Assembly: GCA_017849585.1 (NCBI GenBank)
Contig: JAFIGT010000032.1
Span: forward strand, 1-64,000
Source: Verrucomicrobium sp.
GTDB lineage: Bacteria > Verrucomicrobiota > Verrucomicrobiia > Methylacidiphilales > UBA1321
Direction: 5' to 3'
DNA: 64,000 nt
A program made the position numbers and the translations under genes. Positions 1-64,000 of this stretch are shown one piece after another; the stretch's first letter is position 1; each line of letters opens with the position of its first letter. The notes below the pieces were generated by a model. The model searched no databases and was not told the origin of the DNA. It saw only the letters and a list, made by a program, of their open reading frames with translations.

Positions 1-657
1 CATGCGTTGACCGGTTTCGTAGTAACGCTTGCCATGACGCGCGGCCACCTTGTGCATCTGCCAGTGCATCCCCGTGGAAGTGCCGTCATAGACCTGCATG
101 CGGTACATGCCGACGTTGCGATCCTTCGTGTCGGGGTCTTGCGTGTAGACCGTCGGGAACGTGACGAACGGACCGCCATCCTGCGGCCAGCAGGTGAGGA
201 CCGGCAACGAGCGTAGATCGAAGTCCGGCTTTTCGCTGCCGTCGAAACGGACGATCACATCCTTGCATGGACCGCTTTTTGTGTGGGCAGGGCGTGCGTG
301 GATGACGTCGATGCCCTGCTTCAAAAGTTCCCACGCCTCGCCCATGGAACGCGGCGGTTTCGCTTTCATCAGGAAGCCAAGTTGATTGGCAATCTCATCG
401 ATGCTGTCGACTTTCAGAGCGAGCGCCATGCGGCGATGGGAGCCGAAGGAATTGATCAGAACGGGAAAGGGCGAGATCGTACCGTTGTCGAGCACGGGCT
501 TTTCGATGAGCAACGCTTTGCCGCCGTTGGGCGATTTCATTTCGCGATCAGCCAGGGCGGTGATTTCGAGATTCGTTTTGACCGGTTCCGAAATTCGAAT
601 GAGTTCGCCCGCTGCTTCCAGCGCGGTCACAAACTCAGCTTGCGACGAATAAGCCAT
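1..657 (-). CDS. ubiD: UbiD-family decarboxylase (N-terminal 219 residues, cut by window edge)
   Basis: Translating the minus strand from the ATG at 657 gives 219 codons, open to the window edge. UbiD enzymes use prenylated FMN to decarboxylate 4-hydroxy-3-polyprenylbenzoate or related aromatic acids in ubiquinone or menaquinone synthesis. The stretch DRNVGMYRMQVYDGTSTGMH near residues 178-197 is the family's cofactor and substrate signature. It is preceded by the usual CWPxDGGPFVTFP segment. Family members are about 480-500 residues, so roughly half is missing. The gene is divergent from the addB-like gene at 767, with about 110 bp between them. The exact substrate (quinone pathway or another aromatic acid) cannot be decided from this fragment. 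The family call is firm. Confidence 0.9.
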   Translation of the reverse strand, partial: MAYSSQAEFVTALEAAGELIRISEPVKTNLEITALADREMKSPNGGKALLIEKPVLDNGTISPFPVLINSFGSHRRMALALKVDSIDEIANQLGFLMKAKPPRSMGEAWELLKQGIDVIHARPAHTKSGPCKDVIVRFDGSEKPDFDLRSLPVLTCWPQDGGPFVTFPTVYTQDPDTKDRNVGMYRMQVYDGTSTGMHWQMHKVAARHGKRYYETGQRM

Positions 658-766
658 GAAACATTTTTATCAGGAACTATGGGAATCAGAAAGGGGATTT
701 CTGCTTTTTCTGGCGACCGTCAAAATCCATTAGTCACCTCAAAAACTTCTGCCATACTTTTTCCCG

Positions 767-3700
767 ATGCCCACCGCTCCCCGTGAATCCTCCGCCCGCT
801 CGCGTCAGCTCTGGCTGGCGGGTAATTGGGCGGAGATGTGGCGTGCCGTGGTCCTCCCCTGGCTGCGCGAACAAGCCGCGCAGGCGTGGCGGGACCGACG
901 GCCCACGGTCGTGCTGGTACCGAGTCGCGCCACGGGATTTTACGTCCACGAACGCGTGGTGCAGGCCGGATTCAATCTCGCCGCGATCCACTTCTGGACG
1001 CCGTCCGATGCGCGAATGAACCTTCAGAAATACTTTCCCGGCATCCGGCCCACTCCCTCGCGGGAAATGCTTCAGCTCTTCGCCACGCTCGCGGCGGAAG
1101 AAGTCCTGCACCGTGATCCCGACAACCGCACAGCGGCGGCCATCGCGGTGGAGCCTGCCGCTTTCATTCAGACGGTGGATCAACTAGCCGGGGCCGGTTG
1201 GGATCTCGGCGACGTGGCGGAAGCGCCGCTTCGCGCGGTCGTGAAGCAATGGCATGCGTTGCTCCAGCGGCATGGATTTCAGACGGTGCAGGAAATCGAC
1301 CGCGCCTTGATCGCCCAAGCGGGTGCGGCTGCGCCGAAGATCGCAAAAGTGATCGTGGCGGGATTCGACGGCGCGCATTGGTCCGAATGGCCGCTGCTGC
1401 AAGCGGTCGTGGAAACCGCGCAATCTGCGACCGTGGCTCTGGTCTCGCCGAAACTCGGTTGGGAAGAGATGGATCAGGCGTGGATCGGGACGTGGGAGGA
1501 ACGCTTCGGCGCCGCGCAACCGTGCGAGGATGCGAGCGACGAGATATTGCCGCAACCGTATCTCCCGTTGCAAAGCGCCCTGCATGCGCACGAGGTGCGG
1601 ACACAAACGAAATCCGCTTCCGTTTCTTTTTATCTCGGGCGCAATGTGCGCGGTGAAGCGGAAGCGATCGTTGCCGCAACGCTGGAGATGACACAGCAAA
1701 AAGACTGTACGCGTCTCGGTATTGTTTTTCCCGGTATCTGCCCGCTCGCGCGGGAAGTGGCGGCGCTGTTGGAAAAAGTGGCGTTGCCCTGTGACGACGC
1801 ATTTGGTTTCACCCAGTCCGGTTCGTTCGAACGAGCCGACTGGCGGGCATGGCGCGACTGGCAGGAATCACCGGGACTCGCGCGCTTGCTTGCGCTGCTT
1901 GAATTCGTGCCGGTGTCCGTGCTGCTGCCGGAGGAGTTCCAAGGTGCCTCGCGCACGATCAGTCGTGCAGACATTGAGTTCGCCCTCCGCGAGACATTCA
2001 AGGAAGTATTGCTTGATGACGTAACGGTGTTGCGTGCTTGGCTCGCGCCATCCAACCACACGCGCGATAAGGCGGCGGTGGCATGTCTCGACGCACTTCT
2101 GCCGCTGCCGGAACGCGCGACATGGAAGATCATGACCGACGCGGTACTGGCGATGCATCGCCGCTTGGGCTGGACCGAGCGCGCAGAACAGCTCGCGCTC
2201 GCCATCCACCGCACGGACTATTTGAATGAAGAAACTGTTTCGCGTGCCGCCTTCCTGCGCTGGCTCGATGAAGTGGCCGTTTCGACGCAGAAACAGCGCG
2301 GCGCGGAGAGCAATCACCGCTACGGACGCATCCATCTCCTCAATTATAACGAGGCGGAAAAACAGCAGTGGTCGCACCTCATTCTCACGAGCGTGAGCGA
2401 AGGCGTCTGGCCGCCCTCGGGCAGTGACTCCGGTTTCTTGAGCCGCAATGAAGTGGTGAAGTTGAATCGTTCGGTGCGCCGTTTGAACGTCACCGCCACG
2501 CAGCAGGGGAGTCAAGGTGAGGGCCACGTTAGTCTCGAAGCCGGGAAAGGATTATGCCTCGGTCCGCTCGAGCGTCGCTTACTGGCGGAGAGTCAATCGT
2601 TGGGCATTCTGGAGAACGTGAGCGTTTCGCTGGCCGTGACCGCCCGCCTTGGCGAGGAGAAATCGTCGGGGCAGGTGCTCGCGCCGGGTGAATTCCTCAC
2701 GCGCTTGTACGCGTTGCAAACTGGTAAAGTGCTCGACGATACCGCGACGGAAGAGTTGTGCACTGCTTCGGAGAAACGCGCGCGCGAGGTGCTGGATGGA
2801 TTGGCATCTGTGTCGGTTGCTGCGGACGATATCACTTCCACCGCTCGCGCCTACGCGACACGGCGCGATACGGCGCAGGTTTTCGGTGAATTCGATTTCA
2901 GCTTGCGTGCTCCCCTCGCGATCATGCCCACGTTGTCGTGCGGGGAATGGGAATCAGCATTGAAGGAACCGGCGGCGATGTGGTTGCGGAAATTCCTGCG
3001 CGTGCAACCGGTCGAAGAGGCGAGTGTGGAGAATGTGCTCCTGCCTGTGCGCGGTACGTGGACGCATCGGTGGCTTTCGAAAGTCGGCATGCCCCGCAGC
3101 AAACAATTTTTTCCATGGCCTACGCTCGAAGAAGTTCTAGGACGACAGGAACAGCAGGCTGTTGAGCAGCGCGATCAGGTGGAAAAGATTTTGCAGCAAT
3201 GCGGTCGGTCGCTGCCGGTCTGGTGGGTGTCGCTCTGGCGCGAAGCGCGGTTCCAAGTCCGCGAACTCACCGCCGTGCTGGCTCCCGCCCGCGAGTGGCC
3301 TGCCTTTGCCACGGAATATGAACTGCCGGAAACGGAGTGCGATTTCAGCGAGGGCGCACTGCCGTCGCTGCGACTGAAGGGCCGTATCGATTTACTGCTG
3401 GCATGGACTTTGCCGACGGACGAATCACTTCCGCCGGAACTCTGGCTGGTCGATTTCAAGACGGGTGGCGCGAGTCGGGCCATGACGGTCAGTGAACTCA
3501 GCAAGGGCAATGGCGTTCAGCTCGCGCTCTACGCGCTGGCCTTGCGGCAACTCGGCGCCACGGCGGTGCAGGCGAGTTTGTTGCGGCCCGGCGAAATGTT
3601 GCGGGAACAGATGAGTCTCGAGAAGTTCGACGGTTTCCGCGACGCCTGGCAGGAATTGCAGCGCATGCAGGCCGGGGGATGCTTCGGTGTGCACGGCGAA

Positions 3701-3817
3701 TTACGTTCGGAATATCGCCACGCGAAGGCCTATCCGCTCGCGACGCTGGCCATCGATCCCGATGTGCTGGAAGAGAAATGGGCGCGCTCGCACCCGGCCT
3801 GGAGTGACGTGGTATGA
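767..3817 (+). CDS. addB: AddB-like nuclease/inactive-helicase subunit of an AddAB-type exonuclease
   Basis: 1016 residues. The partner gene at 3814 overlaps it by ATGA, so the two products probably form one complex that resects double-strand breaks for RecA-dependent repair. No Walker A motif is visible at the N-terminus, as expected for AddB-type subunits. A helicase-like segment ending in SEGVWP lies near residues 545-550. The C-terminus carries a RecB-type PD-(D/E)XK nuclease: GRIDLL near 870, VDFKTG near 893, and QLALYA about 25 residues later. The Cys cluster that binds Fe-S around the nuclease of Bacillus AddB is not evident. ATG at 767 is the first start in frame; no clear ribosome-binding site precedes it. 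Sequence similarity to classical AddB looks low, so the name rests on domain architecture and context. Confidence 0.75.
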   Translation: MPTAPRESSARSRQLWLAGNWAEMWRAVVLPWLREQAAQAWRDRRPTVVLVPSRATGFYVHERVVQAGFNLAAIHFWTPSDARMNLQKYFPGIRPTPSREMLQLFATLAAEEVLHRDPDNRTAAAIAVEPAAFIQTVDQLAGAGWDLGDVAEAPLRAVVKQWHALLQRHGFQTVQEIDRALIAQAGAAAPKIAKVIVAGFDGAHWSEWPLLQAVVETAQSATVALVSPKLGWEEMDQAWIGTWEERFGAAQPCEDASDEILPQPYLPLQSALHAHEVRTQTKSASVSFYLGRNVRGEAEAIVAATLEMTQQKDCTRLGIVFPGICPLAREVAALLEKVALPCDDAFGFTQSGSFERADWRAWRDWQESPGLARLLALLEFVPVSVLLPEEFQGASRTISRADIEFALRETFKEVLLDDVTVLRAWLAPSNHTRDKAAVACLDALLPLPERATWKIMTDAVLAMHRRLGWTERAEQLALAIHRTDYLNEETVSRAAFLRWLDEVAVSTQKQRGAESNHRYGRIHLLNYNEAEKQQWSHLILTSVSEGVWPPSGSDSGFLSRNEVVKLNRSVRRLNVTATQQGSQGEGHVSLEAGKGLCLGPLERRLLAESQSLGILENVSVSLAVTARLGEEKSSGQVLAPGEFLTRLYALQTGKVLDDTATEELCTASEKRAREVLDGLASVSVAADDITSTARAYATRRDTAQVFGEFDFSLRAPLAIMPTLSCGEWESALKEPAAMWLRKFLRVQPVEEASVENVLLPVRGTWTHRWLSKVGMPRSKQFFPWPTLEEVLGRQEQQAVEQRDQVEKILQQCGRSLPVWWVSLWREARFQVRELTAVLAPAREWPAFATEYELPETECDFSEGALPSLRLKGRIDLLLAWTLPTDESLPPELWLVDFKTGGASRAMTVSELSKGNGVQLALYALALRQLGATAVQASLLRPGEMLREQMSLEKFDGFRDAWQELQRMQAGGCFGVHGELRSEYRHAKAYPLATLAIDPDVLEEKWARSHPAWSDVV

Positions 3818-6800
3818 GCACCTCTCCTCAAATCCCCTTGGCCGACCACGACGACCGCGAGCGATTCATTTCCGGTCTCGCGAAAAACTTTGGCGTCATC
3901 GCTCCGGCGGGTGTGGGCAAGACCCACTCCATCGTCTCGCGCATTGTTTCAATGGCTCAGGCTCTCGACGCGCTAGATGTTCTCCCCACGCTCGTCGTCG
4001 TCACCTACACGAATCGCGCTGCGCAGGAAATGCAGCGCCGCGCGCGCGCGCGCATTCTCGAACACGCGTCGCGTCCCGAAATTCTCGGCGCGTTCAATCG
4101 CGCGTACTTTGGCACAATCCACAGTTTCTGTTTGCGCCTGTTGCAAGCCTATGGTCACGCCATTGGTGTGCCGGGCCGCGCGCAATTGCTCGAGGACGAT
4201 ACCGAACTCTGGAGCCGGTTCACGCGGCAACGGGACGTGCTGGAAACGATCATGCAGGGGCCGGGTCTGAATATCCTGCTGCGGCACATTCCCGTGCAGG
4301 CCGTGTTCGCCCTCGCGCGCGATCTTGATCCGCGCACGCCTGTGGTGCCGGTGAACGATCCGTGCCCGGACCTCCGCGCGGAGAGTTTACTCACGTTCGT
4401 GCCAGAGAAGAAAGTGGCGCTTAAGAAGATCATGCAAGATCAGGCCGCGCTCACCCGCTGGTTGGAGGGTTTGAAGAATGGCGACGACTTCCTGCCATTG
4501 CTGCAGCCTACCTCGAGTTCCGCTTCGTTCGTCGAACTCTGGCAAACGACGATGACCCCGCTGCGCCGCTGGCTGGGCCGCGTGACGTTGCATGCCGCCT
4601 CGCGCTTGGCGCGGGAATATCAGGCCTTCCGCGCGGCGTCAGGCTTTCTCACGTTTCAGGATCAGATTACGCTCGCGGCCGATCTCCTCACGCAACCCGC
4701 CGTCGCGCGCTCCATCCGGCAGGAGAATTACCACATCATTCTCGACGAAGCGCAGGACACCGACCCGGAACAATTCTTCGTGCTGCTCGAATCGGCCAAG
4801 CACGCTGAGCAACCCGGCGACCTGCCGCAGGCAGGGCATTTTGCGATGGTAGGCGATCACCAGCAATCGATCTACGGCAAGCGTGCCGATCTCGCGGTGT
4901 ATCAAAAACTCCATCGAGAACTGACCGGAGCGGATGACGGCGAAGAATCGCGTTTCTCGGTGACGTTTCGCTGTGCGCAGCATGTGGTCGATTTCGTGAA
5001 TGGCACCTTCCCCCATCTCTTCACCGGCAAGGGCGGTCAGGTGGACTTCGTCCCGCTGCAAGCGCGACCTCAGGCCACGAGCGGTCAGGTCGTGCGGTTG
5101 CAGGTGGAAAAGAAATTGCCTGCGGACGCCGATCCCGAAGCGCGCCTTTCCGATTCGCAACGCGCCCACATGGCCGCGAAGCAAATCGCCGCGTTCATTC
5201 ATCAGAGTGGCTTGAGCGGACTTCGCGCCCGCGAGTGGGGTCAGGTGGCGATTCTCTGCCCGCGCAAACTGTGGTTCGCGCCGCTCGTGCAGGAACTGAA
5301 AGCGGTCGGCATTCCGTGCCAGTTACATTCCATGCGCGAGATCGCGGGCGACAGTCCCGCCTACGCGTGGTTCTGCGCGTTGGTCTGGGTGATGGCGCAT
5401 CCGCGCGATGGTTACGAAGTCGTCGGCGTGCTGCGCGAAATCTTTGGCATTTCCGATCACGACCTCGCGGTTTTTGCCGACGGTCGCGACGGTGTTTTCC
5501 AACTGGCCGAGCCCACGCCTGGCGATCATCCCGTGGCGCAACAACTCAACGCGTTGGCCGCCTTGCGTGCGCAAGCGCTGACGAAACCGTTGCGCGATGC
5601 GGTGCGGCACGTGGTCGAGGGCGTTCACTTGCGCGAGCGATTGCAGTCGTTGCCGGTGGAGAATGGAACGGATGATTTCGACCGCGAGCTGAACGATCTC
5701 CTCATCTACGCGTCGATGGTCGAGTTGCAGGATGACCAGTGGCTCGATTTCGCGCAGCGGCTGAAGGATGGCTTCGATCACCCGCGTGAGACCGAGACCA
5801 CGCAGCGCCACGCATTGCAATTGATGACCTGTCAGAAAGCGAAAGGTCTGGAGTGGGACGCCGTCATTGTGCCGTTCCTCTTCCGCAAGATCCGCTCCGC
5901 CAGCCCGCGCTATCCGCAATGCTGGAAGGAACCGGGCAAGAAGGAACTCACCGTGTTGTTGAGCGGCGACGATCTGGACGATGATTTGAAATTCGCTGCG
6001 AAGGAAGCGGAGCGACAGGAGTTCGAACGTCTGCTCTACGTCACCTGCACGCGCGCGCGGGAGACGTTGGTGCTGACTGACGACCGCGCCGTGTTCGACG
6101 AAAAGGCGGAAGATTACTGGGCGATGAGCTTCGGGAATCTCTTGATCCGGCCCGACGAACTCAATCAGGACGCATGGAAAGCGTTGCCCACCGAAGTCAT
6201 CGCCGAAGCGCCGAAGGCAGTCGCGAAAACTCCCGCGCAGCAGGAGGAACTGGATTTTGCGGCGCTGCCTCTCGTTCCGGAAAAAGTCGACGTGGCCCTC
6301 GCGCAAAAGATCGCGCACGACTTCCCCCGGCGCGTCACGCCACATGCGCTTGCCGTCCACTTCACCGCCGAGGAACCCGAGGCCCGGCTCGAGCGCGAAC
6401 CTGACCGGCCCGAGTTCGAGTCGCAAACCCCCGCCACGATGTACGGCACGTGGTGGCATGGCTTGATGGAAGCGATTCCGTGGAACGAACCTCGCGCAAA
6501 GTGGTCGGAACTCTTCGAGCAACATCTCGCTGGGTCGATCGATCCCGAGCGTTCGCGTCGCGAGTGGGAACTCTTTTTGCAATCACCGCTCGTCGCGAAG
6601 CTGAATCAGCCCGACCGGATCTTTCAACCCGAAATGCCGTTCCTCTGGCGCGCGAAGACGGAGCAGGTCATTGAAGGCGTGATGGACTTGGCTGTGTTTG
6701 ATCCGCAGGCCGACGAATGGTTGGTGATCGACTGGAAGACAAATCGTCTCGGCGCCGCAGGTATGAATGAGCTCGCGGAAATTTATCGCGGGCAGGTCGT

Positions 6801-6894
6801 CGCCTATATCCAGGCGCTGGGCGAATTATTCGGCAAGCCGGTGCGGGGGATTTTGTACTCCACCACCCGGGGCGAATGGATTGAAGTTGTCTGA
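3814..6894 (+). CDS. addA: AddA-like UvrD/RecB-family helicase-nuclease
   Basis: 1026 residues; the start codon overlaps the addB-like stop (ATGA). All superfamily 1A helicase motifs are visible: Walker A APAGVGKT (about 30-37), motif Ia TYTNRAAQEM, GTIHSFC, Walker B LDEAQDTD (about 311), motif III VGDHQQSIYGKR, motif V MTCQKAKGLEWD and motif VI LLYVTCTRARE. A C-terminal RecB-type nuclease follows, with EGVMDL near 952, VIDWKTN near 971 and GQVVAYI. It is therefore the ATP-driven translocase plus one nuclease, and the upstream partner supplies the second. Shorter than Bacillus AddA (about 1230 residues). The last 69 bases are overlapped on the other strand by the small gene at 6826-7143. Confidence 0.85.
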   Translation: MSTSPQIPLADHDDRERFISGLAKNFGVIAPAGVGKTHSIVSRIVSMAQALDALDVLPTLVVVTYTNRAAQEMQRRARARILEHASRPEILGAFNRAYFGTIHSFCLRLLQAYGHAIGVPGRAQLLEDDTELWSRFTRQRDVLETIMQGPGLNILLRHIPVQAVFALARDLDPRTPVVPVNDPCPDLRAESLLTFVPEKKVALKKIMQDQAALTRWLEGLKNGDDFLPLLQPTSSSASFVELWQTTMTPLRRWLGRVTLHAASRLAREYQAFRAASGFLTFQDQITLAADLLTQPAVARSIRQENYHIILDEAQDTDPEQFFVLLESAKHAEQPGDLPQAGHFAMVGDHQQSIYGKRADLAVYQKLHRELTGADDGEESRFSVTFRCAQHVVDFVNGTFPHLFTGKGGQVDFVPLQARPQATSGQVVRLQVEKKLPADADPEARLSDSQRAHMAAKQIAAFIHQSGLSGLRAREWGQVAILCPRKLWFAPLVQELKAVGIPCQLHSMREIAGDSPAYAWFCALVWVMAHPRDGYEVVGVLREIFGISDHDLAVFADGRDGVFQLAEPTPGDHPVAQQLNALAALRAQALTKPLRDAVRHVVEGVHLRERLQSLPVENGTDDFDRELNDLLIYASMVELQDDQWLDFAQRLKDGFDHPRETETTQRHALQLMTCQKAKGLEWDAVIVPFLFRKIRSASPRYPQCWKEPGKKELTVLLSGDDLDDDLKFAAKEAERQEFERLLYVTCTRARETLVLTDDRAVFDEKAEDYWAMSFGNLLIRPDELNQDAWKALPTEVIAEAPKAVAKTPAQQEELDFAALPLVPEKVDVALAQKIAHDFPRRVTPHALAVHFTAEEPEARLEREPDRPEFESQTPATMYGTWWHGLMEAIPWNEPRAKWSELFEQHLAGSIDPERSRREWELFLQSPLVAKLNQPDRIFQPEMPFLWRAKTEQVIEGVMDLAVFDPQADEWLVIDWKTNRLGAAGMNELAEIYRGQVVAYIQALGELFGKPVRGILYSTTRGEWIEVV

Positions 6895-7143
6895 ATCGTC
6901 GTCGTCTTCATCGACCGGTGGACGTTCCGGCGGCAATTCAGTGTGACAGCCTTGGCCACGACACACGCAGAGCAAGTGACCGCGCACCAGCGCCTCCACT
7001 TCCTTATCGGGAAGCGAGTCAATATACTCTCGGCGCTTTTCCGGTGCGATGACATGCACTTCCGACAGCGGGCAGGTAGCCAGCGGAACAGGATGGAGAG
7101 GACAATGGTCCGCCAGGATTTTCAGGGATTCTCGCGGGTGCAT
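6826..7143 (-). CDS. Small Cys-rich acidic-tailed protein, unknown
   Basis: 105 residues from the ATG at 7143. A strong AAGGAGG site sits about 8 bases upstream and decides the start over a longer frame beginning at 7188. The protein has Cys at 14 and 24 and a CVCRGQGCH cluster at 59-67, which looks like a metal-binding knuckle. A low-complexity Asp-rich stretch lies near residues 77-83, and the end is Pro/Gly-rich. There is no signal peptide or membrane segment. The 3' end overlaps the addA-like gene by 69 bases in a convergent arrangement. No family is recognised. The ribosome-binding site and organised cysteines argue that it is real. Confidence 0.6.
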   Translation of the reverse strand: MHPRESLKILADHCPLHPVPLATCPLSEVHVIAPEKRREYIDSLPDKEVEALVRGHLLCVCRGQGCHTELPPERPPVDEDDDDSDNFNPFAPGGGVQNPPHRLAE

Positions 7144-7232
7144 GAAAAAAACCTCCTTACACAATCGGATGCAATTTTCAGAATTCAAGTGCGGACTTAG
7201 CGCCTGTGGACCGGATAAAGTCTTCCTGCCAA

Positions 7233-7250
7233 CCCCATGCCAAAATGGGG
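7233..7250. other. Short hairpin upstream of dnaK
   Basis: CCCCAT at 7233-7238 and ATGGGG at 7245-7250 form a perfect 6-bp inverted repeat around GCCAAA, about 147 bases before the dnaK start. The 253-bp gap 7144-7396 is otherwise AT-rich and must hold the dnaK promoter, but no convincing -35/-10 pair or CIRCE element was seen. The hairpin may be leader structure or chance. Confidence 0.3.
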
Positions 7251-7396
7251 GATTGAGTCAGAACGTTACTCGATAGTGTCAATTTGTCGCGGTTTGGCGC
7301 CTAAGTATCTGGATTTCATTTTTATAACTATTTGGAAATCAACGATTCATTCATTTTTTTAAATGCGGAACGCCCCCTGCAGAGGTGATGGTATCT

Positions 7397-9352
7397 ATGG
7401 CTAAAATTCTCGGAATCGATCTTGGAACGACCAACTCCTGTATGGCCGTAATGGAAAACGGTGAGCCGGTAGTTCTCGAAAACTCGGAAGGTGCGCGGAC
7501 CACGCCGTCCATTGTGGCCTTCACCAAGACCGGCGAACGCCTCGTTGGCCAGGCCGCCAAGCGTCAGGCTGTCACGAATCCGACCAACACGGTTTTCTCG
7601 GTCAAGCGTTTCATCGGTCGCAAATTTTCGGAAGTGAAGGACGAACTCGGCCGCATGCCGTACAAAGTCGTGGCCGCCGCCAATGGCGATGCCGCGATCG
7701 AAGTGGAAGTGAAGGGCGAAAAGAAAGTTTACTCGCCGCAGGAAATTTCCAGCTTCATTCTCTCCAAGCTCAAGGCGGACGCCGAGGCGAAGCTCGGTGA
7801 AAAGATCACGCAGGCTGTCATCACTGTTCCCGCGTACTTTAACGACAGTGAGCGTCAGGCCACGAAAGATGCCGGCAAGATCGCCGGTCTCGAAGTGCTC
7901 CGCATCATCAATGAGCCCACGGCCGCCTCGCTCGCCTACGGTCTCGACAAGAAGAAGGACGAAGAAATCGCCGTGTACGACCTTGGCGGTGGTACATTCG
8001 ATATCTCCGTGCTCGAAATCGGCGACGGCGTTTTTGAAGTGAAGGCCACCAACGGCGACACTCACCTCGGCGGCGACGACTGGGATCACACCATCATGGA
8101 CTGGCTTCTGGCCGAGTTCAAAGCGGATAGCGGCATCGACCTCAAGGGGCAGGCCGACGCGGTCCAGCGCCTCAAAGAAGAATCGGAAAAGGCGAAGATC
8201 GCCCTCTCCTCCGCGCAGGAATACGAAATCAACCTGCCGTTCATCACGGCTGATGCGACCGGTCCGAAGCACATCCAGAAGAAGCTCACCCGCGCCAAGC
8301 TCGAACAACTTACCGAAGGTCTACTCGAACGCACCATCAAGCCGGTCAAGGCTTGCTTGGCGGACGCGAAGATGAAGGAATCCGACATCGATGAACTCGT
8401 CCTCGTCGGTGGTATGACCCGTATGCCGAAGGTCATCGAGACTGCGCACAAGCTCATCAACAAGGAACCCCACAAGGGCGTCAACCCGGACGAAGTCGTC
8501 GCCATCGGCGCGGCCATCCAGGGCGGCGTGCTCAAGGGCGAAGTCAAGGACGTGCTCCTGCTCGACGTGACCCCGCTCACGCTGGCGATTGAAACCGCCG
8601 GCAGCGTGGCCACCCCGATGATCCCGCGCAACACCACGATCCCGACCAAGAAATCCCAGACCTTCAGCACCTACTCGGACAACCAGCCCGGCGTGGAAAT
8701 CAAGGTCCTCCAGGGCGAACGCCCGCTCGCTCGCGACAACAAGCAGCTCGGCACGTTCCACCTCGACGGCATCCCCCCGGCCCCTCGTGGCGTGCCCCAG
8801 ATCGAAGTCACCTTTGACATCGACGCCAACGGCATTCTCCACGTCTCCGCGAAGGATCTCGGCACCGGCAAGGAACAGAAGATCTCCATCACCGGTTCCG
8901 GCGGTCTCTCGAAGGAAGAAATCGACAAGATGACCAAGGAAGCCGAAGCCCACGCGGAAGAAGACCGCAAGGCCAAGGAAAAAATCGAAATCCGCAACCA
9001 GACCGACAACTCGGCCTACGCGGCGGAAAAGCTCCTCAAGGACCTCGGCGAGAAAATCGACGCGGCCAAGAAGAAGGAAATCGAAGACGAAATTGCCAAG
9101 GTGAAGGAAACCCTCAAGGGCGACGACACCGACGCGATGAAGAAGGCTTCCGACGAACTCAACACCAAGCTGCAGGCGATCTCCGCCGAGCTCTACAAGG
9201 CAGCCGCCGAAGCGGGCGCTGGTGGAGCCGGTCCGACCCCGCAGGATGTCCCGCCCGGAGCGGGCGCGACTGAAGAGCCCAAGGCCAAGAAGGCCGACGG
9301 CGACGTGGTCGACGCCGACTTCGAAGTCATCGACAAGGACAAGAAGAAATAA
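7397..9352 (+). CDS. dnaK: Chaperone DnaK (Hsp70)
   Basis: 651 residues starting [17 protein letters not shown] (7385) and ATG (7388) lie upstream in frame, but GAGGTG at 7382-7387 is well placed as the ribosome-binding site for the ATG at 7397, which also matches the usual DnaK N-terminus. The protein is a cytoplasmic ATP-dependent chaperone. Visible signatures are the phosphate loops GIDLGTTNS and [10 protein letters not shown], the linker [11 protein letters not shown] before the substrate-binding domain, and the acidic C-terminal tail [15 protein letters not shown], close to the canonical co-chaperone-binding EEVD-like end. grpE, dnaJ and hrcA are not beside it; groES and groEL follow. 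The length is standard. Confidence 0.98.
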
Positions 9353-9403
9353 TTTCAGTAATCGAAATTGATTCGATGGATTGATGTCCTGACCTGTTCC
9401 TTA

Positions 9404-9458
9404 CCTGGAGGGCGTTTCGATGAAACGCCTCCGGCGATTCTCCGAGTCGCCCTCCAGG
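9404..9458 (+). repeat. Three-way-junction palindrome between dnaK and groES
   Basis: Three nested perfect or near-perfect stems fit in 55 bases. The outer stem pairs CCTGGAG (9404-9410) with CTCCAGG (9452-9458). Hairpin 1 is GGCGTTTC-GAT-GAAACGCC (9411-9429). After a TCC linker, hairpin 2 is GGCGATTC-TCC-GAGTCGCC (9433-9451), with one G-T pair. The three abut with almost no unpaired bases. Its end is 75 bases before the groES start. It could be a REP-like mobile palindrome, an RNA processing or stabilising element, or a temperature-responsive leader. The structure is read directly; the function is unknown. Confidence 0.7.
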
Positions 9459-9533
9459 AAAAGACCGGGCGGACACCCACCCAATCGAATCAATTTTATA
9501 CACACAACCCAACCCCATAGGAGGAAAACACAT

Positions 9534-9830
9534 ATGGCAAACGTCAATGTACGTCCCCTCGGCGACCGCGTACTCGTACAGCAGGTCGAAGAGCAAGAAG
9601 TGAAAAAAGGCGGAATCATCATTCCCGATTCAGCCAAGGAAAAACCCCAGGAAGCCAAAGTCATCGCGGTCGGTTCCGGCAAGCGTGACGAAGCTGGCAA
9701 GCTCATCCCCTTCGAAGTGAAGAAGGGCGACAAAGTGCTCATCAGCAAATACGGCGGCACCGAAATCAAGATCGACGGCCAGACCTACCAGATCATGCGT
9801 GAGGACGATATCCTCGGCATCCTGGAATAA
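9534..9830 (+). CDS. groES: Co-chaperonin GroES (Hsp10)
   Basis: 98 residues, standard length. A longer frame opens at 9420 inside the upstream palindrome, but AGGAGG at 9519-9524 and the typical N-terminus ([10 protein letters not shown]) fix the start at 9534. GroES caps the GroEL ring to close the folding chamber. The mobile-loop region [20 protein letters not shown] and the C-terminal segment [10 protein letters not shown] match the family. It is followed 42 bases later by groEL, forming the usual two-gene unit. The 181-base gap from dnaK holds the cloverleaf palindrome and presumably a promoter, but no CIRCE repeat. Confidence 0.97.
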
Positions 9831-9872
9831 GGTTTCAGCCCCCACTCAAACTCAAAAAAGGAATAAACCACT

Positions 9873-11522
9873 ATGGCAGCCAAACAATTGCAATTTCAAG
9901 AAGCCGCGCGTCACGCGTTGCTCCGCGGCGTGGAGAAGCTCTCCCGCGCCGTCAAAGCGACCCTCGGACCGCGTGGGCGTAACGTCGTTCTCGACAAAAA
10001 ATTCGGTTCTCCCCTGATCACCAAGGACGGCGTCACCGTCGCCAAGGAAATCGAACTGGAAGATCCGTATGAAAACATCGGTGCCCAGCTCGTGCGCGAA
10101 GTCGCCAGCAAGACCAGCGACATCGCTGGTGACGGTACCACCACCGCCACCGTTCTCGCCGAAGCCATCTACAAAGAAGGCTTGAAGAACGTCACCGCCG
10201 GTGCGAACCCCACCGATCTCAAGCGCGGCATCGACAAAGCTGTCACCGCCGTCGTTGAAGAGCTCGGCCGCATCAGCAAAAAGGTCAAGGACAAGGAAGA
10301 AATCAAGCAGGTCGCGACCGTTTCCGCCAACTGGGACACCACCATCGGCGAAATCATTGCTGACGCCCTCGACAAGGTCGGCAAAGACGGCACCGTCACC
10401 GTGGAAGAAGCCAAGACCATCGAAACCACCCTCGAAGTGGTCGAAGGTATGCAATTCGACAAGGGCTACATCTCTCCGTACTTCGTCACGAACGCGGAAG
10501 ACCTCGAAGCCGTTCTCGAAAACGCCTACATCCTGATCAACGAAAAGAAGATCTCGAACCTCAAGGACATGCTGCCCTTGCTCGAGAAGGTTGCCAAGAG
10601 TGGCCGCCCGCTCGTGATCATCGCTGAAGACGTCGAAGGCGAAGCCCTCGCGACTCTCGTCGTGAACAAGCTCCGCGGCACGATCAATGTCGCCGCCGTC
10701 AAGGCCCCCGGCTTTGGCGATCGCCGCAAGGCCATCCTCGAAGACATCGCCATCCTCACCGGTGGCCGTCTCCTCACGGAAGACCTCGGCATCAAGCTCG
10801 AAAACGTCGGCCTCGAAGACCTCGGCCGCGCCAAGCGCATCTTCATCGACAAGGAAAACACCACGATCATCGAAGGTGAAGGCAAGAACTCGGACATCCA
10901 AGGCCGCGTCTCCCTCATCCGCCGTCAGATCGAGGAAACGACCTCCGATTACGACAAGGAAAAGCTGCAAGAACGTCTGGCCAAGCTGGCCGGTGGCGTC
11001 GCCGTCATCAATGTCGGTGCCTCCACGGAAACCGAGCTCAAGGAAAAGAAAGCGCGCGTTGAAGACGCCCTGCACGCCACCCGTGCCGCCGTCGAAGAAG
11101 GTATCGTCCCTGGCGGTGGGGTTGCCCTCATCCGCGCCCAGAAGGCCCTCGACAAGCTCACCCTCGAAGGTGACGAAGCGATCGGCGCCTCCATCATCCG
11201 CCGCGCGCTCGAACAGCCGCTCCGCACCCTCGTCGACAACGCCGGCCTCGAAGGCTCCGTTGTCGTGAACGAAGTCAAGAGCCGCAAGGGCGCCGAAGGC
11301 TACAACGTCGCCACCAGCGAATACGTCGACCTCATCAAGGCTGGCGTCGTTGACCCGACCAAGGTAACCCGTTCCGCGCTGCAGAACGCCGCTTCCATCA
11401 GCGGTCTCCTGCTCACGACCGAAGCCGTCGTCACCGACCTTCCTGAAAAGGAAAAGGCGGCCCCGGCCGGCGGTCACCCCGGTATGGGTGGCATGGGCGG
11501 TATGGGCGGCATGGACTACTAA
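9873..11522 (+). CDS. groEL: Chaperonin GroEL (Hsp60)
   Basis: 549 residues starting [20 protein letters not shown], with AGGA just upstream. GroEL forms the double heptameric ring that folds proteins with GroES in the cytoplasm. Recognisable elements are the nucleotide-binding segments [17 protein letters not shown] and [14 protein letters not shown], the apical-domain region [11 protein letters not shown], and the conserved [11 protein letters not shown] near the end. The C-terminus is the typical Gly-Met repeat (GGMGGMGGM) that lines the cavity. A strong terminator follows directly. This is the only groEL in the window; it seems complete and ordinary. Confidence 0.98.
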
Positions 11523-11553
11523 GTCCAGCCTCCTCGCTCTACGCGAAGATTGC

Positions 11554-11593
11554 AAAACCCGTCCCGCTCTTGCGGGGCGGGTTTTCTTTTTTT
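11554..11593 (+). terminator. Intrinsic terminator after groEL
   Basis: AAAACCCGTCCCGC (11554-11567) pairs with GCGGGGCGGGTTTT (11572-11585) across a TCTT loop, with one G-T pair, giving a 14-bp stem. CTTTTTTT follows. It ends the groESL transcript 32 bases after the stop. Confidence 0.93.
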
Positions 11594-11647
11594 AAAGTCT
11601 TGTCAGGAGACGTCTATTGGCTACCACGGAAAAAAGGGGTGGGGATT

Positions 11648-12631
11648 ATGCCACTGGTATTATTGGCGATTATTGCGCTGGGATTGGGGTTCGGCGGCTC
11701 GTTTTTCAGTAAATACGAAATCGAGAAATATGAAGCTTCGCATGTTCGCGAGATGTCCTGCGAAGAGTTCTACAAAAATCCGGTTTCTGACGGTTACATC
11801 AAACTGACGGATTGCAAAATTTACCGGCTTAACGCTTATTTTTTTTCGAACTCAAAGACTGGCCAAGTGGCCTATGCCTGCTGCCCAGTTTCTCCCGAGA
11901 ATAAAAAAGTAGATAAATTCCGGATCGTAGTGAAAGAAGGGCCGGAGAGTGCCCAGACACTTCAAGAATTGCTTCGCCCGATCAAAGGAGCCAGTGAGGA
12001 AAAGGCTCTCGCGTACATCGGAGAACATCGGGCGGAATTCATGCATCGTGGAACGATTGAGGGAGCTCTAATTTTTCCGAAAGTGGTCGTGGATACGATC
12101 CGAAGAGATGGCAAAGAAGACTTTGAATCCGATTGTGCGATTATTGATCCGAACGATAAACCGGGAGTGGATTCGTCCCTTGATTTATCCTTGGCATTCG
12201 TGCTCTTCGCCATCAGTGGTATTGGTACCGGCCTAGGATGGAATATGTATGTTGGGCCGCGCCTTAGAAAAGATCCTCGTGGCATTGAGGATAGAAACGG
12301 ATTCATCGGTTTGGCCGGATTTTCTGCGGATGAATTACGCGCTGAGCTAGATCATGGCGCCAAGTTTGTCGTGTATAGTTACTGCGTCTCCATCATCTTC
12401 ATGACCTTTAAGCGGTCATCTCCGATTTATTTCATTACTAGCAAGGAGAACCGAGTGCTAAAGGGATTACCCTATGCCTTTACCAGTTTCTGCGCGGGAT
12501 GGTGGGGATTCCCATGGGGACCTATCTATACGCTGCAGTCTTTGTTTATTTGCTTAAAGGGTGGGGAAGACGTTACCCAAAAAGTCGTATCGGCCCTGCA
12601 ACCGAGACAAAGCGAAGTTGAGTTCGAATAG
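11648..12631 (+). CDS. Unknown membrane protein, two membrane segments
   Basis: 327 residues from the ATG at 11648. An in-frame extension to 11570 would run through the groEL terminator and is unlikely. An N-terminal hydrophobic segment (residues 1-20) is followed by a large polar domain with several Cys (MSCEEFYKN, YACCPVSPE). A second membrane segment near 185-205 contains LAFVLFAISGIGTGLGW. The C-terminal region has GWWGFPWGPIYT followed by a KGGEDVT-type end, a pattern I associate with widespread uncharacterised bacterial membrane proteins. Base composition is clearly more AT-rich than groEL or the cyclase, hinting at recent acquisition. It converges on the cyclase gene, ending 28 bases from it. 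No function is assigned. Confidence 0.7.
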   Translation: MPLVLLAIIALGLGFGGSFFSKYEIEKYEASHVREMSCEEFYKNPVSDGYIKLTDCKIYRLNAYFFSNSKTGQVAYACCPVSPENKKVDKFRIVVKEGPESAQTLQELLRPIKGASEEKALAYIGEHRAEFMHRGTIEGALIFPKVVVDTIRRDGKEDFESDCAIIDPNDKPGVDSSLDLSLAFVLFAISGIGTGLGWNMYVGPRLRKDPRGIEDRNGFIGLAGFSADELRAELDHGAKFVVYSYCVSIIFMTFKRSSPIYFITSKENRVLKGLPYAFTSFCAGWWGFPWGPIYTLQSLFICLKGGEDVTQKVVSALQPRQSEVEFE

Positions 12632-12659
12632 TTGAACGATCCGGCTAGCGTCAGGCTGG

Positions 12660-14834
12660 TCAGCCCTTGCCCTCGGCATCCACTTCCGCATCCTCGGGCA
12701 GGGGAGCGGGAGCCCACATTGGTTGCTGCACATCGGCCACGCTCACGTTCGAGTGATGCGCCACCTTCTTACCCACCAGCAGCGCCGAGGAAATATCCTG
12801 CAACGCCTCCACCGCCCAGAGCTTGATCTTCTTTGCGAAGCCCGGTACCGACACCTCGCCGAGATCGGTGAGGGTGAACTGGCTTTCGTCGATCTGCAGG
12901 CGCGTGAACTCCGAGATGATGATACGCGACGTGAATTGTTTTGTGAGCGACTCCAGCCGCGCCGCCATGTTCACCGTCGCGCCGATCGCCGTATAGCTCA
13001 GCCGCCGCGTTGAACCCACGTTTCCCACCAGCGCCGGACCGGTGTGAATGCCGATGCCGCACTCGAAAATTTCCGTATCGATACCCGCCCGCTGCGTCTT
13101 GTAATTCGCCAGCGCATAGCGCATTTCCATCGCGCAGCACACCGCGCGTTGCGCGTGATCGGGCTGATCCTCCGGCGCGTTCCAGAACGCCATGATGCAA
13201 TCGCCGATATATTTATCGATCGTCCCCTCGTACTTGAAGATGACATTGCTCATCACCTCCATGTATTCGTTCAACACACCTACCACCGCCTCCGGTTCGC
13301 GACCGTCGCAATACTTCGTGAACCCGCGAATATCGCAAAACAGAACGCTCAACTCGCGATTGTTCCCGCCGAGCTTGAGTTGATCCGGATGCTCCAGCAC
13401 GCGCTGCATCACCTTCTCCGGCAAGTAAGCGCCCATCGCCGCCTTGATCTGCCGCTTTTGCGCTTCCTCACCGAAGTAGAGTTTCGTCGTGGCCAACAGC
13501 GTAACGACAAGCAACCCTACCATTGGCAACGTCGTTGGAATGAGCAGATGCTGGTACTGAAACAAAGCGTAAGAGAGAGCGAAGTAACCCACAATACTCA
13601 CAAAGCCGATGGGCAGAATGAAAACGAGATTGACCCGCAACAGGATGATGACGAGCAGGAAAAGGATCAGGAAAAATGCCGTCAACCATTGCCATGTGGG
13701 AGCCTGATACAGAAAATCCTGCTCGAGAATATTGGCGAGTGCATTGAGGTGGACATTGACCAGCGGAGTGTTTTTTTGCAGTGGAGTGGCTCCGTTATCA
13801 AAGCCTTTTCCAGTGAACCCGAACATGACGATCTTGCCCGCAAGTGCCGGCAGATGTTCTGCGAGTTCTTTGTCGAAATTCGGATTCTGAGCCCGCGCTT
13901 CTTCCAGATGATTTTTGCCACGGAGAAAGACGCCGAGATTGTAATAGTTGACGCTGGCGAAATCTTCCAAAGCGCGGCGATAATTCACGATCATCTCGCC
14001 CTGCTCATTTATCGGAATCCGGATGGCGGGTTTTCCTGTCCGCTGCAGGAGAATTTCCCGACCAAGCGAAACGGTGACATGCTCTTCGCTGATTCCATAG
14101 AACTCCAGAACGCTACGCAGAGCTAGTGAAGCGAAGAGCTTGCCCTCGTACAGTACGACGAGCGGTACGGAACGGCGGACGCCGCTGACGTCCGCGTCGG
14201 AATCGACGAAGCCCAGTAAGCTATTGCGAAGCAATCCTTCCACCGTGGACGTGGTCGGAGTGCCGTCCTCGGCCTTGGTGGTATAGGTGTAAGTATCGAA
14301 TGGAAATTGGGCGGACGGATATTGCTCTGAGGGTATTGCCGGCAGCTTGCGTAAATCCCCGTCCACATGTTCCAGCGGATGCGTGGGGCCGACTTGATCG
14401 GGGGCAGGATGGATAGCGCGTTTGGAATCGGCGCGCGAAGCGCCGCTGATCAGGTGTGGGATGAGTTTGGCGGCTTGGACCAGTAAGGCGTCCTGTTCGG
14501 GGGCATCACTTTTCGGATCAGTAAAAAGAATATCCCATGATACCACGGCGGGTTTCTCATCGGCCAGCAACGCCAGGATCTGCGCATGCCAGCTCCGAGG
14601 AAACGGCCATGAGCTCTTCAAATCGTCCTGACTTTTGTCGTCAATGGCAACGAGAACAATGTTGGAGTTGGGTTTGACCTTTGAGGGTTCAAGCAGATTG
14701 CGCAACTCGAAACGCCACTTGAGTGTCAGGTTCTCCGATCCGTAGTAAAGGGGGGCCCACATCCCCAACAACCAAATGATCAACGTCAGGGCGGCGGCCA
14801 GCACGGCGGCAAAGGCGAAGGAGGATTTTTTCAT
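12660..14834 (-). CDS. CHASE2-domain class III adenylate/guanylate cyclase
   Basis: 724 residues. TM1 (about 8-28) leads into an extracytoplasmic CHASE2 sensor (about 35-360). Three membrane segments follow (about 378-450), then a cytoplasmic class III cyclase (about 490-680). The metal aspartates are visible in LFCDIRGFT (D501) and DKYIGD (D545). The substrate-binding Lys is K541, and N622 and R626 sit in VNMAARLE. The second base-selecting position appears to be Thr (YTAIG), a Lys/Thr pattern known in some bacterial adenylate cyclases, so cAMP is the likelier product. The two exported FecR proteins are encoded divergently, 152 bp away; CHASE2 cyclases and FecR proteins are frequent neighbours, which suggests a shared envelope signal. 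The ligand is unknown. Confidence 0.9.
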   Translation of the reverse strand: MKKSSFAFAAVLAAALTLIIWLLGMWAPLYYGSENLTLKWRFELRNLLEPSKVKPNSNIVLVAIDDKSQDDLKSSWPFPRSWHAQILALLADEKPAVVSWDILFTDPKSDAPEQDALLVQAAKLIPHLISGASRADSKRAIHPAPDQVGPTHPLEHVDGDLRKLPAIPSEQYPSAQFPFDTYTYTTKAEDGTPTTSTVEGLLRNSLLGFVDSDADVSGVRRSVPLVVLYEGKLFASLALRSVLEFYGISEEHVTVSLGREILLQRTGKPAIRIPINEQGEMIVNYRRALEDFASVNYYNLGVFLRGKNHLEEARAQNPNFDKELAEHLPALAGKIVMFGFTGKGFDNGATPLQKNTPLVNVHLNALANILEQDFLYQAPTWQWLTAFFLILFLLVIILLRVNLVFILPIGFVSIVGYFALSYALFQYQHLLIPTTLPMVGLLVVTLLATTKLYFGEEAQKRQIKAAMGAYLPEKVMQRVLEHPDQLKLGGNNRELSVLFCDIRGFTKYCDGREPEAVVGVLNEYMEVMSNVIFKYEGTIDKYIGDCIMAFWNAPEDQPDHAQRAVCCAMEMRYALANYKTQRAGIDTEIFECGIGIHTGPALVGNVGSTRRLSYTAIGATVNMAARLESLTKQFTSRIIISEFTRLQIDESQFTLTDLGEVSVPGFAKKIKLWAVEALQDISSALLVGKKVAHHSNVSVADVQQPMWAPAPLPEDAEVDAEGKG

Positions 14835-14986
14835 GCGCGCGGTGCGCCAGTCCTAGCCGATGTCGTGGATCATGGCAAGCCGGGGAACTTCGGGCCGGTT
14901 CCCATTTGAAATCTCAAATTTGAGATTCCTCGGTCTCGCACTTTTCTTTTGCCTCTTGCCCGGAACTCGGGAAGATACCCCGTACT

Positions 14987-16021
14987 GTGTTTTCGTGCCG
15001 TCCCTGTCTTTGTGGTTTTCTCTTGTTGGCGAGTCCCTGGCTTGGCCTTTCGAACGGCCTTGCCGCCGAGCCGTCCAACACGACCCGCTTTGGCATTATC
15101 GCTGGCATGCCTCCCGTCCTTGAGGGCGACGCGCAGAAGAATGACTCCGAGACTCCCATCGTTGCCCCGCTCGATTACTTCCGCGAAGGCGACGAATTCC
15201 TCATCAAAAACACCGCCGCCCTCTCCGGCTCCGAAGCCTGGGTCAAGATCAATCAGGAGTGGGTGGAACCCATCACCGCACCGGACGGCACCTTTCCCAA
15301 GGTGGCTTCCGACGAAATGATTCTGGTCGAAATCCAAGGGCAGGTCTCTGTGGTCGAATCCGGAAAGGAACCCGCCACCGCCACGGAAGGTCAGCTTCTT
15401 CCCAGCGGTGCCACCGTCATCACGGGCCCCGATGCCACCGTGGCCATCTTCATTGGCGGCATCAATTCCGTGCGCATGGGCCCCGCCACCCGCCTCTCCC
15501 TGACCTATCAGGTCGTCGGTCCCTTCCGCCTCCCTGGCAGCACCAAATCCATGCAACGGCGCATCACCCGAGTGAAGCTCGAGGAAGGCAAAGCCTTCAG
15601 TAAGATCGGCTACGAACCGCAAGTGGAACAATATTTTCAACTCAGCACCCCGAGGGCCACTACCGTTGCCTCCTCCGGCGACTTCCTGATTATTCAGGAC
15701 AAGGAACGCTTCGATATCGGCGTCGCGCGCGGCGCGGTCCGCGTGGTCGATCCGAAGGGGGAAGACATCGCCACCCTGACGGCCAACAACCAGACCGGTT
15801 TCCAAATGTTACACAACCCCGAGATCAAAGGGCATCTGGCCACTATGACCAATAACTCCCGCTTTCTCGACGCCACCCTGACCTTGATCCGCCAGATCAA
15901 CCGTAAAGTCAGCGCCTTGCGGGAGCGGCATCAGCAGGGAGAAAACATGACAAAACAAGAGCGCGACTACATGGAACGGCTACCGACCATCATTTATTTG
16001 CAAAGAGTGCGCAAATTGTAA
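14987..16021 (+). CDS. Exported FecR-domain protein (first of two paralogues)
   Basis: 344 residues from a GTG at 14987. Residues 1-27 form a signal peptide (hydrophobic GFLLLASPWLGLS, cleavage near GLAA/EPS). A FecR-like domain spans roughly residues 105-250: ILVEIQGQVSVVE, a GQLLPSGATVITG turn and DATVAIFIGGINSVRMGP. Unlike classical FecR it has no cytoplasmic anti-sigma region or membrane helix, so it is probably periplasmic. A charged C-terminal helix (about 295-340) may mediate contacts. The next gene is a paralogue with the same core order, and the cyclase lies divergently upstream. A role with the CHASE2 cyclase is inferred from context only. Confidence 0.75.
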   Translation: MFSCRPCLCGFLLLASPWLGLSNGLAAEPSNTTRFGIIAGMPPVLEGDAQKNDSETPIVAPLDYFREGDEFLIKNTAALSGSEAWVKINQEWVEPITAPDGTFPKVASDEMILVEIQGQVSVVESGKEPATATEGQLLPSGATVITGPDATVAIFIGGINSVRMGPATRLSLTYQVVGPFRLPGSTKSMQRRITRVKLEEGKAFSKIGYEPQVEQYFQLSTPRATTVASSGDFLIIQDKERFDIGVARGAVRVVDPKGEDIATLTANNQTGFQMLHNPEIKGHLATMTNNSRFLDATLTLIRQINRKVSALRERHQQGENMTKQERDYMERLPTIIYLQRVRKL

Positions 16022-16166
16022 AAGCTCCATCGTTTATCGTAGGCTCACTCCATAAGTGAAATATTATTTAAGTTAATGAATAAATAACCGAGCATTAAGA
16101 TGGGGTTTTACTTGCCTAACTCCTCCCTTTTGTTAAGGTAACGTCGGTCAGCAACCAATAAACTCT

Positions 16167-17774
16167 ATGAAATATTGGCTATCAAAAATCGCTTTCACGG
16201 TGATCGCCTCGGTCGCAATTCTGAATGTTAATTCAACTTATGGCGAAGACCGCTTCTCGGTCACCATCGGGAGCAAGGACCAGTTGGTGATTTTTGCTCC
16301 GAATGGTGACAAGGTTGCCGAATTCAATCCTCCCGCCATTGCCCAGCCTGTCAAGGTCGGAAGCTCCTCCTTCCAGGTCAGCTACGGTCGTGACATTAAC
16401 GATCTGTGGACCGTGATTCTGGCTCCCACTCCTTCCAGCCCGACCCCCCTGTATTTCTCCACACTTGCCAACCAGATCGATTCCGAAAAGGGTGGCGTGG
16501 TCACCTTGACCTACGGCAAAGACTTGAAGTCCGTCACCGTTGACCCCGGTTACATTGGCGTGGTCAAGATCAACGGCTCCCGTGCCACCAGCCCCGTCGC
16601 GATTTCCAATACGCCGGCCCCCGTCAAGGTGGCTCCGGCCGTGACCGCGCCGCCGCGCCAGGAAGAAGCGGTGGTGCAAACCACACCCGCTCCGGCGCCC
16701 GTAGCGGAATCCTCGAAGGAAGTGGTCACTCCGGTGGCGACTACGACTACAACCACCAGCACCACGGTTGCCGAGACCACTCCGCTTCCTGCGGCGGCTC
16801 CCATGGTCCCGCAGCTGAATCCCAAAAAGACCTACTGGTCTGAACCCGTCACTCCTCCCAATGCCAAGGACCTTCCCTCCATTGCCACGGATGAAATCAA
16901 GCTTCTCGAAGTCAAGGGCAACGTCACCGTCACCATGCCCAATACCACCGCCGAAGTACCTGCCACCAGTGGCATGACGATTCCCTCCGGTGCCACGGTC
17001 AAGACCGGCAACGACGGCAGCGCCGCCGCCTATCTCGGTGGTGTGAACTCTGCCCGTCTCATGCCGCAGACCGAAGGCAGCATCAACCAGACCGTCGCCA
17101 ACAACAAGCGCGAGACCCTCATCGACCTGAAGAACGGCGTCGTTTTCGCGAACGTCGGTCGCAAGCCCGGTGAAACGCAAGACTTCAAAGTCAAGACCCC
17201 CTCCGGTGTCGCCGCCGCCAAAGGCACCGCCTTTGTCGTCAAGGCGCAAGGCAACCAACTCTTTGTCGCCACGCTCGTCGGTCAAACCAGCGTCAGCGAT
17301 TCCAACGGCAACTTCATCGGCAACTCCACTCCCTCCGGCCCCGGCACCCCCGGTATTGTCACCAATCAGCCCGGCAGCACGAAACAGGGTAACGATGCCA
17401 TTCTCGCCTCCATTCTGACGGTGGTGAATGCTTTCAACGACAAGGTCAATGCCTTGGAAAACAAGGATCCCTCTACGTTGACTGATGCGGAGAAAACGTA
17501 CCTCGCCCAAGCCCCCCGGATCGCTGAGAAGGTGGCTGAACTGCTCAATGAAGCTCTCAAGAAGGAAGGCTTCAAGGGCGATATCCCGCCCCAAGTCCAG
17601 AAACTCATTGATGAGGGAATCATCCCCACCATGCCCAATCTCGAAGGCGCACAGGGCGGACCCGGTGCGGGTGGCCCCGGCGAAGGCGGCATTCCTGGCG
17701 GCAATCCCGGCAACTGGAATGACACGCTTCCCTTTAATCCGAATTCGGGCATACCCTCGACGACTCCGACCTAG
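16167..17774 (+). CDS. Exported FecR-domain protein with Pro/Thr linker (second paralogue)
   Basis: 535 residues. A signal peptide (about 1-26, MKYWLSKIAFTVIASVAIL...) is followed by a beta-rich N-terminal region, then a low-complexity Pro/Ala/Val/Thr linker (about 150-215) with a run of Thr near 190-200. A FecR-like domain follows (about 245-385): IKLLEVKGNVTVTMP, MTIPSGATVKTGNDGSAAAY and VKTPSGVAAAKGTAFVVK. A helical segment and a Gly/Pro-rich tail end the protein. Its FecR core parallels the upstream gene, but it adds the linker and tail, as if spanning cell-wall or periplasmic space. The 145-bp gap before it is AT-rich and may carry its own promoter. A strong terminator follows. Function is not known beyond the domain. 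Confidence 0.75.
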   Translation: MKYWLSKIAFTVIASVAILNVNSTYGEDRFSVTIGSKDQLVIFAPNGDKVAEFNPPAIAQPVKVGSSSFQVSYGRDINDLWTVILAPTPSSPTPLYFSTLANQIDSEKGGVVTLTYGKDLKSVTVDPGYIGVVKINGSRATSPVAISNTPAPVKVAPAVTAPPRQEEAVVQTTPAPAPVAESSKEVVTPVATTTTTTSTTVAETTPLPAAAPMVPQLNPKKTYWSEPVTPPNAKDLPSIATDEIKLLEVKGNVTVTMPNTTAEVPATSGMTIPSGATVKTGNDGSAAAYLGGVNSARLMPQTEGSINQTVANNKRETLIDLKNGVVFANVGRKPGETQDFKVKTPSGVAAAKGTAFVVKAQGNQLFVATLVGQTSVSDSNGNFIGNSTPSGPGTPGIVTNQPGSTKQGNDAILASILTVVNAFNDKVNALENKDPSTLTDAEKTYLAQAPRIAEKVAELLNEALKKEGFKGDIPPQVQKLIDEGIIPTMPNLEGAQGGPGAGGPGEGGIPGGNPGNWNDTLPFNPNSGIPSTTPT

Positions 17775-17795
17775 TCATTTCTCAATCGATTCTCC

Positions 17796-17839
17796 GAACA
17801 CCCCCGCGCAGAGCGATCTGCCGGGGGTGTTCTGTTTTT
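17796..17839 (+). terminator. Intrinsic terminator after the FecR pair
   Basis: GAACACCCCCG (17796-17806) pairs with CGGGGGTGTTC (17822-17832). The stem continues, past one bulged C, as GCAGA/TCTGC closed by a GCGA tetraloop of the stable GNRA type. TGTTTTT follows. Confidence 0.92.
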
Positions 17840-18114
17840 GGGTAAAAATATCGTACACCTAGCTCACGCAGCAAACCTAAGCCTAACGTTTTTTCCCCGG
17901 TCATGCTTCAATACTGGCATGACAGCGCACCGATCGATCGCATTGGCCTGGCAGGTCGCGCGCTCAGGGCGAGGGGAAAATGGAGACGTTGGGAGCGGTT
18001 CGGAGCCGCGCGCTATTTTTTTTCGGCCGACCGGCCTGGGTGGGTTGCCGCGACCCCATGAAATCTTCCGGCTAGGGGTTTGCCTTTTACGGGGGATGCG
18101 TGCAAAGTGGGTGG
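17840..18114. other. Gap before trpS with a 7-bp inverted repeat
   Basis: No convincing gene was seen between the terminator and trpS. GTCATGC (17900-17906) and GCATGAC (17917-17923) form a perfect inverted repeat around 10 bases and could be an operator or leader hairpin for trpS. No T-box or tryptophan leader peptide was recognised. A T-run at 18015-18023 precedes rather than follows the GGCCGACCGGCC hairpin, so it is not a terminator. Confidence 0.4.
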
Positions 18115-19077
18115 ATGCGTATTTTTACGGGAGTCAAGCCTTCCGGCCACTTGCAGATCGGGAACTATTTTGGCGCGATCAAACCCGCGCTCGATCTTCA
18201 GGATCAGGGCGAAGGCATCTATTTTATTGCGGATTACCACGCCCTCACCACGGTGCAAAACGCGGACGAATTCCGCAGCTACATCGAGGAGGTCGAACTC
18301 GGCTGGCTCGCCTGCGGACTCGACCCGAAGAAATCGATCTTCTTCCGCCAGAGCGCCATTCCGGAAGTCAACGAACTCGCCTGGCTCCTCTCCACGCTCA
18401 CACCCATGGGGTTGCTCGAACGCTGCCACGCCTACAAGGACGCCGTCTCCAATGGCTTTGCCGCCAGCCACGGTCTCTTCGCTTATCCCGTCCTCATGGC
18501 GGCCGACATTCTCCTCTATCAAGCCGATGTCGTTCCCGTCGGCAAGGACCAGAAACAACATGTCGAAGTCACCCGCGACCTCGCCATGAAGTTCAACGAA
18601 AAGTTCGGCACCGTCTTCAATCTCCCCGAGCCCCGCATCTCCGAGGAGGTCGCCACCATTATCGGCATCGACGGGCGCAAGATGTCCAAGTCCTACGACA
18701 ACACCCTGCAAATGTTCGGTGACGAAAAACTCTTCCAGAAGCGCGTCATGAGCATCAAGACCGACTCCACCCCGGTCGAAGCGCCCAAGCCCGTTGAAGG
18801 TTCCACGCTCGTCGAACTCTACAAGCTCGTCGCCACGCCCGAGGAACTCGCCGAGTTCAAGGCCGACATGCAGCGCGGCGGTCGCGGCTATGGCGACTAC
18901 AAAAAGCAGCTCCTCGAAAAACTCAAGACGTGCTTTGCCCCGATTCGCGAACGTTACTTCGACCTGAAATCTCGGCCCGACGACGTCCGCGATATCATGC
19001 AGGACGGCACCAAACGCGCCCGTTCCATCGCGCAGAAAACACTCGATGCGGCCCGCCACGCGGTTGGCTTGACCTGA
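18115..19077 (+). CDS. trpS: Tryptophan--tRNA ligase
   Basis: 320 residues starting MRIFTGVKPSGHLQIGNYFG, the normal TrpRS N-terminus. A GTG five codons earlier (18100) is possible but unneeded. It is a class I aminoacyl-tRNA synthetase that charges tRNA-Trp. The HIGH-like motif is PSGHLQIGN and the KMSKS motif is present exactly (KMSKSYDNTL, about residues 185-194). The tryptophan-pocket region YPVLMAADILLYQADVVPVG is also typical. Length is standard for bacterial TrpRS. scpA starts 42 bases downstream, so the genes may be co-transcribed, as trpS-scpA-scpB neighbourhoods occur in other bacteria. Confidence 0.97.
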   Translation: MRIFTGVKPSGHLQIGNYFGAIKPALDLQDQGEGIYFIADYHALTTVQNADEFRSYIEEVELGWLACGLDPKKSIFFRQSAIPEVNELAWLLSTLTPMGLLERCHAYKDAVSNGFAASHGLFAYPVLMAADILLYQADVVPVGKDQKQHVEVTRDLAMKFNEKFGTVFNLPEPRISEEVATIIGIDGRKMSKSYDNTLQMFGDEKLFQKRVMSIKTDSTPVEAPKPVEGSTLVELYKLVATPEELAEFKADMQRGGRGYGDYKKQLLEKLKTCFAPIRERYFDLKSRPDDVRDIMQDGTKRARSIAQKTLDAARHAVGLT

Positions 19078-19119
19078 GAACAAGGCCTTTCGTCCTGCCT
19101 AAAAAATTTCTCCATCAAC

Positions 19120-20523
19120 ATGACTGACCTTCCTGCGGACCAACCCGAATCGCTGTCCGAGCCGGTGCATCAGCCCGACCTTCCCGCGCCCGAAAGCCCG
19201 GTCGCGACGGCGGAGCCGGCTCTCGAACAGCAATCCATGCCGCCGCTGGAAAACGAGAGCACCAGCGAACTCCGCATCCGGCTGCCCGTTTTCGAAGGAC
19301 CGCTCGATCTGCTCCTCTATCTCATCAAGAAGGACGAGCTCGATATTTACGATATCCCCATCGAGCGCATCACCCGCCAATACCTCGACTACCTGCAGTT
19401 CATGAAGATGCTCGACCTCGAGGTCGCCGGCGAATTCCTCGTCGTTGCCTCCACCTTGGTCTACATCAAGAGCCGCACCCTGCTGCCGAAGGATCTGCAG
19501 CCGCCCGAGGAAGATGCCGAAGAGGACGATCCCCGCTGGGACCTCATCCGCCAACTCGTCGAGTACAAGAAGTTCAAGGACGCCGCCTGGCAGTTGCACA
19601 TGAAGCAACTCGAGCAGGGAAAAACCTACCAGCGCGGAGCGGAAGTCCTCGTGCCTGAGCGTGCCGCCGGTTCCGCTGTCGTGGGAGATCTCGGCATTTT
19701 CGATCTCATCAACGCGTTCCAGAAAGTGCTCGCGCGCGTCAACCAGAGCGAGGATCTCAAGGAAATCTTCGAGGAACGGTTCACCGTCGGGGATAAGATC
19801 AACACCATCCAGCAAATGATGGCCACCCGCGAGCGCATCTTCTTCGAAGATCTTTTCATCGGTGTGGCCAGTCGCACGGAAATCGTGGTGACCTTCCTCG
19901 CGTTGCTGGAGCTCATCCGTTTGAAGTTCCTCCGCGTGATGCAGGCTGATCCTTTTGCGGAAATCGAAATTGCCCACGCGCTCGATTCTACTCCGCTTTT
20001 CCAGAAACCCGTTCCGAGCACGGAAGCCATCAGTGCCGTGTATGAATCCGCTCCCGTCTCCATCGAGGAGCCGGAACGTCAACCCGGTCCGCTCGCGGAA
20101 TCGCACGAAGTGGGTGAAGAGGACGAAATTTTCGAAGAAACTGAAGAAGGCACCGCGCCAAGCGAAACCACTGACACGACGGACGTCACTGACGCGCCCG
20201 AGCCTGCGGCAGAAGCCGCTGAAGAGTTCGAAATCACCGAAGAGGAACCTTCCGAATTGGCGGCGGAGGAACCGACCGAAGGGGTTGCCGGGGGCGTTGC
20301 CGAGGAGTCCGCTGAACCCACCGCAACCATTCTTGAGCCGTTCGAGGACGAAATCCCCGAAGAGACCCCGGAAGCACCGATCGAGGAAATGGTTTCCGAA
20401 GACACTGTTCCGGACGACGAATCGGCCACCGAACCGACGCCGGATGAACCCACCGAAGAGCTTCCCGAGGAATCGGATGATTCCGGGGAGGAACCGCCCG
20501 CCAAGGACGCGTCCCATCCCTAG
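19120..20523 (+). CDS. scpA: Segregation and condensation protein ScpA with long acidic C-terminal tail
   Basis: 467 residues, against about 240-270 for typical ScpA. ScpA is the kleisin that bridges SMC heads and, with ScpB, compacts and segregates the chromosome. The kleisin N-domain is clear: RLPVFEGPLDLLLYLIKKDE (about 54-73) followed by IPIERITRQYLDYL and EFLVVASTLVYIKSRTLLP. The winged-helix C-domain ends around residue 285. The remaining 180 residues are highly enriched in Glu, Thr, Pro, Ala and Asp and probably disordered. The first 45 residues are also low-complexity. scpB follows 51 bases later. The tail is read directly; whether it is conserved in relatives is not visible here. Confidence 0.93.
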   Translation: MTDLPADQPESLSEPVHQPDLPAPESPVATAEPALEQQSMPPLENESTSELRIRLPVFEGPLDLLLYLIKKDELDIYDIPIERITRQYLDYLQFMKMLDLEVAGEFLVVASTLVYIKSRTLLPKDLQPPEEDAEEDDPRWDLIRQLVEYKKFKDAAWQLHMKQLEQGKTYQRGAEVLVPERAAGSAVVGDLGIFDLINAFQKVLARVNQSEDLKEIFEERFTVGDKINTIQQMMATRERIFFEDLFIGVASRTEIVVTFLALLELIRLKFLRVMQADPFAEIEIAHALDSTPLFQKPVPSTEAISAVYESAPVSIEEPERQPGPLAESHEVGEEDEIFEETEEGTAPSETTDTTDVTDAPEPAAEAAEEFEITEEEPSELAAEEPTEGVAGGVAEESAEPTATILEPFEDEIPEETPEAPIEEMVSEDTVPDDESATEPTPDEPTEELPEESDDSGEEPPAKDASHP

Positions 20524-20574
20524 GCGACAGCCGGTCTTGCTCTTTTCCAAGGTAAAAGCTAATACTTCTCGCTT

Positions 20575-21267
20575 ATGGAGTTAAAGTTGGTCATTGAGGC
20601 GCTGCTTTTTGCGGCGGAAAAACCTCTCCTCGTCAAACGAATCCAGACGATGCTCAAGGATGCGGCCGGATGTGCGCCGACTCCTGAGACGGAGCCATTT
20701 CACTCGCTCAAGGAGGAGGAAATCCGGCAGGCGTTGACCGATCTCGATACCGATTATGTCACCCGCGGCAGCGGCCTGATGGTGCAGGAAATCGCCGAGG
20801 GCTTTCAGATCCGTACCCGCCCGCAATACGCGGTCTGGGTGGAACAACTCTTCGACGGGCCCAAGGTTTCGCGCATGAGCCAGCCCGCGGTTGAGACGCT
20901 CGCCATCATCGCTTATCGCCAGCCCATTTCCCGTGCGGATATCGAAGCCGTGCGCGGTGTGGCGGTGGACGGCGTCGTCGCCACGCTGCTGGAACGGAAA
21001 CTGATCCGCATTGCCGGTCGCTCGGAACAGCCGGGCCGCCCGCTGCTGTACGAAACCACGCCGATCTTCCTCGAGGAATTCGGCCTGAAGAATTTGAACG
21101 AGTTGCCCAATGCCGACGAGTTGCGCACCATCGAGCTGCGCCGCGCCAATCCGCCGGAAACCCCGACCGCCGAACAACCCCCTCTCTTCAATGAAAATCC
21201 AGAACCTGCGCAAGAAGATCGACCAGTTGGACAGCCGGCTGCTGACGCTCCTCAACCAGAGAGCTAA
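20575..21267 (+). CDS. scpB: Segregation and condensation protein ScpB
   Basis: 230 residues. ScpB dimers bind the ScpA linker in the SMC-ScpAB complex. The protein begins with the typical helix KLVIEALLFAAEKPLLVKRI. The second winged helix is seen in PAVETLAIIAYRQPISRADI and the VRGVAVDGVVATLLERKLI strand-helix unit, then GRPLLYETTPIFLEEFGLKN. The last 40 residues are Pro/Glu-rich. The next gene starts inside this tail, overlapping by 77 bases in another frame, which suggests translational coupling. Length and motif order are standard. Confidence 0.95.
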   Translation: MELKLVIEALLFAAEKPLLVKRIQTMLKDAAGCAPTPETEPFHSLKEEEIRQALTDLDTDYVTRGSGLMVQEIAEGFQIRTRPQYAVWVEQLFDGPKVSRMSQPAVETLAIIAYRQPISRADIEAVRGVAVDGVVATLLERKLIRIAGRSEQPGRPLLYETTPIFLEEFGLKNLNELPNADELRTIELRRANPPETPTAEQPPLFNENPEPAQEDRPVGQPAADAPQPES

Positions 21268-22021
21268 GCTGTCCGCCGCCATTGGCCAGTGGAAACTTGC
21301 CTCGGGGAGCCATGTCTACGCTCCCGATCGCGAGGAACATCTGCTGCGCACGTTGGAAGGCAAGAACGCCGGCCCAATGCCCCACGGGGCGTTGCGTTCG
21401 ATCTACCGCGAAATTCTCTCCACCTCCCGCGCCTGCCAGCGTCCGCTGCAAGTGGCCTGCGTCGGTCGTGAACTCTCCAACGCCTGGGTCGCCACCCGCC
21501 GCCGTTTCGGCAGCAGCGACAATTATCAATCCCTCTCCTCGCTTACGCAGGTGATCAACGGCATCTCCCACCGCAAGCTCGATGTAGGTGTGGTGGATCG
21601 CGCCACGCTCATTGGGCTTGTCTGGGAGAAGCCTGCTCTCGCGAAAAAATTCGCCGTCTGTGGCGATATCACGTTGTCTCCACGCGCGGGTCGCAATGGA
21701 AACGGCGCTCGCGACGTTTATTTTCTCCTCAGCCATTCCCCCGTGCCACCGACCGATTACAGCAAGACGGTTGTGGCGCTCGAATGCACGGCTTCATTCG
21801 GCAGTGTAAAAGAATGGCAAGCGGCCTTTTCTGTGCTAAGACGTTCTCTGCTGCATGTGGAACAGATTAAATGGGGCAAGGGCAACTCCAAGAGCCGATG
21901 GTTGGTCGAACTCAAGGGCCACTGGACGGCGGAAGATCTCGCCCGGAAACTGGAACCGGTTAAGATGATCCGCCGCTGGCTCATCGTCGGTTCTTACCCC
22001 GAGGTGCCGCACTATGCCTGA
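21191..22021 (+). CDS. Chorismate mutase fused to a degenerate prephenate-dehydratase-like region
   Basis: 276 residues from the ATG at 21191 inside scpB; an upstream in-frame ATG at 21110 only adds non-family sequence. Residues 1-75 are an AroQ-type chorismate mutase (KIQNLRKKIDQLDSRLLTLL... with RSIYREILSTSRACQ), as at the start of bifunctional PheA. The rest follows the P-protein layout: VACVG, where the dehydratase domain normally begins, and a C-terminal ACT-like segment (about 225-270). However, the catalytic Thr-Arg-Phe motif is not found; the equivalent region reads GARDVYFLLS. The ACT ESRP-type motif is missing too. It may be a mutase with a repurposed regulatory domain. Phenylalanine-pathway involvement is inferred. 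Confidence 0.7.
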   Translation: MKIQNLRKKIDQLDSRLLTLLNQRAKLSAAIGQWKLASGSHVYAPDREEHLLRTLEGKNAGPMPHGALRSIYREILSTSRACQRPLQVACVGRELSNAWVATRRRFGSSDNYQSLSSLTQVINGISHRKLDVGVVDRATLIGLVWEKPALAKKFAVCGDITLSPRAGRNGNGARDVYFLLSHSPVPPTDYSKTVVALECTASFGSVKEWQAAFSVLRRSLLHVEQIKWGKGNSKSRWLVELKGHWTAEDLARKLEPVKMIRRWLIVGSYPEVPHYA

Positions 22022-23822
22022 CGCCTCCGGCCATCCCAATCCCCCCAAGCCGGTCACGCCTCCACCGCTACCGGGAGCCGCTGGAGCCCAGCCTCCCACG
22101 CCCCCCGCTTCCTCCTTGCCCCCGCGCGTCACGCTGCCCAAATTGCCCACGCAGGCCGAATTGCCCATCACCCCGCCGCCGGTGCCTGCTCCCGCTCCGG
22201 TGACACCGCCTCCCGCACCCGCGCCGCTTCCTCCTGTTCCCGCGACATCGCCCGCTCCGGCGTCGGCAACTCCCGAGGGCAAATCCGAATCGCTCACGGG
22301 TAAACCCGGAGAGGGTCAAGATCGTCCCAAGCCGAAGGGGCTCGCGTTCCCGAAATTTTCGATGCTCAGCAAGAAACCGGGCGAACTCCTGTCCCGCAAG
22401 CGCGGCAAGGGCGCTCCCGCTCCCGGTTCGGACACCAAACCGGGCGAGAAAATGCCCGCCCCGGCGCTGCCCTCCAGCGCTCCCGCGGCGGCACCTCAGA
22501 CGATTCAAAAGGTCACTCTCGACCCGGCGCACAAAGGCGGATCAAATCGCACGCATGCGGAAAAACTGCCGCATCCGCGCGAACTCCCGGCTACTTCCAC
22601 TGGTGCCGGGGCTACGACTCCGGCCATCCCTGCCGCTCCCACCGCTGGGACGCCCGTGCAGGTGCCAAAGAAGGAAGTGCAGCGCGTTCGTCCCGCGTGG
22701 CTCAAGATTATCATTGCCGTCACGCTACGGCTCATCGTTCTGGGTGCCATTGTCGGGATCGGCTATTATTCCTACTACACCCTGCGCGAAACGCGGTTGG
22801 AAGGGTTCGTGAATTTGCCCCCCGACTTTCAGGTGAAGCGCGTTTGCCTCGTGCGCGATTTCCGTCAGGACGTGCTCAATCTCGCGGAGGAGCTGGCCAT
22901 GGCCCGTGCTCCGCTCCGGTCCGATATTGAGCAGCTTGAGACGGTCGTTTCGCGCAGTAAATCGGATGTGGCCGGTCGCGAGGAGCGGTTGCGCTTGCTG
23001 CGCGAGGAAGTGGAGAAGGCGGACAAGGAAATCCTCGGCGTGATGAAGGATGCCACCGATTCTGGCAATAAAATCTGGTCGGGTCCCGGCGCGGCGCTGG
23101 ATACCGAGTTCTCGCAAAAGAAGGAAGAGTTCCACAAGAAGATTGCCGAGCGAGCAGCTCAGCTCAAGATTAAGTACGTCGACAACACCGATTACCGCGA
23201 CCCGGAAGTCTGGGTCAACGCCTTCCGACTGGCCCTCTATGATGCACCCAAGGAAATCAATACGGGTGTTCAGCGGGAGTGGGCGGAGAAGGAACTCGCG
23301 AGCTGGAAGAAGTATGTCGAGAGTTACCAGCAGGGCATGGCCGCGCTGAAGAAACAGGTCGAGGAAATTCAAACGTCACCGCAGGGGCGCATCGGGGAGA
23401 TTAATCAACGCGTGAACGACCTGAACCAGCGCATTGCGGAAACGGAGCAGGAAATTCAGCCGATCCGGCAGGAGTTGAAGCAGGGACAGGAAGCTTTGGA
23501 TAAACTTACGGCGGAGCAGGCCAGCCTGGAATCGCCCTTCTACAAGCAGGTACTGGATGCGCCGGAGGGGAGCTTGCTGCTGAAGCTCAATTTCGATGCG
23601 GCGACCAATCGTTTCACTTGGCGCGAAATCAATCGCGATCCGCAGTTCCCCCCGGGCGAATACAACCTGTGGGTCAGTGCGATTGCGAAAGATGGCCAGG
23701 AATACTGGTCCTATGTGAAAATCCATTTGTACGAATATCAAACCACCCAAGTCATTCTGCAGCCAGGGGCTTTTGTCTCCGTGCAGACCGTTCTGCATAG
23801 CGGCACCGGTACGGAAAAGTGA
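22014..23822 (+). CDS. Proline-rich, single-span membrane protein with periplasmic coiled coils
   Basis: 602 residues, overlapping the upstream stop by 8 bases. Residues 1-220 are cytoplasmic low-complexity sequence rich in Pro, Ala and Lys. One membrane segment lies near 231-255 (LKIIIAVTLRLIVLGAIVGI). Then come a short globular part, long coiled coils (about 285-345 and 425-510) and a C-terminal beta-rich domain (about 515-595) ending in FVSVQTVLHSG. The topology resembles proteins linking cytoplasm and envelope, but no family is recognised. prmA begins 4 bases inside its end (GTGA), so it belongs to the scpB-to-prmA run. Function is unknown. Confidence 0.75.
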   Translation: MPDASGHPNPPKPVTPPPLPGAAGAQPPTPPASSLPPRVTLPKLPTQAELPITPPPVPAPAPVTPPPAPAPLPPVPATSPAPASATPEGKSESLTGKPGEGQDRPKPKGLAFPKFSMLSKKPGELLSRKRGKGAPAPGSDTKPGEKMPAPALPSSAPAAAPQTIQKVTLDPAHKGGSNRTHAEKLPHPRELPATSTGAGATTPAIPAAPTAGTPVQVPKKEVQRVRPAWLKIIIAVTLRLIVLGAIVGIGYYSYYTLRETRLEGFVNLPPDFQVKRVCLVRDFRQDVLNLAEELAMARAPLRSDIEQLETVVSRSKSDVAGREERLRLLREEVEKADKEILGVMKDATDSGNKIWSGPGAALDTEFSQKKEEFHKKIAERAAQLKIKYVDNTDYRDPEVWVNAFRLALYDAPKEINTGVQREWAEKELASWKKYVESYQQGMAALKKQVEEIQTSPQGRIGEINQRVNDLNQRIAETEQEIQPIRQELKQGQEALDKLTAEQASLESPFYKQVLDAPEGSLLLKLNFDAATNRFTWREINRDPQFPPGEYNLWVSAIAKDGQEYWSYVKIHLYEYQTTQVILQPGAFVSVQTVLHSGTGTEK

Positions 23823-24676
23823 AGAAGAACGTGGATGGTCCCTTGTGGGTGTGGCGCCGCCAGATTGCCGAGGCGCAAGCGGAACAGTGGTTGGAACAAC
23901 TCGAATGGGTCGGGCCGCAACGGGTCATGGTGCTGGCGCGTCCCGGATCGATTCGCGCCCGCCTTGAAGTCTATGGTTCCCATCGCCGCGAGGCGGATCG
24001 CCTGCTCAAAGCGTACGGCGGCCGTGTTCGCGCCGTGGCGAAAAAAGAGCTGCTCCCGCCCGCACCGAGTCGTCCAATTCGGGCTAATCGCTCACTCTAT
24101 GTGGTGGGTGACGCGAAGATCGCTCAGGCACTCCGTAAAAAAGTTCCGGCGGCGCGTATTCTTTGGATTCCCGCCAGCATGGCGTTCGGCTCCGGCGAGC
24201 ACGCCACCACCGGCATGGTGCTGCGTTATCTCGGCAAGTCGAAGAAACTCGTGCAAGATGCGCAAGCGCTTGATCTCGGCACCGGCAGCGGGATTCTTGC
24301 TCTGGCAGCGCGTGCGCTTGGCGCACGACGCGTCGTGGCGATGGATAACTGCCCGGATTGCATCCGCATTTCCCGCGAGAATGAGAAGTCGAATTTCGGT
24401 GACAGTGCCATCCGCTGGCATCGGGCCGAACTCGGTGCGTTTGATCCGAAGGCAGTCTTCCGCCTCGTCACGGCCAATCTCTTCAGCGATCTCCTCATCG
24501 GCCAGTCCGCCTCCATTTGGCAGTGCCTCGCCCCCGGCGGCACGCTCTTGTTGAGCGGCATTTTGCATCCTCAAGCCGCTGGCGTGGTGCGCGCTTATCG
24601 GGCGCAAGGTGGCAAATTGATTTGTCAGCAACGCAAGGGCAAATGGGTCCTGCTGGCCTTTGCTCGAAAGACGTAA
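23819..24676 (+). CDS. prmA: Ribosomal protein L11 methyltransferase
   Basis: 285 residues from a GTG overlapping the previous stop. PrmA uses S-adenosylmethionine to trimethylate ribosomal protein L11. The signature AFGSGEHATT (about 120-129), the SAM-binding DLGTGSGILALAAR (about 148-161) and the substrate loop VTANLFSDLL (about 217-226, matching the family's NIL-type motif) are all present. The N-terminal substrate-recognition domain is short and divergent. Other SAM methyltransferases of this subfamily act on different targets, so the exact substrate is not proved. It is the last gene before the ECF promoter. Confidence 0.88.
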   Translation: MKKNVDGPLWVWRRQIAEAQAEQWLEQLEWVGPQRVMVLARPGSIRARLEVYGSHRREADRLLKAYGGRVRAVAKKELLPPAPSRPIRANRSLYVVGDAKIAQALRKKVPAARILWIPASMAFGSGEHATTGMVLRYLGKSKKLVQDAQALDLGTGSGILALAARALGARRVVAMDNCPDCIRISRENEKSNFGDSAIRWHRAELGAFDPKAVFRLVTANLFSDLLIGQSASIWQCLAPGGTLLLSGILHPQAAGVVRAYRAQGGKLICQQRKGKWVLLAFARKT

Positions 24677-24683
24677 CTTTGTT

Positions 24684-24709
24684 GTAACCAAGTCTTTCTT
24701 CCCATCGTC
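24684..24709 (+). promoter_or_regulatory. Putative ECF-type promoter for the sigma-factor operon
   Basis: GTAACC (24684-24689), a 16-base spacer and CGTC (24706-24709) match the general ECF promoter form (an AAC core at -35, a CGTC-like -10). It lies 45 bases before the ECF sigma gene, as expected for self-activation. No second copy with this spacing was noticed in the window. Confidence 0.5.
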
Positions 24710-24753
24710 TGGTGAGATATGGGAAGGATACACAAAAGAAACCGTAACCCGTT

Positions 24754-25344
24754 ATGGAGGATGCCCACGCTGAGATGGTGGCCTGTCTGGCGCGAGTGCG
24801 AGCCGGAGACGAAGCCGCCGCGCGTGAGCTGGTGGATCGCCTCTACCCGCTCATTCTGCGCGTGGTGCGGGGACATCGTCCGCGAGCCGTTCCGGAGGAA
24901 GACTTAGCACAGGAAGTCTTGATTAAAATGTTTACGCGGCTCGACCAATACCGGCAGGAAGTGCCCTTTGAGCACTGGGTGAGCCGGATTGCCCTGACCA
25001 CCTGTTTGGATCATCTCCGTGCCCAATATCGACGTCCGGAATGGCGGCTGGCGGATCTCAGCGAGGAGGAGTCGCGCTACCTGGAAGAATGCTGCGCTGC
25101 CGATACGGAAGGAGAAGCTCCGGGCGAAGCCCTGGCGGCGCGTGAACTGGCTGGGAAGCTTCTAGATCATTTGAATCCGAAAGATCGCGTGGTCGTGACG
25201 CTGCTCGATCTGGAAGGGCATAGTGTCGCCGAGGTGGCGGCACTCACGGGTATGAACGGCACGCTCATCAAGGTGCGTGCCTTTCGGGCCCGACGCAAGT
25301 TGCGCCGATTGATGGAGCAATGGCGGAAGGAGAAAAAAATATGA
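24754..25344 (+). CDS. ECF-type RNA polymerase sigma factor
   Basis: 196 residues. Region 2 spans about 24-90 (AARELVDRLYPLILRVV, then the -10-binding DLAQEVLIKMFTRLDQY and WVSRIALTTCLDHLRA). Region 4 spans about 130-185, with a helix-turn-helix at GHSVAEVAALTGMNGTLIKV, where most relatives have a V-K-V/S-R-like recognition helix. There is no region 1.1 or 3, as in ECF factors. The stop overlaps the start of the next gene (ATGA), and a possible self-recognised promoter precedes it. Two small membrane proteins follow, so the operon probably reports on envelope state. The ECF group cannot be assigned. Confidence 0.92.
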   Translation: MEDAHAEMVACLARVRAGDEAAARELVDRLYPLILRVVRGHRPRAVPEEDLAQEVLIKMFTRLDQYRQEVPFEHWVSRIALTTCLDHLRAQYRRPEWRLADLSEEESRYLEECCAADTEGEAPGEALAARELAGKLLDHLNPKDRVVVTLLDLEGHSVAEVAALTGMNGTLIKVRAFRARRKLRRLMEQWRKEKKI

Positions 25345-25628
25345 AGAATCCCCAGGATCCTTGGAGCAGGCTCGCCGCTGCCGCGCGCCGTGCGGCGTCT
25401 GATTCTCCCGATGAGACAGCGCCCTATGGGCTAACCACGCGTGTGCTGGCCGCGTGGCACCAGCAAGCACTAGCGGAAATCAATTGGGAACGATTTGGCT
25501 GGCGGGCGCTCGCCTCAGCTTTCGCCGTGGCGGCGATTTGCGTGATACTGAATTATAATGGGCTGAGATCCTTGCAAGACGATAATCTGGAAGTCGCGGA
25601 CATGGTCGATATGGAGATGGTTCTATGA
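25341..25628 (+). CDS. Small single-span membrane protein in the ECF operon, possible anti-sigma factor
   Basis: 95 residues from the ATG overlapping the sigma stop. A longer frame from 25320 is not needed. The N-terminal 55 residues are soluble and Ala/Arg-rich (WSRLAAAARRAASDSP). One membrane segment lies near 58-75 (LASAFAVAAICVIL), and a short acidic outside tail has several Met and Asp. Its position directly after the sigma gene, with translational coupling, is typical of anti-sigma factors. The canonical zinc-binding HxxxCxxC of ZAS-type anti-sigmas is absent. The anti-sigma role is inference from position and topology. Confidence 0.65.
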   Translation: MKNPQDPWSRLAAAARRAASDSPDETAPYGLTTRVLAAWHQQALAEINWERFGWRALASAFAVAAICVILNYNGLRSLQDDNLEVADMVDMEMVL

Positions 25629-26020
25629 ACGAATTTTTTAAAAAATATGGAAAAATTGGACTCTGCTTTCTCGGCGTCTTTTTGGCCGGAGCTGTGACTG
25701 GCGGTGTGATCAGTGCGGGGATCGTCCGGCGCGTGGTGGCCAATCGGGTCAATCCGCAAAATTGGGAGTCGCTCTTGATGCGGGCGCTGGATCGTAAAAT
25801 CGATTTGAGGCCCGAACAGCGGGCGAAGATCGTGCCGATGGTGGCGAGTGCGGTCAACGAATTCAAGGCGACGCGAGCCGATGCAGTGGGGCGACACCAG
25901 CAGACGTTGGCGCAGCTCAAGGCGAATCTGGCGACCGTGCTGGACCCGGAGCAGCAGCAAGCATTGGAAAAACTATCGCAGGAGCGGCAGAAACGGTGGA
26001 AGAAATTCCTGCAGGAATAA
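25625..26020 (+). CDS. CpxP/ZraP-like periplasmic, membrane-anchored small protein
   Basis: 131 residues, ATGA-coupled to the previous gene. One N-terminal membrane segment (about 9-32, GLCFLGVFLAGAVTGGVISA) is followed by a helical, charged periplasmic region. Two LTPEQ-like motifs, LRPEQRAKI (about 61) and LDPEQQQALEKL (about 104), resemble the paired helices of the CpxP/Spy/ZraP stress-sensor group. In those systems the protein binds misfolded proteins or metals and dampens a stress response. Here it would feed into the ECF pathway. Sequence similarity is limited to the motif pattern. Confidence 0.65.
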   Translation: MNEFFKKYGKIGLCFLGVFLAGAVTGGVISAGIVRRVVANRVNPQNWESLLMRALDRKIDLRPEQRAKIVPMVASAVNEFKATRADAVGRHQQTLAQLKANLATVLDPEQQQALEKLSQERQKRWKKFLQE

Positions 26021-26023
26021 CGG

Positions 26024-26054
26024 TTGCCGGAAGGGAGTAAATCCCTCCCGGCAA
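26024..26054. terminator. Hairpin between convergent ECF operon and isomerase gene
   Basis: TTGCCGG (26024-26030) pairs with CCGGCAA (26048-26054), and AGGGA with TCCCT inside, apart from one A-C mismatch, around a GTAAA loop. There is no U-tract directly after it on either strand, so it may be a weak bidirectional terminator between the converging genes. Confidence 0.5.
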
Positions 26055-26077
26055 TGCGATCTGAACTTTAACTGCTT

Positions 26078-27682
26078 TTACAAGTCACCACAGAAAGCGA
26101 CTTCGAGGCCGAGTGCTTTCATTGCGGCGGCTTTGGCATAGAGGCCCTTCTTGGCCGATGCCTTGTCTGGCGCGTAAACCACCTGAATGTGATTTGACTT
26201 GTGCCGCGCCATCATCTGGTCGCGAGTGATTCCTTGCAGCACGGCATGCATGATCGGCCATTGCGAGGTGGTCAGATTCCAACGGTCCTGAGTTTCCGCT
26301 TTGGGCAGGGTGACCGATTCGGCCAGGCCGGTGTCGAATTTTAATTTTCCATCGGCCACATACACGCGGCTCCAAACCACCCAACCGGGTTTGCTGATGC
26401 CCTTGATCGTGCCGCCACCGAGGCGGAAGTACATGGCAGGTTGCCGTTCGCTGGTGACGCCTTTGTACCCACCAATGAGATGGGCCGGAGGTACTGCGCC
26501 GGAAATCTCGAACACCCAGATATACTCATCGAGCTTGTCGCTGGTGTACTGACGCGCCCAGCGGAGATCGTGCAGCGTGTTTTCCGGAGCGAAACCGAGT
26601 TCGCGCCAGAGCTTATAGGTGACGAGGCCGTCGAAGCCGGCGCACTCGTCGACTTCGTTGAAGTGCGGGAGCGCTTCTCCTTTGAAGAGTTCCTTGCCGG
26701 TGACTTCATGATAGACCGGCGGACGATCCACATTGTTGAGCAAGCCTTCGACGAGGTCGGATGCAGGGAGCAGATCTTTCAAGCCTTGCTGATACTGAAT
26801 GCCGATGGCCGAGCAGCCGAATTCATCTGCGATGCGGACTGCGGCAATGTAGGTCTTGCACTGGAGCAGAACCTGATTTTTTGTCAGGTCATTTTCCTCG
26901 CTGGAACCGAATTGGAATTGGACACCCTTTTTCACGAGCCAGTCAAAAACAGCCTTGGCGTCCTTGTCGCTGACGGTGAGAGTCTTCGCGTAGAGTGCGG
27001 ATTGGCTCAAGCGCTCCTTGAACACGCCCGTCGGGTGGAGAAGTTCGTCCGGGATGATGGCATTGAACATGCCCATGCAGCCTTCGTCGAACACGCCCAT
27101 GATCGCTTTTTTGCTCTGCAGTTTTTCGGCAAACTTCACACCGATTTTTTCTGCGGCAGAAGGAACCTTGGCTTTCTTGTACGGCGTGATGTGCTTTTCC
27201 GGATGGGTGACTTCACCCTTGGTCAGCCAGTTGCGCAGTCCCTTGAGGAACGCGCTGTCGGTGAAATCTTCGCTCCAGAGCGTGCTGTATTTCACTCCGG
27301 CTTTCGTCATGGAGCCATTGAGATTGAGCATGCCGACGAGTCCCGGCCAGGTGCCGCTCCAGTTGGCGACGGTGAGGATCGGTCCGCGATGAGTGATGAG
27401 ACCAGCCAGAACGTGGTGGCTATATTGCCAGACGGACTCGGCTACGATAAGCGGAGCGTCCTTCGGGATCGATTCAAACACTTCCATGCCGTACTTCTGG
27501 CTGTCGATGAAGCCGTGCTTTTTCACGGGGTCATAGGGATGACCACGTTTGACTTTGTAGCCTTCGCGCTCAATGGCGGCTGTGAGTTGCTTTTCCATGG
27601 CCGCCTGCGCGTCCTGACACTTTTGATTGGCCGAGAGGCGCAGGTCGCCGCTGGCGATGAGGATGATGGGTTGTTTTTTCAT
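26078..27682 (-). CDS. L-fucose isomerase-like sugar isomerase
   Basis: 534 residues from the ATG at 27682; a 24-codon extension to 27754 would cover the operators and is rejected. The protein resembles the L-fucose/L-arabinose isomerase superfamily, which interconverts aldoses and ketoses with Mn(II) in the cytoplasm. Supporting segments are the Rossmann-like start (QPIILIASGDLRLSANQ), VAESVWQYSHHVLAG, the VANWSGTWPGLVGMLNLNG segment and the C-terminal part with IGGYKGVTSERQ and WPIMHAVL. The catalytic residues could not be assigned with confidence. It is divergent from a LacI regulator, with two operators between them, so it is probably sugar-induced. The true substrate may be fucose, another deoxysugar or a pentose. 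Confidence 0.7.
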   Translation of the reverse strand: MKKQPIILIASGDLRLSANQKCQDAQAAMEKQLTAAIEREGYKVKRGHPYDPVKKHGFIDSQKYGMEVFESIPKDAPLIVAESVWQYSHHVLAGLITHRGPILTVANWSGTWPGLVGMLNLNGSMTKAGVKYSTLWSEDFTDSAFLKGLRNWLTKGEVTHPEKHITPYKKAKVPSAAEKIGVKFAEKLQSKKAIMGVFDEGCMGMFNAIIPDELLHPTGVFKERLSQSALYAKTLTVSDKDAKAVFDWLVKKGVQFQFGSSEENDLTKNQVLLQCKTYIAAVRIADEFGCSAIGIQYQQGLKDLLPASDLVEGLLNNVDRPPVYHEVTGKELFKGEALPHFNEVDECAGFDGLVTYKLWRELGFAPENTLHDLRWARQYTSDKLDEYIWVFEISGAVPPAHLIGGYKGVTSERQPAMYFRLGGGTIKGISKPGWVVWSRVYVADGKLKFDTGLAESVTLPKAETQDRWNLTTSQWPIMHAVLQGITRDQMMARHKSNHIQVVYAPDKASAKKGLYAKAAAMKALGLEVAFCGDL

Positions 27683-27717
27683 AAAGAATAATGAGGGATG
27701 GGATTTGGGATATGGTG

Positions 27718-27735
27718 ATCTGACACGTGTCAGAT
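27718..27735. promoter_or_regulatory. Perfect 18-bp palindromic operator, isomerase side
   Basis: ATCTGACACGTGTCAGAT is a perfect palindrome with a central CG, the layout of LacI-family operators. It lies between the isomerase start (27682) and the LacI gene (27812), so the LacI protein is the obvious candidate binder. Confidence 0.7.
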
Positions 27736-27747
27736 TGCAATATTTAT

Positions 27748-27761
27748 CTGGCACCTGTCAG
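27748..27761. promoter_or_regulatory. Second, imperfect operator copy
   Basis: CTGGCACCTGTCAG resembles the core CTGACACGTGTCAG of the upstream palindrome with two changes. Centres are 28 bp apart, about 2.7 helical turns. It lies 50 bases before the LacI start and may mediate autoregulation. Confidence 0.55.
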
Positions 27762-27811
27762 GCCGGAGCCTTATGCTCTCCGCCAAGACGGATGAAAAAC
27801 CGGAGTTCTAC

Positions 27812-28843
27812 ATGGTGAGAATGAGTGATATTGCACGGCGGTGCGGCATTTCCCGCGCCACGGTTTCGGCTGTGCTGAATAATCATCATGAAAAACTCGG
27901 CATCAAACCGGAGACGGCCGAGAAGGTGCGTGCGACTGCGGAGAAGATGGGCTATTTCCGCAATGAAATGGCGGTCGCAATCAAGACGGGGCAGAATGCT
28001 GTGATTGGCTGCATCACCGTGGGATTGAGTTCGGAATGGATCGCGCGCGCGGTGACCGGACTGTTGCAGACCGGTCAGGACGAAGGCTATTTGATCAAGA
28101 TTGTGAATCTGGAAACCTCCGATGGCGTGTTGGATGCCTTGCGCCGTCTGGTGCGCCAGCGCATGGCGGGAATTTTTTGCTGCAATGTGAACGTCAATGT
28201 GGCTACGGGGCGCGCCTTTCGCGAGCTGTGCGCGCGGTACGAAATGCCGGTGGTCGGGGTTAACTGCAGCGAATCGATTGGGGGCGGCCACTTCCGTTCC
28301 GATGATTTGCAGGGGATGGAACTTGCCGTGGGCCATTTGTGGAAACTGGGCCACCGTCACATTGCGCATTTGACTGGTGATCCTGAGTCGATGACCGGAC
28401 CGCTGCGTCGCGACGGCTTTTTGCAAGCGGTGCAACGCCGGGGTGCTTCGGTTCCGTCGAGTTGGGTCGTGATGGGTTCCTATGATCCCGATATTGCCGA
28501 AGGCTTGGCAGAGCGGTTGCTGAAACGCTCGAAGAATTTGCCGACGGCTATTTTGTGTGCGAATGACGAGGTGGCTGTCGTGACGCTTCGGGCCGCCCGT
28601 AAGCTAGGGTTGCGTGTGCCGCAGGATCTCTCCGTCATTGGCTATTCCGATATGAAATCGGCGCAGTTGGCCGATCCACCTTTGACGACCATTCGTCAGC
28701 CGTTCGAAAAAATGGGAGCACGAGGCGCGACCGTGTTGCTGGATCTGATCCGCAAGCAATCCAAGAAAATCCCGGATGTGGAATGGCTCCCGACGAAGCT
28801 GGTGGTACGCGCCTCGACGGCAGCGCCTAAGAATGAAATCTAA
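27812..28843 (+). CDS. LacI-family transcriptional regulator
   Basis: 343 residues from the ATG at 27812, chosen because GGAG lies 6 bases upstream and the protein then begins MVRMSDIARRCGISRATVSA, the normal LacI N-terminus. An ATG at 27773 adds 13 residues. The helix-turn-helix occupies about 3-24 and the hinge ends near residue 57. The rest is a periplasmic-binding-protein-like sensor with AILCANDEVAVVTLRAARKLG and DLSVIGYSDM. It is probably a repressor of the divergent isomerase gene, controlled by a sugar. The two operators upstream are the likely targets. Confidence 0.92.
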   Translation: MVRMSDIARRCGISRATVSAVLNNHHEKLGIKPETAEKVRATAEKMGYFRNEMAVAIKTGQNAVIGCITVGLSSEWIARAVTGLLQTGQDEGYLIKIVNLETSDGVLDALRRLVRQRMAGIFCCNVNVNVATGRAFRELCARYEMPVVGVNCSESIGGGHFRSDDLQGMELAVGHLWKLGHRHIAHLTGDPESMTGPLRRDGFLQAVQRRGASVPSSWVVMGSYDPDIAEGLAERLLKRSKNLPTAILCANDEVAVVTLRAARKLGLRVPQDLSVIGYSDMKSAQLADPPLTTIRQPFEKMGARGATVLLDLIRKQSKKIPDVEWLPTKLVVRASTAAPKNEI

Positions 28844-28870
28844 AATTCAGATGCGATTGGTTGTGGGATC

Positions 28871-29233
28871 TTACAATTTAAAATACCGATTTATGATAGA
28901 CGATCGTTCGTGCTGTAGCTTTCGCAGCAGAGACTCTTTTTGTTCCGTCGTCTTTTGTGTTGTAGTGATTTGAATGTGCCAATCTACGCGTCTTAGCAGT
29001 TCAGTTCCTTTATTGCGAAGCCAAGCATTTCTGCTCGGAGTTTCTAGCTTAATAATGTCATGCAGCTTGGCCCATTCTTTGCAGTCCGTTTTTTTCGGTA
29101 TTCTCCATTTATGTGATAATTCCCACAAGGAACCGCCGCATGAGTGACATCGCAAGTTGGTTCTAAGCCCTCCGGCGGCCACGGCTCGCTTGGATGTGCG
29201 GCATTTAACGCAGATATAAGTGCGATTTGACAT
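28871..29233 (-). CDS. Small zinc-ribbon protein, unknown
   Basis: 120 residues. A zinc-ribbon-like N-terminus has CVKC at 8-11 and CHSC at about 29-32, followed by a basic, helical remainder rich in Lys, Arg and Thr. It begins 18 bases after the hldD stop on the same strand, so it may share that transcript. Base composition is noticeably more AT-rich than hldD, which suggests separate or recent origin. No known function. The paired CxxC motifs are the main support for reality. Confidence 0.6.
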   Translation of the reverse strand: MSNRTYICVKCRTSKRAVAAGGLRTNLRCHSCGGSLWELSHKWRIPKKTDCKEWAKLHDIIKLETPSRNAWLRNKGTELLRRVDWHIQITTTQKTTEQKESLLRKLQHERSSIINRYFKL

Positions 29234-29251
29234 AAACGTTAGTAAATGCGT

Positions 29252-30217
29252 TTACACCAGTTCCAAATAGCTCTTCACGTAATCGCGGACGCCTTCTTCG
29301 ACGGTGGCAAATGGGGCTTCGTAACCGGCCGCCTGTAGCTTGTTTGCGTCGGCCTGGGTGAAATACTGGTACTTGCCCTTCAGAATGTCGGGCATCTCGA
29401 TAAAACGGATATCCGGCTTGCGATCCATCGCTGCGAAGAGCGCGTTGGCGAGATCAATCCATGTGCGGGCCTGCCCGGCGCCGCAATTGAACAGGCCGCT
29501 CTCGGCTGTATCGAGCGCAAAGAAAAGCGTCACGTTGACCGCGTCGCGGACGTAGACGAAATCGCGTTTTTGTTCACCGTCCTTGAAGTCCGGGCGGTGG
29601 GACTTGAAAAGTTCGATGTAGCCGTGCTGCTTGATCTGGTGATAGGCCTTGTGCACGAGTGAACGCATATCGGCCTTGTGATCTTCGTAGGGGCCGTAAA
29701 CATTGAAATATTTCAGGCCGACAATCTTGTCGAGCAGGCTGTGCTTGAGCGCCCAGAGGTCGAACATGTGCTTGGAATAACCGTACATGTTGAGCGGGGT
29801 CAGCTTTTCCAGCAAGGAATCGTCGTCACTGTAGCCCAGTGCACCATCGCCATAGGTGGCGGCGCTGGAGGCGTAGACGAAACGGATGCCATGGGCGAGG
29901 CTCCATTCGCAGAGCGTGCGCGTGTAGCGGTAATTATTCTCCAGGAGATAATCGGCGTTCTTTTCCGTGGTCGCGCTGCACGCGCCGAGATGAATGCACG
30001 CCTTGGTGCCGAGACTCTTCCCGTCCGCGATCAATTCGAGGAATTGAGCGGGAGAGAGGATGTCCTCGTATTCGAGGCCGCGCAGGTTTTTCCATTTTTC
30101 ATCCGAACCGAGGGAGTCGACAAGAAGTAGATCGGAGTGGCCGCGTTGGTTGAGGGCGGCAACGACATTGCGTCCGATAAAGCCGGCAGCGCCGGTTACG
30201 ACAATTGGCTGACTCAT
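29252..30217 (-). CDS. hldD: ADP-L-glycero-D-manno-heptose-6-epimerase
   Basis: 321 residues. HldD converts ADP-D-glycero- to ADP-L-glycero-D-manno-heptose, the donor for the LPS inner core, in the cytoplasm. The NAD(P)-binding start VTGAAGFIGRNVV, the catalytic YGYSKHMFD (YxxxK), YASSAATYG and the segment VGLKYFNVYGPYEDHK are all HldD-like. It lies 4 bases after hldC, in one transcript. The length equals the family's usual 310-330. This supports an LPS-bearing outer membrane in the organism. Confidence 0.95.
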   Translation of the reverse strand: MSQPIVVTGAAGFIGRNVVAALNQRGHSDLLLVDSLGSDEKWKNLRGLEYEDILSPAQFLELIADGKSLGTKACIHLGACSATTEKNADYLLENNYRYTRTLCEWSLAHGIRFVYASSAATYGDGALGYSDDDSLLEKLTPLNMYGYSKHMFDLWALKHSLLDKIVGLKYFNVYGPYEDHKADMRSLVHKAYHQIKQHGYIELFKSHRPDFKDGEQKRDFVYVRDAVNVTLFFALDTAESGLFNCGAGQARTWIDLANALFAAMDRKPDIRFIEMPDILKGKYQYFTQADANKLQAAGYEAPFATVEEGVRDYVKSYLELV

Positions 30218-30221
30218 AGAA

Positions 30222-30731
30222 TTATTTTTTCTCTCCGTAGACTTTCAGGACGCGTTCGATCGTGCCCGTGGTAGAGCGGCCTTCCACCATCTCGGCCAGA
30301 ACCACGTGACCGCCGTGAGCTTCGACAACGTCGCGACCGCTGACGTAGTGAGCCCAGTCTTTGCCCTTGACGAGCACTTGCGGAAGGATCTTCGCGATCA
30401 AATCCTTGGGCTCATCTTCATCGAACAAAACGACGGCATCGACGGATTCCAGAGACGCCATGACGAACGCGCGATCGTCCTCGGGATTGATTGGGCGATT
30501 CTCGCCCTTGTTGCGTTTGACCGAGGCATCGCTATTGAGGCCCACGCAGAGCGCGTCGCCCTGGTTGCGGGCGAAATTCAAATAGGTGACATGTCCGCGA
30601 TGGAGAATGTCGAAACAACCGTTGGTGAAGACGAGCTTCTTGCCAGCGGTATGCAATTGATCGCGAAAGGAACGCGCCTGTTCGGCGGTCATGATTTTGG
30701 CGGTGGGATTAAGCATGAGTGTGAAAGGCAT
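30222..30731 (-). CDS. hldC: D-glycero-beta-D-manno-heptose 1-phosphate adenylyltransferase (HldC-type)
   Basis: 169 residues; internal ATGs at 30716 and 30692 are alternative starts. The protein carries the nucleotidyltransferase core only: VFTNGCFDILHRGHVTYL with the HxGH motif, GLNSDASVKRNKG, and the TTGTIERVLK C-terminus. In Escherichia coli this is the C-terminal half of the bifunctional HldE kinase/adenylyltransferase, but here the kinase is separate and not in the window. It makes the ADP-heptose that hldD epimerises next. Upstream is the AraC-type gene on the same strand, 57 bases away. Confidence 0.9.
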   Translation of the reverse strand: MPFTLMLNPTAKIMTAEQARSFRDQLHTAGKKLVFTNGCFDILHRGHVTYLNFARNQGDALCVGLNSDASVKRNKGENRPINPEDDRAFVMASLESVDAVVLFDEDEPKDLIAKILPQVLVKGKDWAHYVSGRDVVEAHGGHVVLAEMVEGRSTTGTIERVLKVYGEKK

Positions 30732-30787
30732 AGGATAGCATTATCAGGCCGATTTGTGAAAAGACATTTTCAGTTGTTTGGGGCAGA

Positions 30788-31684
30788 TCAGCCATTGCTT
30801 CGGTAGGCGCGGGGCGTTTGCCCGGTTTGCTGATGGAAGAAACGGGTGAAATAGCTCGGATCGCGAAAACCGGCAGCCTGACTGATTTCGGCGATATTCA
30901 GTGAGCTGTTGGTCAGCAGATCCTGAGCACGGAGTAAGCGATGTTTGTTAATGTAGGGGAGGAGGGGACTGCCCGTGGTTTTGCGAAAAAGCTGAGAGAG
31001 GTAGTCGACGTTGCACTGTAATTGTTTGGCCAGCCAGGCGACGGATAAATCCGGATTGGGCAACTGCCGCATAATCATTAATCGCGCTTGAGAGATTTTG
31101 AAAGGCTCCGGAGCTTGTGGCTCGCTCCATCCTTCGAGAGACTTGAGGAGTAGGGTGAAGTGGGCGAGCAGAAGGCCTTTCAGCCCGAGGGAGCGCGCAT
31201 CATTGTGTAGGTGATAAAGATGGCAAGCTTCGTCCAGGGTCGAACGCAGCGGGGTACCCATTGTGGCGTGCAAATTGGTTGCGATTCGGCCATGGGGCCG
31301 TCCGCGTGGTTGCTCGTCAGCGAGGTGGCAGGATACGTCCTGACCGCCGTACATGAAGACAAGGTTGTAGAAAGGACCGCGCCAAGGTCGCACGCGCTCA
31401 TAGTGCGGTATGCCGCGCGGAACAATGCAGAGCGACCCAGCGCCAACGCGGAATTTTTCCTCGGGAAATTCAAAGACGGTTTCACCCGAAAGCTGCAGAA
31501 AAAGCTCGGGATTGAGATGGAAATGTTTGCCCGGAATAAGGCGCATCATCCCGCGCTGCCGTGCGATGTGGATGGGAATGCGACCCCGGTCGATTTTTCG
31601 CATCCAGTCCATCAGGACCGCTTTAATGAGGCGGCGCAATGAGGGTTCATTTCGAACGTGATCTGGTGAAGGAATGGATATCAC
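30788..31684 (-). CDS. AraC-family transcriptional regulator
   Basis: 298 residues. The N-terminal half is a cupin-like sensor (PELFLQLSGETVFEF and IVPRGIPHYERV). The C-terminal AraC domain has two helix-turn-helix units: LSVAWLAKQLQCNVDYLSQL followed by LNIAEISQAAGFRDPSYFTRF and the closing TGQTPRAYR. It is divergent from thuA and the Gfo/Idh/MocA gene, 97 bp away, so it probably activates them in response to a carbohydrate. Such regulator-oxidoreductase pairs are common in Verrucomicrobia. The inducer is unknown. Confidence 0.92.
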   Translation of the reverse strand: MISIPSPDHVRNEPSLRRLIKAVLMDWMRKIDRGRIPIHIARQRGMMRLIPGKHFHLNPELFLQLSGETVFEFPEEKFRVGAGSLCIVPRGIPHYERVRPWRGPFYNLVFMYGGQDVSCHLADEQPRGRPHGRIATNLHATMGTPLRSTLDEACHLYHLHNDARSLGLKGLLLAHFTLLLKSLEGWSEPQAPEPFKISQARLMIMRQLPNPDLSVAWLAKQLQCNVDYLSQLFRKTTGSPLLPYINKHRLLRAQDLLTNSSLNIAEISQAAGFRDPSYFTRFFHQQTGQTPRAYRSNG

Positions 31685-31760
31685 GGAAAAATCCTATTTT
31701 TCTGATCCATTGTCCAAGGAATCGCGATTGCTAGCAAGGGAATTATTCATACAGTAGGGA

Positions 31761-31777
31761 TTATCAATCACTGATAA
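31761..31777. promoter_or_regulatory. Inverted repeat directly upstream of thuA
   Basis: TTATCA (31761-31766) and TGATAA (31772-31777) flank five bases and end four bases before the thuA ATG. It could be an operator or a leader hairpin that masks the start. AraC proteins usually bind direct repeats, so the binder is uncertain. Confidence 0.35.
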
Positions 31778-31781
31778 ATCC

Positions 31782-32516
31782 ATGAACGATCCTATTCAGG
31801 TAACAGTTTGGAACGAATTCCGTCACGAGAAAACAAATGAAAAAGTCCGGAAAATCTATCCGGACGGCATGCATGCGACCATTGCTGAATTCCTCGGAAG
31901 GCAGTCGGATCTAGCGGTTCGCACCGCCACTCTGGATGAGCCAGAGCATGGTCTGACTCAGGAGGTTTTGGATAAAACCGATGTGCTGACTTGGTGGGGG
32001 CACATGGCACATCGCGAGGTGAAGGATGAGATCGTTGAGCGTGTGCAGAAGCGCGTCTTGGAGGGCATGGGCCTGATCGTTTTGCACTCGGGCCATTACT
32101 CGAAAATCTTCAAACGCATGTTGGGAACAACCTGTTCCTTGAAATGGCGCGAATCAACGGACAAGGAGCGATTCTGGAACGTCATGCCTTCTCATCCAAT
32201 TGCTGCGGGTATCGGCGATTATTTCGAAATTCCGCGTGAGGAAATGTATGGCGAACCCTTCGGCATTCCCACGCCGGACGAGTTGATTTTCATTTCGTGG
32301 TTTACAGGGGGCGAGGTCTTTCGTAGCGGGGCAACCTGGACGCGGGGGCATGGCCGCATCTTTTACTTCCGCCCCGGACATGAAACTTATCCGACCTATC
32401 ACCAAAAGGAAGTGCAGCAGGTGATCACGAATGCGGTGCGTTGGGCGAAGCCGACTGTTTGCATTCCCGATATCTGTCCGAAGACGAAACCGATTGAATT
32501 TCTTCCCGCGGAATAA
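31782..32516 (+). CDS. ThuA-domain protein
   Basis: 244 residues. The ThuA family has a class I glutamine-amidotransferase-like fold and is tied to sugar use (trehalose utilisation in rhizobia). Family features are [36 protein letters not shown] and the C-terminal [20 protein letters not shown]. There is no evident catalytic Cys triad of true amidotransferases. The stop overlaps the start of the oxidoreductase gene by one base (TAATG), so both products likely act together. Recent work links ThuA and Gfo/Idh/MocA proteins to 3-keto-sugar chemistry, but the substrate here is unproven. Confidence 0.85.
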
Positions 32517-33571
32517 TGGATTCTACGAACATGAAAAAACTTCGAGTTGGCATCGTCGGCCTCGGCATGGGACGTGGTCATATTACGGGCTATCAAACCC
32601 ATCCCGAGGCAGAAGTGGTGGCGATAGCAGATAGCGATCCGGTGCGGTTGGCAAAAGTTGGGGACGAATTCAACGTGCTGCAGCGCTATACGGTGGCAGA
32701 GGATATGATCCGCAAGGAGAAGCTCGATGTGGTGAGCATCTGCACTCCGAACAAATACCATAAGCCGTTGACCATTCTTGCGCTCAAGGAAGGGGCTCAC
32801 GTGCTTTGCGAGAAGCCGATGGCCATGAATGCCCGCGAGGCGCGGGAGATGCTGGCGCAGGCGAAGAAGTCGAAGCGCCGGATCATGATCAATTTTTCCT
32901 ACCGCTTCAATGACCAGAGTTTTTCGTTAAAGAAGCAGGTGGAAGCGGGAGTTCTTGGCGAGGTTTATTTCGGTCGCACTGTCTGGCATCGCCGACGCGG
33001 TCTTCCGGGTTTTGGCGGCTGGTTTGGTATCAAGGAATTTTCCGGCGGTGGTCCGTTGATTGATCTAGGCGTGCATCGTTTGGATCTGGCTTTATGGCTG
33101 ATGGGTTACCCGAAGCCGACCTGGGTGATGGGGTCCGCATATGATCCGATTGCCAGCGAATTGGCGAAGAAGAGCGGAAAGCGATTCGATGTCGAAGACC
33201 TCGCTGCCGGCATGATCAAATTCGAGAACGGTGCGACCTTAATTCTGGAAGCCTCATGGGCTACGAATCAAAAGCATAATGAGTTCATGCAGACGATTCT
33301 CATGGGCACGAAGGGCGGTCTTACCCAGCAGAATATAAACGAGAAATATGATTTCGAGGCAGAGTTGCACGTGGAGCGCGAGGGCTGTCAGTTTGACATG
33401 AAGCTGCATCCTCCCGTCCCGGCGGCCAAGGGTTCGATGTATCATTTCATCGACTCGATCCTGGCCGACAAGCCCCATATGGCCAGCGGCGAGGAAGGTC
33501 TGATCGTAATGGAAATTCTCGATGCGATCTATGAGAGTGCTCAAAAAGGCGCTCCCATTAAGTTGCGTTGA
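32516..33571 (+). CDS. Gfo/Idh/MocA-family NAD(P)-dependent sugar oxidoreductase
   Basis: 351 residues; ATG at 32516 overlaps the thuA stop, and MKKLRVGIVGLGMGRGHI at 32531 is an equally good internal start. The N-terminal Rossmann fold (VGIVGLGMGRGH) is followed by HVLCEKPMAMNAREA, which holds the catalytic EKP. The C-terminal domain has GGGPLIDLGVHRLDLALWLMG with the conserved GxxxDxGxH. It oxidises or reduces a sugar or inositol hydroxyl, typically at C3. It forms a two-gene unit with thuA under the AraC-type regulator. Substrate is unknown. Confidence 0.93.
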   Translation: MDSTNMKKLRVGIVGLGMGRGHITGYQTHPEAEVVAIADSDPVRLAKVGDEFNVLQRYTVAEDMIRKEKLDVVSICTPNKYHKPLTILALKEGAHVLCEKPMAMNAREAREMLAQAKKSKRRIMINFSYRFNDQSFSLKKQVEAGVLGEVYFGRTVWHRRRGLPGFGGWFGIKEFSGGGPLIDLGVHRLDLALWLMGYPKPTWVMGSAYDPIASELAKKSGKRFDVEDLAAGMIKFENGATLILEASWATNQKHNEFMQTILMGTKGGLTQQNINEKYDFEAELHVEREGCQFDMKLHPPVPAAKGSMYHFIDSILADKPHMASGEEGLIVMEILDAIYESAQKGAPIKLR

Positions 33572-33591
33572 GAAGGGAATGGCTTCCCGCC

Positions 33592-34473
33592 TCACGCCGT
33601 CGCGTAGCGTTTCTTTTTGATAACGCCATCCAGCTTCGGCGGGGGTTGGAAGGCAGGGCTGCTGAGGCGGTCGGACTGCTTGCCGGTCTCGACTTCTTCC
33701 AGCAAGTCGGCCACGCTGCCGAGCACGCGCGTTGGTTGGTACACGTAATCGGCCAGGTCTCCAAGGGCGGTGGATCCGGTGAGCACGAGGTAGGCCTGGA
33801 TGCCAATTTCCACGGCGCCACGAATATCGGTTTCCATCGTATCGCCCACCATGATCACATCCCGCGCCTGGGAATAGGAGGCCATCAGCCGTCGTTGCGC
33901 GCGGGTGAACATATAGGGATTCGGTTTGCCGAGATAATAGGGGCGCTGACCGGTACTGGTCTGGAGGAAGGCGGCGAGAGCGCCGGCTCCCGGCCGGGTT
34001 TTGTTGCCGCCGGAGGGACACCAGCAATCGGGATTGGTCACGACAAGGCGCGCTCCGCGCTCGATCAATTCATGTGCTTTCGCGATCTTGTCCATGGACG
34101 GACTGCCTTCGCCGACCACGACATAATGTGGCGAGATGGAGTCGTTCGGGATCTTTGCCTCCTGCAGTGCGGAAATCAGGCCGCCTTCGCCGAGGACATA
34201 TGCCGTGCAATTGGGATGGGTTTCGCGCAGGAACTCGGCGGTATTAATCGCTGATGTATAGAAGTGGCGCGGATGTAGATTTTTGAAGCCCAGATGCTTT
34301 AGCTTCACGGCGAGATCTTCCGCCGTTGGCATGGAGTTGTTCGTGAGGAATAGAAACGGAATATCTTTTTTCTGGAAGAGTTCAATCAGACGTTCTGCGC
34401 CGGGAATGACATGATCGTCACGGTAAATGACGCCATCCATATCGAGAAGAAACGCATTTTGATTAGTGATCAT
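33592..34473 (-). CDS. HAD-superfamily IIA phosphatase (NagD-like)
   Basis: 293 residues. The HAD nucleophile motif is FLLDMDGVIYRDD (D11 and D13), motif II is FLFLTNNS, and the Mg-binding motif IV is MVGDTMETDI (about residue 213). A large cap with GKPNPYMF separates them, which is the class IIA (NagD/4-nitrophenylphosphatase) layout. It dephosphorylates small metabolites such as nucleotides or sugar phosphates. It converges on the oxidoreductase gene (20 bases between stops) and is upstream of nothing on its own strand except a 95-bp gap from msrB. Substrate is unknown. Confidence 0.9.
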   Translation of the reverse strand: MITNQNAFLLDMDGVIYRDDHVIPGAERLIELFQKKDIPFLFLTNNSMPTAEDLAVKLKHLGFKNLHPRHFYTSAINTAEFLRETHPNCTAYVLGEGGLISALQEAKIPNDSISPHYVVVGEGSPSMDKIAKAHELIERGARLVVTNPDCWCPSGGNKTRPGAGALAAFLQTSTGQRPYYLGKPNPYMFTRAQRRLMASYSQARDVIMVGDTMETDIRGAVEIGIQAYLVLTGSTALGDLADYVYQPTRVLGSVADLLEEVETGKQSDRLSSPAFQPPPKLDGVIKKKRYATA

Positions 34474-34568
34474 AGGGATACACTTAATCTAGCAGAAAGC
34501 CGGTTCGGCGCGAATGCGAAAAAGACGTGATTGCTACCGCGAGGGCAATGCTACCACGATGGGCAGAA

Positions 34569-34973
34569 TTACTTTTCGTCCGGCGTAAAGACCAATGAAG
34601 CGGAATTCAGGCAATGCCGCTCTCCGGTGGGAGGCGGACCGTCGGGAAACACGTGTCCGAGGTGCGCTTCGCAACGGGCGCAGACAATCTCCGATCGTTC
34701 CATGCCGTGACTGTTATCCATTGCCACAATGATGTGGCTGGGGTCGATGGGCTGGAAAAAGCTTGGCCAGCCGGTGCCGGAATCGAATTTTGCATCGGCA
34801 CTAAACAGAGGCAGTCCACAGCAGACACAGCTATAAACTCCGGGCTTTTTGTGGTCGTAAAAAACTCCGCAAAAGGGATGCTCGGTTCCTTTTCGGCGCG
34901 TGATTTCGTACTGCTCCGGTGTGAGTTGGGCACGCCATTCGGCGTCCGTTTTGGTGATCTTCTCAATAGTCAT
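34569..34973 (-). CDS. msrB: Peptide methionine-R-sulfoxide reductase MsrB
   Basis: 134 residues from the ATG at 34973; a longer frame from 35012 overlaps msrA and lacks support. MsrB reduces methionine-R-sulfoxide in proteins. The zinc-binding CVCC and CARC pairs, the [11 protein letters not shown] motif and the catalytic Cys in [11 protein letters not shown] are all present. It lies 10 bases after msrA on the same strand, so the two stereospecific reductases are co-expressed. Length is standard for a single-domain MsrB. Confidence 0.95.
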
Positions 34974-34983
34974 GGGAATGTGT

Positions 34984-35457
34984 TTAGTGCAGGTGACAGC
35001 CGACGAGGCCATTCTTCTCGAAATAGCGTTGGTGGTATTCTTCCGCCCGATAGAAGGTGGAGGCCGGGACGATCTCAGTCACGATGGGGCGCTTGAACGT
35101 GCCGAGCTTCGTATGCCGATCACGCGAGGCTTCCGCGGCCGCTTTTTGTTCGGGTGTATGAGTGAAAATGGCGGAGCGATATTGGCTGCCATGATCCGGA
35201 CCCTGACTGTTCAGGGTGGTGGGGTCGTGACTCTTCCAAAAGACATTGAGGAGTTCCTCGTAGCTGACTTGAGCGGGATCGTAGAGCACTTCCACCGCCT
35301 CGGCATGACCGGTGCGGTCGGTGCAGACGGCTTGATAAGTCGGATTCGGGGTATGTCCTCCGGTATAGCCGACAGCTACATCGGCGACACCCTTCACTTG
35401 GCGGAATGTGGCCTCGACGCCCCAGAAGCAGCCTTCGGCAAAGGTGGCCTTATGCAT
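34984..35457 (-). CDS. msrA: Peptide methionine-S-sulfoxide reductase MsrA
   Basis: 157 residues. The catalytic GCFWG motif is at 9-13. The family's [13 protein letters not shown] and [11 protein letters not shown] segments follow, and the C-terminus reads [17 protein letters not shown]. MsrA repairs methionine-S-sulfoxide after oxidative stress and is the first gene of the msrA-msrB pair. It is divergent from the TetR-led efflux operon, with shared short palindromes in the gap that may be operators. It is compact, with no export signal, so it is cytoplasmic. Confidence 0.96.
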
Positions 35458-35462
35458 AGGTA

Positions 35463-35523
35463 AAGTATACTTATAATCCGGGGAATAGCGAATTCAAAAG
35501 ATTTGCGCGTTAGTATACCGGTA
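35463..35523. promoter_or_regulatory. Paired operator-like sites between msrA and tetR
   Basis: AAGTATACTT (35463-35472) is a perfect palindrome and TACCGGTA (35516-35523) is another. The heptamer AGTATAC occurs in both places (35464-35470 and 35512-35518), 48 bp apart. The divergent position suggests TetR binding, but no footprint consensus is known. Confidence 0.4.
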
Positions 35524-35571
35524 AGTAGAAAGCCTTTGACGGCTGGCCGTGAGTTGCTATTGCTCTTAGCT

Positions 35572-36207
35572 GTGACGCAATCCGCCATTCATCCCAAGGA
35601 GCGCCTGATGCAGGCGGCGCAGACGCTTTTCGCCAAACGAGGCTATCGTGGCACGGGTGTGCAGGATATCGTGGAGTTGGCGGGAGTGACGAAGCCGACG
35701 CTCTATTATTATTTTGAGAGCAAGGCCGGGATTTATTTGAAGCTCGTGGAACAAATCTTCGACCTGCGCTTGGATTTGGTAAAGCAAGCGGCCAGTACCG
35801 AGGAGTCCATTCAGGGAAAGCTGACTGCAATCATTATTACGCTCATGGAGTACAGCCGCACGCATCATGAGGGGATGCAAATCGCTTATGCGAACATATT
35901 CGCGGCACCGGAGGAGGTTCCGAGTGAAGTGCGCGGCTGTCACAAGATCCAGGGCACCTTTGATTTCGTCCATGACCTCATCAAGCAGGGACAGGAGAAC
36001 GGGGAGCTGGATCCGACTTTCGACAGTTCCCAGCTGACTTCAGCGATTTACGGCCATTTCATTGTGGCGGCCAGCACGCTCTCGCTCAATCCAGAGCGTT
36101 GGCAACCGAACTGGGCGGATAACATGGTGAAAATCTTTTTGCAGGGTGCCAGAAATAAATCCGCCGGCTATCCCGCGACCGCCGCCTCGGCTCAGGTTGG
36201 AGCCTAG
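35572..36207 (+). CDS. TetR-family transcriptional repressor of the efflux operon
   Basis: 211 residues from GTG at 35572. The open frame extends back to a TTG at 35503, but that would run over the operator-like site, so the shorter form is preferred; the start stays uncertain. The helix-turn-helix covers about 15-60: AQTLFAKRGYRGTGVQDIVE then AGVTKPTLYYYFESKAGIY. The C-terminal ligand domain is divergent, as usual. It lies 16 bases before the outer-membrane-factor gene and 115 bp from msrA. It probably represses the downstream pump and may respond to its substrates. Confidence 0.9.
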   Translation: MTQSAIHPKERLMQAAQTLFAKRGYRGTGVQDIVELAGVTKPTLYYYFESKAGIYLKLVEQIFDLRLDLVKQAASTEESIQGKLTAIIITLMEYSRTHHEGMQIAYANIFAAPEEVPSEVRGCHKIQGTFDFVHDLIKQGQENGELDPTFDSSQLTSAIYGHFIVAASTLSLNPERWQPNWADNMVKIFLQGARNKSAGYPATAASAQVGA

Positions 36208-36223
36208 TCAAACGGAGTCGGTC

Positions 36224-37675
36224 ATGAAGCTGTTCCATCCGTTGTCGTTCCTGTCGATGATTATTCATCGGCTGTCCCGGCATGGCTGTGTCGGCATTGG
36301 TTTGGGCGTGATACTGGGTGGAGTGGGATTGATTTTGCCGGTTTCTGCAGCGACGGCAGACACGAAGTCGACCGTCGAAACGCGGCGGCCTCCCGCGAGT
36401 GTGTTCACGCCGCCGATCGATCCCGCGAAACTGGTCCGGCCAACCGGACCGTTGACGGTGAAGGATTGCTATCAACTGGCGGTGATTCGAAGCGAGACGC
36501 TGGGACTGCGTGAGCAGGAGGTCAAGCAAGCGCAGGCGCTATACTGGCAATCGGTGGGGGCCATCCTGCCCAATATTCATCTTCTATCCAGCGAGGGTTT
36601 GCAGAACAAGGGTGGCACACCGAGCGGCCCGGCGAGTGGGCGCGACAACGCTTTCTACAGCGCTGTCAATGTGAAACAGCCGATCTTTCGTGGCTTCGGT
36701 GATATCTATGCGGCCAGCGCGAGCAAGGCGGATATTGAGACACGCCGTTATGACCGCGAGCGGGCTTTTCAGACACTTTACCTTGATACGGCCACGGTTT
36801 ACTACCAGATCCTCGGCTATCAATCTGATCTGGAAGTTCTCGCGCAATTGCAGAAATCGCTGGAAGAGCGCATTACGGAACTGGATCGCCGGATCAAGAT
36901 CGGTCGATCCAAGCGCAGTGAATTATTACTGGCGCAGACCACGCTCGCGCAAACCAAAGTGGCCGTGGAACAGGTCAAAGGCCTGCTCGCGGCAACGAAG
37001 GAGATGATGGCGTTTCTCATCGGCTGGCCGGCGTCCCAGATCACGCTGGCACCGGAAGGACCGTTGCCGGCTTCGGAAGCGTTGGAGAATTACCTAACCG
37101 AAGCGGGAGTGCGCGCGGATATTCTCGCGCAACTGGCGAATATGCGGGCCGAGACGAAGCGGCTATCTGTCGCACGAGCGGCGCGGTCACTGCAATTTTC
37201 ATTTGAAGGGAATTACTTCACGGTGCAGGACCCGAAAGCGCCGGGCGACTGGAATATGTTCATCGTTTGCGATCTGCCGCTCTTCGATGGCACCATTGAG
37301 CCGCGCATCAGCCAGCAAAAAGCGGTGGTGCGGTCCAGCGAGTTAAGTTTGGAGCAACTCCGTCGCACGACCGACCGCGAAGTGCGTACAGCTTATCTGA
37401 ATTTCAATACTTCCATCTCTGAATTTGCGCGCCTGAAGGAAACCGAGGAGTTTGCGGCGGAGAATTACGCGGCGCAGATGTCGGATTACCAACTCGGTCG
37501 CGTGACCAATCTGGATGTGCTCGATGCCTTGCAGCGGCTGCACACGGCGCGGCGCGACAGCGTGGGAGCCGACGCCGACGCGCGCATCAATCTCGTGCGG
37601 TTGCACGTCGCTGCGGGCAAGCTCTCTCCGGGGATTACACCGCAGCCGATGAGCGCAAAGGCGGGCCAGCCATGA
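36224..37675 (+). CDS. TolC-type outer-membrane efflux protein
   Basis: 483 residues from the ATG at 36224 with GGAG upstream. An upstream frame to 36146 is not needed. The first about 45 residues form a long signal peptide (GIGLGVILGGVGLILPVSAA). The mature protein has the paired alpha-helical TolC repeats: LAVIRSETLGLREQEVKQAQ and, in the second half, ARAARSLQFSFEGNYF, ending in a long helical tail. It would form the trimeric channel for the RND pump that follows with ATGA overlap. No adaptor gene lies between them. Confidence 0.88.
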   Translation: MKLFHPLSFLSMIIHRLSRHGCVGIGLGVILGGVGLILPVSAATADTKSTVETRRPPASVFTPPIDPAKLVRPTGPLTVKDCYQLAVIRSETLGLREQEVKQAQALYWQSVGAILPNIHLLSSEGLQNKGGTPSGPASGRDNAFYSAVNVKQPIFRGFGDIYAASASKADIETRRYDRERAFQTLYLDTATVYYQILGYQSDLEVLAQLQKSLEERITELDRRIKIGRSKRSELLLAQTTLAQTKVAVEQVKGLLAATKEMMAFLIGWPASQITLAPEGPLPASEALENYLTEAGVRADILAQLANMRAETKRLSVARAARSLQFSFEGNYFTVQDPKAPGDWNMFIVCDLPLFDGTIEPRISQQKAVVRSSELSLEQLRRTTDREVRTAYLNFNTSISEFARLKETEEFAAENYAAQMSDYQLGRVTNLDVLDALQRLHTARRDSVGADADARINLVRLHVAAGKLSPGITPQPMSAKAGQP

Positions 37676-40600
37676 CGCTTTCCGATCTTTCCATTCGCCG
37701 TCCCGTTTTCGCCTGGATGCTCATGTTTGGCATGATCATCTTTGGTGCGTTGGCCCTGGTGAAATTGGGCGTGAGTTTCATGCCCGATGTGGATTTCCCC
37801 GTGCTGACTATTAGTGCGAGCTATCCCGGTGCGGCTCCTGAAGTGGTCGAGGCCACCATTGTGGATCGCATCGAGCAGGCGGTGATTTCCATTGAGGGCA
37901 TCAAGGATGTTTCTTCCAGCATCAAGCAGGGAAGCGCGACAATCACGTTGGAGTTCGACATCAATCGCAACGTCGATGTGGCCTTGCAGGAAGTGCAGGC
38001 CAATATCAGCCGGCTTAGATTTCCGGAGTCAGTGGACCCGCCGACGATTACCAAGACCAATCCGGAAGATCAGCCGATTCTCTGGATCGGCGTCAAGAGC
38101 ACTCGCTCAATTCACGACGTCATCGTCTATGCGGACCTGTTTCTGCGGGATCAATTCCAGATCGTCCCCGGCGTGGGCGAAGTGGTTTTCAGCGGGTTTA
38201 GCGAACGCAATTTGCGCGTCTGGGCCGATGACGAAAAGCTCAAAAAGTACGAATTGAGCATTCTCGATTTGCAGAAGGCCATCGAGCGTGAGCATATCGA
38301 AATTTCCGCGGGCATCATCGAGAACGATAGAAAGGAATTCAACGTCCGCACCATGGGTGAGGGTCTGACGGCAGAAGACGTTTCCAAGATTCTCATCACC
38401 CAGCGCGGTAGCCAGCCCATATACGATGTGGACATTCGCATTGGTGACGTCGCGCGTGTGGAGGATGGCCTCGACGACATGCGCAGTCTCGCCCGCATAT
38501 CCGGTGAGCGTGGTATTGGCATGGGTTTCAAGAAACAGCGTGGGACCAATGCCGTGGAGGTGGCGCAACGACTCATCGCGAAGATGGATGAGATTAACAA
38601 GACGTTGCCACCCGACATTCACATGCAGATCAATTTCGATTCCACCACTTTCATCAAGGAATCGGTGCATGAGACAGAGTTTACGCTGGTCTTGTCGTGT
38701 CTTGTCACCGGGCTGGTATGCTGGCTCTTTCTGAGTTCGTGGAGTTCCACATTCAACGTGCTTCTGTCGATTCCGACATCGGTCATCGGCAGCTTCATGG
38801 TGATGTATTTCATGGGCTTCACGCTCAACATGTTCACCCTGTTGGCGCTGTCGCTGGCGGTCGGTATCGTGGTGGACGATGCGATCATGGTGCTTGAAAA
38901 CATCGTGCGTCACGCGGAGTTGGGTAAGAATCGCGTGGCGGCGGCGCGTGACGGTGCCCGCGAAATCACCTTTGCGGCGATAGCCGCTTCGGTAGCGGTG
39001 ATCGCCATCTTCCTGCCAGTGGCCTTCATGGAAGGCATCATCGGTAAATTCCTTTTCCAATTCGGGGTCACTCTCTGCGCCGCGGTGGCGCTCTCCTTGC
39101 TGGAGGCCATTACCCTGACCCCGATGCGTTGCGCGGCGTTTCTCGAAGCGGGCGAACGGCGCGGGCGATTCTCCAAGTGGAGTGATGATCAGTTTGAGCG
39201 GCTGTCGAACGTGTATCGCGCGATTCTCGCTCTTTGTCTGAATCACCGCTGGAAGGTGCTTATGGGATCGATCGGGATCTGTCTTCTTTCCTTCTCGCTG
39301 ATCAGTTTGCTCCGCAAGGAGCTGATTCCGCCGCAGGACCAGAGTATCTTTCTCATTCGCTTCCGGCTGCCCATCGGTTCATCGCTGACCTATACGAGCG
39401 AGCAAATGTTGAAAGCGGAAGCGATTATCAAGGCGCGGCCGGATGTTCTGCGCTATTTTGCGGCCGCTGGTTTTGGTGGAGGTTCCGTAGACTCCGGTAT
39501 CATCTTTGTCACGCTCAAGCCCATGAACGAGCGCAAACAAAAGCAGTTGGAGATCATGGCGGAGGTGCGGCGCGATTTGAAGGCGGCGATCCCTGAGATG
39601 ACGCCGATCATGCAGGATTTGTCTTTGCGTGGATTCACCGCGCAGCGCGGTCAACCGATCGAATTTAATATCCGCGGACCGGACTGGAAAGTACTGGCCG
39701 AGAAATCCAAGGTCATTCAGGACAAGCTGAATGCCACCGGGCTGGTGCAGGATCTGGATAGCGATTACCGCGTCGGCATGCCGGAGGTGCGGGTGTATCC
39801 TGATCGCAAAGCGGCGGCGCTTCGCGGGGTGAGCATGGACGACATTGGCAAGACGATCAATGCGGCCATCGGTGGTGTGCGTCAGAACGAGTTCTCGAAT
39901 GATGGCCGACGCTATTATGTCCGCTTGCGGCTGGAACCGAACGAGCGTTTGAAGCCGGAGGACATCGAGCGCCTTCAGGTGCGCAATCTCTATGGCGAGT
40001 TGGTGAACATGAAGGACATCACCCGCATCGAGGTGCTTTCCACCGTGCAGACCATTACGCGCCGAAACCGTGAGCGTTCGGTGACGATCACGTCGAACAT
40101 TGCTCGTGGTAAATCCCAAGGGCAGGTGCTCGATGAAGTGGCGAAGATTTGCAAACAGGAATTGCCGCCCGGATATCGCTTTTTCTATAGCGGCGCCTCG
40201 GCCACCTATAAGGAATCTAATACCGGATTTCTCGTCGTTCTCGCGATGGGCGTGGTGGTGGCGTATATGGTGCTGGCCTCGCAGTTCAACAGCTTTATCC
40301 ATCCGGTGACCGTTCTGCTCTCGCTGCCATTCAGTATCAGTGGTGCGTTCATCGCCTTGTTGATCACCGACCAGTCGCTGAATCTTTACAGTCTCATTGG
40401 TATCATTCTTCTCATGGGTATCGTGAAAAAGAACGCAATTCTGCTCGTGGAGTTCACAAACAAACAGCGGTACGAGGAAAAACTGGCCGTGCGCGAGGCG
40501 TTGCTGATGGCAGGCCAGGTGCGCTTGCGTCCGATCCTGATGACTTCTGCTGCGACGATCGCCGCGGCGATTCCGCCAGCGCTCGCGCTGGGGCCTGGCG

Positions 40601-40764
40601 CGGAAAGCCGTATTCCGATGGCGATGACCATTCTCGGCGGTGTGTTGATTTCCACGGTCTTCACCCTCGTGGTGGTGCCGTGTTTCTATAGCCTGATGGC
40701 GCGACTCGAACGCGCGAACGATTATCAAAGCGCAGTCGAGAAGGAATTCGAGCTGAGCAAGTAG
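37672..40764 (+). CDS. RND-family (HAE1-type) inner-membrane efflux pump
   Basis: 1030 residues, standard length, starting 4 bases inside the channel gene. It has the HAE1/AcrB fold: an N-terminal membrane helix (FAWMLMFGMIIFGALAL), two large periplasmic loops and 12 predicted membrane segments. The proton-relay aspartates are in VGIVVDDAIMVLENIVR (TM4, about 400-416) and the matching Lys is in GIVKKNAILLVEF (TM10). It exports drugs or other toxic hydrophobic compounds by proton exchange. The missing adaptor means it either uses an unlinked one or works differently. TetR controls it. Confidence 0.92.
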   Translation: MTLSDLSIRRPVFAWMLMFGMIIFGALALVKLGVSFMPDVDFPVLTISASYPGAAPEVVEATIVDRIEQAVISIEGIKDVSSSIKQGSATITLEFDINRNVDVALQEVQANISRLRFPESVDPPTITKTNPEDQPILWIGVKSTRSIHDVIVYADLFLRDQFQIVPGVGEVVFSGFSERNLRVWADDEKLKKYELSILDLQKAIEREHIEISAGIIENDRKEFNVRTMGEGLTAEDVSKILITQRGSQPIYDVDIRIGDVARVEDGLDDMRSLARISGERGIGMGFKKQRGTNAVEVAQRLIAKMDEINKTLPPDIHMQINFDSTTFIKESVHETEFTLVLSCLVTGLVCWLFLSSWSSTFNVLLSIPTSVIGSFMVMYFMGFTLNMFTLLALSLAVGIVVDDAIMVLENIVRHAELGKNRVAAARDGAREITFAAIAASVAVIAIFLPVAFMEGIIGKFLFQFGVTLCAAVALSLLEAITLTPMRCAAFLEAGERRGRFSKWSDDQFERLSNVYRAILALCLNHRWKVLMGSIGICLLSFSLISLLRKELIPPQDQSIFLIRFRLPIGSSLTYTSEQMLKAEAIIKARPDVLRYFAAAGFGGGSVDSGIIFVTLKPMNERKQKQLEIMAEVRRDLKAAIPEMTPIMQDLSLRGFTAQRGQPIEFNIRGPDWKVLAEKSKVIQDKLNATGLVQDLDSDYRVGMPEVRVYPDRKAAALRGVSMDDIGKTINAAIGGVRQNEFSNDGRRYYVRLRLEPNERLKPEDIERLQVRNLYGELVNMKDITRIEVLSTVQTITRRNRERSVTITSNIARGKSQGQVLDEVAKICKQELPPGYRFFYSGASATYKESNTGFLVVLAMGVVVAYMVLASQFNSFIHPVTVLLSLPFSISGAFIALLITDQSLNLYSLIGIILLMGIVKKNAILLVEFTNKQRYEEKLAVREALLMAGQVRLRPILMTSAATIAAAIPPALALGPGAESRIPMAMTILGGVLISTVFTLVVVPCFYSLMARLERANDYQSAVEKEFELSK

Positions 40765-40785
40765 AAGTGGGGTTTAAATAGTACT

Positions 40786-40860
40786 GATGCCGTCGGTGCC
40801 TTTATTGTAGGGCGCAATACAATCGCGCCCTACAGAAAACCCTCGCAGTCGACGGCTATC
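40786..40860. repeat. Nested palindrome between convergent RND and CobW genes
   Basis: An inner hairpin pairs TGTAGGGCGC (40806-40815) with GCGCCCTACA (40825-40834) around AATACAATC. An outer stem pairs GCCGTCG (40789-40795) with CGACGGC (40850-40856), extendable by GAT/ATC past one bulge. It could be a REP-like repeat or a bidirectional terminator. Confidence 0.6.
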
Positions 40861-40908
40861 ATAAATCAAACGGCGCGGGCGTAGGAAGCCATCCGGATTC
40901 CTACGCGA

Positions 40909-41874
40909 TCAGTTCGTGAAGAGACAGCTCTCGAAGCCTTTTTGCAGGGCAGCGCGGTCGAGGTTCTGACCGATGAAAACGATCCGACTTTGGCGTTTTT
41001 CCGATTCACCCCACGGGGCTTGCGGGCGACCATCGAAGAGCATGTGGACGCCCTGAAAGACGAACTTGCGCGGTTGACCCTCGATATTGAGGATGCCTTT
41101 CATGCGGAAGATGTCGCCGCCTTTTTCGCGGAGAAGTTTGCCCATCCAGTGGTCGATCTTGTTGATGTCGAGCGGACGGTCGAGCGTGAAGCCGACGGAG
41201 CTGACGGAGTCGTTGTGGGTATGGGCGGTTTCGTCCAGCACCTTGGGATCGAATTCGAATTTCTTGTTCAAGTCGAACGCGCCCGCACCGAAAATTTTCT
41301 CCGGCTCGATGGCGGCGTCCTTCGTGCGGTAGTAGCGGGCGAAACCGTTGATGCCTTTGAGGCGCTGTTCGAGATCGTCGAGTTCGGCGGGCGAAACGAG
41401 ATCGGTTTTGTTGAGCAGTACAATATCCGCGAATCCGATTTGTTTGCGGCATTCGACATCTTTTTCCAAGTGCTGGAGGACGTGCTTGGTGTCGACCATC
41501 GTGACGATCGCATCAATGGAAAAGCGGGTCTGCAATTCTTCGTCGGCGTAGAAAGTCTGGATCACGGGGCCGGGATCGGCGAGACCGGTGGTCTCGATGA
41601 GTACCGCGTCGAGCGGGGTTTTGCGGCGCAGGAGTTTGCCGAGAATGCGGAGCAAGTCGCCACGGACGGAGCAGCAGATGCAGCCGTTGTTCATCTCGAA
41701 GAGTTCTTCGTCCGAGTTGATCACGAGATCGTGATCGATGCCGATTTCGCCGTACTCGTTTTCGATGACGGCGATTTTCTTGCCGTGATTTTCGGTGAGG
41801 AGACGGTTGAGTAGGGTGGTTTTGCCGCTGCCGAGAAAGCCGGTGAGAATAGTGACGGGAGTGGGTTTATTCAT
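40909..41874 (-). CDS. CobW/COG0523-family GTPase (metallochaperone)
   Basis: 321 residues. The P-loop is GFLGSGKTTLLNRLL (about 12-26). ENEYGEIGID follows, and the signature metal site CICC sits in NNGCICCSVRGDL near residue 65. COG0523 GTPases deliver or sense metals such as zinc or cobalt in the cytoplasm. The C-terminal domain has FRMKGILNIEGQPRKFVFQG and a His-poor end. There is no cobalamin operon nearby, so a zinc-related role is likelier. It stands alone, convergent with the pump gene and 84 bp downstream of the DinG gene on the same strand. Confidence 0.9.
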   Translation of the reverse strand: MNKPTPVTILTGFLGSGKTTLLNRLLTENHGKKIAVIENEYGEIGIDHDLVINSDEELFEMNNGCICCSVRGDLLRILGKLLRRKTPLDAVLIETTGLADPGPVIQTFYADEELQTRFSIDAIVTMVDTKHVLQHLEKDVECRKQIGFADIVLLNKTDLVSPAELDDLEQRLKGINGFARYYRTKDAAIEPEKIFGAGAFDLNKKFEFDPKVLDETAHTHNDSVSSVGFTLDRPLDINKIDHWMGKLLREKGGDIFRMKGILNIEGQPRKFVFQGVHMLFDGRPQAPWGESEKRQSRIVFIGQNLDRAALQKGFESCLFTN

Positions 41875-41958
41875 GGACGCAGTTTGAGTTAAAAGGTGAG
41901 TATAGCACGCAATCGCTTATTGATAAAATTTCTTTTGCAAGTGATTTGCGTAGAGGTT

Positions 41959-43950
41959 TTAAGTCTCAATAATCTCCACGGGACAATCTGGCAGCATGGC
42001 CATGAAGGCTTTGCCGTAGGTCTTGGTGAGAATGCGGTTGTCGAGGATGACGATGATGCCCTTGTCCTGTTTCGTGCGGATGAGGCGGCCGATGCCCTGA
42101 CGGAATTTCAGAATCGCTTCGGGCAGGGAGTACTCGCGGAAGGCGTCGCCGCCGCGCGCGGTGATGCGTTCGAGTTTGGCCTCGATGAGCGGATGATCTG
42201 GGACGGCGAAGGGGAGGCGCGTGAGGATGACATTGCTGAGCGCTTCGCCGGGGACGTCGACGCCCTGCCAGAAACTGTCCGTGCCGAAGAGCACGCAGTT
42301 CTTGCCCGTCTTGAATTTCTCCAGCATGCGGTGGCGCGGCATGCTGCCACCCTGCGCGAGAAAGGTCATGCCGGAGGTGGTGAAGAACATCTCCAGCGTG
42401 GCGGAAAGATTTTTCAAGCTCTGGTAACTGGTGAACAAAACAAAGGCGCGGCCCTTAGTGAGCCTGGTGAAATGCTTGATCCAGTGTGCGAGCGCGTCCT
42501 CGTATGGTTGCTTGCTGGCGGGTTCCGGCATGGTCTTCGGGATGTAGACCTTCATCTGGTTCGGGTAATCGAACGGGGAGTCGACCTGAAGCGAGTCCGC
42601 CGCTTCACCGCCGATGCGATTCTGGAAATAGCCGAGACCGCGACCCGCCGCGAGCGTGGCGCTGGTCATGATCACTGTTTCGTCGGGGCGGAATAACAGG
42701 GTGCGGAGTTGCGCGGCAACTTCCACCGGCGCGGCGCAAAGTTGCAGTGTGCCCGCGCCACGTTCGGAGCGTTCGGCCCAATAAACGTGATCTTCGCGGG
42801 TCTGCGAGAGGAATTGACCGAGTCCCACACGGAGCGATTCCACCCGGCGGGCGCTGTCCTGCACTTCGGCTTTGATGTAGTCGTCCTTCGTTTCGCGGGC
42901 GATGTCGGCTAGGGCGCGATAGAGTTGGGCCAGCGGTGTGTTCAGCGAATTCTCGACGAGATCGGGCCGCGTGACGCGCAGTTCCTTGGCGCGACCGAAG
43001 GTGAGGCGTTGTTCCAGTCCGGCGAAGAACGCTTCGCATTCCTCCTCGACCTGCGTGACCTGCTGGACAAGCGCGCCTTGACGCAGAATCTGGAGCAGAC
43101 CCTTTTGCGATTTGGGATTGTAGAGACGATGGAGCAAACGACGGATACCGCCGTGGGAGAGATCAAGACCGAGGTGGCGGGCGGCGACGTTTTCCAGCGT
43201 GTGGGCTTCGTCGAAAACCACGAAGTCGTTCGCGAAAAGAAAGCCGCGCTCCTCTTTGTCCGCGTCGTCCTCGGCTCCGGCGAGGAAGTTGAAAAAGAGA
43301 GAGTGATTGATCACGAGCACGCGGGCCTCTTCGGCGCGTTTGCGGGCCTGCTGGTAGAAGCAGCGCGGGTCGTTGCCGCAGGTGCGGGGTGTGCATTGAT
43401 GAGGCTCGCTGCAGACGTGGCTCCAGACTTTGTAATCGGGCGGTGTGTCGAAATCCGAAAGCGTGCCGTCCTTGGTCTGCAGGCTCCACTCCCAGATGCG
43501 CTTGAGTTCGGCGGCTTCCGCGCTGACGAAGAGTTCACCCGGTTGTGACATGGCGCGTTCGAGGCGTCGCGGGCAGAGGTAATTCTGGCGGCCCTTGAGG
43601 AGTGTGGCGGTGAATTCCTCGTCCACCAGCTTTTGGACGATCGGGATGTCCTTGTAGAAAAGCTGTTCCTGCAGGTTGATCGTGTGGGTGGAGATGACCG
43701 CCTTGCGCGAGTGTTGCCCCGCGAAGAGTATGGATGGCATCAGGTAGGCGAGGCTCTTGCCGACGCCGGTGCCGGCTTCGACGAGCAGGTGGGTGCGGTT
43801 TTCCAACGCGCGGGCGACGGCGGCGGCCATTTCCTGTTGCTGGGGGCGGAACTCGAAGTTCTTGGCCGAGGCCATGACGCCCTGCTCGGAAAAGATGTGG
43901 TGAATCTCTTTTTCGAGAGAAGAGGAAAAACGATCAAGAGGGGCAATCAT
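41959..43950 (-). CDS. dinG: DinG/XPD-type ATP-dependent DNA helicase
   Basis: 663 residues. Superfamily 2 motifs are clear: Walker A VEAGTGVGKS (about 57-66), STHTINLQEQL, DEAH (VVFDEAHTLENV, about 250-261), and the C-terminal GTDSFWQGVDVPGEALSNVI plus IGRLIRTKQDKG. Four cysteines between motifs Ia and II (LCPRR, HVCSEPHQCTPRTC) sit where DinG and XPD bind a 4Fe-4S cluster. DinG unwinds DNA with 5'-3' polarity and clears R-loops and G-quadruplexes. It is monocistronic in appearance; the 273-bp gap upstream holds the next regulator's promoter area. Confidence 0.9.
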   Translation of the reverse strand: MIAPLDRFSSSLEKEIHHIFSEQGVMASAKNFEFRPQQQEMAAAVARALENRTHLLVEAGTGVGKSLAYLMPSILFAGQHSRKAVISTHTINLQEQLFYKDIPIVQKLVDEEFTATLLKGRQNYLCPRRLERAMSQPGELFVSAEAAELKRIWEWSLQTKDGTLSDFDTPPDYKVWSHVCSEPHQCTPRTCGNDPRCFYQQARKRAEEARVLVINHSLFFNFLAGAEDDADKEERGFLFANDFVVFDEAHTLENVAARHLGLDLSHGGIRRLLHRLYNPKSQKGLLQILRQGALVQQVTQVEEECEAFFAGLEQRLTFGRAKELRVTRPDLVENSLNTPLAQLYRALADIARETKDDYIKAEVQDSARRVESLRVGLGQFLSQTREDHVYWAERSERGAGTLQLCAAPVEVAAQLRTLLFRPDETVIMTSATLAAGRGLGYFQNRIGGEAADSLQVDSPFDYPNQMKVYIPKTMPEPASKQPYEDALAHWIKHFTRLTKGRAFVLFTSYQSLKNLSATLEMFFTTSGMTFLAQGGSMPRHRMLEKFKTGKNCVLFGTDSFWQGVDVPGEALSNVILTRLPFAVPDHPLIEAKLERITARGGDAFREYSLPEAILKFRQGIGRLIRTKQDKGIIVILDNRILTKTYGKAFMAMLPDCPVEIIET

Positions 43951-44155
43951 GGGCGAAGGGGAATCTTACTGTTCCATGCGCGAGAATCCACTGAAAATCT
44001 TCAGAGGTTCAGCAAGAGCCGCACCTTCCCGCAGGGCTATAAGATATTGAGGGCACTGCGGGTACTGAGTTTTTTTGATCATTCGCGTTCAATGGCTCGG
44101 AATTGCAATGGGAATTGAGACTTTGATTGCAGGATGCGTGCGTCTCGGTTTTCCT

Positions 44156-44209
44156 GTTTGATAGACAAATCAATAAATCGTGGTTTATGCTGAGTCGTTA
44201 GGAACTCAG
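44156..44209. promoter_or_regulatory. Operator-like sites upstream of the GntR/LacI-hybrid gene
   Basis: GTTTGATAGACAAAT (44156-44170) shares its right half with the perfect palindrome at 45466-45480. A separate inverted repeat CTGAGT (44190-44195)/ACTCAG (44204-44209) with an 8-base loop follows, 14 bases before the ATG. Both would fit autoregulation. The rest of the gap 43951-44223 shows no gene. Confidence 0.4.
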
Positions 44210-44223
44210 ATTTGTAAGTCAAT

Positions 44224-45315
44224 ATGGCTACCCGCACAACCAAGAAGCTCGATATCGTTTTTGAGGAACTGGAGCGTCGCATCCTTGAGAAGAAATGGAA
44301 GGTCGGTGATCAGATTCCGACTGAGGCCGAGTTAACGGTGGAGTTTGATTGCAGCCGTAGCACTGTGGGCAAGGCCATTGCGCGGCTGGAGCATGGCGGG
44401 CTTGTTGCTCGTCGCACCCGTGCGGGCACACACGTGATCAGCAATACGAAGATCAATGCCGTCCCGCCGCCGCTGCTCAATGCCTTCGCTTTTGTCTATC
44501 CCAGCAACCAGCACGAAGGTGTGTGGCGCACAGTCCGGGGTTTTCAGGAGGCCGCTCATGAGCTGGAGCGCCGTGCGCTCCTGATGTCGACCGGTGCGAA
44601 TGTGGAGAAGGAGATGGAAATTGTCTCGCGATTGGGAGAATTTGATATCAAAGGGGCGGTCGTGTTCCCGATGCGGATCGATCAACAAAGTCATCCCCGT
44701 TATAGTGAAATGATCGCAAATTGCCCCTTTCCACTCGTGCTGGTGGAAGTGAACCTTCCTGAGTCCGGACGTCCGGCGGTGGTGGTGGACGGTTTCGATG
44801 CAGGCTATGTGATGACCCGGCATCTGCTGGATCGTGGGCTGAAGAAGATCGGTTTCTTGGCCAACTACGCATGGGTTGCGACCACGCGGGACAAGTATCA
44901 GGGCTATCGCCGCGCCATGGCCGAGGCAGGGATAGAGGATGTGGGGGTGTTATCTCTGTTGGAGCCGGAGATGCGGCCGAGCTATGATGATCCGTTGCGC
45001 GAGCCGACCGAGCTGGCGGCGACCTATCTGGAAACACGCTCGGAGGTGGAGGGTGTGGTGTGTTCGAGCGATTTTCTTGCGCTCGGATTATTGAAGGCGG
45101 CTGAGGTGAATGGTTTGCGGGTGCCGGAGGACTTGAAGGTGGTGGGGATCGATGATTTCGTACTTGCTGCAGATGCGGGTCTCACGACGTATCGCATTCC
45201 CTATGAGGAAATTGGAAATAGGGCGTGTCAGATTTTGAATGACATAAATCATGGCCGGGGTTCCGCAGGAGAACTTCATCTGCGCGGGCAATTGGTCGTG
45301 CGACGGACTTCGTAG
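44224..45315 (+). CDS. GntR/LacI-hybrid (AraR-like) transcriptional regulator
   Basis: 363 residues. Residues 5-75 are a GntR-type winged helix (IVFEELERRILEKKWKVGDQ, then PTEAELTVEFDCSRSTVGKAIA, and RTRAGTHV at the wing). Residues 85-360 are a LacI/GalR-like sugar-binding domain (PLVLVEVNLPESGRPAVVVD, GYVMTRHLLDRGLKKIGFL, LGLLKAAEVNGLRVPEDLKVVGIDD). Bacillus AraR has this architecture. It precedes the four-gene operon on the same strand, and the palindrome before that operon resembles an AraR-type site. It is probably a sugar-released repressor of the operon. Confidence 0.92.
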   Translation: MATRTTKKLDIVFEELERRILEKKWKVGDQIPTEAELTVEFDCSRSTVGKAIARLEHGGLVARRTRAGTHVISNTKINAVPPPLLNAFAFVYPSNQHEGVWRTVRGFQEAAHELERRALLMSTGANVEKEMEIVSRLGEFDIKGAVVFPMRIDQQSHPRYSEMIANCPFPLVLVEVNLPESGRPAVVVDGFDAGYVMTRHLLDRGLKKIGFLANYAWVATTRDKYQGYRRAMAEAGIEDVGVLSLLEPEMRPSYDDPLREPTELAATYLETRSEVEGVVCSSDFLALGLLKAAEVNGLRVPEDLKVVGIDDFVLAADAGLTTYRIPYEEIGNRACQILNDINHGRGSAGELHLRGQLVVRRTS

Positions 45316-45465
45316 AGCCTTCTTGGGGCTGTCTGGCATCAATCCACAAGAGAGGTTCGTCCGGGGGACGGGCCAGCCATTTTTCGCATAAGTTAGTTCT
45401 TATTCATAAGCGACTTAAGCCGAAATCCTGATTATGAGATTGCTACGTTGCCGGTTTGGTTTTAT

Positions 45466-45480
45466 ATTTGTCTGACAAAT
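45466..45480. promoter_or_regulatory. Perfect 15-bp palindrome before the four-gene operon
   Basis: ATTTGTCTGACAAAT has 7-bp arms around a central T and lies 30 bases before the dehydrogenase start. Its ATTTGT...ACAAAT edges match the published style of AraR operators. It is the probable target of the regulator at 44224. Confidence 0.65.
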
Positions 45481-45510
45481 AGAAGCCTTTCTTTTCCTCT
45501 CATTTTCCCC

Positions 45511-46545
45511 ATGAAAACTTCCCCTGCGCTGGTTTTGGAACGGCCGTATCAGGCCTCGTATCGTGAAATTGAACTGACCTCGATGACGCCGGACACGATC
45601 CTGTGCCGCACGACGTTGAGCGCGATCAGTTCCGGCACCGACATGAAAACGTGGCGAGGCCAGCAGCACCCGGAGCAGTGTTGGTATCCGCTCGTGCCGG
45701 GTTATGAAAGCGTGGGCGTGGTGGAGCAGGTGGGGCCGGAGGCGAAGACCAGTTTGAAGCCGGGCGACCGGGTCATGATCAACGAGTGCCGCCAGTTCGC
45801 GAATGTCTGCGCGGCGTGGGGCGGCAGCGTGAAGTATGTGCTGAAGAATTCAGTTACTGCGCCATCGCCGTTCGATTACATGGTGAAGATACCGGACAAC
45901 GTGTCCGACCGCGACGCGGTGCTGGCGTACCTCGCGTGTGTGGCGTTGAAGGGTGCGAAGCGGCTGACGTATCGTCCCAATGAAGCCATTCTCATCGTGG
46001 GCGCGGGCATGGTCGGATTGAGCGCAGCGCAGATTGTCAAAATCCTGAATCCTTCCGCGAAGGTGATCGTGATCGACCGCTCCGCGTTCCGTTGCGAGAT
46101 CGCACGGCACTATGCGGATCACGTTTTCCTCGCAGATGGCACCGAAGTGGCCAAGCTTGTTGAGGCCACAGACGGCAAGAAAGCCGACAAGATCATCGAA
46201 TGCAGCGGTCATTCGGAAGTCGTGGGCACACTGCACAAATACCTCAAGGACGGTGGTTGGGCGCACGACGACGAGCCCGGTCACATCCATTTGCAGGGTG
46301 ATTATCCCGAGCCGGTCACGCTCGATTCGTGGCATCGCTGGTTCACGAAGAATTGCACCGTCACGATGACGTGCGCGCTCGGGCCGGGGACGAAGGAGCA
46401 GATTTTGCAGTGGATGAGCGAAGGGAAATTCAACACGACGCATCTGCCCACGGAGCTGTGGAAGGCGGAGCAAGGTCACGAGGCGTTCACGTACAAACAA
46501 TCCAAGGGCGACGCGGTGTTCAAGGTGTTGCTGGAGTGGAGCTGA
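45511..46545 (+). CDS. Medium-chain dehydrogenase/reductase without classic zinc ligands
   Basis: 344 residues from the ATG at 45511; the upstream frame to 45448 runs into the operator and is rejected. It has the MDR fold: an N-terminal GroES-like part and a Rossmann domain with ILIVGAGMVGLSAAQIVK (about 156-173). In zinc alcohol dehydrogenases the catalytic site starts CGTD and GHE. Here it reads SSGTD (about 40-44) and GYE (about 64-66), so the zinc Cys and His are replaced. This resembles the BchC-like MDR branch. It probably oxidises or reduces a sugar or cyclitol hydroxyl with NAD(P). The next gene starts 2 bases after its stop. Confidence 0.85.
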   Translation: MKTSPALVLERPYQASYREIELTSMTPDTILCRTTLSAISSGTDMKTWRGQQHPEQCWYPLVPGYESVGVVEQVGPEAKTSLKPGDRVMINECRQFANVCAAWGGSVKYVLKNSVTAPSPFDYMVKIPDNVSDRDAVLAYLACVALKGAKRLTYRPNEAILIVGAGMVGLSAAQIVKILNPSAKVIVIDRSAFRCEIARHYADHVFLADGTEVAKLVEATDGKKADKIIECSGHSEVVGTLHKYLKDGGWAHDDEPGHIHLQGDYPEPVTLDSWHRWFTKNCTVTMTCALGPGTKEQILQWMSEGKFNTTHLPTELWKAEQGHEAFTYKQSKGDAVFKVLLEWS

Positions 46546-46547
46546 TC

Positions 46548-47375
46548 ATGCAATTCGGCAGCGCTGCGTGGGGCTTTCGCGAAACCCCGTTGGAGCAGCA
46601 ACTCGCCATCACGCGGGAGCTGGGACTTTCGTTTTTAGAGCTTGGTGTGGCGGGTCACGAGAATGATTTCTTGCAGGTGGACGCGACGGCGGAGCAGATC
46701 ACCCGGGTGGGCGAGCTGTTTACACGGTACGGCGTGTCGTTGCGGGCGGTGTCGACCGGTAACGATTTCACACAAGCCGACGAGTCCGCCTGCAAGACGG
46801 ATTTGGAAAAAATCATGCGCGTGACGGCGTTGGCGGAGGCGCTGGGTGCCCGGACACTGCGCATCTTCGCGGGATTCAGTCCGGCGGAAGAGGTGACCGG
46901 GGCGCGCTGGAAACGGATGGTGTCGTGCCTGAACGAAGCAGTTGAACATGCGTCGCGGCACGGTGTGACTCTCGCGGTGGAAACGCACGGCGGAGTGAAA
47001 TCGGTTCCGGGTGGCATTGCGCATTTTCACAGCACCTCGACGAAGCCGGAATTATTGACGCGTTGGCTAGGCGAGGTGTCACCGAAGGCGCGGCTGTTGT
47101 TTGATCCGGCGAATCTCGGCGCGGTGGGGATGAACGAAACCGAAATCCTCGCGCTCTATCGTCAACTGCAATCGCAGATCGCGGTGTTTCATCTGAAGGA
47201 TTTCAAGCGGGTCAACCCGACGGCGATTCAACCATGTGCGTGCGGCGAGGGGATGCTCGACTGGTCGCAACTGATGGCCGGATTTCGCGCGTTCGAGGGT
47301 ATCGGTTTTCTCGAGTACGAAATGACTGCCGACATCGTGGACGGATTGAAGCGAACGCTTAAAGCGATTGCGTAA
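46548..47375 (+). CDS. Xylose isomerase-like TIM-barrel sugar epimerase/isomerase
   Basis: 275 residues from the ATG at 46548; a much longer upstream frame overlaps the dehydrogenase and is a shadow. It belongs to the AP-endonuclease-2/xylose-isomerase barrel family. Metal-ligand positions are visible in TLAVETHGG (Glu), LLFDPANLG (Asp), VFHLKDFK (His) and FLEYEMT (Glu). CGEGMLDW is the usual penultimate strand motif. Family members interconvert sugars, keto-sugars or inosose-type compounds. It sits between the dehydrogenase and the radical SAM gene, so it likely works on the dehydrogenase product or substrate. Confidence 0.85.
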   Translation: MQFGSAAWGFRETPLEQQLAITRELGLSFLELGVAGHENDFLQVDATAEQITRVGELFTRYGVSLRAVSTGNDFTQADESACKTDLEKIMRVTALAEALGARTLRIFAGFSPAEEVTGARWKRMVSCLNEAVEHASRHGVTLAVETHGGVKSVPGGIAHFHSTSTKPELLTRWLGEVSPKARLLFDPANLGAVGMNETEILALYRQLQSQIAVFHLKDFKRVNPTAIQPCACGEGMLDWSQLMAGFRAFEGIGFLEYEMTADIVDGLKRTLKAIA

Positions 47376-47387
47376 ACGAGAGGTTTG

Positions 47388-48443
47388 ATGCTCACGCCGG
47401 AACTTCGCCTCATTCATTTGCAGTTAACCAAGCACTGCAATTTGCGCTGCTCGTTTTGCGGGCAGTGGGGCGAACACGGCTACATGAAGGAATCGTCTGC
47501 GGACGATCTCACGACGGCGCAATGGCTCGACGTGGTGGCGCAGGCGGCGGCATATCGCGCGGAGACCGGCATTGCGCCGCAGTTCATCCTGTGGGGCGGC
47601 GAACCGCTTGCGAGCCCGGCTTTTCCGGCGGTGAGCGCGGCCTTGCGCGAAGCGGGCTTCACGACAGCATTGATTACCAATGGCGTGCTGATCGAAAAGC
47701 ATCTCAACTCGATCAACCGCACGATCGATACGGTTTATATTTCGCTTGATGGACCTCCCGAAGTGCACGAGCGCGTGCGCGGCGCGAAGGGAATCTGGCA
47801 GCGGATCGAACGCGGCTTGGCGGGGTTAGACCCTGCGAAGGTGATGCGGGTCTGCTTGTTCACGCTCTGCGGCGAGAACTGGCGCGAAGCGGTGACGTTT
47901 CCACACCGCTTGGGATCGCTCGGTTTCGACCGCGTGATTTATCAAAACCTGATCTATTGCACGAGCGCGCAGGCGGACGATTACCGCCGGTGGATGCGGG
48001 AGAGTTTCGCGCAGTCCGCGCCCCGGTTGGATTCGTGGATCAGCGATGCGCCGGAACCGTGGGTGGCGGAGTTGCCCGGCGTGGTGTCTGCCTTGGAGGA
48101 AAAGATCCGCGCGGGCTCGTATCCGCTCGAAGTGCAGCTTTATCCCGGCGAGTTGAACGCGGGGAATATCGCGCAGTGGTACGACTCGTCCGTGCCTCTC
48201 AAGAAGACGCGTCTGCCGTGCGTGATGCCGTTCCGGCACTTGCAAATCAATCACGATGGGCAGACCCATTTTTGCGTGGACTTCAACGACTTCACGCTCG
48301 GTAGCGTGCGGGAGCATTCCGTGCTCGAACTTTTTACCAATGACCGCGCGCGCCGTTTCCGCACCGAGGGGGCAACCTGCAACAGTCTCTGCGCGCGGTG
48401 CCCCTGGTACTACAACGACTCGCTCGCGGTCGATCAGCGCTAA
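47388..48443 (+). CDS. Radical SAM enzyme with SPASM/twitch-like C-terminus
   Basis: 351 residues from ATG at 47388. A TTG three bases earlier is less likely. The radical SAM cluster motif CNLRCSFC (C17, C21, C24) binds the SAM-cleaving 4Fe-4S centre. GGEP is present (LWGGEPLAS, about 66-69), as are ISLDGPPEVHERVRG-type barrel elements. Five further Cys near the C-terminus (LPCVMPF, HFCVDF, TCNSLCARC) look like an auxiliary-cluster domain. Such enzymes modify peptides or sugars by radical chemistry. No precursor peptide was found nearby, and the neighbours are carbohydrate enzymes, so a sugar substrate is favoured. This is inference. Confidence 0.88.
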   Translation: MLTPELRLIHLQLTKHCNLRCSFCGQWGEHGYMKESSADDLTTAQWLDVVAQAAAYRAETGIAPQFILWGGEPLASPAFPAVSAALREAGFTTALITNGVLIEKHLNSINRTIDTVYISLDGPPEVHERVRGAKGIWQRIERGLAGLDPAKVMRVCLFTLCGENWREAVTFPHRLGSLGFDRVIYQNLIYCTSAQADDYRRWMRESFAQSAPRLDSWISDAPEPWVAELPGVVSALEEKIRAGSYPLEVQLYPGELNAGNIAQWYDSSVPLKKTRLPCVMPFRHLQINHDGQTHFCVDFNDFTLGSVREHSVLELFTNDRARRFRTEGATCNSLCARCPWYYNDSLAVDQR

Positions 48444-48451
48444 AACATTTT

Positions 48452-49846
48452 ATGCAAAAACCACAAATCATCTACATGCCGCATGCGAATATCCAATATT
48501 CGCAGCTCGCCCCGGAAAAACGCCAGTGGGTCATGAAAAACTCGTACGAGAAACTCTTCGATCTCGTGCTGAGCGGACCCTACAAAATCGCCTTCGAAGC
48601 GTCGGGCAAGACGATCGAGGAGATCGCCCTGCAAGCGCCCGAGGTGTTGGAAAAATTGAAGCAGCTCGTTGCGGAAAAGAAGCTGGAGCCGGTCTCATCG
48701 CCGTACATCCATTTCATGCTTTCGAATATCCCCACCGAAATCACGCTCGACTCGCTGCGCTACGCGCTCGACATCTGGGAGAAGTACGTCGGCGTGCGGC
48801 CCGAGACCGGATGGAACCCCGAGTGCGGCTGGGCGTCGTACGTGCCGGACCTGTACCAGAAGGCGGGCTTCAAGACGCTCGTGATGGATGCTGATTCGCT
48901 GCTATTGTCGTTCGAAGAAATTCGTCAGGCCACGGGCTTGAAGTACGATATTCAGGGTCACAGCAACAAGAATCACCTTTTCAAAATCGAGGACTATATT
49001 CAGGACAAGCCCGACTTCCTGAAGTACATCACCAATCCCTCGAAGACCGAGAGCGGTTTGCAGATGATTTTCCGTTCTGACTGCATGGCCAATCCGATGC
49101 TCTGGTTCCTCATGGGCGCGACCGAAGGCATGCGCAAGGAGCCCGTCTCGCTGAAGGAAATCCAGACGTTGCTGGCGAAGTGGAAGACGCGCATCGAACA
49201 GAGCGGCTCGTTCATCATGCCTTACGCCGAAGACGCCGAGTACATCGGCACGTCGGCCTACTTCTACGTGAAGCAATTCAATCAGGCGCGCTTCTTCGAG
49301 CCGGAACCGCAGAGCGTGACGCGCTTCGGTCAGTTGCTCGATTCCGCCATCGAAGCGGGCTACGAACTTTCCACACCGAGCGAAGTCATCGCCGCGGCGG
49401 GTAAGAATGTCTTCGTCAACGAGCACGTCCTCGACATCGAGAACGGTGTCGCGTGGCACGGCGGCACCGCCAAGGCATGGGCGAACACGGAGTACTCGCG
49501 CTTGATGGACCCGGTCTGCCAATCGATTCTCAATGGCATCAAGGAAGTCGCGCAGCATGTCGGACTCGACCTCGATACGCTCGATGCGGACCTGTCGACC
49601 GCGATGAAGGCCGTGACCAGCGCCTATGTTTCCGATTCGCGTTGGCCGCCACTGCCGACCTCACCGGGGCGGTTCAACGTGCGTGAATCGCTCGATGACA
49701 TGGTCGTGGCGAACAACGCGCTGCGGGCCGCAATGGTGAAGCGCGGGATCGCGCACAAGCGCAGTTTGTATTCGCCCGAGCTCATGGCGACGCAGATCAA
49801 GGCGATCGACGATCAGCTCATGGCGCGGAAATACTTCGGCGAGTAG
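48452..49846 (+). CDS. GH57-like glycoside hydrolase/transferase
   Basis: 464 residues from the ATG at 48452; the longer frame to 48398 runs into the radical SAM gene. It has the GH57/GH38-type seven-stranded barrel features: MPHANIQYS near residue 9 (active-site His region) and GWNPECGWAS near residue 120, where the family's catalytic Glu normally lies (E124). Then come FIMPYAEDAEYIGTSAYFYV and a helical C-terminal domain. Known members include 4-alpha-glucanotransferases, amylopullulanases and branching enzymes. There is no signal peptide, so it is cytoplasmic. It is the last gene of the operon, followed by a terminator. Substrate is unknown. Confidence 0.7.
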   Translation: MQKPQIIYMPHANIQYSQLAPEKRQWVMKNSYEKLFDLVLSGPYKIAFEASGKTIEEIALQAPEVLEKLKQLVAEKKLEPVSSPYIHFMLSNIPTEITLDSLRYALDIWEKYVGVRPETGWNPECGWASYVPDLYQKAGFKTLVMDADSLLLSFEEIRQATGLKYDIQGHSNKNHLFKIEDYIQDKPDFLKYITNPSKTESGLQMIFRSDCMANPMLWFLMGATEGMRKEPVSLKEIQTLLAKWKTRIEQSGSFIMPYAEDAEYIGTSAYFYVKQFNQARFFEPEPQSVTRFGQLLDSAIEAGYELSTPSEVIAAAGKNVFVNEHVLDIENGVAWHGGTAKAWANTEYSRLMDPVCQSILNGIKEVAQHVGLDLDTLDADLSTAMKAVTSAYVSDSRWPPLPTSPGRFNVRESLDDMVVANNALRAAMVKRGIAHKRSLYSPELMATQIKAIDDQLMARKYFGE

Positions 49847-49857
49847 TTCCGCTTTCG

Positions 49858-49890
49858 AAAAGCCTCCGGTTACAAGCCGGAGGCTTTTTT
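49858..49890 (+). terminator. Intrinsic terminator closing the four-gene operon
   Basis: AAAAGCCTCCGG (49858-49869) pairs with CCGGAGGCTTTT (49877-49888) around TTACAAG, giving a 12-bp stem with the T-run partly inside it. Confidence 0.93.
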
Positions 49891-49922
49891 TATATGACTG
49901 AGCGTGTCAACTCGACCGGGGT

Positions 49923-51464
49923 TCAAGGTGACGGGATGGACTGTCGCTGGAGTATGACGACATACTCGTAATTAAATATGACTCGCCAGCGTCCGGAATT
50001 GATCAGCTTCTGGATATTTTCGTGACGTTTTTGGGCGGTCTCCTGCTTGAATAAGGTTTTGCGCGGGCCGCATTGATCGGCGATTTGATCGACGACGATG
50101 TAATCGATTTGATCCGGGCGAACCGTGGTCTCGGCTTGGCGCGCGGCGATCATCTGATCGAAATCGAGGTTGTCCTGTTGCAGGTCGCCCATCACCATGT
50201 TGACGCGGTTGGAAAGATAGCCGCTGTGCCGGTGCGGCGCGTAGACGCCGGCCTCGACTGGAATTCTGGCAAATTCGCGGCGCAGTTCGGTGTTCACCTG
50301 TTCTTCTCCGTCGCCATGATAACGGGCTTTCATGAGGGCATATTCGTAGACGAAGAAAATGCCGTTGAGGCATAGCACCGCGACCAGGACCCCTTTGCCG
50401 ATTCGCGTGGAGAGATCCCACCGTCGCAGGAAAGCGATCAGTCCGAGATGGGCCGAGAGAAACACAAACTGAAAGTAATAAGCGTGAATCTGTATGAAGA
50501 GCTCATTGTTATTCATCAACCAGAAGAAAGGTACGGGCAACAGCAGGAGCGCGCTCTCCCACGAGGCGAATGCTAAAAAGAGCGCGGGACCGACGGTGTC
50601 CAAGGCCCGGATCCAGCGCGATACATCGAGCAATTTCCCGAGGACCAATTGCGGATTCGAGAGCATCACCTGAAAGAGCTGGAGTGGAGAGCTGGCCCCA
50701 ATCTCGGAATACTTCGAGCCGAAATTGTTGAACTGCTCGACTGTGCGAAAAGTTGGCATGAGCCAACCCATAGTGAAGACAATCCAGCCGAGCCCGCCGA
50801 CGAGAGCGAACAAGCCGTAGCGCCGCGTCCAAGGGAAACGCCGGGGGCTGAGGAGCCACGCGACGCCCAGCGCGGCATAGGTGATGGCGGCGAGTTCCCC
50901 GCAGGAAACGGAGAAAAAAAAGCAGAGCCAGTATGCGAGCGGGTGATTCTTTAGGTAAAAGTAGTAGGCCCAAAAGAGCGCGGGCAGAATCCACGGTTCC
51001 GGATGCAGCGGGATGATGCAGAGATTGGCGAGCATGGGGTTGAGTAATGCCGCGATCGCGATGAGGCAGGCCGTGAAGGGGTCCTTCAGGATTTCCTTTG
51101 CAACGAAATAGACCGGGAATACGAGACTCAGGGCACCGACATTTTGCAGGATATAGAAAAAATCGGTGGAGGGGATCAGTGCATAAATCGCCGCGAGGAG
51201 CACGAAAATGAAATGGCTGTGAATGCCGAGAATATGGGGGCCACAGTAAGCGGTGCAACGGAACCAGTGACCATGCAGGATATTCACTATGGCGCTTTGC
51301 GAAGCGGCGGTATCGCAGGCCACGCCGCGGAAATTCTGATAAATCTGGAGAGTCAGATGACTCGCTACGGCGGCGGAGAGAATCCACAGCACAGTGAGCA
51401 CGAGCAGGTAAAGCGGTTCCCCGCTTAACTGGAAACGTGGCGCGCGAGGATTCCGGAGATTCAT
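49923..51464 (-). CDS. DUF2079-family multi-span membrane protein
   Basis: 513 residues with about 12 hydrophobic segments from residue 18 to 385, then a soluble C-terminal part of about 120 residues. The pattern matches DUF2079: GVACDTAASQSAIVNILHG near residue 47, THFIFVLLAAIYAL-like HSHFIFVLLAAIY, LHPEPWILPALFW and SCGELAAITYAALG. These proteins resemble lipid-linked-sugar glycosyltransferases of the GT-C fold (Asp in an early loop), but their role is unassigned. It converges on the operon terminator. It is likely an envelope glycosylation enzyme. Confidence 0.8.
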   Translation of the reverse strand: MNLRNPRAPRFQLSGEPLYLLVLTVLWILSAAVASHLTLQIYQNFRGVACDTAASQSAIVNILHGHWFRCTAYCGPHILGIHSHFIFVLLAAIYALIPSTDFFYILQNVGALSLVFPVYFVAKEILKDPFTACLIAIAALLNPMLANLCIIPLHPEPWILPALFWAYYFYLKNHPLAYWLCFFFSVSCGELAAITYAALGVAWLLSPRRFPWTRRYGLFALVGGLGWIVFTMGWLMPTFRTVEQFNNFGSKYSEIGASSPLQLFQVMLSNPQLVLGKLLDVSRWIRALDTVGPALFLAFASWESALLLLPVPFFWLMNNNELFIQIHAYYFQFVFLSAHLGLIAFLRRWDLSTRIGKGVLVAVLCLNGIFFVYEYALMKARYHGDGEEQVNTELRREFARIPVEAGVYAPHRHSGYLSNRVNMVMGDLQQDNLDFDQMIAARQAETTVRPDQIDYIVVDQIADQCGPRKTLFKQETAQKRHENIQKLINSGRWRVIFNYEYVVILQRQSIPSP

Positions 51465-51510
51465 GCCGTAGCATTCAAGCAGAAGGAATTTTATCCAGCA
51501 AGGCAGCTCG

Positions 51511-53490
51511 CTAAAACGACTTTCCGCCCTTGGTATCCAGACGGTGAGTGACGGGCTTTTCCTGCTCGGCGGTCATGGGCGGGAGCGCGGGCAGGGAATC
51601 GTTGCGGTACTGGGTCATTTCAAGGGTGCACCGTTCGCGCAGTTGCTCCCAGCGCGGCCACTCGGGAATCGATTCTCCCGCCGCGATCTGGCGGAGCAAA
51701 CTTTTCCACTCCACGACGAGGCGGTCGATGTCGCCACGGCTGACATGTTCGCTCTCGGCATTGGCCGGGACGTATTTTTTCGCGCGAAGCGTGCGGACAA
51801 TTTCCTCGCCACCGGTGCCGTAATTAACCGGGATGCCATCCATGAGAAATCCCTCATAGGAGAATTTCTTGTAAGCTTTCTGGCACGTCATGGCAAGACG
51901 ACCGCCCCAGCGCGCCTCCGTGCCGCAGAAGCGGTCACCGGCCACGAGATTGGCGAGATCGTCGATTAATTCTTCGATGGGGTAGTGTTCGTCTTCGAGG
52001 CCCGCGATCACGCCAAGTCCTTCCGGCCCGAGGAACTGGCTCATCACTTGACCGCGACGCGTGACGGCGAGTTCGCGATCGAGAATACCGACGCGGTTCC
52101 AGAGCCAGAGCAGCGTCGGCTGGGTGTCGAGCTGCAGACATTCCTCGCGATGCGGACAGGTCAGGCAAAACGGTGCGGGATTTTTCTCGCGACGCACGAG
52201 TCTCGCGCGGCCGGTATCCGTGCGCAATCCGCACGGGAGTTTTTCGCCAAACAATCGCGAGGACGCTTCAACGCCGAGTAGAATGGGTTCTTCCGTGAAG
52301 AGCCTTTTTTGAAAAGCGGCAGCGGCGTCGGCAATCGGTTTTCCCGCGACGAGTTCGCGTAGGAGCGGTCGCCACGGTAGCGGTGTGTTGCGCCGCAGGG
52401 CGCGGGTGCGGGCCTGACCGAGGCGCGGGGAATTGTCGGTGACGAGGACGTAGCCCTGATCGTCGAGTCCACGACGACCGGCGCGGCCAAACATTTGCAG
52501 GAGTTCGGAGGGGGTGACTTCGCGCGGCGCGCCGCCAACGTTGTATTGCGTGCCGGTGACGAGCACGGAGCGGAGGGAGAAGTTGATGCCTGCGCTGAGT
52601 CCGAGCGTGGCGACGACGATGCGGAGTTGGCCGGATTTCGCGAGCGGTTCGACGAGTCCAGCGCGTTGCAGATAGGAAAGGCCGCTGTGATGAAATGCGA
52701 TGCGTTGGCGCAGCAGCTTGGCCAGTGCGGGACCGGCGGCTTGCTCTTGAAGTCCGCTGAGCGGCAGAGGATTGGGGCAGGGGATTTGAGCCGCGGCCTC
52801 GAGCGCGATTTTTTCTGCGGCCTTGCGGTGTGGAGCGAAAACAAGAACGGGGCCGAAGTCCTCGCGCAACGCGGCGGCGAGTCGGCGGGTCCAGTATCCC
52901 TGGATTTTATCCGGCACACGGCGCGACGCGGAATCGATCTCCATTTCCTCGAGTGGGACAGGGCGCTCTTTTTGTTCGATGAGCACCGCCTTGCGACCGA
53001 GGGTATCCAGCCAGCGCAAGGCGGAGCTGGGATTGGCCACGCTGCCGGAGAGGAGCAGTAATTGGGTCGTGAGCGGGAGTGTCATCACGACGCCTTCATA
53101 GTGATTGCCCCGCAGCGGGTCGCCGAGCCATTGATATTCATCGATGACGTAGAGCGAGACATTGCGCGGGGATTGCTGCGCTTCGAGCGTGGCGACGATG
53201 AGCGGCGCCCCGGCGTTCAGGACGAGATCGCCGGTGGTGATGCCGACGTTCCAGCCCTTGCGGGTCCACTCTGCGAATTTGTCATTCGCGAGCGCGCGGG
53301 TGGGAACGGTGAAGATGACCTGCCCCGTGCTGCTGCGGCGCTGGGTGAAGTATTGCTCGAAGATGAAGGTTTTACCGGCACCGGTGGGAGCCTGCACAAT
53401 GACGTCCTGACCCGCGACGAGGGCACGAATCGCCTCGGCCTGCCAGGTGTCGGGCAGGCGAAGTTGTTGAAACGCGTCGAGGGTCGGCAT
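51511..53490 (-). CDS. Ski2-like SF2 helicase with a DEYQ box and a four-Cys cluster
   Basis: 659 residues. Motifs: Walker A APTGAGKT (34-41), TVPTRALANDK (Ia, about 61-71), Walker B DEYQ (117-120) rather than DExH, LSGSVANP (III), VATLGLSAGIN (V), and MFGRAGRRGLDDQG (VI, about 333-346). The motif V and VI style is that of Ski2/Mtr4-type RNA/DNA helicases. After the helicase core, Cys 420, 442, 445 and 451 (spacing C-x21-C-x2-C-x5-C) could hold zinc or an Fe-S cluster. Two more Cys lie at 522 and 536. The role (RNA decay or DNA repair) is undetermined. The gene looks monocistronic. Confidence 0.85.
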   Translation of the reverse strand: MPTLDAFQQLRLPDTWQAEAIRALVAGQDVIVQAPTGAGKTFIFEQYFTQRRSSTGQVIFTVPTRALANDKFAEWTRKGWNVGITTGDLVLNAGAPLIVATLEAQQSPRNVSLYVIDEYQWLGDPLRGNHYEGVVMTLPLTTQLLLLSGSVANPSSALRWLDTLGRKAVLIEQKERPVPLEEMEIDSASRRVPDKIQGYWTRRLAAALREDFGPVLVFAPHRKAAEKIALEAAAQIPCPNPLPLSGLQEQAAGPALAKLLRQRIAFHHSGLSYLQRAGLVEPLAKSGQLRIVVATLGLSAGINFSLRSVLVTGTQYNVGGAPREVTPSELLQMFGRAGRRGLDDQGYVLVTDNSPRLGQARTRALRRNTPLPWRPLLRELVAGKPIADAAAAFQKRLFTEEPILLGVEASSRLFGEKLPCGLRTDTGRARLVRREKNPAPFCLTCPHREECLQLDTQPTLLWLWNRVGILDRELAVTRRGQVMSQFLGPEGLGVIAGLEDEHYPIEELIDDLANLVAGDRFCGTEARWGGRLAMTCQKAYKKFSYEGFLMDGIPVNYGTGGEEIVRTLRAKKYVPANAESEHVSRGDIDRLVVEWKSLLRQIAAGESIPEWPRWEQLRERCTLEMTQYRNDSLPALPPMTAEQEKPVTHRLDTKGGKSF

Positions 53491-53583
53491 CGTACCAAGA
53501 TAGCGTCAGGCGGGAGAGATTGCCAATTTCCAATTGGGAAGGGCGGAGCAGGAGTCGATTATCGGCTCCAAGATTGAGTGCCG

Positions 53584-54351
53584 CTACGCTGTCTTGGAAA
53601 TGCCCTTGAGTTGCTTGAGGCTGTCGCGGAGTTGGGCGGCGGTCTCGTAATCCTCGCGTTCCACGGCGGCAGCGAGAGCCTTCTCGAGACGAATTTGCTC
53701 GTTTTCCGGCGAGGCCTTTTGCAGGTCCTTCTCCCAGTTTTCGAGAAAATGGATTTCCTGGCTTTGCTCGATCAGATCTGTGCGATCCATTCGCTCGTAG
53801 AAGGCGCGAATCTCGCGAATGCCCGCCGTGACGTGCGCCAATGCCTGCGCGGTGGCCTGTTGCTCGAGGGCATGCTGGGCGCGGGCGCGGGTGAGCATCA
53901 TGAGTCCGTACGGGCGGAATTGCTGGAAGAGCCAAGCGAGCGGCTTTGTCTCGGCGTATTGTTCGACGAAGTCGAAGAGATCGAGATTACGGCGCGTGTC
54001 GCGGATCACGCGGACCCAGTCGCCGAGTTGGAAGAGCGCGAGGTAACGGTGGTAATATTGAACCGCTTCCTGTTGCAGTTTGGCGCAATCTTCCGCGTCG
54101 AGCGTGAAGCGGGGTTCGTCCGATTCCTTTTCCATGAAGTCGCGGGCGAGCGACTGGTACATGTGAAAAAGCGATTCGTGTCCCATCGGGCGCGTGCCGT
54201 CGGGGCGACCATCGAGTTCCATCTGGAGCAGACCCATGTCGAGGCGCAACTGGATCTTGGGATAGCCATCGTCGCCCGTGATCTGGCGAACGGTGACTTG
54301 TCCGGGTACGAATTCCCATCCTTCGAAAATGGGACCGAGATCTTGACTCAT
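53584..54351 (-). CDS. UVR-motif-containing protein, unknown
   Basis: 255 residues. The C-terminal about 40 residues (LEKALAAAVEREDYETAAQLRDSLKQLK) are a UVR/McsA-type motif, a short coiled-coil hairpin used for protein contacts in UvrB/UvrC and McsA. The N-terminal 200 residues show no recognised domain: an initial beta-rich part with PIFEGWEFVPGQVTVRQ, then mostly helix. It has no zinc-binding Cys clusters of McsA. It lies 93 bp from the helicase gene on the same strand. A link to proteolysis or repair is possible but not shown. Confidence 0.75.
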   Translation of the reverse strand: MSQDLGPIFEGWEFVPGQVTVRQITGDDGYPKIQLRLDMGLLQMELDGRPDGTRPMGHESLFHMYQSLARDFMEKESDEPRFTLDAEDCAKLQQEAVQYYHRYLALFQLGDWVRVIRDTRRNLDLFDFVEQYAETKPLAWLFQQFRPYGLMMLTRARAQHALEQQATAQALAHVTAGIREIRAFYERMDRTDLIEQSQEIHFLENWEKDLQKASPENEQIRLEKALAAAVEREDYETAAQLRDSLKQLKGISKTA

Positions 54352-54490
54352 AGGATGATCTTATCTCAACGCGTGGCTTTGAAAAGTCAATGGATGAGTG
54401 GAACTCATCTTCTTATGGGTTCCCTGAGGCAATCTTATGACGTGATTGCATGGATTGACAGTCTAGAATCGTGCTCTTTAATCGAACCTC

Positions 54491-56530
54491 ATGAAGCTTC
54501 GTTCTTTTGCATGGCTCTTGGTCCTGGGTTTGGTAGTTCCGCTGCAGGCGGAAATCAAACCGGCGTCGATGTTTAGCGATCATATGGTGCTGCAGCGCAA
54601 CCTGCCCATCCCGATCTGGGGCACGGCGGCTCCGGGCGAAACCGTGACGGTCACCTTGGGCGCGGACAAGCAGGCCTTGAAGGCGGGGCCCGATGGCAAA
54701 TGGATGGTGCGCTTGGCGCCGCAACCGGCCACGATCAATTTGACGCTCACGATTGAAGGTTCCGCCACCGCCACACCGGTCGTTTTCAAGGATGTGCTGA
54801 TCGGCGAGGTCTGGGTGTGCTCAGGCCAGTCGAATATGGAATTTCCCGTGGCGCGGGCGCTGAACGGACTCAAGGAAGCGAGCGAGGCCAATTATCCTCA
54901 ACTGCGCCTGTTTCAAGTGGATCATGTGACGCCGAGTGCGCCGCAAACTTCCGTGGCGGGTCAATGGCGGGTTTGTAATCCGGCCACCATCAAGACCTTT
55001 TCGGCCGTCGGATATTTCTTTGGCCGCGAATTGCAGTCGTATTTAAACGTGCCGGTGGGGTTGATTCATACCTCGTGGGGTGGCACGCCTGCGGAAGCCT
55101 GGACGCGCCTGGGTGTGCTGCAGGCCGATCCGGACTACGCGGAAATCGTGAAGCGCCGCGCGCAGGTTTTCTCGCCGGAGTACGCCGCCAAGCAGGAGGA
55201 GTTCAAAAAGATCTCGGAGAATTGGACCAAGCAGATTGATCAGTTGCTGACCGCTCCGGGCAAGCCGGGTGTGGATTGGTTCAAATCGGACGCAGTACTG
55301 AAGGATTGGCAGCCGATCGAGGCTTCGGGGACGTGGGAGGTCAAGGCGAACCTGAAAATGGACGGCGTGGTCTGGTATCGCAAGGTGGTCGAAGTTCCCG
55401 CGGAGATGGCGAGTCAGGAGACAACCTTGTCCCTCGGTGCGGTGGACGATCTCGATTTCACGTGGGTGAACGGGACTCTCGTCGGTCACACGGGCAAGGA
55501 TACACCGTCCTTTTGGATGGTCTCGCGCTTCTACAAAGTGCCGGCCGGAACACTGAAGCCGGGGCCGAACGTCATCATGGTGCGCGTGATCGATCACGGC
55601 GGTGGTGGGGGCTTGGTGGGGTTGCCTGGCGAAATGACTTTGTCGACAGCATCCGGAGCTTCGATTTCTCTGGCGGGTACGTGGCAGTATTGGATCGAGA
55701 AAAATCTCGGTCTGCGGCCGGAGATGTTGGGCAAGTTGCAAAACACAGCGAGCGTGCTGTACGATGGCATGATCGCACCGATTATTCCTTACGGCATTCG
55801 CGGAGCGATCTGGTATCAGGGCGAGTCCAATGCGAGCCGCGCGTGGCAGTATCGCAAACTTTTCCCCGACATGATCCGCAATTGGCGGCAGGATTGGGGG
55901 CAGGGCGATTTCCCTTTCTACTTCGTTCAATTGGCGAATTTCAGGAAGCGTCTGGCCGAACCCGCCGAGAGCGACTGGCCGGAATTGCGGGAAGCGCAGT
56001 TGAAGACTCTCTCGCTACCGAACACCGGTATGGCCGTCACGATCGATATTGGCGACGGGGATGACATCCACCCGATCAATAAGCAGGACGTGGGCAAGCG
56101 GTTGGCGCTTTGGGCGCTGGCGCAGGACTATGGCGTCAAAGTGCCGGACGGTTTCCTCGGCACGCTGCCGGTGCTGAAGTCGCACTTCCAGAAGCCGATC
56201 GTGCATTCCGGTCCGCTCTACAAGTCCATGAAAGTGGAGGGGGCGACGGTGCGCCTTGCCTTCACTCACGTGGGCGGTGGATTGAAGATCAAGGGCAATG
56301 GCCCGCTCAAGGGTTTCGCCGTGGCGGGTGCCGACAAGAAGTTTGTCTGGGCCGAGGCGCGTCTTTCTGACAATACGGTGGTCGTGCGCAATGTGAATGT
56401 CCCGAATCCGGTGGCGGTTCGCTACAACTGGGCGGATAATCCAGAGGGGAATCTTTATAATGCGGAAGGATTACCCGCGAGCCCGTTCCGCACGGATGAC
56501 TGGCCTGGTATCACCGATAGCAAACGCTAG
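54491..56530 (+). CDS. Exported sialate O-acetylesterase
   Basis: 679 residues with a signal peptide (about 1-20, cleavage after PLQA). The SGNH-hydrolase catalytic motif VCSGQSNMEF (Ser near 117) is clear. GIRGAIWYQGESNASRAWQY (about 437-456) and DDIHPINKQDVG (Asp/His near 530) complete the catalytic centre. The insertion with WYRKVVEVPAEM and AGTWQYWIE is the family's jelly-roll-like domain. It removes acetyl groups from sialic acid or, more likely in this setting, from plant or algal polysaccharides, in the periplasm or outside. Its own terminator follows. Confidence 0.9.
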   Translation: MKLRSFAWLLVLGLVVPLQAEIKPASMFSDHMVLQRNLPIPIWGTAAPGETVTVTLGADKQALKAGPDGKWMVRLAPQPATINLTLTIEGSATATPVVFKDVLIGEVWVCSGQSNMEFPVARALNGLKEASEANYPQLRLFQVDHVTPSAPQTSVAGQWRVCNPATIKTFSAVGYFFGRELQSYLNVPVGLIHTSWGGTPAEAWTRLGVLQADPDYAEIVKRRAQVFSPEYAAKQEEFKKISENWTKQIDQLLTAPGKPGVDWFKSDAVLKDWQPIEASGTWEVKANLKMDGVVWYRKVVEVPAEMASQETTLSLGAVDDLDFTWVNGTLVGHTGKDTPSFWMVSRFYKVPAGTLKPGPNVIMVRVIDHGGGGGLVGLPGEMTLSTASGASISLAGTWQYWIEKNLGLRPEMLGKLQNTASVLYDGMIAPIIPYGIRGAIWYQGESNASRAWQYRKLFPDMIRNWRQDWGQGDFPFYFVQLANFRKRLAEPAESDWPELREAQLKTLSLPNTGMAVTIDIGDGDDIHPINKQDVGKRLALWALAQDYGVKVPDGFLGTLPVLKSHFQKPIVHSGPLYKSMKVEGATVRLAFTHVGGGLKIKGNGPLKGFAVAGADKKFVWAEARLSDNTVVVRNVNVPNPVAVRYNWADNPEGNLYNAEGLPASPFRTDDWPGITDSKR

Positions 56531-56550
56531 AAATCGGACTGCACAATTTG

Positions 56551-56580
56551 CGGCAGCGGGTGGTCCGCTGCCGTTTTTTT
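56551..56580 (+). terminator. Intrinsic terminator after the acetylesterase
   Basis: CGGCAGCGG (56551-56559) pairs with CCGCTGCCG (56565-56573) around GTGGT, followed by seven Ts. It separates the acetylesterase from the GH1 gene 37 bases later. Confidence 0.94.
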
Positions 56581-56616
56581 GTCTGGTACGGCGTTGAGAA
56601 TTCGACAAATTGAATC

Positions 56617-57969
56617 ATGATGAAAACCGAGTTTCGTTTCCCGAAGAAATTCGTCTGGGGCGTCGCTGCGGCGGCCACCCAGATCGAAGGCGCTGCATTT
56701 GAAGATGGAAAGGGGGAATCGATCTGGGATCGTTTTCCCAGCACCGGAAAGGTGATCAATAACGATACGCCTGCCGTGGCGTGCGATCACTATCATCTCT
56801 ACAAAAAAGATTTCGCCCTCATGCGCAAGCTGGGCGTGAAGAATTACCGTCTCTCGGTGGCGTGGCCGCGCATTTATCCGAACGGCGACGGCGCAGTGAA
56901 CCCGAAGGGCCTCGCTTTCTATGACCGCCTCATCGACGCAATGCTCAAGGAGGGAATCACGCCGTGGGTGACGTTGTTCCATTGGGACTTGCCACAGGCA
57001 CTGGAAGATCGCGGCGGCTGGCGCAGTCGGATCGTACCGGAAGCTTTCGCCACATACGCCGATACGGTGGTGGCGACACTCGGCGACCGGGTGAAGAATT
57101 GGATCACGCTCAATGAAATCGTTTGCTTTACGACGTTGGCCTACGGCTACGGGGACAAGGCGCCTGGAACCAAGGTCAGTCTAACGACGCTGCGCCAGAT
57201 TCATCATCACGCGCTGCTTTGCCATGGCGAAGCGGTGCGCGCGGTACGCGAGCACGGTGGTCGTGGCGCGCGGGTGGGCCTGACGGATAATAGCATGCCG
57301 TCGGTGCCGGTTACCGAAACTCCCGCCGATATCGCGGCGGCGAAGGCGTGGTTCATCGAAAAGAACGAATACCTGCTGCACCCGATTTATCGCGGGGAAT
57401 ATTCCGCTGCCTATTTAAAACGTTGCGGCGCGGATCGGCCAAAGGTGGAGAAGGGCGATCTGGAGTTGATCAGCCAGCCCACGGATTTCCTGGGTATGAA
57501 TCTCTACACCGGAACGTTTGTCCGCGCGCCGAAAAAGGCGAAGGATCGGTATGAGGCATTGGATTTTCCGCCGGATTATCCACAGACCTCGTGCCCATGG
57601 CTGAAGATCATGCCGCAATCTCTCTATTGGGCGACTCGGTTTGCGCAGGAATGCTACGGTGTGAAGAAAATCTATATCACGGAAAACGGCTGTGGTTACG
57701 ACAACGAGCCGGTCGTCAATGGCGAGGTGAATGATCTGCATCGCCGGGATTATCTCCGTAATTATTTCAAGGAGATGCATCGCGCCATTGGCGACGGCGT
57801 TCCGATCGCGGGCTATTTCCTGTGGTCGTTCATGGATAATTACGAATGGCAGGATGGTTACCTGCGCCGGTTCGGCATCGTGCACGTGGATTACAAAACG
57901 CAGAAGCGGACGCCAAAACTCAGCGCCCATTGGTACTCTACGGTCATGCGCGAGAACCGCATTGTGTAA
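56617..57969 (+). CDS. GH1 beta-glucosidase (or related beta-glycosidase)
   Basis: 450 residues, standard for GH1. The N-terminus FPKKFVWGVAAAATQIEGA, the acid/base motif WITLNEIVC (Glu near 167), the nucleophile motif IYITENGCGYDN (Glu near 356) and the C-terminal YFLWSFMDNYEWQDGY are all present. It cleaves terminal beta-linked glucose, galactose or related sugars from oligosaccharides. There is no signal peptide, so it probably acts in the cytoplasm. ATG at 56617 is followed by a second ATG at 56620; either could start it. It sits downstream of the acetylesterase terminator, so it likely has its own promoter. Confidence 0.95.
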   Translation: MMKTEFRFPKKFVWGVAAAATQIEGAAFEDGKGESIWDRFPSTGKVINNDTPAVACDHYHLYKKDFALMRKLGVKNYRLSVAWPRIYPNGDGAVNPKGLAFYDRLIDAMLKEGITPWVTLFHWDLPQALEDRGGWRSRIVPEAFATYADTVVATLGDRVKNWITLNEIVCFTTLAYGYGDKAPGTKVSLTTLRQIHHHALLCHGEAVRAVREHGGRGARVGLTDNSMPSVPVTETPADIAAAKAWFIEKNEYLLHPIYRGEYSAAYLKRCGADRPKVEKGDLELISQPTDFLGMNLYTGTFVRAPKKAKDRYEALDFPPDYPQTSCPWLKIMPQSLYWATRFAQECYGVKKIYITENGCGYDNEPVVNGEVNDLHRRDYLRNYFKEMHRAIGDGVPIAGYFLWSFMDNYEWQDGYLRRFGIVHVDYKTQKRTPKLSAHWYSTVMRENRIV

Positions 57970-57976
57970 TTAGGAA

Positions 57977-58035
57977 GGGGGCTCTGCCCCCGACCTCTTT
58001 CAGACTTGGGTACTCGCTCTTAAAGAATCGCGAGT
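57977..58035. other. Two hairpins in the convergent gap after GH1
   Basis: GGGGGC (57977-57982)/GCCCCC (57986-57991) with a TCT loop and ACTCGC (58012-58017)/GCGAGT (58030-58035) form two inverted repeats between converging genes. Neither has a proper U-tract. They may end transcription from both sides. Confidence 0.4.
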
Positions 58036-58051
58036 CGCGGTTTAGCGTCGC

Positions 58052-58714
58052 CTAAGGCTGCTTGCCGCTTTTGACGTTGGCGAGGGCAAGAGCTTGGGAG
58101 CCGGTGGCCTCGAGGACGAGATTGCCGGCCTTATCGAGAAAGAGGCACATGCCGTCGGAGGTGATGCGGGCGCGCAGCAGATCGCGCAAATCGGCGGCGC
58201 TCAAGGGAGCGGTGGAGGAACCGCGTTTCACGAGCAGTTGGCCCTTACTATCTTTGGTGAGTGAGGCATGCTGACCTTGGGATTCGAACGAGAGTGATTG
58301 ACCCGTACTGAGTTTACGCACCAGCGCGGGCAGGAGCACCATGCCGTAATGAAACATCGGCGGTTTGGGCCAGAGTGCTTTCCATTGTTGCTGCTGGGGA
58401 TCGAAGGAAACCCAAGCTTCCTGCAGCAAATCGGGGTCCACGGCCATACCAGTCAGGGACAGGGCCGTCATTGCCATGCCGTTGATCGCTTCCGGGGCTT
58501 GTTTTAGGGACGCGGGGAGTCGCACGATGAGGCGTCCCACGAAATTGGTGGGCATTAGTCGCGCTTCATTCGTGGTGGCAGAAAAAGAAGGGGTCAGCCG
58601 GGCGGGTTCGGGAGCGGCGGGTGAGGAGAGGGGGGCGACATCTGTCGATGCCGCAGGAGACAGGGCTGTTGCCAGTCCGATTATGCTCCATCCGAGTAAA
58701 AATGAAACCTTCAT
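58052..58714 (-). CDS. Exported protein of unknown function
   Basis: 220 residues. The N-terminal about 25 residues (SFLLGWSIIGLATALSPAAS) look like a signal peptide. An Ala/Pro/Ser-rich stretch follows to about residue 50, then a mixed alpha/beta region with FVGRLIVRLPASLKQ, LQEAWVSFDPQQQQWKALW and LVLEATGSQALALA. No domain family is recognised. It is convergent with the GH1 gene and far from other minus-strand genes, so it is probably monocistronic and periplasmic. Confidence 0.6.
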   Translation of the reverse strand: MKVSFLLGWSIIGLATALSPAASTDVAPLSSPAAPEPARLTPSFSATTNEARLMPTNFVGRLIVRLPASLKQAPEAINGMAMTALSLTGMAVDPDLLQEAWVSFDPQQQQWKALWPKPPMFHYGMVLLPALVRKLSTGQSLSFESQGQHASLTKDSKGQLLVKRGSSTAPLSAADLRDLLRARITSDGMCLFLDKAGNLVLEATGSQALALANVKSGKQP

Positions 58715-58884
58715 TGGAAGGGTTATAAGATGATCTTGTGCTAGTTTTTACGGTTTTCTATAGAGTGTCAATGCAATAGTCGCCTACTGCGTGACAAGGT
58801 GATCGACCTCAACGACATGAAAATTGAGGAGTTTGATCAAGAATTAGTCAAACTTTCACTGAAAAAACGTGAATGAAGTATGGC

Positions 58885-59460
58885 TTATCGTAAACCGTGG
58901 AGAAGTTGGGTGAGTCGTTCGATTGGTAAACCCACCACATTTGTGCGGGACCCGCGAATGGTTTTTACGATCTCCGCGCCTTTTTCCTGCAGTGCATAGG
59001 CCCCGGCTTTGTCGAGGACGTGGACCGCTTTCAGGTAGCGGGCGATGCGGACGGCACTCAAGGCGCAAAAGGTGACTTCTGTGCGCTCGACGAATCCGTA
59101 AGGGCGTGCCGATTTCGGCAGAAGAACGATAACGGCCGTGAGTACCTCATGGGTGCGGCCGCTCAGTTTCTTCAGGAAGGAGGCAGCCTGTCGCTGGTGT
59201 TTCGGTTTGCCGAGAATGTGAGTGCCCAAGGCGACCACGGTATCGGCGGCCAGGATGCGCTGGCCGGGATATTGCTGGGCGGCGGCGCGGGCTTTGCGCA
59301 GGGCGTTGCGCCAGGCGAACTCGGCGGGGGTCATGCCGTGGGGTTGGTCGGGAGAGATTTCGGGAGTGTTCAGGATGGCGACTTGATGGGGGATCCGGGC
59401 TTTTTCGAGAAGTTCGCGACGTCGGGGTGAGCCACTGGCGAGAATTAATTTGGTATTCAT
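58885..59460 (-). CDS. maf: Maf-family nucleoside triphosphate pyrophosphatase
   Basis: 191 residues from the ATG at 59460, supported by AAGGAA upstream; a longer frame to 59526 adds nothing family-like. Maf/YhdE-type enzymes hydrolyse dTTP, UTP or modified nucleotides and affect septum formation. The P-loop-like LILASGSPRRRELLEKA (about 4-20), ILAADTVVALG (about 73-83), GKPKHQRQAASFLKKLSGRTHEV and GAYALQEKGAEIVKTIRGSR are all typical. It is cytoplasmic. Upstream on the other strand is the glycosyltransferase gene. Confidence 0.92.
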   Translation of the reverse strand: MNTKLILASGSPRRRELLEKARIPHQVAILNTPEISPDQPHGMTPAEFAWRNALRKARAAAQQYPGQRILAADTVVALGTHILGKPKHQRQAASFLKKLSGRTHEVLTAVIVLLPKSARPYGFVERTEVTFCALSAVRIARYLKAVHVLDKAGAYALQEKGAEIVKTIRGSRTNVVGLPIERLTQLLHGLR

Positions 59461-59609
59461 GGGTTGGATTCCTTCTTTTAAGAGGAATGGCAGGACGGGC
59501 CGGAGCGACATCGGGTAACGTACCAAAGGAACGAGTCTGGGCCAAGCCTTGTTTAGCTAGGCTAAAGTCTTGCTATGTTAAGCATTCCTGTTTTATGCTA
59601 AAATAAGTT

Positions 59610-61451
59610 GTGATTATACGTGATACTCATTTTCAGGCCAATGGCTCAGAAGCTGTCGTGCAAGAGGCTGTAGTAACCTCTGAAGCCCGCCCAGCGGGCC
59701 CGATCGGGCACTCGCAGCGGCGGGATCATGTGCTCGGCTTGGTTGTTTTTCTGTTGGCCGTGATCTTTTATGTGGGTAATGCCTCGCAGCCGGTTATTTT
59801 CGACGATAACGAAGGGCTTTATGCCGGGGCGGTTCGGGAGATGACTCAGCGCGGGGATTGGTTGCTGCCGACCAATAATGGTCTGCCGCGTATCCAGAAA
59901 CCGCCGCTCACCTATTGGACCATGCTGGGTTCCGTCTCGCTATTCGGGATGAATGAGTGGGCCATCCGTCTACCGAATGCGATTTTCACGGCGGCATGGA
60001 TCTATGTGACCTTTTTGATCGGCTTGCGTTTGCGTGATGCGGCGCATGGCATGTTGGCGGCGGGGATTCTGGCCACAATGATTGGGGTCTTTGTTTTCAC
60101 TCATTTGGTGCAGCCGGAGCCGTTTCTGGCCACGTTCATCAGTTTGTCTGTTTATGCCGTGATCGCGGCATTGCAGGAACCGGGACGGCAGCGGGGTTGG
60201 TACCTGCTCGCCTGGGTGAGCCTCGCGCTGGGGGCATTATCGAAGGGGCTTCATGGAGCGGTCTGGCCCATCACCATCGTGTTGACGGCGATGGTGCTCC
60301 TGCCATCGCGCCGGGCGGCATTGAAGGGATTCTTCCACTGGAGCGGGCCCGTGGTTTTTCTGGCCCTCGTGGCGCCATGGTATTTGTACATGGAAGCACG
60401 GTTGCCGGGATTTTTGCAGGCGCATTTCCTGCGTGAGCAGGTCAGTGCGGCGATTGATGGCCGATTTGATCGCGAGACCCTGTCGATTCCGATCTGGATG
60501 TTCTACGCGCAGCACGGCATCTTCTTCTCCCCATGGGTGCTCTTTGCGCCGGCCGCATTCGCGGCGTGGCGGCAATTTCCCAAGAACAAGCACAAGAACC
60601 GACCGTGGGAACTGCTCTGGTTGTGGATTGCGGTCACCTTTCTCACGCTGAGCTTTTCCAATTTGCAGGACTACTACGCCATGACCTCGTGGGGCGTGGC
60701 GGCATTGTGGCTGGCGGCGGCGTTTCACCCCGAAGCGCGTGTCTCCCGCTGGTTTTATTTCACGCCATGCCTGATTCTCGTGGTGGCAGGAATCGGCCTG
60801 TTGGTCTTTTCCTTTTTCTTTAAGGACGTTCTTGCCCAAGGATCGAATCACATTGCGCCTATTGCGGAGCGCGATACTTTTGCCAACGCATTGGGAGGCA
60901 TTTCGCTCGGCGCCTGGCAGGAATTCCTGCCGCTCATGAGAACTGCGGGGGTAGCGCTTGTACTGGGTGGGGGTGGAGCCTTGGCGTGGTGCAGTCGCGC
61001 GCGGTCTTCGCGTGCGACGGCTTGTGCGATCCTGACATTGACGATGGTGGTTTTGTGCAGTCTGGCGACGGTCGGATTCCGCATCATGGGACCGAATTTC
61101 TCCCTTGCTGAGGCAGCCCGGGCAATCAATGTCGTAGCGACTCCAGAGTCGATGATCGTCTGCGAAGGCGCCCCGCATCAATCTTCCAGCCTGCTCTTCT
61201 ACCTCGATCACCGGGTACACTGGGTCAACGCACCGAGTCAGCGCGAATTCGCCGTTCGCGTGCTGAAACAGGGACAGGAACTCTATTTGAATGAGGAGTC
61301 TTTTCTCAGGGAGTGGGAATCGCCACGGCAAGTTTTTTTCATTGTAGAGGATACCCATCTCGCTGCGTGGAAGGATAAGCTGTCCCGCCGCACATCCGCG
61401 ATCCGGGTGCTCTATCATAACGGAACACGTAACGTGCTCGTGAATCAGTAG
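59610..61451 (+). CDS. ArnT/PMT-type membrane glycosyltransferase (GT-C)
   Basis: 613 residues from GTG at 59610; no ribosome-binding site decides the start. About 12 membrane segments from residue 40 to 480 are followed by a soluble C-terminal part. VIFDDNEGLYAGAVREMTQR (about 64-83) is the ArnT/PMT active-site loop with acidic residues, and LPRIQKPPLTYWTMLGSVSLFG follows it. Members transfer a sugar from a polyprenyl-phosphate carrier to lipid A or a protein on the periplasmic side. Here it may decorate LPS or glycolipids, in line with the heptose genes. The acceptor is unknown. Confidence 0.85.
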   Translation: MIIRDTHFQANGSEAVVQEAVVTSEARPAGPIGHSQRRDHVLGLVVFLLAVIFYVGNASQPVIFDDNEGLYAGAVREMTQRGDWLLPTNNGLPRIQKPPLTYWTMLGSVSLFGMNEWAIRLPNAIFTAAWIYVTFLIGLRLRDAAHGMLAAGILATMIGVFVFTHLVQPEPFLATFISLSVYAVIAALQEPGRQRGWYLLAWVSLALGALSKGLHGAVWPITIVLTAMVLLPSRRAALKGFFHWSGPVVFLALVAPWYLYMEARLPGFLQAHFLREQVSAAIDGRFDRETLSIPIWMFYAQHGIFFSPWVLFAPAAFAAWRQFPKNKHKNRPWELLWLWIAVTFLTLSFSNLQDYYAMTSWGVAALWLAAAFHPEARVSRWFYFTPCLILVVAGIGLLVFSFFFKDVLAQGSNHIAPIAERDTFANALGGISLGAWQEFLPLMRTAGVALVLGGGGALAWCSRARSSRATACAILTLTMVVLCSLATVGFRIMGPNFSLAEAARAINVVATPESMIVCEGAPHQSSSLLFYLDHRVHWVNAPSQREFAVRVLKQGQELYLNEESFLREWESPRQVFFIVEDTHLAAWKDKLSRRTSAIRVLYHNGTRNVLVNQ

Positions 61452-61563
61452 TAGTGATTTTTCTGAGAGTCTCAGTTCCGCATTTCCAAACCTCCCGGAA
61501 TCTGTCTTAATGGAGGTAGCAGAATCGGCTTGTCTGCTCTCTCTCCAAACCCCTCTCCACCTC

Positions 61564-61785
61564 ATGGATTTCGACTCCATCGCCAGCAAGGTCGACCGCT
61601 TCCTCTACCGGAAGCTTTTCAAGAAGCTCACGCCGGAAGACCTCAAGCTGGCCGAGACGTGGAGCCTCAATGTCATCCGCAAGAATCATCCTGAATGGGG
61701 CGAAGAACAGGTGCGCCGCTACTACGATAATTTGCTGAAAGTCCGCACCTACGCCGTCGACGAGTGGGGACGGCGGTTGAATTAA
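61564..61785 (+). CDS. Small unknown protein
   Basis: 73 residues from the ATG at 61564. An in-frame ATG at 61510 would add 18 residues, but they look non-coding, so the shorter form is preferred. The sequence is helical and basic (DRFLYRKLFKKLTPEDLKLAE and YYDNLLKVRTYAVDEW). It has no Cys cluster, membrane segment or signal peptide. It lies between the glycosyltransferase and ribB, which converges on it 8 bases away. No function known. Confidence 0.55.
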   Translation: MDFDSIASKVDRFLYRKLFKKLTPEDLKLAETWSLNVIRKNHPEWGEEQVRRYYDNLLKVRTYAVDEWGRRLN

Positions 61786-61793
61786 CGCGTGCG

Positions 61794-62417
61794 CTATTGA
61801 CTCTTCCGGTACTCCACCAACTCGCGGACGGAGACCATCGGGATGCGGTGGGTGAGTGAGAAGTCGATCACTTGCTGGCCGCGAGCCATGGTGCCGTCCG
61901 CATTCATGAGTTCGCACAGGACCCCATAGGGTTTCAGTCCCGCGAGACGCATGAGATCGACTGTGGCCTCGGTGTGACCGGGACGTTCGAGCACGCCGCC
62001 GGGTCGGGCGCGGAGCGGAAAGATGTGGCCGGGACGGCTGAGATCGGTCGGCTTGGCGTCATCGGCAATGGCCGCGCGGACGGTTTGCAGGCGGTCGCGA
62101 GCGGAGACGCCCGTGGTGACTCCCGTCGCAGCCTCAATGGAAACCGTAAAGGCGGTTTGATAGCGGCTTGAGTTCTTTTCGACCATCGGTGGCAGATCGA
62201 GCGCACACGCCTTGGCATCGGGCAGGCAGAGGCAGACGATGCCACTGCATTCGCGAATGAGGAGCGCCATTTGTGCTTCGGTGAGGAGTTCCGCGGAATA
62301 GATGAGATCCGCTTCGTTCTCGCGGCTTTCGTCATCGGAGACGAGAACTCCTTGCCGGGATTGGAGTGCTTGCAGGGCGAGGAGGACGCGGGATTTGGCG
62401 GAGGAAGACGGATTCAT
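61794..62417 (-). CDS. ribB: 3,4-dihydroxy-2-butanone 4-phosphate synthase
   Basis: 207 residues from the ATG at 62417; nine extra residues to 62444 are possible. RibB turns ribulose 5-phosphate into formate and 3,4-dihydroxybutanone phosphate, a riboflavin precursor. The acidic loop [20 protein letters not shown] (Mg-binding), [20 protein letters not shown] and [17 protein letters not shown] are diagnostic. It is not fused to GTP cyclohydrolase II, as in E. coli but unlike many bacteria. It is probably monocistronic. No FMN riboswitch was seen upstream. Confidence 0.95.
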
Positions 62418-62559
62418 GAGGAGAGGCTTTCTTTTTCGAGCCATCCAGAATCAAGGGTGAGCGGGGTGGTGTCAATCTCCGGCTGCAACGTCCGTTTTAC
62501 TGTCCTGTAGAAAACCGGTGGACTCCACCTGTCGAGCCGGACAATATTATTTCCATTCT

Positions 62560-64000
62560 ATGATCTTCCTGGGAATTGATTGCGGCACGCAGAGCACAAA
62601 AGTTATCGCGCTGGATGATCAAACGGGCGAAATTCTTGCGCACGCGTCGAAGGCTTACGGCCTGATCGAGGGACTTCCGCCTGGCCATCTGGAGCAGCAT
62701 CCGCGCGACTGGTCGGAAGCGATGGACGAGTCGATCACGAAAGTGGTGGCGCAATTGGGCGCGCGGCGCGGGGAGATCGCGGGCATCGGCGTGTCGGGTC
62801 AGCAACACGGTTTTGTCGCGCTCGACGCGGCGGGGCAGGTGATTCGTCCTGCGAAGCTCTGGTGCGATACGTCGACCGTAGCGCAATGCGACGAAATTCG
62901 TGCGCGCTTTGGCGGTACGGCGGAGCTGATAAAACTCCTTGGCAACGATATGCTGCCAGGATTCACCGCGCCGAAGATTCTCTGGTTGAAGCAAAACGAA
63001 CCGGACAATTTCCGTAAACTCGATCAGGTTTTGTTGCCGCACGATTACCTGAATTTTTATCTCACCGGAAACTATACGATGGAATACGGTGATGCGTCTG
63101 GTTCCGCGTTGATGGACGTGCGGACGCGGACGTGGTGTCGACCCGTCGTGGATTTCATTGATGCTTCGCTCGCCGCAAAATTACCTCCGCTGCGCTCGTC
63201 GCAGAAAGCCGCTGGCGTGCTCAAAAAGGAACTCGCTACGAAATGGGGACTGAAGGACGACGTCATCGTCAGTGCCGGCGGCGGTGACAACATGATGGGG
63301 GCGATTGGCACCGGCAATGCGCGCGCCGGATGCGTCACGGCGAGCCTCGGCACGTCGGGCACCATCTATGCCTATTCCGAAAAGCCAGTGATCGATCCCG
63401 AGGGAGAGATCGCGGCGTTTTGCGACAGCACGGACGCGTGGCTGCCGCTGCTCTGCACGATGAATGTCACCGTGGCCACCGAACTCGTGGGCAAGTTGCT
63501 GGCGATGGATCATGCCGCTATGGATCAGGCGGTGCGTTCGGTTCCGGCGGGCGCAGAGGGCTTGCTCTTTCTGCCGTACCTGAATGGCGAACGGACGCCG
63601 AATCTGCCGAATGGGTCCGGCGTGTTGCATGGGATCGCCCCGCATAACTTCACGCCCGCGCATCTGGCGCGTGCGGTGATGGAAGGGGCCACGCTTGGTC
63701 TCGCGTATGGGTTGCAGCGACTGCGCGCGCTCGGGATCATGCCTTCGGAAATCCGGCTCACTGGCGGCGGCAGCAAGAGCGCGGTGTGGCGACAACTCTG
63801 CGCCGATGTGTTTGGCTGTCGCGTGGTGACGTTGAAGAGCTCGGAAGGCGCGGCTCTGGGCGGAGCGATTCAGACTCTCGCGCTTGTGCGACCGGAAAAG
63901 ACGGTGGCCCAATGGGCGGAGTCTCTCGCGCAGCCGAACGAGGCGGAGGCGGTGACGCCGCAATCGGGTGGATTCGATTATACCGAATTGCTGGATAAGC
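62560..64000 (+). CDS. xylB: Xylulokinase (C-terminus cut by window edge)
   Basis: 480 codons from the ATG at 62560, open to the window end. It is a FGGY-family kinase that phosphorylates D-xylulose to enter the pentose phosphate pathway. FLGIDCGTQSTKVIALDDQT is the FGGY N-terminal ATPase motif. GISVGQQHGFVALD-type residues read GVSGQQHGFVALD here (about 76-88), followed by PAKLWCDTST, and LTGGGSKSAVWRQLCADVFG (about 398-417) is the family C-terminal signature. Only a short tail should be missing. It stands alone in this window; xylose isomerase is not beside it. Confidence 0.95.
   Translation, partial: MIFLGIDCGTQSTKVIALDDQTGEILAHASKAYGLIEGLPPGHLEQHPRDWSEAMDESITKVVAQLGARRGEIAGIGVSGQQHGFVALDAAGQVIRPAKLWCDTSTVAQCDEIRARFGGTAELIKLLGNDMLPGFTAPKILWLKQNEPDNFRKLDQVLLPHDYLNFYLTGNYTMEYGDASGSALMDVRTRTWCRPVVDFIDASLAAKLPPLRSSQKAAGVLKKELATKWGLKDDVIVSAGGGDNMMGAIGTGNARAGCVTASLGTSGTIYAYSEKPVIDPEGEIAAFCDSTDAWLPLLCTMNVTVATELVGKLLAMDHAAMDQAVRSVPAGAEGLLFLPYLNGERTPNLPNGSGVLHGIAPHNFTPAHLARAVMEGATLGLAYGLQRLRALGIMPSEIRLTGGGSKSAVWRQLCADVFGCRVVTLKSSEGAALGGAIQTLALVRPEKTVAQWAESLAQPNEAEAVTPQSGGFDYTELLDK

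Follow-up and report, generated by a model that had tools for sequence, protein, structure and literature searches.

What joins a dehydrogenase, a TIM-barrel protein, a radical SAM enzyme, and a GH57-like protein that are encoded in one tight row? The question is raised by a locus in a 64,000-nucleotide stretch of Verrucomicrobium sp. DNA (the window), which an earlier note had read as a candidate undescribed carbohydrate pathway. That proposal is partly supported: the gene set recurs in other genomes, and a literature search found no published description of the MDR/TIM/rSAM/GH57 set. The four-gene set is probably an undescribed route for the breakdown of an unusual sugar. We somewhat favor the reading that the locus is an inducible intracellular carbohydrate-catabolism operon, in which the dehydrogenase (MDR), TIM barrel (TIM), and radical SAM enzyme (rSAM) share a single sugar or glycoside as substrate, with the GH57-like protein as a retaining alpha-glycosidase.

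Operon layout and probable regulation

The layout described earlier (four genes with 2–12 base gaps, an upstream regulator, a palindrome, and a terminator) was re-located in every part and is backed by Pfam, with every family of the regulator and the four enzymes scoring above gathering. The features are:

44224..45315, + strand: regulator, a fusion of a GntR-type HTH with a LacI/Peripla_BP_3 sugar-sensor domain
45465..45481, no strand assigned: palindrome TATTTGTCTGACAAATA, 17 bp, perfect, with 8-bp arms and a 1-base center; probable operator
45511..46545, + strand: BchC-like dehydrogenase of the MDR superfamily, of the type without zinc ligands (Pfam ADH_N and ADH_zinc_N)
46548..47375, + strand: TIM, an AP_endonuc_2 TIM barrel of the sugar isomerase/epimerase/hydratase type
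47388..48443, + strand: rSAM (Radical_SAM and SPASM), with a twitch/SPASM C-terminal domain
48452..49846, + strand: GH57-like protein (Pfam Glyco_hydro_57), probable retaining alpha-glycosidase
49858..49888, + strand: terminator-like hairpin of the rho-independent type, with 12-bp arms, 100% complementary, and a T run at the end

The gaps between MDR and TIM, TIM and rSAM, and rSAM and the GH57-like gene are 2, 12, and 8 bases, respectively. That this layout is real rather than a product of chance is indicated by the wide recurrence of the gene set and by the palindrome, which is kept in the nearest relative and repeated before glycosidase genes. The operon contains no transporter gene, an absence that we count against the inducible catabolic reading.

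The regulator matches GntR (E=9e-16) and Peripla_BP_3 (E=6e-24), and similar regulators adjoin the cassette in many loci. It is probably the repressor of the four-gene operon, repression itself being a presumed step, with the palindrome as its probable operator. The 17-bp sequence is identical in locus L079, and a shorter form, TTTGTCAGACAAA, is present in locus L080. The remaining close copies in the genome precede genes for a GH106 alpha-L-rhamnosidase, an arabinofuranosidase-like enzyme, and a weakly GH39/GH5-like protein; the GH106 and arabinofuranosidase-like genes are kept with an operator copy in a second genome (87–88%). Copies with three mismatches were disregarded because the reversed pattern, used as a control, matched 10 sites when up to three mismatches were allowed, and a three-mismatch match in the regulator's own promoter (44156–44170) was set aside as not significant. 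Through these operator copies the carbohydrate link drawn earlier is extended to a regulon that adds alpha-L-rhamnosidase and arabinofuranosidase-like enzymes, and the cassette appears to be co-induced with enzymes that cut plant sugars.

Distribution of the gene set

Our locus set comprised 60 loci from the clade of the window's rSAM. All four families lie within 6 kb in 29 of these, and MDR and TIM accompany rSAM without GH57 in a further 11. The four genes thus do co-occur elsewhere, although their order differs among the loci that carry the set; in Hungatella, for example, SBP comes first, followed by two permease-sized ORFs, TIM, MDR, GH57, and rSAM. The earlier note had proposed a search across Verrucomicrobiota; the set is present there but reaches further, into Lentisphaerota, Planctomycetota, Bacillota (Hungatella, Ructibacterium), and UBP13, and its many carriers include both gut and environmental bacteria.

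Within 289 genomes of the phylum, all 17 that encode rSAM also carry MDR (p=1e-24, uncorrected for phylogeny). MDR was likewise found at E<=1e-60 in 24 of 25 further rSAM genomes, although in two of the 24 the match is a paralogue of 41% identity and nothing closer. Between the four proteins, pairwise distances correlate (Mantel r 0.73–0.85), a value to which shared descent alone contributes. GH57 was rejected as an obligatory core member, no homologue having been found at E<=1e-20 in 11 of 25 rSAM genomes checked, many of them incomplete drafts. The four-gene unit of the earlier note therefore stands as a co-occurring set, but not with GH57 as a fixed member: the core is MDR, TIM, and rSAM, and GH57 is a frequent but facultative partner. 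In several genomes rSAM is encoded away from the rest of the cassette, which counts against the catabolic reading.

Genes near the loci encode glycosidases and esterases (GH36, GH78, GH106, GH3, GH39, GH31, GH63-like, GH116, and CE7), and the sugar ABC binding protein SBP_bac_1 is among the neighbors at related loci. The neighboring glycosidases vary between loci and so do not point to any one substrate, which also counts against the catabolic reading. The GH36 neighbors and inositol-type homologies brought a galactosyl-cyclitol (galactinol-like) substrate into consideration, but it has no direct support.

The radical SAM enzyme

The SAM-cluster motif CxxxCxxC reads CNLRCSFC, and its cysteines (C17, C21, and C24) are invariant in 50 of 50 homologues, as are C278, C296, C335, and C338 of an auxiliary four-Cys cluster. 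The C-terminal region matches SPASM (Pfam, E=9e-12). None of the 25 NCBIfam radical SAM models listed, equivalogs that include anSME, PqqE, NirJ, and SbtM, reaches its cutoff; the best match scores 66 bits where 650 would be required. Placement in a known unrelated clade, such as one of peptide modification, had been named as evidence against the proposed pathway; rSAM sits in a clade of its own, below every listed cutoff.

The rSAM family profile matches BtrN, the 2-deoxy-scyllo-inosamine radical SAM dehydrogenase of butirosin, at E=5e-15 and most strongly across the twitch region, while BtrN is not among the 50 Foldseek matches listed for the rSAM model. Among those listed, the highest TM-scores belong to BlsE (0.68 target- and 0.72 query-normalized); ranked by E-value, the top match is the peptide maturase SkfB, which counts against the catabolic reading. 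BlsE is a cytosylglucuronate decarboxylase acting on a uronosyl nucleoside, but it is only 16% identical to rSAM and belongs to antibiotic biosynthesis, and we know of no MDR, TIM, or GH57 partners for it. BtrN shares the core, twitch domain, and four-Cys auxiliary cluster with rSAM but differs in its biosynthetic context and partner genes. BtrN binds its auxiliary cluster through four cysteines and catalyzes a two-electron oxidation (PMC9012708). Given the BtrN-like four-Cys cluster, our leading guess for the radical step is a secondary-alcohol oxidation (or epimerization). Direct action of rSAM on a sugar is a prediction.

The partner enzymes

In MDR, the catalytic zinc Cys/His residues are missing, and Ser40 and Tyr65, which we take to occupy the catalytic zinc positions, are found in 38 of 38 homologues. 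The Rossmann GxGxxG and Cys100 are invariant. The best NCBIfam match is TIGR01202 (BchC; 106.7 bits against an equivalog cutoff of 291.25), and NF041097 (IolM) scores 71.5 bits against a cutoff of 450, so MDR was filed as neither. The bacteriochlorophyllide dehydrogenase BchC also lacks catalytic zinc ligands, but no photosynthesis genes were seen near the window MDR. Inositol catabolism of the IolM/IolO type pairs an MDR with an AP_endonuc_2 enzyme; it differs in having neither radical SAM nor GH57, and the window MDR falls far under the IolM cutoff.

TIM residues E145, D186, H215, and E256, presumably the metal ligands of the AP_endonuc_2 fold, are present in 39 of 39 homologues. The GH57-like protein reaches 60 bits against the Pfam cutoff of 21.2, and E124 (WNPECGW) and D261 (AEDAEYIG), which we assume to be nucleophile and acid/base, are present in 31 of 31 homologues. 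The top PDB matches of its AlphaFold model (pLDDT 88.9) are GH57 enzymes, with TM-scores of 0.53–0.63 on query length. It shares the Pfam family, fold, and Glu/Asp pair with 4-alpha-glucanotransferase, amylopullulanase, and branching enzyme, but at about 10–16% identity to solved members (fold search) it forms a separate 464-aa family. A retaining alpha-glycosidase is the probable, predicted function.

A predicted route and its alternatives

In the catabolic reading, a sugar-responsive GntR/LacI-type repressor would bind the palindrome and control both the four-gene operon and the GH106, arabinofuranosidase-like, and possibly GH39-like enzymes encoded elsewhere in the genome. These enzymes would trim a polysaccharide or glycoside of plant type, yielding a product that would be imported into the cell. 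There, MDR would carry out NAD(P)-dependent redox chemistry on a sugar or cyclitol residue, TIM would act on the same residue as an isomerase, epimerase, or hydratase, performing carbonyl isomerization, and rSAM would abstract hydrogen from one of its C–H bonds by radical chemistry; the GH57 enzyme would cleave an alpha-linked bond with retention. The sequences themselves show the gene set, its conservation and co-occurrence, the operator copies, and catalytic motifs that are intact; the catabolic direction and the order of steps we infer. Stoichiometric consumption of SAM would be expensive in bulk catabolism, which argues against this reading. We hold it evenly balanced whether there is a widespread, hitherto undescribed catabolic route in which a twitch-domain rSAM carries out an obligatory radical step (oxidation, epimerization, or dehydration) on a sugar residue of plant or gut origin, coupled to the zinc-less MDR and the TIM isomerase.

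One unlikely alternative is an oxidative route through keto-glycosides, as in Agrobacterium (AtOGE, AtHYD, and Gfo), with MDR in place of Gfo/Idh, TIM as a 3-keto-glycal hydratase or eliminase, and rSAM and GH57 as extra steps. The Agrobacterium operon encodes an oxidoreductase alongside a TIM-barrel eliminase and an isomerase-like hydratase (PMC10628242), thus likewise a dehydrogenase and a TIM-barrel enzyme working on glycosides, and nearby CE7, GH36, GH78, and GH106 genes would suit broad glycoside use. The TIM profile does match the 2-hydroxy-3-keto-glucal hydratase 8ro4, but weakly (25 bits), with Art22 and L-ribulose-5-P 3-epimerase scoring higher. Moreover, the known pathway uses Gfo rather than MDR, requires no radical SAM, and has no GH57, and a glycosidase would be redundant if elimination did the cleaving. 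No Gfo/Idh/MocA oxidoreductase was matched by Pfam among the sample of flanking genes scanned. A biosynthetic role, in making a modified sugar or cyclitol or a metabolite resembling an aminoglycoside, is improbable, even though BtrN, BlsE, and DesII, each of which is matched by rSAM, are all biosynthetic radical SAM enzymes for sugars or cyclitols: the Pfam-scanned flanking genes include no glycosyltransferase, aminotransferase, or nucleotidyltransferase and instead encode hydrolases, esterases, transport proteins, and unrelated products, and the LacI-like sensor and operator copies ahead of glycosidases suggest catabolism.

It is also rather unlikely that rSAM is a protein maturase, akin to anaerobic sulfatase maturases, that modifies a residue of MDR or GH57 and leaves the sugar untouched. 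Such a role would fit the high ranking of SkfB and anSME in the sequence and fold comparisons, the strict linkage of rSAM to MDR, and the invariant MDR Cys100 and GH57 E124-C125 pair. A sulfatase-type CxPxR motif was rejected, however, as it is not conserved in homologue alignments of MDR, TIM, or GH57, and genomes that lack rSAM hold GH57 homologues of 53–63% identity with the same catalytic motifs. In the structural model, the first barrel strand of rSAM lies at residue 8, and this immediate start leaves no space for an N-terminal peptide-recognition domain. Peptides are often the targets of SPASM/twitch enzymes (PMC9012708), yet a RiPP with an overlooked precursor is very improbable: a small-ORF search around rSAM in the 60 loci found families shared by at most 3 loci, all close relatives, in agreement with the earlier failure to see a precursor-peptide ORF.

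Among radical SAM enzymes that act on sugars or cyclitols, those nearest to rSAM in fold or profile (BtrN, BlsE, and DesII) serve antibiotic biosynthesis; if the catabolic reading is true, an rSAM step within glycan catabolism would be new chemistry for polysaccharide utilization. The cassette and its regulon make the idea of radical catabolism directly testable, and the cassette is encoded in the cultured gut bacteria Victivallis vadensis, Hungatella hathewayi, and Ructibacterium gallinarum.

Gene layout and protein families

The five genes, intergenic gaps, palindrome, and terminator that the earlier note had read from this DNA were all borne out when the sequence was re-examined. The cassette consists of four enzyme genes behind a regulator gene, and the palindrome, a 17-bp probable operator (45465-45481), separates the regulator gene from the first enzyme gene.

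Genes of the cassette in the window
44224-45315: regulator, GntR helix-turn-helix with a LacI-type sensor domain
45511-46545: MDR dehydrogenase
46548-47375: TIM barrel protein (AP_endonuc_2 barrel)
47388-48443: radical SAM enzyme
48452-49846: GH57-like protein

By eye, none of the four enzymes begins with a signal-peptide-like sequence, and all are therefore probably cytoplasmic. The closest match of the MDR protein was BchC, with a score of 106.7 that falls below the cutoff of 291.25. Throughout the alignment of MDR homologues (38/38), Ser40 and Tyr65 occupy what we take, based on the MDR motif, to be the positions of the catalytic zinc Cys/His ligands; the GxGxxG dinucleotide motif, by contrast, is fully conserved. 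The TIM barrel protein retains E145, D186, H215, and E256 in 39/39 homologues; its structurally characterized relatives include Art22, L-ribulose-5-P 3-epimerase, and IolI, together with 2-hydroxy-3-keto-glucal hydratase as a weak match. Fold comparison assigned a GH57 fold to the GH57-like protein, and alignment of its family showed an invariant Glu124/Asp261 pair.

Co-occurrence of the four families

Of 289 genomes from the phylum, 17 encode a member of the radical SAM family (counted when the match was below 1e-80) and 20 a member of the MDR family, with the MDR present in 17/17 radical SAM genomes (hypergeometric p=1e-24, uncorrected for phylogeny). Close GH57 homologues were detected in 22 of the 289, of which 15 also encode the radical SAM enzyme and 5 lack the MDR. 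A cross-species scan limited to one genome per species returned 79 loci, 60 of which were assigned to the radical SAM family by a profile score >220 bits. The earlier note had proposed looking for the four families together elsewhere, and the full set indeed recurs outside the window: MDR, TIM, and GH57 genes all lie within 6 kb of the radical SAM gene in 29/60 loci. A further 11/60 contain MDR and TIM genes and no GH57 gene. Where the locus was incomplete, the genome encoded an MDR at E<=1e-60 in 24/25 cases (in two, only a 41%-identical paralogue) and a GH57 protein anywhere in 14/25. Gene order varies (MDR-TIM-rSAM-GH57, MDR-TIM-GH57-rSAM, TIM-MDR-GH57-rSAM, and GH57-TIM-rSAM-MDR, where rSAM is the radical SAM gene), and pairwise protein distances are correlated among the cassette proteins (r 0.73-0.85).

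Other arrangements of these families were also observed. At two loci (L110:9962-16264 and L105:4071-10542), a radical SAM gene lies near a different MDR (~41% identical) and a divergent TIM gene, with an 850-aa protein encoded in between that has a weak GH5 match in L105; this arrangement is possibly a paralogous version of the pathway. The GH57-like family additionally occurs with no MDR, TIM, or radical SAM gene nearby at six loci from other families of the phylum (L069, L070, L072, L073, L074, and L075). In L069, L070, and L074, the GH57-like gene adjoins one encoding a large protein that by eye resembles a parallel beta-helix.

The radical SAM enzyme and a proposed pathway

The CNLRCSFC motif of the radical SAM enzyme is invariant in 50/50 homologues, as are its four auxiliary cysteines. 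A phylogeny, also called for in the earlier note, set the family apart from seven distant outgroup rows, and no NCBIfam radical SAM model reached its cutoff among the matches listed. Within the tree, members from Verrucomicrobiota, Lentisphaerota, Planctomycetota, Bacillota, Spirochaetota, and UBP13 are intermixed, and this pattern of sequence relationships suggests some horizontal transfer. The family profile matched BtrN (E=5e-15), most strongly over the twitch region, and the four-Cys auxiliary cluster is similar to that of BtrN, an enzyme that oxidizes a secondary alcohol in a two-electron reaction (PMC9012708).

We favor an intracellular pathway in which the MDR, TIM, and radical SAM enzymes would act on one shared sugar and the GH57-like protein would supply the glycosidase. 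A search of open-access full-text literature found no description of this gene set or its chemistry. The main weakness of this reading is that a radical SAM enzyme in catabolism would require SAM-sparing catalytic turnover or low flux. Alternatively, the radical SAM enzyme could be a maturase that modifies a residue of the MDR or GH57-like partner and leaves the sugar untouched. The AlphaFold model of the enzyme (pLDDT 94) overlaps best with BlsE by TM-score, while the best E-value belongs to SkfB, in both cases among the matches listed; because SkfB is a peptide maturase, modification of a partner enzyme still stands as an explanation, albeit an improbable one.

A predicted regulon and neighboring genes

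The nearest relative (L079) carries the 17-bp palindrome unchanged. Elsewhere in the genome of the window, only two exact copies of its 15-mer were found, along with one copy bearing a single mismatch over the 17-mer. The genes behind these copies are predicted to form a small regulon.

Other genes of this genome with a palindrome copy upstream
L158:2664-5951 (-): GH106 alpha-L-rhamnosidase (Pfam E=1e-141)
L159:6863-8920 (+): alpha-L-arabinofuranosidase-like gene
L168:3239-6205 (-): 988-aa protein with weak GH39/GH5 matches only

A second genome encodes orthologues of the GH106 and arabinofuranosidase-like proteins (87-88% identity) with the operator copy retained directly upstream, and has a two-mismatch site before a cluster that encodes proteins related to the 988-aa protein (36%) and to GH106 (29%). 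Given these glycosidase genes behind palindrome copies, two of them kept in the second genome, the pathway is likely linked to a rhamnose-containing plant polysaccharide. Because the glycosidases differ in other lineages, the substrate of the core could be a more general one.

In a sample of flanking genes annotated with Pfam, the cassette neighbors were either carbohydrate genes or unrelated. The former included GH36, GH78, GH106, GH3, GH39, GH31, GH116, and fucosidase matches, in addition to a CE7 esterase and a sugar ABC binding protein. Acetyl-xylan-esterase-like CE7 genes sit within the cassette in several lineages (loci L051, L053, L080, L095, and L101), which suggests acetylated substrates. 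GH36 alpha-galactosidase-like genes were likewise observed within or adjoining the cassette at loci L056, L063, L065, L066, L067, and L082.
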